Shown: one piece after another, positions 1 to 36,292 of the stretch
Layout: every line of letters begins with the position of its first letter
How positions within the stretch are numbered: the stretch's first letter is position 1
NCBI GenBank assembly: GCA_947456525.1
Contig: CANGRI010000006.1
Coordinates: 1 to 36,292 of the forward strand
Reading direction: 5' to 3'
DNA: 36,292 nt
DNA from: Opitutia bacterium
GTDB lineage: Bacteria > Verrucomicrobiota > Verrucomicrobiia > Opitutales > UBA953
Program-made: the position numbers and the translations under genes
Notes under the pieces: model-generated
Database searches by the model: none
Told to the model about the DNA's origin: nothing
What the model saw: the letters and a program-made list of their open reading frames with translations, nothing else

Positions 1-85
1 AGGGGGTGACCAAGGCCGTATGGGCTCCCACGAAAGCGCGGGGGCCGAAGGGACGGCGAGAGGAGGTGGAACCGGTCGAAGACAT
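1..85 (-). CDS. dapA: Partial gene: N-terminus of a probable 4-hydroxy-tetrahydrodipicolinate synthase (DapA family)
   Basis: Reading leftwards from an ATG at 85-83, 28 codons stay open to the edge of the window. They encode a Ser/Arg-rich start followed by FVGAHTALVTP, with a T as the first base of the next codon. That motif closely matches the beginning of the first beta strand of DapA/N-acetylneuraminate lyase aldolases, which commonly read G-x-x-T-A-L-V-T-P-F. DapA condenses pyruvate with aspartate semialdehyde in lysine and diaminopimelate synthesis, in the cytoplasm. The motif is seen directly; the assignment to DapA rather than another member of the superfamily is inference, because the catalytic Lys and the Y-T-T residues lie outside the window. 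The 83-base gap from 86 to 168 separates it from the next minus-strand gene and contains a terminator for that gene. Confidence 0.6.
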   Translation of the reverse strand, partial: MSSTGSTSSRRPFGPRAFVGAHTALVTP

Positions 86-136
86 TGGGCTGGATTGGAC
101 CCCCTAACCAACCGCCCCCTGCCGAAAGAGACAAAC

Positions 137-157
137 CCAAAAACCCCGCCCAGCGGG
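137..157 (-). terminator. Intrinsic terminator of the NHL-repeat gene
   Basis: On the minus strand, just past the TAA at 171-169, a CCCGC/GCGGG stem (157-153 and 149-145) with a 3-base loop is followed by a run of five T (143-139). A competing stem can form with the GCGGG copy further upstream. The stem is short but GC-only, and its position right after the stop codon fits a rho-independent terminator. Confidence 0.5.
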
Positions 158-168
158 CCGAACCCCGC

Positions 169-1221
169 TTAAGGGGCCGGACCGATGAGGATTCGGTTGT
201 TTTCCGTGTCGGTGACGTAAAGGCGACCGTCGGGTCCGATGCGGGCGCCGTGCGGGCGATTGAGCTGCGTGCCGGCCCAGTCCGCGCCGACCGCAGAGCC
301 TTTCTTGCCGTTGCCGACGATGGTGCGGATGGTCTGCTTGATCGGGTCGAAGAGGCGGAGGCAATGGTTCTCCGTGTCGAGGATCAGCACGTCGCCTTTG
401 GCGTCCATCGTGACGTACTTCGGTCCGTTCATGTGGGCGTCGGCGGCGGGCCCGTCCGTCGCGGGACCCGGCTTGCCGGCCTTGTTCACCACGATGTTGA
501 CCTTGCCGTCCTTGATCGCGGCGAGCGCGTGGCCGCCGCGGAGCAGCGCGTAGACCGTGCCGTCCTTGGCCGTGCAAGCCGCGCGGACGTCGCCCAGCGG
601 GGTTTCGAGCGCCGGAGCTCCGTCCTTGGGCAGGCCCTTCTTGCCGTTGCCGCCGATGGTCGTGATGGTCTTCGTTGCGAGGTCGATGCGACGGACGCGG
701 TTGTTGCCGATGTCGGCGATGACCATGAACTTGCCGGTGGGGTCGATGACGCCGCACATCGGGATGTTGAACTGCGCCTGGTCGGCGGGGCCGCCGTCGC
801 CCGCGAAGCCTGATTTGCCCGTGCCGGCGAAGACCGTCGTGGCATGCGTCTTCGGGTCGAGGCGGATGATGCGATGCTGGAAGCTGTCGGAGGCGTAGAT
901 CGAACCGTCGGGCGCGATCGAGATGTCGTGCATGCCGTTGTAGACGGCCGGCGACAGGTCCAGGAGCTTGGCGGGAGCGGGCAGCTTCGGGGCCTTGCCC
1001 GTGCTGTTCCACTTCACGCCGGAGACGTACTCGATCTTGCCGTCATGGAGATGGAAGATGCGGTTGGCGGGCTGGAACTCGACGCCGTACGCGTCGCCCT
1101 TGGCGTCGAAGGCGATGCTGAAGGGTTCATGCAGGTCCTCGGCGCCGGGGAGCTTGACGACTTCGATGGCGGCGTACGCCGAAGCGGCGCAGGCGAGCAG
1201 GGGGAGCAGGCGGGTAAGCAT
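169..1221 (-). CDS. Secreted NHL-repeat (six-bladed beta-propeller) protein
   Basis: The product is 350 residues, starting with a signal peptide (MLTRLLPLLACAASAYA, cleavage near residue 18). The rest is a series of NHL-type repeats with the usual beats: an I-A-x-D-G-x-I-Y-A-S-D-S strand, GFAGDGGPA loops, IADIGNNRVRRID, and a final RLYVTDTENNRI. GDGGPA-type loops are characteristic of bacterial exported NHL proteins, which act as binding or scaffold propellers rather than enzymes with a known common reaction. No catalytic residues or second domain are visible, so the ligand is unknown. The ATG at 1221 directly precedes the signal peptide. It is divergent from the hydrolase gene at 1315 and ends at a terminator. 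A second NHL-type protein lies at 2720-3724, but the two are not in one operon. Confidence 0.85.
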   Translation of the reverse strand: MLTRLLPLLACAASAYAAIEVVKLPGAEDLHEPFSIAFDAKGDAYGVEFQPANRIFHLHDGKIEYVSGVKWNSTGKAPKLPAPAKLLDLSPAVYNGMHDISIAPDGSIYASDSFQHRIIRLDPKTHATTVFAGTGKSGFAGDGGPADQAQFNIPMCGVIDPTGKFMVIADIGNNRVRRIDLATKTITTIGGNGKKGLPKDGAPALETPLGDVRAACTAKDGTVYALLRGGHALAAIKDGKVNIVVNKAGKPGPATDGPAADAHMNGPKYVTMDAKGDVLILDTENHCLRLFDPIKQTIRTIVGNGKKGSAVGADWAGTQLNRPHGARIGPDGRLYVTDTENNRILIGPAP

Positions 1222-1314
1222 GAGATGTTCATAGGTGGCCGCCCACGTTGTTCAAGACCTCTGCGGGAAAATGGTTCGACCTCGGGCCCGGCGCCTCCAC
1301 CTTGGCCATCTCCT

Positions 1315-2088
1315 GTGCCTGCACCGCTTCCATTGATCGTCCGCGAACTCGGCGGCGCCGGCGCACCCCTCGTGGTGCTGCACGGCCTGCTCGGTTCTTC
1401 GCGCAACTGGCAGTCCGCCGGCGTGGCCCTCGCCGAGCGCGGCCATCGCGTGCTGGCGCCCGACCTGCGTAATCATGGTTCTTCTCCGTGGGGCGAAGAC
1501 TGTTCCTATGCGGCCCTGGCCCGCGACGTCGTCGCGATGCTCGATCGCTTGGTTCTCGGTCCCGTGCACCTCGTCGGCCACAGCATGGGCGGCAAGGCCG
1601 CGATGCGCCTCGTCATGGACCGGCCCGACCTCGTCGCCCGCCTCACCGTCGTCGACATCGCTCCCCGCGTCTATTCCGACCGCGTGCGCGTCGAGTTCGC
1701 CGCGATGAACGCCCTCGATCTTTCAGCGATCAAGTCGCGCAAGGACGCCGAAGAGAAACTGACCGCGCAGGTGCCCGAGTGGGGCATGCGCCAGTTCATC
1801 CTGACCAACCTCGGCCAGTCCGCCGAAGGCCGCTGGCGCTGGACCGTGAACCGCGAGGCCCTGACGCGTTCGCTGCCGGAGATCCTCGGCAACCCGTTGG
1901 GCGTCGGCGAAACCTGGGACGGACCGACGCGTTTCCTGCGCGGCGGGAAATCGAATTACATCCGCGACGAGGACTTCGCGACGATCCGCACCCACTTCCC
2001 GCAGGCTGAAGTGATCACGCTTCCCGACAGCGGCCATAACCCTCATTTCGAGGCGCGGGCCGGGTTCGTCGAGGCGACGCTGGCCTAG
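1315..2088 (+). CDS. Alpha/beta-fold hydrolase, YbfF/ABHD11-type esterase
   Basis: The product is about 257 residues and cytoplasmic, without a signal peptide. With the GTG at 1315 as start, the oxyanion segment LHGLLGSSRNW lies at 23-32, the YbfF-like motif APDLRNHGSSP at 48-58, the nucleophile elbow GHSMGG has Ser90, and the catalytic His is in DSGHNPHFE (His241). FLRGGKSNYI near 207-216 is also typical of the YbfF/ABHD11 group, which cleaves short acyl esters and thioesters. The physiological substrate is unknown. The start is uncertain: no Shine-Dalgarno precedes GTG 1315 or the next candidate, TTG 1333, while upstream in-frame codons would run into the divergent gene. Its stop codon overlaps that of the convergent gene at 2085-2087. 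Confidence 0.85.
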   Translation: MPAPLPLIVRELGGAGAPLVVLHGLLGSSRNWQSAGVALAERGHRVLAPDLRNHGSSPWGEDCSYAALARDVVAMLDRLVLGPVHLVGHSMGGKAAMRLVMDRPDLVARLTVVDIAPRVYSDRVRVEFAAMNALDLSAIKSRKDAEEKLTAQVPEWGMRQFILTNLGQSAEGRWRWTVNREALTRSLPEILGNPLGVGETWDGPTRFLRGGKSNYIRDEDFATIRTHFPQAEVITLPDSGHNPHFEARAGFVEATLA

Positions 2089-2723
2089 GCCTGCGTCCGG
2101 CGGCGCTTCCTGATGTAAAGCCCGATGCCGATGACCAGGATGAGCAGGCAGATCGACGAGCCTACTTTCGAGACCATCAACCTACGCCGCAAAGATTCAG
2201 GCAGCGGCGGGGCCGCGGTGATCAGCGGGGATTCGTCTTCGGCCACCATCATGATCCAGCGCGGCTTGGCCTGAGGCTTCGTCTCGTCGTTCAGCCAGAG
2301 CACGACCGTGTGCGGGCTCAGTTCAGGCAGGCGCAGGACGAATTTCGGAGACTCCGGCGTCCAGGTCCATTCGACGACCTCGAGCTTATAGGATTTCGCG
2401 AGTTCTTCGGCCGTGTGGCCGGTAGGCGCGGCCGGATCGAGCTTGGTCTCCGAGAAGAAGGCCGGTTCGCCGGCGACCTTCGCGAACCCCGTGGTCTCCT
2501 TGCCCGAGGAAAGCAGGAAGAGCCCTTCGTCGGCTTTGGCCAGCTGGGCGCGGTCCTGGATGTTGAAATTGGCTTCCGTGTCGACGGTGACGCGCAGGAC
2601 GCAGACGCCGTCGGTGCGGAGCGTGAGCTTCGCGAGGAGGAATTCGCCGTTATGGGCGCAGACGAACAAGGGGAGCACGAGGGCTCCCCAAGTCACGATC
2701 AGATGGCGCAGCGAGCGGATCAC
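2085..2723 (-). CDS. Exported, C-terminally membrane-anchored protein of unknown function
   Basis: I do not recognise the family. With a GTG start at 2723 the product is 212 residues: a signal peptide (LRHLIVTWGALVLPLFVCAH), an extracytoplasmic beta-rich region of about 160 residues with a proline-rich stretch near its end, then one transmembrane segment (about residues 186-205) and a basic RKRRRTQA tail. That gives an N-out, C-in anchored protein. The GTG overlaps the TGA of the upstream NHL gene in the sequence GTGA, the usual sign of translational coupling, so I prefer it to the more distant ATG at 2762, which lies inside the neighbour. The shared operon suggests the two proteins act together at the cell surface. 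The gene ends convergently with the hydrolase gene, sharing bases of both stop codons. Confidence 0.8.
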   Translation of the reverse strand: MIRSLRHLIVTWGALVLPLFVCAHNGEFLLAKLTLRTDGVCVLRVTVDTEANFNIQDRAQLAKADEGLFLLSSGKETTGFAKVAGEPAFFSETKLDPAAPTGHTAEELAKSYKLEVVEWTWTPESPKFVLRLPELSPHTVVLWLNDETKPQAKPRWIMMVAEDESPLITAAPPLPESLRRRLMVSKVGSSICLLILVIGIGLYIRKRRRTQA

Positions 2724-3724
2724 TTGCGGTCCCAGCGGAGCACGCGGCCGAAGGTGTTCCACTCGGTCTCGAGGATGTTGCCCTGGGCGTCGAAGGTGAT
2801 GCCGTGGGGCGAGGTCACGACGCCTTCGCGCCAGGCGGCGGGCTTCACGCCCGGGGTGTTGGTCTCCTTCTTCGTGCCGTTGGCGCCGGTGTTCTCGTTG
2901 GAGCCTAGTTCGGCGAGCATCTTGCCTTCCTTATTCCAGACCGAGACGCGGCCGGCGATTTCGGCGACGCACATCAGGTCGCCGTGGAAGGAGGCGGAGG
3001 AGGGGTTGCGGAGGCCCGTATTGGCGATCATCTGCGGGTTGCCGCCGTCGAGGTCCAGGTGGAACATGCGGTTGTTGCCGCGGTCGAGGCAGAGCAGGCG
3101 CACCGGCGAGAAGCGCGTGTCGACGAAGATCTTATGGGTGTTGGCGAAGGGCTTGCCGTCCACCATCTGCGTGGGGCCGCCGAAGACCTTCTTGAAGGCG
3201 CCGGCCTTGTCGAAGACGAAGATCCAGCTCTTGCCGTAGCCGTCGACGACGTAGATGTCGCCGTTGGGGGCGACGTCGCAGTTGGTGAGCTTGAGGGCGT
3301 TCACGTCGTTGCCCTTCTTGTCCTTAGCCTTGCCCTTGTCGGCCGGGAAGGCGTCAGGCTTGATCTCCATGACGATGGTGCCGTCGAGCTTGGCCTTGAT
3401 GAAGCGCTGCTCGCCGAGCACGGCGGCGAAGATGAATTCGCCTTCGTCGGTCTTGCGGATCACGAAGCCGTGGAGGGAGGCCGGCAGGGGCAGGGCCTTG
3501 ATGAACTTGCCGTCCTTGCCGTAGACCTGGAGGCCGGCGTCCTTGTCCTGGACGCTGACGTAGATGAGTCCGGCGGAGTCGACGGCGATCTCGCCGTGGC
3601 CGTTGCCGATCTGGGCCCGGCCGGGAGGAGTGCCCAGGAAGTTAGGGACGAAGTCATATTTCACTTCGGCGGCTTGGGCGAGGGAACACACGGCGAGGAG
3701 GGCGAGGGCGCGGAGGGTGGGCAT
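2720..3724 (-). CDS. Secreted NHL/beta-propeller protein
   Basis: The product is 334 residues with a signal peptide (MPTLRALALLAVCSLAQAAEV, cleavage near residue 19). Repeats typical of NHL or SMP-30-like propellers follow: GEIAVDSAGLIYVSVQDKDAG, CDVAPNGDIYVVDGYGKSWIF, LLCLDRGNNRMFHLDLDGG, SPHGITFDAQGNILETEWN. The last one resembles peptidyl-alpha-hydroxyglycine lyase-like propellers, in which His, Asp and Asn residues bind metal, but I cannot confirm a complete metal site. A longer reading from 3799 would add 25 proline-rich residues translated from the C-rich repeat tract and would bury the signal peptide, so the ATG at 3724 is the better start. It is coupled to the downstream anchored protein by a GTGA overlap and diverges from the DUF1080 gene. 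Confidence 0.85.
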   Translation of the reverse strand: MPTLRALALLAVCSLAQAAEVKYDFVPNFLGTPPGRAQIGNGHGEIAVDSAGLIYVSVQDKDAGLQVYGKDGKFIKALPLPASLHGFVIRKTDEGEFIFAAVLGEQRFIKAKLDGTIVMEIKPDAFPADKGKAKDKKGNDVNALKLTNCDVAPNGDIYVVDGYGKSWIFVFDKAGAFKKVFGGPTQMVDGKPFANTHKIFVDTRFSPVRLLCLDRGNNRMFHLDLDGGNPQMIANTGLRNPSSASFHGDLMCVAEIAGRVSVWNKEGKMLAELGSNENTGANGTKKETNTPGVKPAAWREGVVTSPHGITFDAQGNILETEWNTFGRVLRWDRK

Positions 3725-3737
3725 GGGGGTTGGTAGA

Positions 3738-3760
3738 GGGGGCGGGGTAGGGGTAGGGGG
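3738..3760 (+). repeat. G-rich TAGGGG tract (potential G-quadruplex) upstream of the NHL gene
   Basis: On the plus strand four G-runs occur close together: GGGGG, C, GGGG, TA, GGGG, TA, GGGGG. This satisfies the common G-quadruplex pattern (four runs of at least three G, loops of 1-2 bases). The tract ends 14 bases before the ATG at 3724 and lies on the template strand of that gene, so the mRNA leader is C-rich. An inverted C-rich counterpart lies at 3836-3863 in the same divergent intergenic region. Confidence 0.7.
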
Positions 3761-3788
3761 AGTGCCAACCGGAGGCAAATGGATTTCG

Positions 3789-3814
3789 GAAACCGGCATC
3801 CGGATTTCGGTTTC
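3789..3814. repeat. Imperfect 26-bp palindrome at the centre of the divergent promoter region
   Basis: GAAACCG at 3789-3795 pairs with CGGTTTC at 3808-3814 around a perfect ATCCGGAT core at 3798-3805; only two symmetric positions (3796/3807 and 3797/3806) fail to pair. It sits midway between the divergent starts at 3724 and 3875 and could be an operator or a cruciform site. AAACCGG and TTTCCGG words also occur in the repeat region at 17961-18097. Confidence 0.55.
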
Positions 3815-3835
3815 GCTCTTTGATTGTATCTCCTG

Positions 3836-3863
3836 CCCCGACCCCTATCCCTAGCCCTACCCC
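3836..3863 (-). repeat. C-rich CCCTA tract (G-rich on the minus strand) upstream of the DUF1080 gene
   Basis: The plus strand holds CCCC, GA, CCCC, TAT, CCC, TAG, CCC, TA, CCCC. The minus strand, which is the template for the gene starting at 3875, therefore has five G-runs separated by 2-3 bases. The tract is in inverted orientation to 3738-3760 and ends 11 bases before the ATG, occupying the position where a Shine-Dalgarno would normally lie. Confidence 0.65.
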
Positions 3864-3874
3864 TGATACACCCC

Positions 3875-4480
3875 ATGAAATCCCTCCGTCTCCTCGCGGC
3901 CTTCGCCGCCCTCATCGTCTCGGCCTCCGCCGCGGACATCAAAATGGAATCCGCCTTCAACGGCAAGGACCTCGCCGGCTGGCAGAACGCCAAGGACAAC
4001 GAGTTCTGGAAGGCCGTCGACGGCGTGCTCGTCGGCGAGAACAACGCCGCCAAGAAGGGCAACATGCTCTACACCGAGAAGTCCTACCAGGACGCCGTCA
4101 TCGAGTGCGAAGTCCGCTTCAGCGGCGACATCGACAGCGGCATCATGATGCGCAAGGACGAGAAAGGTAAGAAGGACATCCAGATGCAGATCGGCGTCTC
4201 CCGCAGCCTGAAGAAGGACATGACCTGCGCTTTCTACGTCGGCAAGTACCCCGAGGCCGGCTGGGCCCCGAAGGTCGCCACCCTCTGGAAGAACAACGAC
4301 TGGAACAAGATCCGCTTCCAGGCCAAGGGCGACACCTACACCGTCTGGCTGAACGGCGAGCAGGTCTCGAACTACGTCGACGCCAACTACCCGAAGGCCG
4401 CTCCGATCGGCCTGCAGATCCACCCGGGCGTCGTGATGAAGGTCGAGTACCGAAACATCTCGATCGGCGAGATCAAGTAA
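3875..4480 (+). CDS. Secreted DUF1080 family protein (3-keto-disaccharide hydrolase-like)
   Basis: The product is 201 residues with a signal peptide (MKSLRLLAAFAALIVSASAADI, cleavage near 20). The mature part begins with the family signature FNGKDLAGWQ and continues as a concanavalin-like beta sandwich (FWKAVDGVLVGEN, DAVIECEVRFSGDIDSGIMMR, GDTYTVWLNGEQVSNY, IGLQIHPGVVMKVEYRNISI). PF06439 proteins are abundant secreted proteins in Planctomycetes and Verrucomicrobia. Some members hydrolyse 3-keto-glycosides, and many are single-domain proteins like this one. The enzymatic role here is inferred from family only. The ATG at 3875 sits at the signal peptide; in-frame sequence further upstream is translated repeat tract. 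The gene is monocistronic, with a strong terminator 23 bases downstream. Confidence 0.88.
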   Translation: MKSLRLLAAFAALIVSASAADIKMESAFNGKDLAGWQNAKDNEFWKAVDGVLVGENNAAKKGNMLYTEKSYQDAVIECEVRFSGDIDSGIMMRKDEKGKKDIQMQIGVSRSLKKDMTCAFYVGKYPEAGWAPKVATLWKNNDWNKIRFQAKGDTYTVWLNGEQVSNYVDANYPKAAPIGLQIHPGVVMKVEYRNISIGEIK

Positions 4481-4503
4481 GCCCGCTTCCGGCTGACTTA
4501 AAA

Positions 4504-4529
4504 GGCGCGGCTTCGGCCGCGCCTTTTTT
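4504..4529 (+). terminator. Strong intrinsic terminator after the DUF1080 gene, probably bidirectional
   Basis: A perfect 8-bp stem, GGCGCGGC (4504-4511) with GCCGCGCC (4516-4523), closed by a TTCG tetraloop, is followed by six T (4524-4529). On the other strand the same hairpin is followed by four T, so it can also serve the lipoprotein gene that ends at 4538. Confidence 0.93.
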
Positions 4530-4537
4530 GCGCCCGG

Positions 4538-5353
4538 TCACTTCTTCTCGGGCTCGGGCGATTGTCCGTCCTTGGCCTCGGCCAGCTTGGACAGATGTTT
4601 CTCTCGCCAAGCTTGGTGCGTCTTGTCGTCCAGGAGCCAGTCGCTCAGGTGCAGGGCCGTCGGCGTCTTGGCCGCGGCCGGCGCACTTGCTTCGGGAATG
4701 GCCGGCAGGCTGGCGGTCGTCGTCGCAACGGCGGCCATCGCCTGGCCGTCGCCATCGATTCCTTTCAGGGGGTTCGCGGCTGTCCCGGGGGCGAAGGGCT
4801 GCGCGGATTTGAGGGCCAGCGCGAGGCGCCGGCGGGCGGCTTCCGTCCGCGTATGCAGGCGGATGGCTTCCTTGGTTTCTTCCGGCGAGAGCAGGTCGCC
4901 CAGCTTCGCATCTTCCGAGACGCCGAAGCGTCGACGCAGTTCCTGGTCGTAGGCTTTTTCTTCCGCGGCGGCCTTGGCGAGGGCGGCCTCGGGCGACAGG
5001 ATTTCTTCCCGAGGTTTCTTGGCGGCGGCGACGACGGCGGCAGGGCGGGCTTCGGTCTCGGCGGCGCCCGCGCGATTCGCCATCGTCTTAGAGGGCGTGC
5101 CCGCGACTTTCTTGTTCGGCGGGCAACGGTCGTCGGTCTTCGGCGCGGCCTTGGCCAGGGTGGTCGAGGCGGTTTCCTTGTCCGCGGATTTTTCCTTCTT
5201 CGAGGGGACGGAGTCTCCTTTGCCGGCGCCGCCGCTCTTGCCTGTCGAAGGCGTCAGGTCGGCCTGGCCTGCGCCGGCTGGATCCGTCGAGGCGCACCCG
5301 CCGAGCAGCGCGGCGGTCAGCAGGTAGGCTAGGCGGAAGCCGGGATGGTTCAT
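4538..5353 (-). CDS. Ala/Lys-rich lipoprotein of unknown function
   Basis: The product is 271 residues. The N-terminus is a lipoprotein signal: FRLAYLLTAALLGGCAS, with the lipidated Cys at position 20 (lipobox LGGC). The next 80 residues are low-complexity (Gly, Ser, Lys, Ala, Thr), probably a flexible linker. From about 110 to 185 the sequence is predicted helical and charged (SPEAALAKAAAEEKAYDQELRRRFGV, SPEETKEAIRLHTRTEAARRRLALAL), and a short C-terminal helix (LHLSDWLLDDKTHQAWREKHLSKL) ends the protein. I do not recognise a family. It lies 13 bases downstream of the 832-residue membrane/coiled-coil gene on the same strand, so the two are almost certainly co-transcribed and may form one envelope complex. 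A bidirectional terminator follows. Confidence 0.8.
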   Translation of the reverse strand: MNHPGFRLAYLLTAALLGGCASTDPAGAGQADLTPSTGKSGGAGKGDSVPSKKEKSADKETASTTLAKAAPKTDDRCPPNKKVAGTPSKTMANRAGAAETEARPAAVVAAAKKPREEILSPEAALAKAAAEEKAYDQELRRRFGVSEDAKLGDLLSPEETKEAIRLHTRTEAARRRLALALKSAQPFAPGTAANPLKGIDGDGQAMAAVATTTASLPAIPEASAPAAAKTPTALHLSDWLLDDKTHQAWREKHLSKLAEAKDGQSPEPEKK

Positions 5354-5366
5354 CGCCGAGGGCGGC

Positions 5367-7865
5367 TTATTTCGAAAGGAGCGACATCGCCGCGATGACG
5401 GGCGGGCCGGCCTTGGGGTCGAACCTCGCGTTCATCGTGAACCTCGCCTCGCGGGCGGAGGGGACGGATTTCTCCACCAGCACGCGTTGCGCGACCGGGG
5501 AGCGATCGTCGCCGAGCGCGCCGCGCAGGCGTTCGACCATCGCCGCGTAGTCGAGCGTATCGACGCCGCGATTGATGAGCTTCCAGGCCAGGTCGGCTTC
5601 CTTGGGCGGACTGATCTTAGCGAGGACCGCGAGCGGGTCGCGCGGCGATCCTTCGGCGAAGCGATCGAACTGGTAGAGGTACTTGCCTCCGATCGAGAGG
5701 GAATCGTTGCCCGTCGGGGTGAGCGACAGCAGCGTCTCGAAATCGAGGGAAGGTTTCAGCTGTTCGTAGCGTCGGCGGGTCTCCGCGCCCATCGGCAGCC
5801 GGCGGAAGAAGCGTCCCGCGTCGAGCCACAGCGTCAGCGCGCCGGCCTGTTCGCCGACGTAGTCCGGCAGCCGTTCGCGGGCCTTTTCGCCCGGTCGCGC
5901 CGTCCGCGCGAGGCAGCTGCGGATTTCCTGTTCCACGCCGGGGGCGCGCGGATTGCCTTCGAACTCAACCAAGATGATCGCGGTCCGGTTCGTCAGACCA
6001 AAGGTAAAAAAACCGCCTTCGGGGTCCATGTAGCGGCCTTCGCCGTGGCGGATCATCGCGCGGCTGCGCATGAGGTTCGACGGTGGTCTTCCGGACTCGC
6101 CGCGGATGGCCTCGTTGACCTGGTCCGCGATGCGCGAGAGGGCGGCTTCGGCGATGAAAGGGTCGGTCACTTCCACGACCGCGCCGCAGAGCATCGAAGG
6201 ATGCTCGGCGTCGCCGGCGACGGCTGTATCGGGAAACTTGGCGAAGACCTGGATGTCGGTGTGCGCGACCAGGCCGTATTTCAGGAATTCGCCGAAGGCG
6301 GCGGACATGCCTTTGCCGGCGGTGCGTTCCAGCCACTCGGGGAAAGCCTTGGTGCTTTTCTGCCGGAAATCGTCGGGGCGGACGGTGATCACCGCGAAGC
6401 TTTCGCCGGGGACGGCCCGGAGGCCGCCGGCGTTGGAGCGTCTGGCCGGCGCGGCGCCTTCGGTGGCCCAGGCCCAGGCCACGATGAGCGCGAGCGCGAG
6501 GCCCAGGATCACGACGACCGCTATCTCCCACGGCGTCCATGAACGTCCGCCGCGCGAGGGACGGCCGCCCGCGACGGGTTCGGATTCGGGAAGGGCCTTG
6601 CGACGGCCTTGGACGGCCATGTTGAAGGCGACGACGAGCGTCACGGCGAGCGGGTCGAAGACCGCGACCAGCGCGAGCATCAGCCATTTCACGACGTCAT
6701 CGGCTTCGGCGTCGAACGCGCGGGCGACGAAGCGGTAGGAGCCGATGTCGGCGGCCGCGATCTGGTCACGCAGGTCATGGATCTGGCGGTTACGCTCGGC
6801 GACGGTCTTATGGAGCTTCTCGATCTCGGCGTCGCTGATCGTGACCTTGCCCTGGCACTGTTCCTGCAGGCTGGCGAGCTGCCGTTCGAGATCGGCGATC
6901 GTCGCGGCTCCGCTCCGTCGCAGCTCCTTCTCCTCGGCGTCGACGCGCGCGAGCTCTTCCGTGAACTGCTGACGGAGGCCCGAGACTTCCCTCCCGCTTT
7001 CGGCGTCGAGGCGGGCCTGTTCGGAGCGGAGACGCTCGATGCGGGCGGCGGCTTCGGTCAGCTTGCCCGTGATCGCGTCGCGTTCGGGTTTCTGCTCGGC
7101 GCGCAGCTCCTGGCCCTTGCGCACGTTGTCCTTGTCGAAGAAGAGGAACTGGCTGGTCGTGCCCTGCGCCGTGTAGGCCGTCACGGCCTGGTCGAGCACC
7201 TTGATGCGCTCGTTGAGCACGGCGACGTTCGCCTCCTCGGCGGCGATGGATTTGGCGAGCGTCGCGGAGCGCAGGCCCGCGCGCTGCGTCGGGGCGGTGA
7301 CGTCGGCGGCGCGGCGGGCGTCGATCGCGCGGCGTTTTTCCTGCAGGCGGACGAGGGAGGCGGCGAGCACGTCGTTGGCCTGGGTCAGGCGGGTCTGCGC
7401 CTTGACGAGGTCCTCGCGGCTGGCCGTGCTGAGGCGGTTGTTGCGGCCGCGCGAGTCGTCGATGCGGTGCTGGACGTCGAGGATCTCCTTCTCGAGCGCC
7501 GCGATCTCGAGCTCGTTGCGCTGGATCTGCGTCGTGGTCTTCTCGTAGGCGCGCGCGAGGTAGCCGTAGTTGCCGAGCGAGGTGATCCCGATGAGCAGCA
7601 CGACCGCCAGCGTCAGGTAGAAGCGCATCGCGCCGTTGATGCGGTCCCAGTAGCGGTAGAGGAAGGAGGCGGCGACGAGCTTGCCGACCTCGAGGGAGGC
7701 GGCCATCACCATGACCGGGATCTCGGAGCCGACGAAGAGGAGGCCCAGTCCGCGGACGGAGAAGAACGCCGAGCAGCCCGCGATGAAGAGCGCGGAGGCG
7801 ATCAGGACGAGCCGGAAGCCCCAGGCTAGGGTCTTGGGTTCCTCGGCGGCGGGTGACGTGTTCAT
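5367..7865 (-). CDS. Large membrane protein: TM bundle, long coiled coil, TM segments and C-terminal extracytoplasmic domain; N-terminal half resembles a marine-phage protein type
   Basis: The product is 832 residues. Hydrophobic segments lie near 15-36, 50-70, 80-102, 391-415 and 446-467. Residues 105-375 are a long charged coiled coil (ENEL/KRRAID-type heptads) interrupted near 232-250 by SQFLFFDKDNVRKGQE. The fourth membrane segment contains VFDPLAVTLVVAFN. The topology, the VMVMAASLEVGKL...LYRYWDRI stretch and the FDPLA motif match, from memory, a recurrent membrane/coiled-coil protein of marine T4-like phages; no search was possible. After TM5 a domain of about 360 residues (FAVITVRPDDF, TDIQVFAKFPD, GALTLWLDAGRFF) looks globular and periplasmic, with some resemblance to DUF3352-type proteins. 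Function is unknown. It starts at an ATG preceded by a G-rich tract on the template strand and is followed by a lipoprotein gene in the same operon. Confidence 0.82.
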   Translation of the reverse strand: MNTSPAAEEPKTLAWGFRLVLIASALFIAGCSAFFSVRGLGLLFVGSEIPVMVMAASLEVGKLVAASFLYRYWDRINGAMRFYLTLAVVLLIGITSLGNYGYLARAYEKTTTQIQRNELEIAALEKEILDVQHRIDDSRGRNNRLSTASREDLVKAQTRLTQANDVLAASLVRLQEKRRAIDARRAADVTAPTQRAGLRSATLAKSIAAEEANVAVLNERIKVLDQAVTAYTAQGTTSQFLFFDKDNVRKGQELRAEQKPERDAITGKLTEAAARIERLRSEQARLDAESGREVSGLRQQFTEELARVDAEEKELRRSGAATIADLERQLASLQEQCQGKVTISDAEIEKLHKTVAERNRQIHDLRDQIAAADIGSYRFVARAFDAEADDVVKWLMLALVAVFDPLAVTLVVAFNMAVQGRRKALPESEPVAGGRPSRGGRSWTPWEIAVVVILGLALALIVAWAWATEGAAPARRSNAGGLRAVPGESFAVITVRPDDFRQKSTKAFPEWLERTAGKGMSAAFGEFLKYGLVAHTDIQVFAKFPDTAVAGDAEHPSMLCGAVVEVTDPFIAEAALSRIADQVNEAIRGESGRPPSNLMRSRAMIRHGEGRYMDPEGGFFTFGLTNRTAIILVEFEGNPRAPGVEQEIRSCLARTARPGEKARERLPDYVGEQAGALTLWLDAGRFFRRLPMGAETRRRYEQLKPSLDFETLLSLTPTGNDSLSIGGKYLYQFDRFAEGSPRDPLAVLAKISPPKEADLAWKLINRGVDTLDYAAMVERLRGALGDDRSPVAQRVLVEKSVPSAREARFTMNARFDPKAGPPVIAAMSLLSK

Positions 7866-7890
7866 GGGTAAAATAGGGCGGGGGATGGGG
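7866..7890 (+). repeat. G-rich tract upstream of the membrane/coiled-coil gene
   Basis: Immediately next to the start codon at 7865 the plus (template) strand reads GGG, TAAAATA, GGG, C, GGGGG, AT, GGGG. This is a possible G-quadruplex with one longer loop. It leaves the mRNA with a C-rich leader and no Shine-Dalgarno, the same arrangement as at 3738-3760, 3836-3863 and 18139-18173. Confidence 0.5.
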
Positions 7891-8070
7891 TCTTTTATGC
7901 CGGCTGCCGGAGGCTGTCAAAGGGTGCATTGGACTAAATCGCTCATATCGACTTTTATAAGATTACTATCAATCGTATGCGACGATCCGCATGTTAAAGT
8001 GTGAAAATTGAGTATTTATTCGCAACCTGTCGGTCATCCAACTGTCTCAAAGCCAACCCCCGTCAGCCCC
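7891..8070. other. AT-rich divergent intergenic region, probable promoter zone of the DUF1501 operon
   Basis: This stretch lies between the divergent starts at 7865 and 8071. Positions about 7929-8030 are clearly richer in A and T than the surrounding coding DNA and include TTATAAGATT near 7955-7964 and AGTATTTATTC near 8010-8021. That fits a promoter region for the 10-kb operon to the right. I could not find a -35/-10 pair with good spacing: TTGGAC at 7929 and TATAAG at 7956 are 21 bases apart. No gene is seen here. Confidence 0.4.
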
Positions 8071-9402
8071 ATGAAACTCCATCGCAATTGTGAAGGAAAC
8101 CATCCCGACATCCTCTCCGCGCTGAGCCGCCGCGACTTCATGCACATCGGCATGGTCGGCACCCTCGGCCTGAGCCTGCCGCAGATGCTGCGCCTCCAGG
8201 CGAACGAGATGCCGAAGGTCGAGTCCTTCAACGCGATGGCCGACTCCGTCATCCACATCTACCTGCCCGGCGGCATGGCCCAGCACGAGTCCTGGGATCC
8301 GAAGCCTTTCGCCTCGCCCGATTACCGCGGCCCGTACACGCCGATCAAGACCTCCATCCCCGGCGAATACGTCGGCGAGAAGTTCGTCAACATCGCGAAG
8401 ATCATGAACAAGCTCACCGTCGTCCGTTCGATGACGCACGGCGAGGCGGCCCACGAGCGCGGCACGCACAACATGTTCACGGGCTATCGTCCGAGCCCCG
8501 CGATCAAGTTCCCGAGCTACGGCTCCGTCATCTCGCACGAGCAGGGAAGCCGTAACAACCTGCCGCCCTACGTCGTCGTCCCGAGCCAGACCATCCCCGA
8601 GCAGGGCACGGGCTACATGAGCAGCGCCTTCGGTCCCTTCGCGCTCGGCAGCGATCCCGCCGACAAGGGCTTCGCCGTCCGCGACCTCCTCGCCCCGAAG
8701 GACGTCACCACGCAGCGTTTCGACCGCCGTCGCAGCATGCTGGCCGCCGTCGACGAGCATTTCCGCGCGACCGAGAAGTCCGACGCCATCGGCGCCATGG
8801 ACAGCTTCCAGCAGGCGGCCTACGGCCTCGTCAGCAGCGCCAAGGCCCGCGAGGCCTTCGACCTCTCCAAGGAGTCGGAGAAGCTCCGCGACGAATACGG
8901 CCGCAACACCGCCGGCCAGCGTTTCCTCCTCGCCCGTCGCCTCGTCGAGGCCGGCGTCCGCATGGTCTCCGTCACCTTCGGCGGCTGGGACCACCACTCG
9001 AACATCAAGGGCGCCTTCGACGGCCAGGCCCCGCAGTTCGACCAGGCTTTCGCGCGCCTCATCACCGACCTCCAGGACCGCGGCATGCTCAAGCGCACGC
9101 TCGTCATGGTCAGCTCCGAGTTCGGCCGTACGCCGAAGATCAACAGCACGAACGGCCGCGACCACTGGCCGCGCGTCTTCTCCGTCGCCATGGCCGGCGG
9201 CGGCATGAAGGAAGGCTACATCCATGGCGCGTCCGACGCCCTCGGCGGCGAGCCTGACCGCGACGCGGTCGGCCCGGAAGACCTCGCGAAGACCATGTAC
9301 CGCGTCCTCGGCATCAACTCCGAGAAGCGCATCGTCTCCGACGGCGGTCGTCCGATCGACATCGTCAACGGCGGTCGCGTGATGACCGACTGGCTCGCCT
9401 GA
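8071..9402 (+). CDS. Tat-exported DUF1501 family protein (alkaline phosphatase/sulfatase-like fold)
   Basis: The product is 443 residues. A twin-arginine motif S-R-R-D-F-M at 19-24 followed by a hydrophobic stretch indicates folded export by the Tat system. The rest is typical DUF1501: YLPGGMAQHESWDPK, GEAAHERGTHNMFTGYRPSPA, FGGWDHHSNIKGAFD, and SEFGRTPKIN followed by GRDHWP near 349-368, residues that correspond to metal ligands in alkaline phosphatase-like folds. DUF1501 genes in PVC bacteria nearly always accompany DUF1549/DUF1553/PSCyt1 genes, as here; no reaction has been firmly assigned. An in-frame TTG at 8008 would extend it by 21 residues, but the ATG at 8071 is the more plausible start. 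It is first of a four-gene operon; 70 bases with a 7-bp inverted repeat (CCGTCCG/CGGACGG) separate it from the next gene. Confidence 0.93.
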   Translation: MKLHRNCEGNHPDILSALSRRDFMHIGMVGTLGLSLPQMLRLQANEMPKVESFNAMADSVIHIYLPGGMAQHESWDPKPFASPDYRGPYTPIKTSIPGEYVGEKFVNIAKIMNKLTVVRSMTHGEAAHERGTHNMFTGYRPSPAIKFPSYGSVISHEQGSRNNLPPYVVVPSQTIPEQGTGYMSSAFGPFALGSDPADKGFAVRDLLAPKDVTTQRFDRRRSMLAAVDEHFRATEKSDAIGAMDSFQQAAYGLVSSAKAREAFDLSKESEKLRDEYGRNTAGQRFLLARRLVEAGVRMVSVTFGGWDHHSNIKGAFDGQAPQFDQAFARLITDLQDRGMLKRTLVMVSSEFGRTPKINSTNGRDHWPRVFSVAMAGGGMKEGYIHGASDALGGEPDRDAVGPEDLAKTMYRVLGINSEKRIVSDGGRPIDIVNGGRVMTDWLA

Positions 9403-9472
9403 ACCGGCGCCTGACTCCGTTCCGTCCGCCTTCCCCGCGCGACGGACGGGCCGCGCCCCGCCGAACCGCTTT

Positions 9473-11914
9473 ATGAAGTTCCGTCTCCTTACCGCGTTCC
9501 TGCTCGCCCCGCTCGTCGCGTCGGCCGCCTACCCTGAGATGTCGACGCTCAAGCCGCATGGCGGCCAGATCGGTGCCGACCTCAAGCTGACCATCACCGG
9601 CACGCGCCTGGACGATTTCGAGGACCTGATGTTCTACACGCCCGGCTTCAAGGTGAAGAGCGTCGAGAGCCGCACCCCGGGCAAGGTCGAACTGACCCTG
9701 TCGATCGGCAAGGAAGTCCAGGCCGGCAACCACGTCATGCGCGTCCGCACCAAGTCGGGCATCTCGCACATGCGCCAGTTCTTCGCGAGCCCGTTCCCCA
9801 ACGTCGAGGAGAAGGAGCCGAACAACGATTTCGCGACGGCCCAGCCGATCGAGCTCAACCAGACCATCGAAGGAGTCGTGCTCCCGGAGGACGTCGACTA
9901 CTACATGCTCACCGTCAAGAAGGGCCAGCGCATCGGCGTCCAGGTCGACGGCCTGCGCCTTGCCACGATCCCGGGCGGCATGTTCGACCCTTACGTGGCG
10001 ATCCTCGACAAGGACAAGTTCGAGAAGGCCTTCTCGGACGACACGATCCTTTACCGCCAGGACGGCTACTGCTCCTTCACGGCCGAATATGACGGCGTCT
10101 ATTACGTGATGGTCCGCGAATCCTCCTATCGCGGCTCGAACAACTCGTACTATCGCCTGCACGTCGGTGATTTCCGTCGTCCCGACGCCATCTACCCCGC
10201 CGGCGGCAAGCTCGGCTCGAAGCTGACCGTCCGCTTCCTTGAAGCGCACGATTCCTTCTCGGAGGAGACCGTCCTACCGAAAGAAAACGACGCCGATTTC
10301 GTCCTCTATCCCAAGAGCCAGCGTCCGGCGCCTTCGGGTAACACCTTCCGTCTCTCGACCATCGAGAACACGCTTGAGGTCGAGCCGAACAACACGCCTG
10401 AGACCGGCACCCTCGCCGTCGCCGCCGACGCCTATGCGCTCAACGGCGTCATCGATAAGCCGGGCGACGTCGACTACTTCCGGGTGCCTCTCAAGAAGGG
10501 CCAGGTCTTCGAATGCCGCGGCCTGGCGCAGGCCCTCGGCTCGCCCCTCGATCCCGTCGTCAGCGTCTTCGGACCCAAGGGCGGTTTGGTCGTCGCCAAC
10601 GACGACGGCGGCGGCATGCGTCGCCTCGACTCCCGCTTCAAGCTGACCGCTCCGGTCGACGGCGTCTACACCGTCCGCATCACGGACCACCTGGAACGCG
10701 GCGGCCCCAACTTCGTCTACCGCATCGAGATGGTCGCCTCGCAGCCGAGCGTGACCTTCGCTTCGCCGGAATACAGCGTCAACGACACCAGCTACCGCCA
10801 GTTCATGGCCGTCCCGAAGGGCGGGCGCATGGTGCTCCTCCAGAACTTCACCCGCAACGGCGTCAACGGGGACTACCGTTTCGACATCCCCGGCCTGCCG
10901 GCCGGAGTGAAGCTGCTCGAGGACGCCGCCCCCGGCGACCAGCCCGGCATGCCGCTCGTGCTCGAGGCCGCCGCCGACGCCCCGCATGGCGGCGCCGTCG
11001 TCACCCCGCTGCTGCTGCCGAAGGACCCGAACAACAAGATCGTCGGCCAGATGCGCCGCACCTACGACATCGTCCGCGTCGGCAACGTGATCTACTACCA
11101 GGGCATCGAGGACCAGCTCCCCGTCGCCGTGGTCGACGAGGCCCCTTACTCGCTCGAGATCGAGAAGCCGACGGTCCCCCTCGTCCGCAACGGCGTCTTC
11201 AACCTCAAGGTGGTCGCCAGGCGGAAGGAAGGCTTCAAGGGCGCCATCCGCGTGTTCATGTGCTGGACGCCGCCCGGCGTCTCCTCGCTCGGCGAGCAGA
11301 CCATCGCCGAAGGCTCCAGCGAGTGCGTCTTCCAGCTCAACGCCAACGACAACGTCAGCACCAAGCCGTGGAAGTTCGTCGTCCAGGGAGAGGCCGACGC
11401 GGGCAAGGGCAGGGTGTACAACGCTTCGCCGTTCGCCGAGCTCGCGACCGAAGCCCCCTACGTCGCGGCCAACGCCATCCCGCTCACCGCGATGGAGATC
11501 GGCACGCCCGGCGTGATGACCACCAACTTCGAGGTGCAGCGTCCGTTCGAAGGCGAAGCCGTCGCCCAGCTCGTCGGCGCGCCTGACACGATCCGCATCG
11601 CGCCCATCAAGGTCACGAAAGACACCAAGGAACTCCGCTTCACGGTCGAGACCGACGAGAAGTCGCGCGTCGGCAAGACCGCGAACATGTTCGTGCAGGT
11701 CGACATCCCGGTCGGAAAAGGCTTCGCCACGCACCGCATCGCCCTCGGCTCCATCCTGCGTCTCGATCCGGCCCGCAAGGCCGCTCCGGCCCCGGTGGCC
11801 AAGGCCACCGCTCCCGCCGCCGCGAAGGCCGCGTCGCCTGCGCCCGCCGCGCCGGTCGTCCTTTCCCGCCTCGAACAGCTTCGTCAGCAGAAGGGCGAAG
11901 CCCCCAAGAACTGA
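9473..11914 (+). CDS. Secreted PPC-domain protein with N-terminal Ig/IPT-like domain
   Basis: The product is 813 residues. A signal peptide (MKFRLLTAFLLAPLVASA) is followed by an IPT/TIG-like domain (about 23-107, STLKPHGGQIGADLKLTITGTRL). Two bacterial pre-peptidase C-terminal (PPC) domains follow, each beginning with E-P-N-N: about 114-225 (EPNNDFATAQPIELN...DVDYYMLTVKKGQRI) and about 302-400 (EPNNTPETGTL...DVDYFRVPLKKGQVF). The C-terminal half is beta-rich without a recognised domain, and the end is an Ala/Pro/Lys linker. PPC domains are non-catalytic beta sandwiches of secreted proteins. Multi-PPC proteins placed between DUF1501 and DUF1549/DUF1553 genes are common in PVC bacteria and are presumed to be structural or binding partners in the same surface complex. 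The downstream gene begins 9 bases after its stop, consistent with co-transcription. Confidence 0.9.
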   Translation: MKFRLLTAFLLAPLVASAAYPEMSTLKPHGGQIGADLKLTITGTRLDDFEDLMFYTPGFKVKSVESRTPGKVELTLSIGKEVQAGNHVMRVRTKSGISHMRQFFASPFPNVEEKEPNNDFATAQPIELNQTIEGVVLPEDVDYYMLTVKKGQRIGVQVDGLRLATIPGGMFDPYVAILDKDKFEKAFSDDTILYRQDGYCSFTAEYDGVYYVMVRESSYRGSNNSYYRLHVGDFRRPDAIYPAGGKLGSKLTVRFLEAHDSFSEETVLPKENDADFVLYPKSQRPAPSGNTFRLSTIENTLEVEPNNTPETGTLAVAADAYALNGVIDKPGDVDYFRVPLKKGQVFECRGLAQALGSPLDPVVSVFGPKGGLVVANDDGGGMRRLDSRFKLTAPVDGVYTVRITDHLERGGPNFVYRIEMVASQPSVTFASPEYSVNDTSYRQFMAVPKGGRMVLLQNFTRNGVNGDYRFDIPGLPAGVKLLEDAAPGDQPGMPLVLEAAADAPHGGAVVTPLLLPKDPNNKIVGQMRRTYDIVRVGNVIYYQGIEDQLPVAVVDEAPYSLEIEKPTVPLVRNGVFNLKVVARRKEGFKGAIRVFMCWTPPGVSSLGEQTIAEGSSECVFQLNANDNVSTKPWKFVVQGEADAGKGRVYNASPFAELATEAPYVAANAIPLTAMEIGTPGVMTTNFEVQRPFEGEAVAQLVGAPDTIRIAPIKVTKDTKELRFTVETDEKSRVGKTANMFVQVDIPVGKGFATHRIALGSILRLDPARKAAPAPVAKATAPAAAKAASPAPAAPVVLSRLEQLRQQKGEAPKN

Positions 11915-11923
11915 TTTCCTGAC

Positions 11924-14734
11924 ATGCTTCCCCGCCGTCTTCCTTTGCTCGCCTTGCTCGCCGTCGGCCTGACGACGCTCGTGTCCGCCGCCCCCGTCGC
12001 CTTCGACGAGGTCCGCGCGATCTTCGAAGGCAAGTGCCTGGAGTGCCACAATCCCGACAAGACCAAGGGCAAGCTGCTCATGACGTCGCGCGAGGCCTTC
12101 CTCAAGGGCGGCGAGAGCGGCCATGCCCTCATCGGCGTCGATGCCGGCCAGAGCGAGATCATCAAGCGACTCACCCTCCCGAAGGACCATGAGGACATCA
12201 TGCCGCCCAAGGGCGGTCCGCTGCCGGCGGCCGAGATCGACGTCATCCGCCGCTGGATCGCCGAAGGCGCCGTCTGGCCGACGGGCGTGACGCTTGCGTC
12301 CAAGGACAAGGCCCGGGAAGCCGCCAAGGCCGACCTCGCCCAAAAGCTCACCACGCTCGAGAAGCTCGAGATCTTCCCCGAGTCCCTCAGCCTCGAGACC
12401 AAGCGCGACTTCCATCGCATCGTCGTCTTCGCGACCTTCAAGGACGCCACCACCCGCGACGTCACCGCCTTCGCCGACCTGAAGATCGCCGACGAGAAGG
12501 TCGCCGCCTTCGACGGTTACTCGGTGCACGCCGTGGCCGACGCCGGCAAGACCGAGGTCGTCGCCTCCATCGGCGGCCGCACCGCCCGCATCCCCGTCGC
12601 CGTCAAGGACGGCCAGAAGGACCGCCCCGTCTCCTTCCGTCTCGACGTCATGCCGGTCTTCATGCGCGCGACCTGCAACAGCGGCGGCTGCCATGGCGCC
12701 GCCCGCGGCAAGGACGGATTCCGCCTCTCCCTCTTCGGCATGGACCCCGACGGTGACTACGTGCGCCTGACGCGCGAGATGATCGGCCGTCGCATCAACC
12801 TCGCCATCCCCGAGGAGAGCACCCTCGTCGAGAAGGTCGTCGGCGCCGTCCCGCACTCCGGCAACAAGCTCTACGACAAGGATTCGCAGTACAACAAGAC
12901 CATCCTCGAGTGGATCAGCAACGGCGCCAAGGACGACCCGGCCGACATCGCCAAGGTCACCGGCATCGAGGTCTATCCGAAGCAGATCGTGCTGGAGGGC
13001 AAGGACGCCACCCAGCAGATCACCGTGCGCGCGACCTATTCGGACGGCACCGACCGCGACGTGACGAACCTCGCGCTCTTCATGACGAACAACGACCCCG
13101 TCGCCTCCATCGGCAAGGACGGCGTCGTGAAGTCCGGCGAACGCGGCGCGGCCTTCATGCTGGCCCGCTTCAACGTCTTCAGCGTCACCGCCCAGGTCAT
13201 CGTGATCCCCAAGGGCCTCGTCTATGAGCGCCCGCAGGTCGCCGAGGTCAACTACGTGGACAAGGCCGTCAACGAGCGCCTGCACCGCCTGCGCATCGTG
13301 CCTTCCGGCCTCTGCACCGACGAGGAGTTCGTCCGCCGCGTCTACATCGACGTCGTGGGCCTCTATCCCAAGCCGGCCGAGCTCCAGGCGTTCGTCGCCG
13401 ACAAGCGTCCGGACAAGCGCGCGCAGCTCGTCGAAGCCCTCCTGCAGCGCAAGGAGTTCACCGAGCTCTGGGTGATGAAGTGGGCCGAGCTGCTCCAGAT
13501 CCGTTCCGGCATCAACCAGGGCAACAACGCGCCGCCCTTCTACAAGAACGCGCTGCTTTACTACAACTGGCTCGCCGACGAGATCGGCAAGAACCGCCCG
13601 ATCAACGAGATCGTCGTCGACCTGCTCTCGGCCAACGGCGGCACGGTGTCCGTCCCCGCGGTGAACTATTACCAGAGCGAGCTCGACCGCCTGAAGCTGT
13701 CCGAGAACGTCGCCCAGGTCTTCATGGGTATGCGCATCCAGTGCGCCCAGTGCCATAACCATCCGTTCGACCGCTGGACGATGAACGACTACTACGGTTT
13801 CAACGCGTTCTTCGCCCAGATCGGACGCAAGAACACCGACGATCCGCAGGAGGTCATCGTCTACAACAGCAAGGGCGGCGAGACGCAGCACTTCCTGACC
13901 AAGAAGAACGTGAAGCCGAAGTTCCTCGGCGGCGAGGAGCCGGACATCAAGCCCGGCGAGGACCGCCGCCGCGTCATGGCCGAGTGGATGGCCTCCCCGC
14001 GCAATCCGTTCTTCGCCCGTAACATCGCCAACATCGTCTGGGCCCACTTCCTGGGCGTCGGCGTCGTGGATCCGGTCGACGACGTCCGCGTCTCGAACCC
14101 GCCCTCCAATACCGAGCTGCTCGACCAGCTGGCCGCCCACCTGACGGAGTACAAGTACGACGTGCGCAAGCTCGTCCGCGACATCACTGCCTCCGCGGCC
14201 TATCAGCGCAGCTCAAAGACCAACGAGACCAACGCCAACGACAAGGTGAACTTCGCCCGCGCGCAGGTCCGCCGCGTCCGCGCCGAGGTGCTGCTCGACG
14301 CCATCTCGCAGATCACCGAGACCCCGAACAAGTTCCAGGGTCTCCCCGTGGGCGCCCGCGCGGTGCAGATCGCCGACGGCGCCGTCACGAACTACTTCCT
14401 GACGACCTTCGGCCGTTCGAAGCGTGAGTCCGTCGCCTCCTCCGAGGTGAAGACCGATCCGAACCTGTCCCAGGCCTTGCACCTCATGAACGGCGACGCC
14501 GTCAACGACCGCATCCGCCGCGGCCAGGTGGTCGAGAAACTGATCGCCGCCGGCAAGAAGAACGACGAGATCGTGAGCGAGCTCTTCCTGCGCGTCTTCG
14601 GCCGCGCTCCTGCCGCCGACGAGTCCAAGTCGATCGCCGCGGCGATCGCCGCCGACCCGGCCAGCCGCCAGGTGGTCCTCGAGGACGCCTTCTGGGCGCT
14701 GATGAACTCGAAGGAATTCTACTTCAACCACTGA
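11924..14734 (+). CDS. PSCyt1-DUF1549-DUF1553 multidomain cytochrome c-type protein
   Basis: The product is 936 residues. Domain order: signal peptide (1-22); PSCyt1 cytochrome c domain with C-L-E-C-H at 38-42 and an MPPKGGPL loop near 90; a second small domain (about 242-335) with the wider motif C-N-S-G-G-C-H at 251-257; a bacterial Ig-like (Big_2) domain (about 346-430); DUF1549 (about 440-625) containing C-A-Q-C-H-N-H-P-F-D at 607-616; and DUF1553 (about 684-930, SPRNPFFARNIANIVWAHFLGVGVVDPVDD). This architecture is a hallmark of planctomycetes and verrucomicrobia. The heme-type motifs suggest periplasmic electron transfer linked to an unknown oxidative or hydrolytic step, possibly on polysaccharides. 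Whether the CX4CH site binds heme is unproven. It lies 9 bases after the PPC gene and 13 before the WD40 gene. Confidence 0.93.
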   Translation: MLPRRLPLLALLAVGLTTLVSAAPVAFDEVRAIFEGKCLECHNPDKTKGKLLMTSREAFLKGGESGHALIGVDAGQSEIIKRLTLPKDHEDIMPPKGGPLPAAEIDVIRRWIAEGAVWPTGVTLASKDKAREAAKADLAQKLTTLEKLEIFPESLSLETKRDFHRIVVFATFKDATTRDVTAFADLKIADEKVAAFDGYSVHAVADAGKTEVVASIGGRTARIPVAVKDGQKDRPVSFRLDVMPVFMRATCNSGGCHGAARGKDGFRLSLFGMDPDGDYVRLTREMIGRRINLAIPEESTLVEKVVGAVPHSGNKLYDKDSQYNKTILEWISNGAKDDPADIAKVTGIEVYPKQIVLEGKDATQQITVRATYSDGTDRDVTNLALFMTNNDPVASIGKDGVVKSGERGAAFMLARFNVFSVTAQVIVIPKGLVYERPQVAEVNYVDKAVNERLHRLRIVPSGLCTDEEFVRRVYIDVVGLYPKPAELQAFVADKRPDKRAQLVEALLQRKEFTELWVMKWAELLQIRSGINQGNNAPPFYKNALLYYNWLADEIGKNRPINEIVVDLLSANGGTVSVPAVNYYQSELDRLKLSENVAQVFMGMRIQCAQCHNHPFDRWTMNDYYGFNAFFAQIGRKNTDDPQEVIVYNSKGGETQHFLTKKNVKPKFLGGEEPDIKPGEDRRRVMAEWMASPRNPFFARNIANIVWAHFLGVGVVDPVDDVRVSNPPSNTELLDQLAAHLTEYKYDVRKLVRDITASAAYQRSSKTNETNANDKVNFARAQVRRVRAEVLLDAISQITETPNKFQGLPVGARAVQIADGAVTNYFLTTFGRSKRESVASSEVKTDPNLSQALHLMNGDAVNDRIRRGQVVEKLIAAGKKNDEIVSELFLRVFGRAPAADESKSIAAAIAADPASRQVVLEDAFWALMNSKEFYFNH

Positions 14735-14747
14735 TCCGTCTGTCCGC

Positions 14748-17700
14748 ATGTCCGCCGCCTTCCCGAGCTTCCGCTGGCTGAACCGCCGCTGCCTGATCCT
14801 GGCGGCCGGCCTCGCCGCGACCGCTTCCCTGGCCCAGGAGAACGAGAAGCTGACCTACGAAGACCACATCCGGCCCCTGCTCGAGAACAAGTGCTTTTCC
14901 TGCCATAACCCGGACAAGAAGAAGGGCGGACTCGAGCTGACGAGCTACTCCGGGCTCATGAACGGCGGCAGCGGCGGCGCGGTCGTCGACGCCGGCAACC
15001 CGCAGGCGAGCCGCCTCTGGACGTGCAGCGCCAAGAAGGAAGAACCTTTCATGCCGCCGGAAGGCGCGCCGCTCGAGGCCAAGGACCTCGCGCTGCTTTC
15101 CAAGTGGATCGCCGGAGGCGTACTCCAGGCAAAGGGCAGCGTCGCGAAGAAATCCAACAAGCCCAAGGTCGACCTCACTTTCGCCGGCGGTGCGGGCAAG
15201 CCGACCGGACCGGTCGCCCGTCCGGAGAACGTGCTCCTCGAGCCCGTGGTCGTGACGCCGCGCACTTCGGCCGTGACCGCGATGGCGGCCAGCCCGTGGA
15301 CCTCGCTCCTCGCCGTCGCCGGCCAGAAGCAGATCCTGCTCTACGACACCGACTCGCGTGAGCTCGCCGGCATCCTGCCTTATCCCGAAGGTTACGCCCG
15401 CTCGCTGAAGTTCAGCGCCAATGGTTCGCTGCTCGTCATGGGCGGCGGGCGTGGCGGCAAGCTCGGCCATGCCATCGTCTGGGACGTCAAGACCGGCAAG
15501 CGCGTCGCCGAGCTCGGCAAAGAGTTCGACCAGGTGATGTCGGCCGACATCTCGCCCGACCACCGTAAGGTCGTCATCGCCACGAACGCCAAGAAGGTGA
15601 AGTGCTTCGATGTCGCCACGGGCGAGCAGCTGTACCTCATCGCCAAGCATACCGAGTGGGTGACGGGCGCGCAGTTCAGTCCAGATGGCATCCTGCTCGC
15701 CACCTCCGACCGCAACGGCAATGTGATGGTCTGGGAGGCCGAGAACGGCGGCGAATTCTATAACCTCGGACAGCACGGCGGAGCGGTCACCGACCTCGCC
15801 TGGCGTGCCGACTCCAACCTCCTCGTCAGCTGCTCGGCCGACGGGACCATCTCCACTTGGGAGATGAAGACCGGCAAGCGCGTGGGCAGCTGGGGCGCCC
15901 ACGGCAAGGTCCAGTCCGTCGCTTTCACTCCGGACGGGAAGATCCTTTCCTGCGGTTCCGACGGCCGTGTCGCGATGTGGGACATCAACGGCACGCGTAT
16001 CGAGCGCCCGCAGGATATCCTGCAGCCCGACGCCGTCTCGAAGGTCGTCGCTCTCTACGATTCCAAGACCTACGTGACCGGCAACTGGCTGGGCGAGGTC
16101 CGCATGTTCGATTTCGCCTCGGGCCGCGAACTCACGCAGGTCTCCAGCAATCCTGCGAAGATCGCCGATCGTCTGGCCGCCGCCGAGAAGCGTCTCGCCG
16201 AACTTGAACCCGCGCTCGCGCCTGCCGAGGCCGCCATCAAGGCCGCCGAAGCCCGCGTGCCGGCCGCCGAAGCCGCCTTGGCCAAGGTGAAGGCCGACGG
16301 CGAACCTGCCTCCAAGAAACTTGCCGAACACGAGGCCAGGAACGCCGATGTCGTGAAGGGCCTCGCCTATTGGCAAGGTATGGCCGCCAAGGCGAAGACG
16401 CCTGCGGAGAAGGAAAAGGCCGCCAAGGGCATCGCCGATAATCGCGGTGGTCTGACCTACCTCGGTCGGGAGATCGCCAAGCTGAAGCCGGCGGCCGGCG
16501 CTTTCCGCGCTGCCGAAGCCGAGCTCGCCAAGGCCAAGGCCGACCTGGTCGCCGCCCAGTCCAAGGTCCGGGACATCGTCGCCGAGACCGCCGCCCACCG
16601 CGAACGCATCGTCTTCCTCAGGGCCGCGCAGTTCAACGTCGGCGTGCTCGCCGAGCAGGACAAGCTCGCCAAGCTCGAGCAGGACATCGCCGACCTCGTC
16701 GCCGCCAAGGCGGAGAACGAGGCCGCCAAGGTCACCGACGCCGCCCGCATCGCGTCGTCGAAGAAGACCGTCGCGCAGAACGAAGAGCAGATTCCGAAGC
16801 AGCAGGCGGCGCTCGAAGCCCTCAAGGCCGAGTTCGCCCTGCTCGACAAGACCCTTTCGCCCCTGCGTCTGAGCGAAGCCGAGGCCCTCGGCAAGATCGA
16901 GGCCCAGCAGAAACTCATCGACGCCCAGTCCGAAGCCATCGTCCGTCTCGGGCAGGATCGCGACGCCGTCGTCACCGTGGCCAACGCCGCGGTCGCCGCC
17001 TACCGGGATAAATACACCACGCCGCTGCGAGCGCGACTCAACGAGGCGACCGCGAAGGTCGACGAACTCAAGAAGGCCGCCGAGGCCGCCAAGCTCGCCG
17101 CGTCCCAAGGCGCCGCGAAGTCGAAGGAACTTGCGCTCGTCGCCGTGAAGGCCGCCGACGCCGCCAAGCAGGCCGCGGCGAATGTCGCCGCCGCGGACAA
17201 GGCCTTCGGCGAAGCTCGGGAATTTAAGGCGATCTTCTCGTTCCGTTATTTCGCCCGCAAGAAACAGACCGAACAGCAGCTGGCGGAGGCCAAGGACGCG
17301 CTTGCCAAGGCCCACACGGGGCAGGGCGAAGCGGACAAAGCTCTCGTCGCCGCCAAGTCCGCCGAGCAGGCGCTGGTCGCCGCGCAGGTCGCGGCCGATA
17401 AGGCCGTCGCGCCGGCCGGCCTGGCCGTCGCCGCGATCACCAAGGAGCGTTCGGCGCTCATCGTCGAACGCGAGAAGCTGGGCGCCCCCGGCGTCGCCGC
17501 CGAGAAGGAGTACGCCGCCAAGCTGCCCGCCTTGCAGGCCGCCCTGCAGAAGGCCAAGGACGGGCTGCCCGCCTTGGAGAAATCCCTTGTCGCCGTCCGC
17601 GCTCAGCTCGCCGAAGCCGGTAAGCCTGTCGAAGCGAAGCGCCTGCTGGTCGAATCCGCCGCGAAGAACCTCGAGCTCGCCAAGAGCGAGAAGGCCAAGG

Positions 17701-17882
17701 CCGAGAAGGCCATCCTCACCGCCGAGAAGGATATCCCGCAGCGAGACAAGAACCTGGAAGAGATCGCCAAGTCCTACGCCGAACTCACGCCGCAAGTCGA
17801 ACCCATGAAGGCGAAGGTAAAGGCCGCGCAGGAGCAGTATTTCTCGATGCTCCCGAAGCACGTGGTGGCGCAGAAGAATTAA
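14748..17882 (+). CDS. PSCyt1 cytochrome c - WD40 beta-propeller - long coiled-coil fusion protein
   Basis: The product is 1044 residues. After a signal peptide (cleavage near residue 29) comes a PSCyt1 cytochrome c domain with C-F-S-C-H at 49-53 and MPPEGAPL as the likely axial-Met loop. Residues about 171-461 form WD40 repeats (e.g. FSPDGILLATSDRNGNVMVWE, WRADSNLLVSCSADGTISTWE, FTPDGKILSCGSDGRVAMWD), enough for a seven-bladed propeller. From about 465 to the end the protein is an Ala/Lys/Glu-rich coiled coil of some 570 residues. PSCyt1 plus WD40 is common in PVC bacteria; the very long coiled coil suggests a rod, scaffold or peptidoglycan-spanning element. It is last in the DUF1501 operon, followed by a terminator hairpin at 17921. 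A long antisense reading frame covers it but is a codon-bias artefact. Confidence 0.9.
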   Translation: MSAAFPSFRWLNRRCLILAAGLAATASLAQENEKLTYEDHIRPLLENKCFSCHNPDKKKGGLELTSYSGLMNGGSGGAVVDAGNPQASRLWTCSAKKEEPFMPPEGAPLEAKDLALLSKWIAGGVLQAKGSVAKKSNKPKVDLTFAGGAGKPTGPVARPENVLLEPVVVTPRTSAVTAMAASPWTSLLAVAGQKQILLYDTDSRELAGILPYPEGYARSLKFSANGSLLVMGGGRGGKLGHAIVWDVKTGKRVAELGKEFDQVMSADISPDHRKVVIATNAKKVKCFDVATGEQLYLIAKHTEWVTGAQFSPDGILLATSDRNGNVMVWEAENGGEFYNLGQHGGAVTDLAWRADSNLLVSCSADGTISTWEMKTGKRVGSWGAHGKVQSVAFTPDGKILSCGSDGRVAMWDINGTRIERPQDILQPDAVSKVVALYDSKTYVTGNWLGEVRMFDFASGRELTQVSSNPAKIADRLAAAEKRLAELEPALAPAEAAIKAAEARVPAAEAALAKVKADGEPASKKLAEHEARNADVVKGLAYWQGMAAKAKTPAEKEKAAKGIADNRGGLTYLGREIAKLKPAAGAFRAAEAELAKAKADLVAAQSKVRDIVAETAAHRERIVFLRAAQFNVGVLAEQDKLAKLEQDIADLVAAKAENEAAKVTDAARIASSKKTVAQNEEQIPKQQAALEALKAEFALLDKTLSPLRLSEAEALGKIEAQQKLIDAQSEAIVRLGQDRDAVVTVANAAVAAYRDKYTTPLRARLNEATAKVDELKKAAEAAKLAASQGAAKSKELALVAVKAADAAKQAAANVAAADKAFGEAREFKAIFSFRYFARKKQTEQQLAEAKDALAKAHTGQGEADKALVAAKSAEQALVAAQVAADKAVAPAGLAVAAITKERSALIVEREKLGAPGVAAEKEYAAKLPALQAALQKAKDGLPALEKSLVAVRAQLAEAGKPVEAKRLLVESAAKNLELAKSEKAKAEKAILTAEKDIPQRDKNLEEIAKSYAELTPQVEPMKAKVKAAQEQYFSMLPKHVVAQKN

Positions 17883-17884
17883 CC

Positions 17885-17908
17885 GATAGGGTTAGGGCTT
17901 GGGGTAGG
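17885..17908 (+). repeat. G-rich TAGGGTTAGGG tract, left edge of the intergenic repeat element
   Basis: Just after the TAA of the WD40 gene the plus strand reads GATAGGG, TTAGGG, CTTGGGG, TAGG: G-runs separated by 2-3 bases, resembling a telomere-type repeat. An inverted, longer counterpart (C-rich on the plus strand) lies at 18139-18173, so the two tracts bracket the whole 17883-18177 gap. Confidence 0.6.
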
Positions 17909-17920
17909 TAATTTTGGTAG

Positions 17921-17953
17921 GGACAGCACCACGTGCTGTCCTTGCTTGTTTTA
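17921..17953 (+). terminator. Terminator-like hairpin after the DUF1501 operon
   Basis: A perfect 9-bp stem, GGACAGCAC (17921-17929) with GTGCTGTCC (17933-17941) and a CAC loop, is followed by the T-rich stretch TTGCTTGTTTTA (17942-17953). Position and sequence fit a rho-independent terminator for the four-gene operon, although the T tract is interrupted. The hairpin shares its geometry (9-bp stem, 3-base loop, preceding GTAGGG) with the two at 18008-18051, so it may be part of that repeat family. Confidence 0.6.
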
Positions 17954-17960
17954 TCGGCTC

Positions 17961-18097
17961 AAAGGGAAACCGGAGACCGGATGATTGGCTGGGGCGTTAT
18001 TAGGTAGGGCTGACCGGCTCGGTCAGCCGCGGTTGAGCGGGGCGCTCAACCCTACCCGATATACCGCAGGACTCTTCCCGGTTTCCGGTCTCCCTTT
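17961..18097. repeat. 20-bp inverted repeat flanking the hairpin pair
   Basis: AAAGGGAAACCGGAGACCGG at 17961-17980 is found again in inverted orientation at 18078-18097 with 18 of 20 positions identical. The two differences are an A/G exchange at position 8 and the reverse exchange at position 15. The arms enclose 97 bases that hold the two adjacent hairpins at 18004-18055. Confidence 0.75.
18004..18055. repeat. Tandem pair of 9-bp-stem hairpins enclosed by GTAGGG/CCCTAC
   Basis: First hairpin: GGCTGACCG (18008-18016), loop GCT, CGGTCAGCC (18020-18028). Second: GGTTGAGCG (18031-18039), loop GGG, CGCTCAACC (18043-18051). GTAGGG (18004-18009) and CCCTAC (18050-18055) form an outer inverted pair, overlapping slightly with the stems, so the unit could fold as a three-way junction. 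The stems are perfect although their sequences differ, pointing to conservation of structure. It lies between genes on the same strand. Confidence 0.8.
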
Positions 18098-18138
18098 GCT
18101 CACTGTCTTGTTCCGGCAGGGAAGGGTAGTTTGACTCA

Positions 18139-18173
18139 ACCTACCCCTACCCCTATCCCTACCCCTGCCCCTA
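18139..18173 (-). repeat. C-rich CCCCTA tract directly upstream of the pyruvyl transferase gene
   Basis: The plus strand holds CC-TA-CCCC-TA-CCCC-TAT-CCC-TA-CCCC-TG-CCCC-TA. The minus (template) strand therefore contains five runs of at least three G with 2-3 base loops, a strong potential G-quadruplex. It ends about five bases before the ATG at 18178, where a Shine-Dalgarno would be expected. Confidence 0.7.
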
Positions 18174-18177
18174 AGCC

Positions 18178-19407
18178 ATGCTCTCCCGCCGCCGTTTCCT
18201 GGAATCAGCCTTGGTCGCCGCCGTCGCGGCTTCGCTCGGAGCGGCCGAAGGTAGGCGCGTTCCGCGTATCGTGCTGCGTTCTTCGTGGCAGACGGTGAAC
18301 ATCGGCGACATCGCGCACACGCCAGGCGTGCTCGCGCTGCTGGAGAAGCATTTCCCCGAAGCCATGGTCACGCTCTGGCCTAGCAGCGTCGACAACGGCG
18401 TGAAGGAGATGCTGCTGGCGCGTTTTCCGAAGCTGAAGATCGTCGAGACCAAGACCGACGTCGCGAAACTCTACGCCGAGCACGATTTCCTCCTGCATGG
18501 CTCCGGGCCTTCGCTCGTGGGTGAGAAACAGCTCGCTCTCTGGCGTAAGCAGGGCCCGAAGCCGTACGGCGTGTTCGGCATCACCCAGGGCAAGCCTTCG
18601 CCCGCGACGGCGGAAATCCTCGACGGCGCTCGGTTCGTCTATTTCCGCGACTCGGTCTCGCTGGAGGCCGCCAAGGCCGCCGGCGTTAAGTGCCCGGTGA
18701 TGGAGTTCGGCCCGGACGGCGCGTTCGCGACCGACCTCCGAGCCGACGAGAAAGCCGAGGCCTTCCTGCATGGCTGGGGCCTCGAGCGCGGCAAGTTCCT
18801 CTGCTGCATTCCGCGTTATCGTAACACGCCTTATTGGACGATTCACAAGGAGCGCGCGTTCGACCCGGCTAAGCAGAAGCGCAACGACGAGATGAAGGAG
18901 CACGACCATGCCCAGCTGCGCGCCGCGATCGTCGCGGTCCTGAAGCAGACCGATCTCAAGGTGCTCATCTGCCCCGAGGACCGCACCCAGATGGCTCTGG
19001 GTAAGGAGGTCCTTTTCGACCCGCTGCCCGACGATATCAAGGACCGCGTCGTCTGGCGTCAGGATTACTGGCTGACCGACGAGGCTTTGAGCGTCTACGT
19101 CCGGAGCGCCGGCCTCTTCGGCAACGAGATGCACTCGCCCATCATGTGCGTCGGCAACGGCGTCCCCGCCATCGTGTGCCGCTGGGCCGAGCAGACCTCC
19201 AAGGGCAACATGTGGAAGGACATTGGCCTGCATGATTGGCTGTTCGATCTGGACGACGAAACGCAGCTCGCGGGCATCGTCCCGGCCGTGCTCGCCATGG
19301 CCAAGGATCCGGCTGCCGCCAAAGCCAAGGTCGCCAAGGCCCAGGCCGTCCTCCGCGAGCGTCAGACCGCCGCCGTCGGGCGGGTCCGTGCCGCCGTCGG
19401 GAGTTGA
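18178..19407 (+). CDS. Tat-exported polysaccharide pyruvyl transferase family protein
   Basis: The product is 409 residues. The first 25 residues form a Tat signal (S-R-R-R-F-L at 3-8, then an Ala-rich hydrophobic stretch). The mature part shows features of the polysaccharide pyruvyl transferase family (PF04230), a GT-B-like fold: [21 protein letters not shown] near the start, [11 protein letters not shown] in the first half, [25 protein letters not shown], and [22 protein letters not shown] in the second half. Family members add pyruvate ketals to sugars of capsules and cell-wall polymers using cytoplasmic phosphoenolpyruvate, so a Tat-exported member is unexpected; its donor and activity are unknown. 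It stands alone, preceded by the C-rich repeat tract and 295 bases of repeats, and followed by the leader of the efflux operon. Confidence 0.83.
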
Positions 19408-19554
19408 CCTGAACGGCCTATTTTTAGGCTCATAATGTCACTTTAGCCCTAGGTTCATGCTTTGACAGGCAGGACCCGGGGACGCAGTGTCCAAGCCCCC
19501 GTTTCCGGCTGGAACCATGAGGTTCCGGTGGGGTCACCTCATCAGCCTTTCTCC
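19408..19554 (+). promoter_or_regulatory. Leader of the RND efflux operon with two competing hairpins
   Basis: This gap contains no convincing gene. GGAACC (19511-19516) and GGTTCC (19521-19526) form a 6-bp stem with an ATGA loop. TGAGGT (19518-19523) can instead pair with ACCTCA (19536-19541). Both structures need 19521-19523, so they exclude each other; the second ends 13 bases before the ATG at 19555. Upstream, a weak GCCTA-TTTT-TAGGC hairpin follows the pyruvyl transferase gene. Regulation by this leader is inference only. Confidence 0.35.
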
Positions 19555-20742
19555 ATGCCCCGTCTCCGTCTTTTCCTCTTCGCCTCGCTGGCCGTGACCG
19601 GTCTGGTTTCCGCCGTTTTCGGCCAGTCCGCGGACGCCCCCAAGCCGGCCGGTGCGCCCCCCGTCAATGGCAAGGGAGGGAAGGGCCGTCTGATCCTGCC
19701 TACTTCCATCAGCACCGCGACCGTGGCGCCCGGCGACCTCGAGATCCGCGTCTCGGCCCTTGGCCTCGTGAAGGCCTTGAACACCGTCACTGTCCGTCCG
19801 CGCGTCGAGGGGCAGCTCATGGAAGTCCGCTTCACCGAAGGACAGGCCGTCAAGGCCGGCGATCCTCTGGCCGAGATCGACCCCCGCCCCTTCGAGGTGC
19901 AGCTCCAGCAGGCCGAGGGGCAGCTCGCCCGTGACCGCGCCGCCTTGGCCAACGCGAAGCTCGACCTCCGGCGCTACCAGGACGCCGCCGAGGCCGTGAC
20001 GCGCCAGCAGCTTGATTCCGCGACCGCCCTCGTCGCCCAGCTCGAAGGCACCGTCAAGGCCGACGAAGGTACCGTCGCCAACGCGCGCCTGCAGCTCGGT
20101 TATTGCCATGTCACCGCGCCCATCGGCGGCTCCGTCGGCCTCCGCGCCGTGGACGCCGGCAACGTCGTCTCCCAGAACGATCCGGCCGGGCTCGTCGTCA
20201 TCACCCAGCTGCAGCCCATCTCCGTCGTGTTCGGCGTGCCGGAGGGCGACATCCCCGCCGTGCAATACGCCGTCAGCCGGGGTTCCGTGCTGCGCGTCGA
20301 GGCCTTCGACCGCGACGGCAAGCAGGTGCTCGCGACGGGCGACCTTTCGGCCCTCGACAATCAGATCGACGCCAGCACCGGCACCCTCCGCCTGCGCGCC
20401 CAGTTCGCCAACGGCGACCGCCGCCTTTTCCCGAACCAGTTCGTGAACGTCCGCCTGACCGTCGAGAACCGCAAGGGCGTCCTGCTCGCGCCGACCGCCG
20501 CGGTCCAGATCAGCGACAAGGACCGTTTCGTCTTCGTCGTGAATCCTGACGACACCGTCACGCGCCGGACCGTCCGGACCGGCGCCGTCGACGGACTGAA
20601 CACCGAGATCCTCGAAGGCGTCGCCGCCGGCGAGGTCATCGCCGCCGACGGCCTCGACCGTCTGCAGAGCGGCTCCAAGGTGGCCGTCAGCGGACGCCGC
20701 AAGGGCCCGCCCGCCTCTCCCGAAGCCAAGCCGCAGAAGTAA
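19555..20742 (+). CDS. mdtA: RND efflux periplasmic adaptor subunit (MdtA/AcrA type)
   Basis: The product is 395 residues: a membrane-fusion (adaptor) protein linking inner-membrane RND pumps to the outer-membrane channel. After a signal peptide (MPRLRLFLFASLAVTGLVSAVFG) and a short Pro/Gly linker come the barrel-sandwich hybrid strands (TVRPRVEGQLMEVRFTEGQAVKAGDPLAEIDPRPFEVQLQQAEGQL), an alpha-helical hairpin (about 110-165), the return lipoyl half (GYCHVTAPIGGSVGLRAVDAGNVV), a beta-barrel domain (QLQPISVVFGVPEGDIP) and a membrane-proximal domain ending in a Lys/Pro tail. LGYCHVTAPIGG and NQIDASTGTLRLRAQF are diagnostic for the MdtA group. No lipobox is present. An upstream in-frame start at 19462 would hide the signal peptide. 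The first RND permease begins 9 bases downstream. Confidence 0.93.
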   Translation: MPRLRLFLFASLAVTGLVSAVFGQSADAPKPAGAPPVNGKGGKGRLILPTSISTATVAPGDLEIRVSALGLVKALNTVTVRPRVEGQLMEVRFTEGQAVKAGDPLAEIDPRPFEVQLQQAEGQLARDRAALANAKLDLRRYQDAAEAVTRQQLDSATALVAQLEGTVKADEGTVANARLQLGYCHVTAPIGGSVGLRAVDAGNVVSQNDPAGLVVITQLQPISVVFGVPEGDIPAVQYAVSRGSVLRVEAFDRDGKQVLATGDLSALDNQIDASTGTLRLRAQFANGDRRLFPNQFVNVRLTVENRKGVLLAPTAAVQISDKDRFVFVVNPDDTVTRRTVRTGAVDGLNTEILEGVAAGEVIAADGLDRLQSGSKVAVSGRRKGPPASPEAKPQK

Positions 20743-20751
20743 GGCCGGGAC

Positions 20752-23700
20752 ATGAACATCTCCCGTCCGTTCATCGAGAGGCCCGTCGCCACCACGCTGC
20801 TGATGGTGGCGCTGATGCTGTGCGGCATCCTCGGTTACCGGGCGCTCTCCGTCGCCGCGCTGCCGGAAGTCGACTACCCGACGATCCAGGTCACCGCCGC
20901 CTATCCCGGCGCCAGCCCCGAGGTGATGATCACCTCCGTCACCGCTCCGCTCGAGCGCAAGCTGGGCCAGATGCCCGGCCTGACGCAGATGACCTCGACG
21001 AGCTCGGCGGGCTCGACCTCGATCACGTTGCAGTTCGACCTGGCCATCTCGCTCGACGTCGCCGAACAGCAGGTGCAGGCGGCCATCAACGAGGCAGGTT
21101 CCTATCTTCCGCCCGGCCTGCCTTCGCCGCCCGTCTACAGCAAGGTGAACCCCGCCGACGCCCCCATCATGACGCTCGCCGTCACGTCGGAGTCGCTGCC
21201 CCTGCCGAAGATCGCCGACCTCGTCGACACGCGCCTCGCGCAGAAGATCTCGCAGGTCTCCGGCGTCGGCATGGTCAGCATCGCCGGCGGCCAGCGTCCC
21301 GCCGTGCGCGTGAAGGTCAACCCGACCGCGCTCGCCTCCTATGGCCTCAACCTCGAGGCCGTGCGCCTCGCCCTGGTCGGCGCCAACGCCAACAGCGCCA
21401 AGGGCGGCTTCGACGGCCTGAAGCAATCGTCGACCATCGACGCCAACGACCAGCTCAAGTCGCCCGCCGATTACGACAAGGTCATCCTCGCCTACCGCAA
21501 CGGGGCGCCGATCCGGCTGAGCGACGTAGCCGATACGTCCGACGGGGCCGAGAACGTCTATCTTTCCGCGTGGGCGGGTCATAATCCCGGCGGCCAGACG
21601 CCCGGCGTCATCCTGAACATCCAACGCCAGCCGGGCGCGAACGTCATCGCCGTCGTCGACCGCATCAAGGAGATCCTCCCGCAGCTGCAGGGGTCCATCC
21701 CCGGCGCCGTCAAGGTCGCGGTGCTCACGGACCGGACCATCACCATCCGCGCCTCCGTCGAGGACGTGCAGGTCGAGCTCCTGCTTTCCGTCTTCCTGGT
21801 CGTCGCGGTCATCTTCGTCTTCCTGCGCAGCGTGCCGGCCACCGTCATCCCGGGCATCACCGTGCCGCTCTCGCTGATCGGCACCTTCGCGGTCATCTAC
21901 CTCTGCGATTTCTCCATCAACAACCTCACCCTGATGGCGCTGACCATCGCGACGGGCTTCGTCGTCGACGACGCCATCGTGATGATCGAGAACATCTCCC
22001 GCTACATCGAGCAGGGCGACTCTCCCATGGAGGCTTCGCTCAAGGGCTCGGCTGACATCGGCTTCACGATCATCTCCCTGACCTTCTCGCTGATCGCGGT
22101 GCTCATCCCGCTCCTGTTCATGGCCGACGTCGTGGGCCGTCTGTTCCGCGAGTTCGCCATCACCCTGGCGGTCTCGATCCTCATCTCGGCGGTGATCTCG
22201 CTGACGCTCACCCCGATGATGTGCAGCCGCATGCTCAAGCACGCGCCGGAGGCCGAGGAGAGCCGCTGGAGCAAGGCCTTGGGACGCTTCTTCGACGAAG
22301 TCATCCGCCGCTACGGCCTCGCCCTGCGCTGGGTGCTGGCCCGGCAGCGCGCCACGCTCTGGGTGGCCGTCGGCACGCTCGTCCTGACCGGCTTGCTCTA
22401 CGTCTTCATCCCCAAGGGCTTCTTCCCCACGCAGGATACCGGCGTCATCCAAGGTGTCACCGAAGCCCGTCAGGACATCTCTTTCGCCGCCATGGGCGCG
22501 AAGCAGCAGCAGGTCGCCGACGCCGTGCTCGCCGACCCCGACGTGGAAAGCCTCGCCTCGTTCATCGGCGTCGACGGCATCAACGCCACGGTCAATTCCG
22601 GCCGCATCGTCATCAACCTGCGCCCTTTGAGCCAGCGCAAGGCCCGCGCTCCGGAGATCGCCGCCCGGCTCCAGGCCCGCGTCGCCGCCCTCGACGGCGT
22701 GACGCTCTACCTGCAGCCGGTGCAGGACATGACCGTCGACACCACCGTCAGCCGTACCCAGTACCAGTTCCTGCTGCAGAGCCCGCGTCCGGACGACCTT
22801 ACCACCTGGGTGCCTCCGCTGATGGAGAAGATCAAGGCCTTGCCGAAGGTGAAGGACGTCGCCACCGACCTGCAGACCAACGGCCGCCAGGTGTACGTCG
22901 AGATCGACCGCGCCGCCGCGGGCCGCTATGGCATCAGCGTCGCCGACATCGACGCGGTGCTCTACGACGCCTTGGGCCAGCGCATCGTCTCGACGATCTT
23001 CACCCAGTCGAACCAGTACCGCGTGATCCTCGAGGTGAAGCCCGAGTTCCGGGAAGGCGTGACGTCGCTCTCGCGGCTCTACGTCTCGACGCCCGCGGGC
23101 GCGCAGGTGCCGCTCGCCAACCTCGCCAAGTTCACCGAGCAGCCCGCCCAGCTTTCGATCACCCGCGTGGGCCAGTTCCCGTGCGCCCGCATCTCCTTCA
23201 ATCTCGCCGAAGGCGCCGCGCTGGGCGACGCCGTGAAGGCCATCAAGAAGGCCGAGAAGGACCTCAGCATGCCCGAGTCGATCGTCACCACCTTCCAGGG
23301 CGCCGCGGCGGCCTTCGAGGTCGCGCTGAAGAACGAGCTCTGGCTGATCCTGGCGGCCATCGTGGTCATGTACATCGTCCTCGGCGTCCTGTACGAGAGC
23401 TTCATCCACCCCGTCACGATCCTCTCGACGCTTCCGTCGGCCGGCGTGGGCGCGTTGCTGGCCCTGATCCTTTCCCGCACCGACCTGGATGTCATCGGCA
23501 TCATCGGGATCATCCTGCTCATCGGCATCGTGAAGAAGAACGCCATCATGATGGTCGACTTCGCCTTGGACGCGGAGCGCACGCAGGGCCTTGCGCCCGA
23601 GGAGGCGATCTATCAGGCCTGCCTCCTGCGTTTCCGCCCGATCCTCATGACCACCATGGCGGCCTTGCTGGGCGCCTTGCCGCTCATGCTGGGTTCCGGC

Positions 23701-23871
23701 ATGGGCTCCGAGATGCGCCAGCCCCTGGGCATCACCATGGTCGGCGGCCTGATCGTCAGCCAGGTGCTGACCTTGTTCACCACGCCGGTCATCTATCTCT
23801 GGTTTGATCGCCTCAACCGCCGTCGCTCGGCCGTCGGGCAGGCCGCGGCGCCGCCCGCCGCCCAGCCGTGA
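20752..23871 (+). CDS. mdtB: RND efflux permease, first of two (MdtB-like)
   Basis: The product is 1039 residues, the usual length for a hydrophobe/amphiphile efflux (HAE1) RND pump. It has an N-terminal TM helix ([26 protein letters not shown]), two large periplasmic loops, and TM clusters near 330-480 and 860-1020. The proton-relay residues are in place: Asp406-Asp407 in [14 protein letters not shown] and Lys929 in [14 protein letters not shown]. The loop sequence PDVDYPT-type ([21 protein letters not shown]) matches MdtB/MdtC rather than AcrB. It sits in the inner membrane, using proton influx to drive substrate export with the MdtA-type adaptor. It overlaps the next permease in GTGA, so the two are probably translated in fixed proportion, as expected for an MdtBC heteromer. 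The substrate cannot be read from sequence. Confidence 0.95.
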
Positions 23872-26800
23872 ACCTGTCCGCGTTCTTCATCCGCCGGCCC
23901 GTCGCGACCACGTTGCTGACGATCGCCGTGGCCTTGTCGGGCCTGGCCGCCTTCCGGATCCTGCCGGTCTCGCCTTTGCCGCAGGTGGACTTCCCGACGA
24001 TCGCCGTCTCGGCCTCCATGCCTGGCGCCAGCCCCGAGACCATGGCCGCGACGGTCGCGACCCCCTTGGAGCGCGCCTTGGGCCGCATCGCGGGCGTGAC
24101 CGAGATCACCTCGAGCAGCACGCGCGGCAACACGTCGGTGATCCTGCAGTTCGACCTATCGCGTGACATCAACGGAGCGGCCCGCGAAGTGCAGTCGGCG
24201 ATCAGCGCCTCGCGTTCGATGCTGCCCTCGGCGCTCACCAACAACCCCTCCTATCGCAAGCTGAACCCGGCGGACTCGCCGATCATGCTGCTGGCGATCA
24301 CCTCCGAGAACTATACGCGCCCGCAGATCTACGACGTCGCGACGACCTTGCTGGCGCAGAAGATCGCGCAGATCGAAGGGGTGGGGGACGTCAGCGTCGG
24401 CGGCGGCGCCTTGCCGGCCGTGCGCGTGAACGTAAATCCGGCCCAGCTGGGCGCCTATGGCGTCTCGCTCGAGGACGTGCGCAAGACCATTGCGGCGACC
24501 AACGTCAATACGCCCAAGGGCTTCGTCGAGGCGGGTTCGTCCCGCTGGCAGGTCGTCGCGAACGACCAGGCCCTGAAGGCCGAAGACTACCTCCCGCTCG
24601 TCGTCACCTACCGCGGCGGCACCCCGGTCATGATCTCGGACGTGGCCAGCGTCACGGACTCCGTGGAGGACGTCCGCAACGCCGGCATCATGAACGGCAA
24701 ACCCGCCATCATCATCGTCGTCACCCGCCAGCCCGGGGCGAACATCATCGAGACCGTCGACCGCATCAAGGCCCAGATCCCGGCGTTGCAGGCGCTCATG
24801 CCCAAGGGAATGGAGATGTCCGCGGCGATCGACCGTTCGGTGACGATCCGCAGCTCGCTGCACGAGGTGGAGCGTTCGCTCATCCTCTCGGTCGTCCTCG
24901 TGACGTTGGTCGTCTTCCTCTTCCTCCGCGACATCCGCGTCACGCTGATCCCCGCGGTCGTCGTGCCCGTCTCGATCCTGGGCACCTTCGGGGTGATGGC
25001 CTTGGCCGGCTTCTCGGTGAACAACCTGACGCTGATGGCCCTGACCGTCGCGACGGGCTTCGTGGTGGATGACGCCATCGTGGTGCTGGAGAACATCTCG
25101 CGCCACATGGAGGCCGGCATGCCGCGTCGTGAGGCGGCCTTGCAGGGCGCCAAGGAGGTCGGTTTCACCGTCATCTCCATCAGCATCTCGTTGGTGGCCG
25201 TCTTCATCCCGATCCTGCTCATGGGCGGGCTCGTGGGGCGCCTGTTCCGCGAGTTCGCCATCACGCTCTCGGTCGCGATCGCGGTCTCGCTGGTGATCTC
25301 GCTCAGCACGACCCCGATGATGTGCTCGCGGCTCCTGCGGAAGCACGTCGCCGACCTCAAGCCGGGCTACGTGGACCGCTTCTTCGGCTGGCTCCTGGCC
25401 GGCTACCGCCGGTCGCTGCGCTGGGTGCTCGACCACGGGTTCGTGGTGCTCGGCGCGCTGGTCGCGACCGTCGCCCTGAACGTCGTCCTGTACCTGAACA
25501 TCCCCAAGGGCTTCTTCCCTCAGCAGGACACCGGCTTCCTGATGGGCAACATCGACGCCGACCAGAGCATCTCGTTCCGGGAGATGGACGACAAGATGCT
25601 CCGGATCGCCGAGATTGTCCAGGCCGAGCCCAATGTCACGGCGATCAGCGCCTCCATCGGCGGGGGTCGGGGCGGTCCCATCAATTCCGCCCGTCTCTAC
25701 GTCCTGCTCAAGCCGTTGGCCGAGCGCGACGAGTCCGCCGAGCAGATCATCGCCCGGCTCCGCATCAAGACCGCGCGCGTCACCGGCGCCCGCCTGATTC
25801 TCCAGTCCGGCCAGGATATCCGCATCGGCGGCCGCTCCAGCCCTTCGACCTACCAGTTCACGCTGCAGTCCGACGACCTGAACCTCCTCAACGCCTGGGT
25901 GCCCAAGGTGCAGGCCGCGATGGCGGGCCTGCCCGAGCTGACGGATGTCAGCACGGACTCCCAGAACCGCGGCTTGCAGACGTACGTCACCTACGACCGG
26001 GACAAGATGGCCGCCCTCGGCGTCAGCGTCGATGTCGCGAACCGCACCCTGTATGACGCCTTCGGTCAGGAATCCATCTCGCTCCTCTTCAAGTCTCTGA
26101 ACCAGTACCGCGTGATCATGGAGGTCAACTCGGCCCGGACGCTGAACCCCGAATCATTGCGCGACATCTTCGTGGTGACGTCGGCCGGCAAGCGCGTGCC
26201 GCTCACGACCTTCGCCCGCTATGAGCCGGCGAACGCGCCGCTGAGCGTGAACCATCAGTCGCAATTCGTCGCCACCACGATCTCGTTCAACCTCGCCCCC
26301 GGCTTCATGCTCAACGACGCCGACGTCGCGATCCGGCGGGCGATGGGCGAGATCGGCGTGCCCACGGCGGTGCAGGGCGGCTTCCAGGGCACGGCGAAGA
26401 TGTTCCAGGAGTCCCTGAACAACCAGCCCTACCTCATCCTCGGGGCGATCCTGGCGATGTACGTCATCCTCGGCATCCTCTACGAGAGCTACGTCCATCC
26501 GATCACGATCCTGTCGACGTTGCCCTCGGCCGGCATCGGTGCCCTGATCGCGCTCATGGTGATGGGCATGGAGTTCAGCATCATCGCCCTGATCGGCGTG
26601 CTGCTCCTCATCGGCATCGTGAAGAAGAACGCGATCATGATGATCGACTTCGCGATCGAAGCGGAGCGTACGCGGGGAATCCCGGCCGGGCAGGCCATCT
26701 TCGAGGCCTGCCAGCTGCGTTTCCGCCCAATCATGATGACCACCTTGGCGGCGCTCTTCGGGGCCTTGCCCTTGGCGATCGGCTTCGGGGAAGGGTCCGA

Positions 26801-26963
26801 ACTGCGTCGCCCGTTGGGCATCGCCATCGTCGGCGGCCTGCTGGTGAGCCAGTTGCTGACTCTTTATACGACGCCCGTCGTGTACCTCTATTTCGACCGT
26901 CTTCGCCAGTGGACCCTGCGTCGCCGGGCCGCTGTTGCGACGTTGCCAACCCCCGCCCCATGA
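23868..26963 (+). CDS. mdtC: RND efflux permease, second of two (MdtC-like)
   Basis: The product is 1031 residues. The GTG start at 23868 overlaps the TGA of the first permease (GTGA), and the reading begins [26 protein letters not shown], the standard RND opening. The proton-relay Asp pair is Asp401-Asp402 in [14 protein letters not shown], and Lys920 lies in [14 protein letters not shown]. The protein is clearly paralogous to its neighbour but divergent, as in the MdtB/MdtC pair of enterobacteria, in which two different permeases assemble in one trimer. Export is proton-driven across the inner membrane. The stop overlaps the start of the outer-membrane factor gene in ATGA, continuing the chain of coupled genes. 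Confidence 0.95.
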
Positions 26964-28402
26964 ACTTCCTTTCCTCAGCCGCCATGAAGCCCTTCCTTGC
27001 CGATTCTCCTGCGCGCCTCCTCGGCGTCGTGGCGCTGCTCGGCCTTTCCGCCTGCGCGGTCGGACCCGATTATGTCCGCCCCGAGGTGCCTGTCTCGCCC
27101 GCCTTCCGCGAGCTGACCGGCCCCTATCAGGGTTCGCCGGCCTTGGGCGCCAATTGGTGGTCCGTCTTCGGCGATGCCGAACTCGACGCCTTGGAAGCCG
27201 ATGCCCTCAAGGCCAATCTCGACCTCGGCGCGGCCTTCGCGCGGGTGGGGCAGGCCAAGGCCCTCAGCGACGCAGCTTCGGCCGGTTTCTGGCCATCGCT
27301 CAGCGCCGATCCTTCGCTGACGCGCAATCGCACCTCGGACACTTCCGGTTCGGCCAGCCGTACGCAGACGTCCTACTCCGTCCCGCTGGAGCTGAGCTAC
27401 GAGGTCGATGTCTGGGGACGCGTCCGTCGCCTGAGCGAATCGGCCAACGAGTCGGTGAAGCTTTCCGCGAGCGAGTTCGCGGTCGTGATGCAGACCGTCG
27501 AGGCCAACGTCGCCCAGGACTACTTCAACCTCCGCGGCCTCGACACCCAGGCCGCGATGCTGGCCAAGAGCCTCGAACTGTATCAGCACCAGGTCGAACT
27601 CGTCGGCAAGCAGGTGAAGGCCGGCCTCGTCCCGCAGACCGACCTCCTGCAGGCCAAGACACAGGTCGAGGCCACGACCGGACAGCTCAATGAAGTCCGC
27701 CGCCAACGCGTCAACGTGGAGCACGCCCTGGCCGTCCTCACCGGCCGCGCCCCTTCGGAACTTTCGATCCCCGCCAAGCCGCTCACCACCGTCGTGCCCG
27801 TCGTTCCCGCCGGGCTGCCTTCGGAACTGCTGGGCCGTCGCCCTGACGTCGCCGCGGCGGAGCATCGCCTCATCGCCGCCAATGCCGATGTCGGACAGGC
27901 CAAGGCGGACTATTATCCGCGCCTCACGCTGACGGGTTCCGCCGGCTTCTCCACCATCGACGCCTCGAAGGTGGTCGATTGGCAGAGCCGGGTATGGTCC
28001 GCCGGGCCGAGCCTGCACCTCCCGCTCTTCCAAGGTGGCAAACTCGACGCCTCGCTCGAAGGCGCCAAGCAGCGTTACGCCGAGGCCTTGGCCAATTATC
28101 GCGCGGCGGTGCTCAACGCCTTCCGCGAGACCGAGGATATCCTCAACGACCTCGGCAACCGCGTCGCCACGGCCGAATCCCAGGCCCGGATGGTGGCTTC
28201 GGCCCGCGAGACCGCCCGGCTCGTGGAGATGCAGTACCGCAGCGGTCTGACCCCTTATTACCAGCTCATGGACGCCCAGCGTACGCTGCTTTCCGCCGAG
28301 CTGTCCGCCGCCCAGCTTCAGAACCTGCGCCTCAACTCCACCGTCGCCTTGGTGAAAGCCATCGGCGGCGGCTGGGATCCCAAGGCCGAACCCAGGCGCT
28401 GA
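26960..28402 (+). CDS. Outer-membrane efflux lipoprotein (OprM/NodT-type TolC family)
   Basis: The product is 480 residues from the ATG at 26960, which overlaps the permease stop in ATGA; an internal ATG at 26984 gives a shorter signal peptide and is also possible. The lipobox L-S-A-C places the lipidated Cys at 32 (24 from the later start), followed by the family signature AVGPDYVRPEVPVSPAFREL. Two outer-membrane efflux protein repeats follow, with the characteristic WWSVFGDAELDALEADAL, ELSYEVDVWGRVRR, GLVPQTDLLQAKTQVEAT, LLGRRPDVAAAEHRLIAANADVGQAKADYYPRLTLTGSAG and YRSGLTPYYQLMDAQRTLLSAE motifs. It forms the trimeric channel that completes the adaptor-permease export path. It is last in the efflux operon. 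A weak 6-bp inverted repeat (TGACCG/CGGTCA) follows the stop. Confidence 0.93.
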   Translation: MNFLSSAAMKPFLADSPARLLGVVALLGLSACAVGPDYVRPEVPVSPAFRELTGPYQGSPALGANWWSVFGDAELDALEADALKANLDLGAAFARVGQAKALSDAASAGFWPSLSADPSLTRNRTSDTSGSASRTQTSYSVPLELSYEVDVWGRVRRLSESANESVKLSASEFAVVMQTVEANVAQDYFNLRGLDTQAAMLAKSLELYQHQVELVGKQVKAGLVPQTDLLQAKTQVEATTGQLNEVRRQRVNVEHALAVLTGRAPSELSIPAKPLTTVVPVVPAGLPSELLGRRPDVAAAEHRLIAANADVGQAKADYYPRLTLTGSAGFSTIDASKVVDWQSRVWSAGPSLHLPLFQGGKLDASLEGAKQRYAEALANYRAAVLNAFRETEDILNDLGNRVATAESQARMVASARETARLVEMQYRSGLTPYYQLMDAQRTLLSAELSAAQLQNLRLNSTVALVKAIGGGWDPKAEPRR

Positions 28403-28443
28403 CCGCCGGATTGCGTGCGACTCTTCCGGTCAAGAGGGGTTAG

Positions 28444-29961
28444 ATGGGCGTGACGATGCGTCCCTTATATTCCTGGCTGGTGGTCATGGTGCTGACCTTG
28501 TCCGTGCCGGCCCGCGACATCTCGGTCAAGAACGCCGCCGAGCTCAAGGCGGCCGCCTCCTCCGCGGTCGGCGGCGACGTCATCCGGCTGGCTTCTGGAA
28601 AATATGACGACGTCAAGCTGCGCATCACCCATAACGGCACGCAGGGCCGGCCGATCCAGGTGGTCGCCGCCGTGCCGGGCGAAGCCATCCTTGGCGGGTC
28701 CTCGGAGATCGATATCAGCGGCGCCTACGTGACGATCGACGGACTTTACCTGCTCAACGGCGCCATCGCCGCGGGCGGAGCGGAGCGTTCGGTGATCACC
28801 TTCAATTCGCATCACGGCGTTGTCCGCAACACCGCGATCGTCGATTACAATCCCGCCGGCTTCGAGACCGCTTACTACTGGGTTTTCTTCAACGGGAGCC
28901 ACAACTCCGTCGAGCGCTGCTACTTCAAGGGGAAGAACAACCTCGAGCCCCTTATCGGCAACGGCCTCGAGAACGCCCAGTACAACTCCGTGGTCGGGTG
29001 CTATTTCAAGAACATCCCCTACGACGTCGGCAACGGCCGCGAAGACATCCGCGTGTGGGGTTCGGGCAAGTTCGACGAGAAGACCGCCGAAGGCGCCTAC
29101 TTCATGATCCAGGGCAACCTGTTCGACCACGCCGACGGCGAAGGCACGGAGATCATCTCCCTCAAGTCCAACTTCAACCAGGTCATCGGCAACACCGTGC
29201 GGGCCACGCGCGGCGGCATCAACATCCGCCGCGGCGCCAACAACACCGTGAAGAACAACATCGTCCTCGGCGAAGGCGTCGCCGGCGCGCATGGGCTGCG
29301 GATGTCGGGCTCGAACCATGTCGTGCAAGGGAACTACGTCTCCGGCTGCGATTACGGAATCCGGGTTTCCGCTGGCGAGTTCACCGGCTACGCGCTCACG
29401 CCCGACTATTCCCCGCACGAGAAGAACAACGCCAAGACGGCCAAGAACGCGCTCGGTATCGTCACGGCCTATCCTCAGTCCAAGAAGCTCACGCTCTCCG
29501 GCAACACCGTGGTGGCCTGCGACGGCCCCGACCTCGAGCTGGGTTCGGATTACAAGAAGCACTGGCCGCAGGAGCAGATGGTGCTGTTGCCGTCCGATTG
29601 CGACATCAGCGGCAATCGTTTCGTGCGTCCCAAGGGCGGCCTGTCCGTCGAGGTCGTCGCCCCTGAGTCGCAGTTCGCCTCCTTGGCCTCGAAATCGGCC
29701 CCGAATCGGTTCACGGGCAACGTCGTCCTGGGGGCCAAATCAAAGGGCGCGCCGAGCTCCGGTTTCAAGTTCGAGGGACTTCCGTCCGGCTGGACCGAGA
29801 AGCGCGAGATGGGCGAGCTGCATCCCTTGAAGCCGGAGGACGTCGGGCCGCCGTGGGTGAGCACCCTGCGTGCGGCGGGCAAGTTCGAGGTCGAGGATGA
29901 CATGTCCTGCAGCCGGGATCCCGGCGTCAAGAAGGCCAAGAAGACCAAGAAGCAGAAGTGA
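28444..29961 (+). CDS. Polysaccharide lyase family 6 (chondroitinase B/alginate lyase-like)
   Basis: The product is 505 residues with a signal peptide (cleavage near residue 24) and a right-handed parallel beta-helix. N-terminal helix strands (SVKNAAELKAAASSAVGGDVIRLASGKYDDVKLRI) and the segment GEGTEIISLKSNFNQVIGNTVRATRGGINIRRGANNTVKNN at about 232-272 are diagnostic of PL6; Lys241 and Arg262 (or Arg263) correspond to the catalytic Lys and Arg of chondroitinase B. PL6 enzymes cleave uronic-acid polysaccharides (alginate, dermatan sulfate) by beta-elimination outside the cytoplasm; which polymer is used here is unknown. The C-terminus is Lys-rich. One of the few clear Shine-Dalgarno sites in the window (AGAGGGG, about 6 bases before ATG 28444) fixes the start. 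It stands alone, 41 bases after the efflux operon and convergent with the ParB-like gene. Confidence 0.9.
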   Translation: MGVTMRPLYSWLVVMVLTLSVPARDISVKNAAELKAAASSAVGGDVIRLASGKYDDVKLRITHNGTQGRPIQVVAAVPGEAILGGSSEIDISGAYVTIDGLYLLNGAIAAGGAERSVITFNSHHGVVRNTAIVDYNPAGFETAYYWVFFNGSHNSVERCYFKGKNNLEPLIGNGLENAQYNSVVGCYFKNIPYDVGNGREDIRVWGSGKFDEKTAEGAYFMIQGNLFDHADGEGTEIISLKSNFNQVIGNTVRATRGGINIRRGANNTVKNNIVLGEGVAGAHGLRMSGSNHVVQGNYVSGCDYGIRVSAGEFTGYALTPDYSPHEKNNAKTAKNALGIVTAYPQSKKLTLSGNTVVACDGPDLELGSDYKKHWPQEQMVLLPSDCDISGNRFVRPKGGLSVEVVAPESQFASLASKSAPNRFTGNVVLGAKSKGAPSSGFKFEGLPSGWTEKREMGELHPLKPEDVGPPWVSTLRAAGKFEVEDDMSCSRDPGVKKAKKTKKQK

Positions 29962-29976
29962 CGCCTCCGGGGCGGC

Positions 29977-30351
29977 TCAGACGATCTTGCAGCGGATCCA
30001 GATGTCCTCGTGGTGCTGGTAGACGGCGCAGAGGCGATGGTAGCCGTCGGCGATGACGACCTTGCCGTGCTGCGGGCTGCGGACGAGGAGGAGCGGCGAC
30101 AGGTGGATGCCCTTGCGGATCTTCTTCTGGTCCTTCTTCACGTGCGAGTTGCTGACGCCCAGCAGGGAGAGCTGCGAGGCGCGGAAGATGTCCTTGGCCT
30201 TGAACTGCGTGACCTTCGCCTTGCGGAGTTTGGCGACGAGCGCTGCGGCATCCTTCTCGGGGTAGAGCAGGGAAAGGTAGGAAAGCGCCGCCGGGTAGTT
30301 CTTGTCCTCCGGCGCCGGCAGCCAGGCGATGTCTTCGGGTGTCTTGGACAT
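29977..30351 (-). CDS. Small ParB/sulfiredoxin-like fold protein
   Basis: The product is 124 residues, with no signal peptide, starting at MSKTPEDIAWLPAPEDKNYP. The C-terminal part GIHLSPLLLVR...GKVVIADGYHRLCAVYQ resembles the ParB N-terminal/sulfiredoxin fold, whose signature is a phosphate-binding G-x-H-R motif (here D-G-Y-H-R). No helix-turn-helix of chromosome-partitioning ParB is present, so this is a stand-alone domain: possibly a nucleotide-dependent enzyme or a small regulator. I do not recognise a named family. A longer reading from 30513 would consist of basic low-complexity sequence inside the neighbouring gene and is unlikely. It starts 4 bases after the stop of the secreted-protein gene on the same strand, so the two are co-transcribed; a soluble protein in such an operon is unusual. 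Confidence 0.78.
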   Translation of the reverse strand: MSKTPEDIAWLPAPEDKNYPAALSYLSLLYPEKDAAALVAKLRKAKVTQFKAKDIFRASQLSLLGVSNSHVKKDQKKIRKGIHLSPLLLVRSPQHGKVVIADGYHRLCAVYQHHEDIWIRCKIV

Positions 30352-30355
30352 AGGT

Positions 30356-31315
30356 TTATTTCTTGAAGCGTTTCTCGGTCTTTTTCTCTCCCGACTCGCT
30401 GGTGCCACGCTCTTCTCCGTCCACGAAGCGGGCAAGCGTGACCGTGTTGTCCGAGGCGTTGCGTGCGCCGAGTTCGGCCTTGGCCTTGGCCTGATTTTCC
30501 GGCGTGAACGCACCCTTGGCGAGCACCAGGACGATGTCGGCTCCCTTGGCGTTCTGGAAGGCGATCACCATCGCATGGCTGGCGCCCAGGCTGATGAGCT
30601 GCGGGAAACTGGCCCCCAGCTGGCCGGCCCTGCGCGGCACCGTGGCGGTGCCCGGGGCCTGGCCATCTTCGGCGAAGGCTTCCATCAGGGCTTCGTTGTA
30701 GGCGCTGATCGCGTCGTTCCGTCGGAGCGGGATGATGTCGACCGCGCAGTCGTTTTCTTTCGCCAGCTGGCCCGCCATCAAGGCGAGCCTGGCTAAGGGG
30801 AGGGCGGGGAGCGAGGATGTCGCCGGAAGCTGCTTGGCGTCCTTGAAGGCGAGGATCTCGAATGAGCCTTCCGGTCCACGATGGCCGAGGCCGGCGGCTT
30901 CGAGCTTGGCGAGCGCGGTCGTCGAGAAGTTGCCGATGGCGATCAAGCGCACGAATTCGCTCTCATCGCCGCTTTCATGGTAGAGCGCCACCACATGAGT
31001 GGCTCCGCTGTCCTTGAGTTCGCCAATCCGGGCGATGGCCTTTTCGGCCGAGGGCGGAATCTTGTTCGGATAGCTGACCGCGCTGTCACGGAAGAAGCCT
31101 TGGAAATATTGGGTGAGCACCTTCTGGGCGGCCGGGCTGCCGACCGGGATCAGGCCGATGGTCGAACCACCGTCGAGGGCCTCGTCCGCCGTTTTCGCGG
31201 CTTCGGCGATGCCTTCGAGGAGTCCGGAGCCGGGGGGTGGCGAAGCGGGCGCCTTGACGACGGGTTCGGCGGCGGCCAACAGGCAGCTCCAAAGCATGGG
31301 GAGGATGATGCGCAT
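30356..31315 (-). CDS. Secreted protein of unknown function
   Basis: The product is 319 residues and I do not recognise it. A short signal peptide (MRIILPMLWSCLLAAAEP) and a Pro-rich linker precede a mixed alpha/beta region. One half (about 50-165) reads STIGLIPVGSPAAQKVLTQYF...GATHVVALYHESGDESEFVRLIAIGNFSTTALAKLEAAGL, suggesting a Rossmann-like or substrate-binding fold. The second half has LISLGASHAMVIAFQNAKGADIVLVLAKG, and the two GATH/GASH strands may be an internal repeat. The C-terminus is Lys/Glu-rich. No catalytic motif is evident. It is first of a two-gene unit with the ParB-like gene. Its 5' leader carries the alternative-pairing structure at 31324-31393. Confidence 0.78.
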   Translation of the reverse strand: MRIILPMLWSCLLAAAEPVVKAPASPPPGSGLLEGIAEAAKTADEALDGGSTIGLIPVGSPAAQKVLTQYFQGFFRDSAVSYPNKIPPSAEKAIARIGELKDSGATHVVALYHESGDESEFVRLIAIGNFSTTALAKLEAAGLGHRGPEGSFEILAFKDAKQLPATSSLPALPLARLALMAGQLAKENDCAVDIIPLRRNDAISAYNEALMEAFAEDGQAPGTATVPRRAGQLGASFPQLISLGASHAMVIAFQNAKGADIVLVLAKGAFTPENQAKAKAELGARNASDNTVTLARFVDGEERGTSESGEKKTEKRFKK

Positions 31316-31323
31316 CTTCTATC

Positions 31324-31393
31324 ATCGTGAGGAATCGCCCGCTGTTTCCAAAGATAAACAGGGATTTAATTCATCCCGCGGCGTCACGATTCC
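31324..31393 (-). promoter_or_regulatory. Structured leader with mutually exclusive pairings
   Basis: ATCGTGA (31324-31330) is the exact inverse complement of TCACGAT (31384-31390), and GGAATCG (31331-31337) of CGATTCC (31387-31393). The two pairings compete for 31387-31390. Inside lie two further hairpins: CTGTTT/AAACAG (31342-31347 and 31356-31361) and GGGAT/ATCCC (31361-31365 and 31373-31377). The structure starts 8 bases upstream of the ATG at 31315, in the leader of that minus-strand gene. It could be a cis-regulatory RNA or an operator; no known riboswitch class was recognised. Confidence 0.4.
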
Positions 31394-31460
31394 GCAACCT
31401 TCGCGAGCCTGCGGTGTTTCTGCGGAGACGAGTACGATCCTCCGCCTGATGGCGACGGGC

Positions 31461-32423
31461 TTACTTCTTCGCCGGTGCCTTGGGCTTAGGCTGTTCGGCG
31501 AGCATGACCGTCACGGCCGGCGTCGGTTCGTTCGTGCCGGCGAAGGCGTTGTAAGCCTGCTGGAAGAGGGCGGCGTCGCGGACATCGCCTTCGGCGAGCA
31601 GCCACTTGTAATGCAGTTTGAAGGGGGCTTCCGGCGTCGCGACGCCCTTGGGGAAGGCGCCGAAGCGGCCATAGTCGCGATAGGCGGAGAAGGCCGTGTC
31701 CTTCGGGTTGGACGGATGGTTCAGCAGCAGCGCGGTGAAGGCCTTGCCCTCGATCGTGAAGACCTCGGCGACCCAGGTGAGGTCGCGCACCTTGTGGATG
31801 AGCACGTCCTTGCCCGGGTAGACGTAGGTCGTCTTCGCGCCTTCGATCTTCTCGGACGGGCGGAACTGGGCGCCGGCGTGCTCGGGGTCGCCGTCGATCT
31901 TGGCTTCGCCATGGTCGGGCTTCAGCGCCGTCGTCAGTTCGATGCCGAAGTAGAAGGGCGCGGCCGGCTTGGAGAACTTGAAGGCGCGTTCTTCGGTGAG
32001 GATCGGCTTTTCCTGGGCGGTGGCGCCTTGCCAGTCGATCGAGGCCACGAAGCCGTCGGCGGTCGGGTTGATGGCCGTGACGACCTGGTCGCCCTTCACC
32101 ATGTGCCAGCGGTCGTAGGTCTTGCCGTCGACCGTGATCTTCATGAAGCCGACCATGATGCCTCGGTGGTGCGTGTACTCGAAGCCCGGGCCCTTGGTCA
32201 GGCGAAGGGCGCCGCTGGCGTCGAAGACGTGGAGGTAAGGTTTATAGGTCTCCAGACGCTTGGCCGGGGTGCTGACGTCGTGGGCCGTCATGAACCGAGC
32301 CACCGTCTTGCCGTCCTGGATGACGTCGACGGCTTCGTTGGGGGTCACCTTGACGTCCGCGGCCAAGGCTTGGGAAACGCAGAGAAGGGTGCTCAGGGCG
32401 AAGGCGAGGGGCAGGGGGCGCAT
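31461..32423 (-). CDS. Secreted PmoA-like (DUF6807) family protein
   Basis: The product is 320 residues with a signal peptide (MRPLPLAFALSTLLCVSQALA). The mature part has the family's features: DVIQDGKTVARFMTAHDV, KPYLHVFDASGALRLTKGPGFEYTHHRGIMVGF (the conserved H-H-R-G), DRWHMVKGDQVV, IDWQGATAQEKPILTEERAF, ALLLNHPSNPKDTAFSAYRDYGRFGAFPKG. This family is often labelled 'methane oxygenase PmoA' but has no relation to methane oxidation; it is a galactose-mutarotase-like beta-sandwich family frequent in polysaccharide-degrading PVC and Bacteroidota genomes, likely acting on sugars or oligosaccharides. The C-terminus ends in a Lys/Pro tail. It diverges from the sulfatase gene (91 bases between starts), suggesting shared regulation. 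Confidence 0.87.
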   Translation of the reverse strand: MRPLPLAFALSTLLCVSQALAADVKVTPNEAVDVIQDGKTVARFMTAHDVSTPAKRLETYKPYLHVFDASGALRLTKGPGFEYTHHRGIMVGFMKITVDGKTYDRWHMVKGDQVVTAINPTADGFVASIDWQGATAQEKPILTEERAFKFSKPAAPFYFGIELTTALKPDHGEAKIDGDPEHAGAQFRPSEKIEGAKTTYVYPGKDVLIHKVRDLTWVAEVFTIEGKAFTALLLNHPSNPKDTAFSAYRDYGRFGAFPKGVATPEAPFKLHYKWLLAEGDVRDAALFQQAYNAFAGTNEPTPAVTVMLAEQPKPKAPAKK

Positions 32424-32514
32424 CCGCCCAACCTAGGGAGTCCTTCGGGGGAGGGAATCCCGGAATCGCAGTGGAAACTTTACCCCGGCAGGGGGGTTGG
32501 ATAGGCATATCCCC

Positions 32515-33933
32515 ATGCCCCCCCGCCCCCTGGCTGTCTTGGCCTTTCTCTTCGCGTTCTGCCTGAACCCCGTTTTCGGCGCGACGAACGCCAAGCCGAA
32601 CATCGTCTACATCCTGGCCGACGACCTTGGCTTCGCCGAGCTCGGCTGCAATGGCGCCGATAAGTACAAGACGCCGAACATCGATGCGCTGGCGAACAGC
32701 GGCGTCCGCTTCACGCACTTCTATACCGCTCCGCTCTGCGGCCCGTCCCGTTCGCTGATCCTGACCGGTCGTTATGCGTTCCGCACGGGCGCCGTCAGCC
32801 AAGACGCCTGCAAGTCCTTGGTGCGTTCGGGCGACAAGGCCGAGCAGATGATCCCGACGGTCCTGAAGAAGGCGGGCTACGCCACCGCCCTCATCGGCAA
32901 GTGGGGGCAGCTTTCGCCTTCCGGCAGTCCGGCCGAATGGGGCTTCGAGCACGATTTCCACTTCAAGGGAAGCGGCATGTATTGGAACGGCAAGGCCGTG
33001 AAGACGATGACCGAGGACGGCAAGGTGCGCGGCGATCCCGACAGCTACGTGATCGACGGCAAGGTCATCCCGGTGAAGGACGGCGAATATATCCCCGACC
33101 TCATGCACAAGGACGCGACCGCCTGGCTCGAAGCCCATAAGGACGGACCTTTCTTCCTCTATTACTCCATGTCCCATGTGCATGGCGAGATCCTGCCGAC
33201 GCCGGACAGCCTGCCTGCTCCCGCCGGCGAGGACGCCGCCACGCGTCTGGCCCGCCACTATACCGATAACATCAACTACATGGACAAGCTCGTCGGCAAG
33301 CTGATGGTCGAACTCGACCGCCTCAAGCTGCGGGACAACACCCTCATCGTGTTCATGGGCGATAACGGCACGGCCAAGGCGCATGCGCCGGTCGCGACCA
33401 TCGCCGGCAAGCGGCTCGAAGGCGAGAAGGGTTCGATGAAGGAAGGCGGCGGCCTCGTGCCGTTCTTCGCCACCTGGCCCGGCGTCTCGCCGGTCGGCAA
33501 GGTGAACCCCAACGTCGCCGACGCCAGCGACCTCCTGCCCACCTTCGCCGAAGTCGCCGGCGCACCGTTGCCGGCCGGCCGCGTGATCGACGGACGCAGC
33601 CTCGTGTCGCAGTTCAAGGGCGATACGAAGTCCCCGCGCGCCTGGGCCTACTGCCAGCTGAGCAATAATTATTACGTCCGTGAAGCCGGTTGGAAGCTCG
33701 ACCAGTCGGGCACGCTTTATGACATGAAGGACGCGCCGTTCAAGGAGGTGGCCGTCGCGGCCGACACCAAGGACGAAGCCGCCATCGCGGCCCGCCAGCG
33801 TCTCGCCGCGGCCTTGACCGGATTGGATCCGGCGTCGGGGGCCAAGGACGAGGTCGGCGACGGCTCCGGACGCAGCGGCAACAAGGAGGAGAAAAAGAAG
33901 AAGAAAAAGTCCGCCAAGGACGCCGCCAAGTAA
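32515..33933 (+). CDS. Secreted sulfatase (S1-type, formylglycine-dependent)
   Basis: The product is 472 residues with a signal peptide (MPPRPLAVLAFLFAFCLNPVFGA). Metal ligands Asp36-Asp37 are in YILADDLGF. The formylglycine motif is C-G-P-S-R at 75-79 (C-x-P-S-R), in PLCGPSRSLILTGRY, so an anaerobic- or FGE-type maturase must act on Cys75. GDNG with Asp283-Asn284 supplies the other metal ligands. The usual GKWH motif reads G-K-W-G-Q-L here (Lys129): the common His is replaced by Gly, which I recall from a PVC sulfatase subgroup. Sulfatases remove sulfate esters from polysaccharides or glycans; which substrate is not clear. The C-terminus is a run of Lys (EEKKKKKKSAKDAAK). It is followed 6 bases later by the SGNH hydrolase gene in an apparent operon. 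Confidence 0.92.
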   Translation: MPPRPLAVLAFLFAFCLNPVFGATNAKPNIVYILADDLGFAELGCNGADKYKTPNIDALANSGVRFTHFYTAPLCGPSRSLILTGRYAFRTGAVSQDACKSLVRSGDKAEQMIPTVLKKAGYATALIGKWGQLSPSGSPAEWGFEHDFHFKGSGMYWNGKAVKTMTEDGKVRGDPDSYVIDGKVIPVKDGEYIPDLMHKDATAWLEAHKDGPFFLYYSMSHVHGEILPTPDSLPAPAGEDAATRLARHYTDNINYMDKLVGKLMVELDRLKLRDNTLIVFMGDNGTAKAHAPVATIAGKRLEGEKGSMKEGGGLVPFFATWPGVSPVGKVNPNVADASDLLPTFAEVAGAPLPAGRVIDGRSLVSQFKGDTKSPRAWAYCQLSNNYYVREAGWKLDQSGTLYDMKDAPFKEVAVAADTKDEAAIAARQRLAAALTGLDPASGAKDEVGDGSGRSGNKEEKKKKKKSAKDAAK

Positions 33934-33939
33934 GCCTTC

Positions 33940-34647
33940 ATGCTCCTCCGTCTGCTCATCACCCTCGGCCTGTCTGTTTCTTCCGCGCTGGCGGCCGACG
34001 AGGTCCTGACGGACAAGTCCTCCTCTTCGAAGGTCCTCGCCCTCTACCAGAAAATCCTGGCCGGGGCGCAGAAGGAACCGCCCGCGCCCGGCGCGGTCAT
34101 CTGCATCGGCAGTTCGCATATGCAGAATTGGAAGAGCGTGCAGGAGGACCTCGCGCCGCTGACCGTCCATAATTACGGCGTCGGTGGCAGTCGCATGACC
34201 CAGGCCGCGGACCTGTTCATCGACAACCTTGCCATCCCCTTCAAGCCGCGGGCCGTCATCCTCTACGAAGGCAGCAACGACATCAACGCCGGCACCAAGC
34301 CCGAGACCGTCCTCGCGAACTTCCAGAAGATCTACCGCAAGCTGCATGCCGCCTTGCCGCAGTCCCGACTCTATGTCCTCGGGCTCGTGCCCAGTCCCGG
34401 TAAGCGTTTCGAGAAGATCGCGGACCTTAAGCAGACCAATGATCTGCTCGCGAAGGAATGCGCGACCCAGCCGTGGATGAAGTTCATCGACATCACCGAG
34501 CCGCTCATCGGCGCCGATGGCCAGCCCAAGGCCGAATGCTTCATCCCCGGTGACATCCATATGCTCCCCGCCGGCTACGCCGTGTGGAAGTCCGTCATCG
34601 CCCCCGTCATAGTACCCGCCGAGAAGCCCTACGAGCATGCCCAATAG
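33940..34647 (+). CDS. Secreted SGNH/GDSL hydrolase
   Basis: The product is 235 residues with a signal peptide (MLLRLLITLGLSVSSALAA). SGNH blocks: block I ICIGSSHMQNW with Ser59 as the probable nucleophile; block II NYGVGGSRM (Gly84); block III LYEGSNDIN (Asn113); block V PGDIHMLPAGY with His207. The usual DxxH of block V is changed: the residue three before the His is Gly204, and the Asp is one position nearer (Asp205). Such enzymes deacylate sugars (acetyl-xylan or sialate esterases) or lipids; in this neighbourhood carbohydrate deacetylation is most plausible. It sits 6 bases after the sulfatase, so the pair may remove sulfate and acyl groups from one substrate. The next gene overlaps its 3' end by 11 bases. 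Confidence 0.87.
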   Translation: MLLRLLITLGLSVSSALAADEVLTDKSSSSKVLALYQKILAGAQKEPPAPGAVICIGSSHMQNWKSVQEDLAPLTVHNYGVGGSRMTQAADLFIDNLAIPFKPRAVILYEGSNDINAGTKPETVLANFQKIYRKLHAALPQSRLYVLGLVPSPGKRFEKIADLKQTNDLLAKECATQPWMKFIDITEPLIGADGQPKAECFIPGDIHMLPAGYAVWKSVIAPVIVPAEKPYEHAQ

Positions 34648-34891
34648 CCATCCCTCGGATTTCAAGCGGAACCTCCGCCGGGAGATCGCCGGTTATTTCA
34701 TCGTCGTCCTCTGCGCCTTGCCGGTCCGCTTCTGGATCATGGCGACCTTGATGGACCAGGAGGGCCGATGGGCCTTCCTGGCCGGTCGCGTGTTCGGTTA
34801 CCTTTCGATCGGCCTCATCACCGCCGTCGCCGTGTCCAAGTTGCGCCTCCGGACCAAACTCATCCTGACCTTCCTCCTCGTCGCGCTCTGA
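34637..34891 (+). CDS. Small integral membrane protein of unknown function
   Basis: The product is 84 residues: a short polar N-terminus, then hydrophobic segments at about 16-39 (IAGYFIVVLCALPVRFWIMATLM), 45-66 (WAFLAGRVFGYLSIGLITAVAV) and 73-84 (TKLILTFLLVAL), with basic residues between (KLRLRTK). I do not recognise a family. The ATG at 34637 lies inside the end of the SGNH gene in another frame (11-base overlap), consistent with coupling. It ends 7 bases before the convergent stop of the PIN toxin gene. Confidence 0.65.
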   Translation: MPNSHPSDFKRNLRREIAGYFIVVLCALPVRFWIMATLMDQEGRWAFLAGRVFGYLSIGLITAVAVSKLRLRTKLILTFLLVAL

Positions 34892-34898
34892 GGGCGGG

Positions 34899-35447
34899 TC
34901 AGCGCTTCATTCGCGGGCCCAAGGCGTTAGCAAAGGTCGGAAGATCGCGCCGGAGTTTCTCCAAGGTTTTCGCTGGACCATGTCTTTGGGTCATTTGCCC
35001 GACCTTTGCGAGCATGCCGACGGGTCGGCTTAGCATGAGCTCAAGGATGAAGGCGTCCGGATGCTTAGCTTGGATGCCCCAAGGAGCGAGGGCAGGGGTG
35101 GGAAAGTCTCGTAGGTTGAAGGTCACGATGGTCCCCGCTTCGCTGACGATGGCGGTCCCGAGGACATGCCGGTCTTTGGCTTGATTGCGAAGCCGGGCTA
35201 TCAGCTTGGCCGGAGCGGAGAAAGCGGCTTCGGGAAAGCACGCAGTGACGTCCTCCTGCCAGCTTTCCGCCAAGGCGTCAGGCCAGGCGAGCTTTCGATG
35301 GGTCCGTCTTACCTCGCTCAGGATCTCCTCGGACCACCTCGGCAGGATGAGCGGCGGGTCTTCGGCCAATCTGAGTAGCAGGTCCGCCACCGTCTGGTTC
35401 GCCAGCACGCACGCGTCGAGGACCACGATGGGCGGACGTGCCGGCAT
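34899..35447 (-). CDS. PIN-domain toxin (VapC-like ribonuclease)
   Basis: The product is 182 residues. The PIN fold shows its acidic metal-binding set: Asp11 in VVLDACVLAN, Glu41 in WSEEILSEV, Asp92 in AKDRHVLGTAIVSEAGTIVTFNLRDF, and Asp114 at the end of that stretch. A C-terminal extension of about 60 residues (HPDAFILELMLSRPVGML...PTFANALGPRM) is typical of the PIN subgroup paired with excisionase-like antitoxins. Such toxins cut RNA, often tRNA, when the antitoxin is lost. It begins 3 bases after the antitoxin stop, in the order antitoxin-toxin. The base composition is similar to its neighbours, so recent transfer is not obvious, though TA pairs next to tRNA genes are often mobile. Confidence 0.87.
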   Translation of the reverse strand: MPARPPIVVLDACVLANQTVADLLLRLAEDPPLILPRWSEEILSEVRRTHRKLAWPDALAESWQEDVTACFPEAAFSAPAKLIARLRNQAKDRHVLGTAIVSEAGTIVTFNLRDFPTPALAPWGIQAKHPDAFILELMLSRPVGMLAKVGQMTQRHGPAKTLEKLRRDLPTFANALGPRMKR

Positions 35448-35450
35448 CCC

Positions 35451-35885
35451 TCAGTCGTCCAGCCCGGCGGCTTGGATCTTGTCGCGCAGCCGCTCCAGTC
35501 GGGCGCTACGTTGGGCGGCCCGTTTGCGGGCATAGGTCTCGACGTCTTTGCGCCGGATGCGGCGATGAGCGCCCACCTTGTGGAAGGGGAGTTCGGCCTT
35601 GTCCAGCAGCCGCATCAGGAACTGTCGGGACATCCCCAGGAAATCCGCCGCCGTCTGCGGGGTCATCTCGTCTTCTGCGGAGAGGATGACCACCGAGTTG
35701 CCGGACCGTAGTTCGCCGGCGACCTGGATGAGCAGTTGGCAGAGGTCGCCCGGAAGGGGGATGGCCTGCCCGGAGGCGTCCATCAGGCGTAGCGGCCCGC
35801 GTTTGCCGCCGCGCATTTCCGCGATTCGGCCGAGTTCGGCGCGCGCTTGCTTGTTCTTCGGAGGTTCCATCGTGGTGGGGTGCAT
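35451..35885 (-). CDS. Antitoxin with excisionase/MerR-like helix-turn-helix
   Basis: The product is 144 residues from the ATG at 35885; an internal ATG at 35870 (sixth codon) is possible. Residues 72-120 are an excisionase-family helix-turn-helix: EDEMTPQTAADFLGMSRQFLMRLLDKAELPFHKVGAHRRIRRKDVETYARKR. The first 70 residues form a separate region, and the basic C-terminal helix (SARLERLRDKIQAAG) probably contacts the PIN toxin. Antitoxins of this type bind DNA upstream of their own operon to repress it. A 9-bp tandem repeat and a -35-like hexamer lie directly upstream. Cognate toxin: the PIN gene 3 bases downstream. Confidence 0.85.
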   Translation of the reverse strand: MHPTTMEPPKNKQARAELGRIAEMRGGKRGPLRLMDASGQAIPLPGDLCQLLIQVAGELRSGNSVVILSAEDEMTPQTAADFLGMSRQFLMRLLDKAELPFHKVGAHRRIRRKDVETYARKRAAQRSARLERLRDKIQAAGLDD

Positions 35886-36150
35886 GGCTTCGACATTAAC
35901 TGCTATAACTGCAACCTGTCAATCCGGCGCGCTTGGCGCCGATCAGCCGGAGGACGGTCAGGCTGAGGCGGTCGGCGTCCCGTTCAAGGCAGGGAGCCTG
36001 AGGTCAAATCCCTGAGGGTTGTCGCCTCTCCGCAGGTGGGGCTTGTCAGAGTTTTTGTTAGAGTCGTGGCCAGGCATCTCATGTCTCCGGCCATGCCTAG
36101 CCTTGTCCCAAGCCCTGTCTCCGGGGCTGGAATGAACCGTATTGTCCAGC
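35886..36150. other. Intergenic region between the toxin-antitoxin pair and tRNA-Ser
   Basis: About 265 bases without a credible gene. It holds the antitoxin promoter/operator region (35895-35922), a perfect 6-bp stem CGGCGC/GCGCCG with a 5-base loop (35925-35941), a second inverted repeat TCAGCC/GGCTGA (35943-35948 and 35961-35966), and two copies of TGTCTCCGG (near 36084 and 36118). No clear terminator for the tRNA and no att-like copy of the tRNA 3' end were found here. A minus-strand frame that stays open (35958-36224) includes the tRNA and is not considered coding. Confidence 0.35.
35895..35912 (-). promoter_or_regulatory. 9-bp tandem repeat, probable antitoxin operator
   Basis: ATTAACTGC (35895-35903) is followed directly by TATAACTGC (35904-35912), seven of nine positions identical, including an exact TAACTGC. 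It lies 10-27 bases before the antitoxin ATG at 35885. On the minus strand TTGACA (35922-35917) precedes it and could be a -35 box, giving a -10 region inside the repeat (35899-35894, TTAATG, weak). Overlap of operator and promoter would fit autorepression; the transcript would be nearly leaderless. Confidence 0.45.
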
Positions 36151-36238
<88 letters not shown>

Positions 36239-36260
36239 TTTGTTACCAGCTAGAAGGTGC

Positions 36261-36288
36261 ATCAAAGGGAGGGCGGGGGGTGGGTCAA
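36261..36288 (-). promoter_or_regulatory. Probable sigma-70-type promoter of tRNA-Ser
   Basis: On the minus strand TTGACC (36288-36283, 5 of 6 consensus -35) and TTTGAT (36266-36261, 4 of 6 consensus -10) are separated by 16 bases. The transcript would start near 36254, about 16 bases before the mature tRNA. The spacer on the plus strand is GGGAGGGC followed by a GGGGGG run, T and GGG, another possible G-quadruplex lying between the two promoter boxes. Confidence 0.5.
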
Positions 36289-36292
36289 GGGA

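Follow-up and report, generated by a model that had tools for sequence, protein, structure and literature searches.

The 36,292-nt stretch of DNA analyzed here (the window), which derives from an uncultured Opitutales bacterium, contains a short region downstream of a WD40/cytochrome-type gene that is unusually dense in hairpins, and this raises the question of what these structures are and how they came to be there. We find that the region corresponds exactly to one intergenic gap, 17883-18177, and is a mosaic of non-autonomous repeats that are dispersed in this genome and across the genus (Table 1). Its hairpins are very probably REPs of the GTAG type, namely a singlet and a head-to-head heterodimer, which were probably spread by RAYT transposases found in sister species, with the dimer being nested inside a second palindromic repeat that we term B.

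Table 1. Modules of the repeat-filled gap, in window coordinates
Feature	Position	Strand	Remarks
Whole intergenic region, repeat-filled	17883-18177 (295 bp)		between two + strand genes
Left TAGGG/GGGGTA-type tract	17887-17909	+	past the upstream stop codon; similar tract at the equivalent place in orthologs
REP1, GTAG + GGACAGCAC-cac-GTGCTGTCC, singlet, ACAGCAC class	17917-17941	+	hairpin 17921-17941; cognate RAYTs in relatives
Repeat B, left half (Ba end), CTCAAAGGGAAACCGGAGACCGGATGATTGGCTGGGG...	17958-17997	+	100% copies elsewhere in own genome; 42-copy empty-loop consensus
REP2, GTAG + GGCTGACCG-gct-CGGTCAGCC, half of head-to-head heterodimer	18004-18028	+	hairpin 18008-18028
REP3, GTAG + GGTTGAGCG-ccc-CGCTCAACC, other half of heterodimer	18031-18055	-	hairpin 18031-18051, there listed with loop ggg
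Repeat B, right half (Bb end), ...CCGCAG..TTCCCGGTTTCCGGTCTCCCTTTG	18064-18100	-	copies elsewhere; consensus
GGGAAGGGTAGTTTGACTC	18119-18137	+	conserved near the downstream gene in repeat-containing orthologs
Right CCCCTA-type tract	18139-18172	-	directly ahead of the start codon; similar tracts in orthologs and elsewhere in the genome

The gap is directly bordered by an upstream ORF of 1044 aa (14748-17882) with PSCyt1 and WD40 domains and by a downstream ORF of 409 aa (18178-19407) coding for a polysaccharide pyruvyl transferase. An initial annotation of this DNA had described three hairpins with perfect 9-bp stems and 3-base loops, tied to GTAGGG or CCCTAC words. All three were recovered at precisely the coordinates given for them; their GC-rich palindromes and small loops fit REPs of the GTAG type, and of the tetranucleotides that head such REPs (GTAG or GTGG) it is GTAG that directly precedes each of them on its own strand. 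The 20-bp inverted repeat (17961-17980 and 18078-18097, matching at 18 of 20 positions) and the outer inverted TAGGG/CCCTA tracts are present as well. The description of the stems as unrelated did not survive closer inspection, as the second and third hairpins have stems that are identical at 7 of 9 positions and together make up a heterodimer that recurs elsewhere, with a spacer of 2 bp.

These structures are real and far beyond what chance would produce. A 276-kb sample of the own genome, comprising the window and 240 kb chosen without regard to the motif, contains 11 GTAGG-headed 9-bp hairpins with at most one mismatch (four in the window and seven outside it), against 0.1 expected under a Markov model, and folding of the 295-bp gap in comparison to shuffled sequences yields z = -7.6 as DNA and z = -7.7 as RNA. 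The idea that the region is a chance or low-complexity artefact, either of a GC-rich gap or of assembly, can draw on the simple hexamer-like sequence of the outer tracts and the fragmented assembly (1.8 Mb in 144 contigs, 65% complete); yet we consider its probability negligible, since GTAG-headed hairpins are essentially lacking in shuffles, and the orthologs refute it, with the same modules lying at the equivalent position in assemblies made independently from other species.

Searching the own genome with the whole region recovered 60 matches among those listed, and these fall in separate blocks: 1) REP1 alone; 2) the left 40 bp of the inverted repeat; 3) the REP2/REP3 dimer; 4) the right arm; and 5) the C-rich tract. 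The matched places share a common REP grammar, namely GTAG, GG(N7), a loop of 3 or 4 nt and (N7)CC, which is realized with many different stems. Similar modules were found in 34 of 37 genomes of the same genus, which together with the multiple copies in the own genome makes the early guess at a mobile palindromic family of the REP/MITE kind largely right; a set of 20 genomes representing other families of the order yielded no such module. To gauge their diversity among relatives we used a sample of 116 loci (777 kb), which were retrieved by the exact REP1 sequence, so that the REP1 count in it is inflated. This sample contains 522 GTAGG-headed REPs with 79 different stems, as against none in its shuffle, along with 47 tight head-to-head dimers, nearly all of unlike halves; occurrence as dimers or BIMEs is a feature of GTAG-type REPs. 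The pair seen in the window (GGCTGACCG/GGTTGAGCG) accounts for seven of the 47 and is the second commonest, and the REP2/REP3 heterodimer is a minimal BIME/REPIN. The family thus has the high copy number of GTAG-type REPs, and intergenic placement was seen in the window and its orthologs.

The source records of the REP1-matched loci belong to Opitutae, Opitutales, Opitutus or Verrucomicrobia, save for a few MAGs whose species names are probably incorrect. The exact REP1 sequence is carried by MAGs assigned to Akkermansia muciniphila, Polynucleobacter and Gemmatimonas (L165, L200, L228 and L238), which are likely to be mislabelled or contaminated bins. As for distribution within the own genome, the large contigs sampled contain few REPs in their initial 20 kb, and many of the REP-rich places are located on small contigs or close to a contig end, which looks as though the repeats had broken up the assembly.

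The initial annotation had also raised selection on structure, with compensatory changes as a means of checking it, and such changes in the stems were indeed found. Copies were picked by their 5' arm only, and the 3' arms were dealt out among the copies as a control; Watson-Crick cells numbered 322 against a shuffled maximum of 302 in one set, and 224 against 200 in another, in comparisons that did not control for the relatedness of the copies. Stem position 3 of the copies thus picked uses A-T, G-C and T-A. A third set (the 3-base-loop version, yyGA.C class) mixed loop lengths and was uninformative. Hence, the pairing of these REPs is kept while the sequence of their stems varies.

Y1 transposases, the kind of partner to be expected for a REP family, are present in the genus. 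Their short versions (about 140-220 aa) align with an invariant PDHxH and tyrosine, and the best solved relative of a profile derived from them is E. coli TnpA-REP (4er8; E 6e-15), with Y127 aligning to Y115 of 4er8. These proteins thereby combine the HUH motif, the catalytic tyrosine and the similarity to TnpA-REP that typify RAYTs. GTAG REPs occur on at least one side in all 27 distinct RAYT ORFs examined in the genus and on both sides in 24; two of the three exceptions to the latter begin at a contig end. The TnpA-REP-type partner which the initial annotation had proposed looking for is hence represented by RAYTs that are bordered by the REP classes of the window: the REP1 class (ACAGCAC) flanks RAYTs of five genomes (G004, G008, G010, G034 and G036) and the class of the window dimer those of four (G007, G024, G028 and G060). 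Longer Y1 transposases (300+ aa) were likewise considered; the lack of flanking REPs at most of their loci makes it improbable that they are the cognate enzymes.

When the REP classes were placed on the RAYT tree, 14 classes required 13 changes, which is the minimum and was reached in 0 of 200 shuffles; eight of the 14 are represented by one row each and do not contribute to this test, and the class labels were assigned by the analyst from the flanking REPs, with one locus (L297) having further-out REPs of other classes. The window REP classes each correspond to one clade of the RAYT tree, with support of 97/95 and 100/99. Each REP class follows its own RAYT clade. Cognate RAYTs of the window classes are found in sister species, while the own genome, at 65% completeness, yielded no intact RAYT of either class, the RAYT on contig C118 falling outside the class test. 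That gene (C118:790-1236) codes for an apparently intact protein of 157 aa and lies beside a REP-rich contig end. A further RAYT of the own genome, on contig C73 (L047 1236-1676), has REP flanks of the TCAGCAC class and two in-frame stops, and intact relatives of it exist in other species.

These associations suggest a mechanism. Most likely, the RAYTs recognize the single-stranded hairpin, cut it at the GTAG head and copy REPs into the site, with each RAYT lineage probably serving its own stem class. The copy number, the class diversity, the match of RAYT and REP classes and the presence or absence at orthologous sites are directly observed, and transposition would be the cause of the spread.

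Alternatively, the region might be mainly an RNA device, with terminator or mRNA-stabilizing hairpins that are under selection in the transcript rather than for mobility. Its predicted RNA fold is strong (z = -7.7), REP1 with its T-rich tail was called terminator-like, T-rich tails are seen in 14 of 137 ACAGCAC copies of relatives, and REPs have been reported predominantly downstream of coding regions (PMC3733652). However, terminator-like sites number 1 against 0.6 expected by shuffling, the gene pair is kept in orthologs with hairpin-free gaps of 46 bp, and the same hairpins are met with again at unrelated loci and beside transposase genes, all of which makes this alternative quite improbable. 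A scan of the region for promoters and terminators found no promoter and one weak terminator-like site, and an Rfam search with it found no family (best match E 0.083, to an unrelated miRNA and far below the cut-off). A role at the RNA level, be it in termination or stability, is at best weakly indicated and is not needed as an explanation; any effect of the region on transcripts is secondary to its nature as a REP-bearing mosaic.

The arms of the 20-bp inverted repeat are the two ends of B, a second dispersed palindromic repeat of about 80 bp (CTCAAAGGGAAACCGGAGACCGGATGATTGGCTGGGG ... CCGCAGCATCCTTYCCGGTTTCCGGTCTCCCTTTG), which is present in 36 of 41 genomes of the same genus. Among 66 distinct B elements, the loop is empty in 42 (about 80 bp), contains other sequence in 14 and contains REPs in 10, including that of the window; the REPs in these 10 filled loops belong to four dimer classes. 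The 42-copy consensus shows the same two A/G differences between the left and right ends as the window. Accordingly, these differences are a property of B itself and not, as had been supposed, a trace of exchange between related units in the window copy. B has terminal inverted repeats, is non-coding and is dispersed, and is probably MITE-like: with its roughly 80 bp and long terminal inverted repeats it resembles bacterial MITEs, such as RUP, NEMIS and ERIC, but no universal target-site duplication and no partner transposase were found for it among the loci examined. The flanks of 30 B copies display no constant direct repeat, with some of them extending the palindrome (ACTC...GAGT), and no transposase for B was found between B ends among the loci examined. 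We rejected B as an autonomous transposon because two pairs of B spaced 1.5 kb apart enclose ordinary genes. The consensus fold obtained for the B alignment with RNAalifold was poor owing to gaps and the variable loop. The B loops of several species (L072, L073, L131, L226 and others) contain an imperfect inverted repeat of about 150 bp (TCGGGTCTCAGGTCTCGG... / ...GAGACCTGAGACCCGA).

Given this nested arrangement, the block from 17958 to 18100, with B ends and REP dimer, might instead be a single composite mobile unit, mobilized by a transposase acting on the terminal inverted repeats of B. Blocks of Ba, dimer and Bb, 125-148 bp in length, do occur at several loci in several species, and the B ends recur with the same asymmetry. 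Against this, the same loop may be empty or contain either other inserts or REP pairs, the latter of four classes, the dimer is far commoner without B, the copies have no target-site duplication common to all and no transposase was found between the B ends, and the 1.5-kb spaced B pairs hold the ordinary genes mentioned above; we therefore deem such a unit unlikely. In the preferred reading, RAYT-spread REPs and B are separate elements, with the heterodimer sitting in the loop of a probably MITE-like repeat that has two distinguishable ends. Nesting is no general rule, as among the 47 tight dimers in loci that were retrieved by REP1 and not for B, B ends are seen on one side in six and on both sides in none. 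We likewise do not claim the B loop as a hotspot for REPs: ten loops are REP-filled, but many of the loci concerned had been picked up through their resemblance to the window, as against no such case among the 47 dimers of the loci retrieved by REP1 alone. A related proposal is that the B apex is a landing site, whereby an extruded or single-stranded B loop receives dimers from RAYTs of different classes. We hold this to be improbable; were it true, one selfish palindrome would act as a safe harbor for others, and the nested unit might spread by the machinery of B.

Orthologs of the neighboring gene are present in most of the genus, and comparison of the orthologous gaps revealed both the empty sites that the initial annotation had suggested seeking and partly filled ones. 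The orthologous gap measures 46-47 bp in G035, G005 and G018, where the gene pair is kept and there is no hairpin, and 200-452 bp in species whose repeat-carrying gap is readable whole. REP1 is absent from G028, G021 and G024 between matching flanks (GGTAGGTRAT and GCTCAAAGGG), with G024 having a REP of the REP1 class further upstream within the gap. At the orthologous site the B loop is empty in G036, holds the window's dimer in G014, and holds a different insert of about 150 bp in G021 as well as G004, which is the closest relative (96% in the neighbor protein). G027 and G028 combine the window dimer and the ~150-bp insert in tandem, plus an extra B half, and on this basis the states of the window and of G004 could have arisen as alternative outcomes of deletion between B repeats. 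Later gain and loss may also have proceeded by recombination between B copies. The differences between these orthologous sequences could be losses as well as gains, no movement having been observed.

We also noted further repeats. Hexamer-like tracts of (GGGGTA)n or (TACCCC)n, potentially G-quadruplex forming, occur in the window at 3726-3766, 3838-3866, 17887-17909 and 18139-18172, and elsewhere at L027 464-575 and L037 508-662. In some intergenic regions they occur as inverted pairs, one tract at each end, with the C-rich arm shortly before the start codon; such pairs number only two in a 1.05-Mb sample. An exact 22-mer, GGGGTAGGGGTAGGGGTAGGGG, is found in 12 genomes of the same genus but was not seen in any other family tested, and the reversed control gave zero matches. 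Further, the window codes at 20752-26963 for two tandem ORFs of ~1030 aa (20752-23871 and 23868-26963) containing 70-75% DNA repeats with a spacing of about 3.1 kb, which are likely to be a duplicated gene pair.

The elements described here are of a kind already published, as GTAG REPs whose dimers are spaced by 1-2 bp, the co-evolution of RAYTs with REPs and dimers inside palindromes are all on record (PMC3733652, PMC2817692), and they do not represent a new type. For the many RAYT-REP pairs of this genus, for repeat B and for the nesting of REPs in B we found no description in the REP/RAYT literature compared. Our analysis shows that an uncultured Opitutales genus, from a little-studied branch, harbors a dense REP/RAYT system of many classes, and it links these classes with the enzymes that are likely to serve them; with its 14 RAYT-REP pairings and variable orthologous sites, the genus offers a good natural series for studying the co-evolution of RAYTs and hairpins.

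Among known systems, REP dimers nested in longer palindromes have been described as GTAG-15 of Anabaena variabilis and CGTC-1 of H. neapolitanus (PMC3733652). The window shares with these the insertion of a REP dimer in a longer palindrome; in those two species, however, the host palindrome is not found without the REP, whereas B is a dispersed repeat whose loop is mostly empty. In the gammaproteobacterial RAYT/REP pairs, inverted REPs flank the RAYT, the REP and RAYT trees agree, and the palindrome is kept while its sequence changes (Nunvar et al. 2010, PMC2817692), and E. coli TnpA-REP is reported to bind single-stranded REPs and cut them at GTAG (PMC3733652). The present system resembles both in its REP-flanked RAYTs, co-varying classes, kept palindrome and closest structural relative, 4er8; the qualifying RAYTs of that survey were confined to gammaproteobacteria, while those reported here, recognized by sequence, come from Opitutales. 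Nearer in phylogeny, Opitutus terrae of the Verrucomicrobia has been reported as highly enriched in GTAG REPs, GTAG-17 and GTAG-19, with head-to-head dimers of GTAG-17 being only 1-2 bp apart and dimers of unlike halves being common in the GTAG superfamily (Di Nocera et al. 2013, PMC3733652). The likeness, which we draw by description and not by stem sequence, extends to the GTAG head, short stem, small loop, many copies, mostly intergenic placement, tight dimers and RAYT association (PMC3733652). The difference lies in the 14 stem classes that are seen here, with their own RAYTs, within one uncultured genus.
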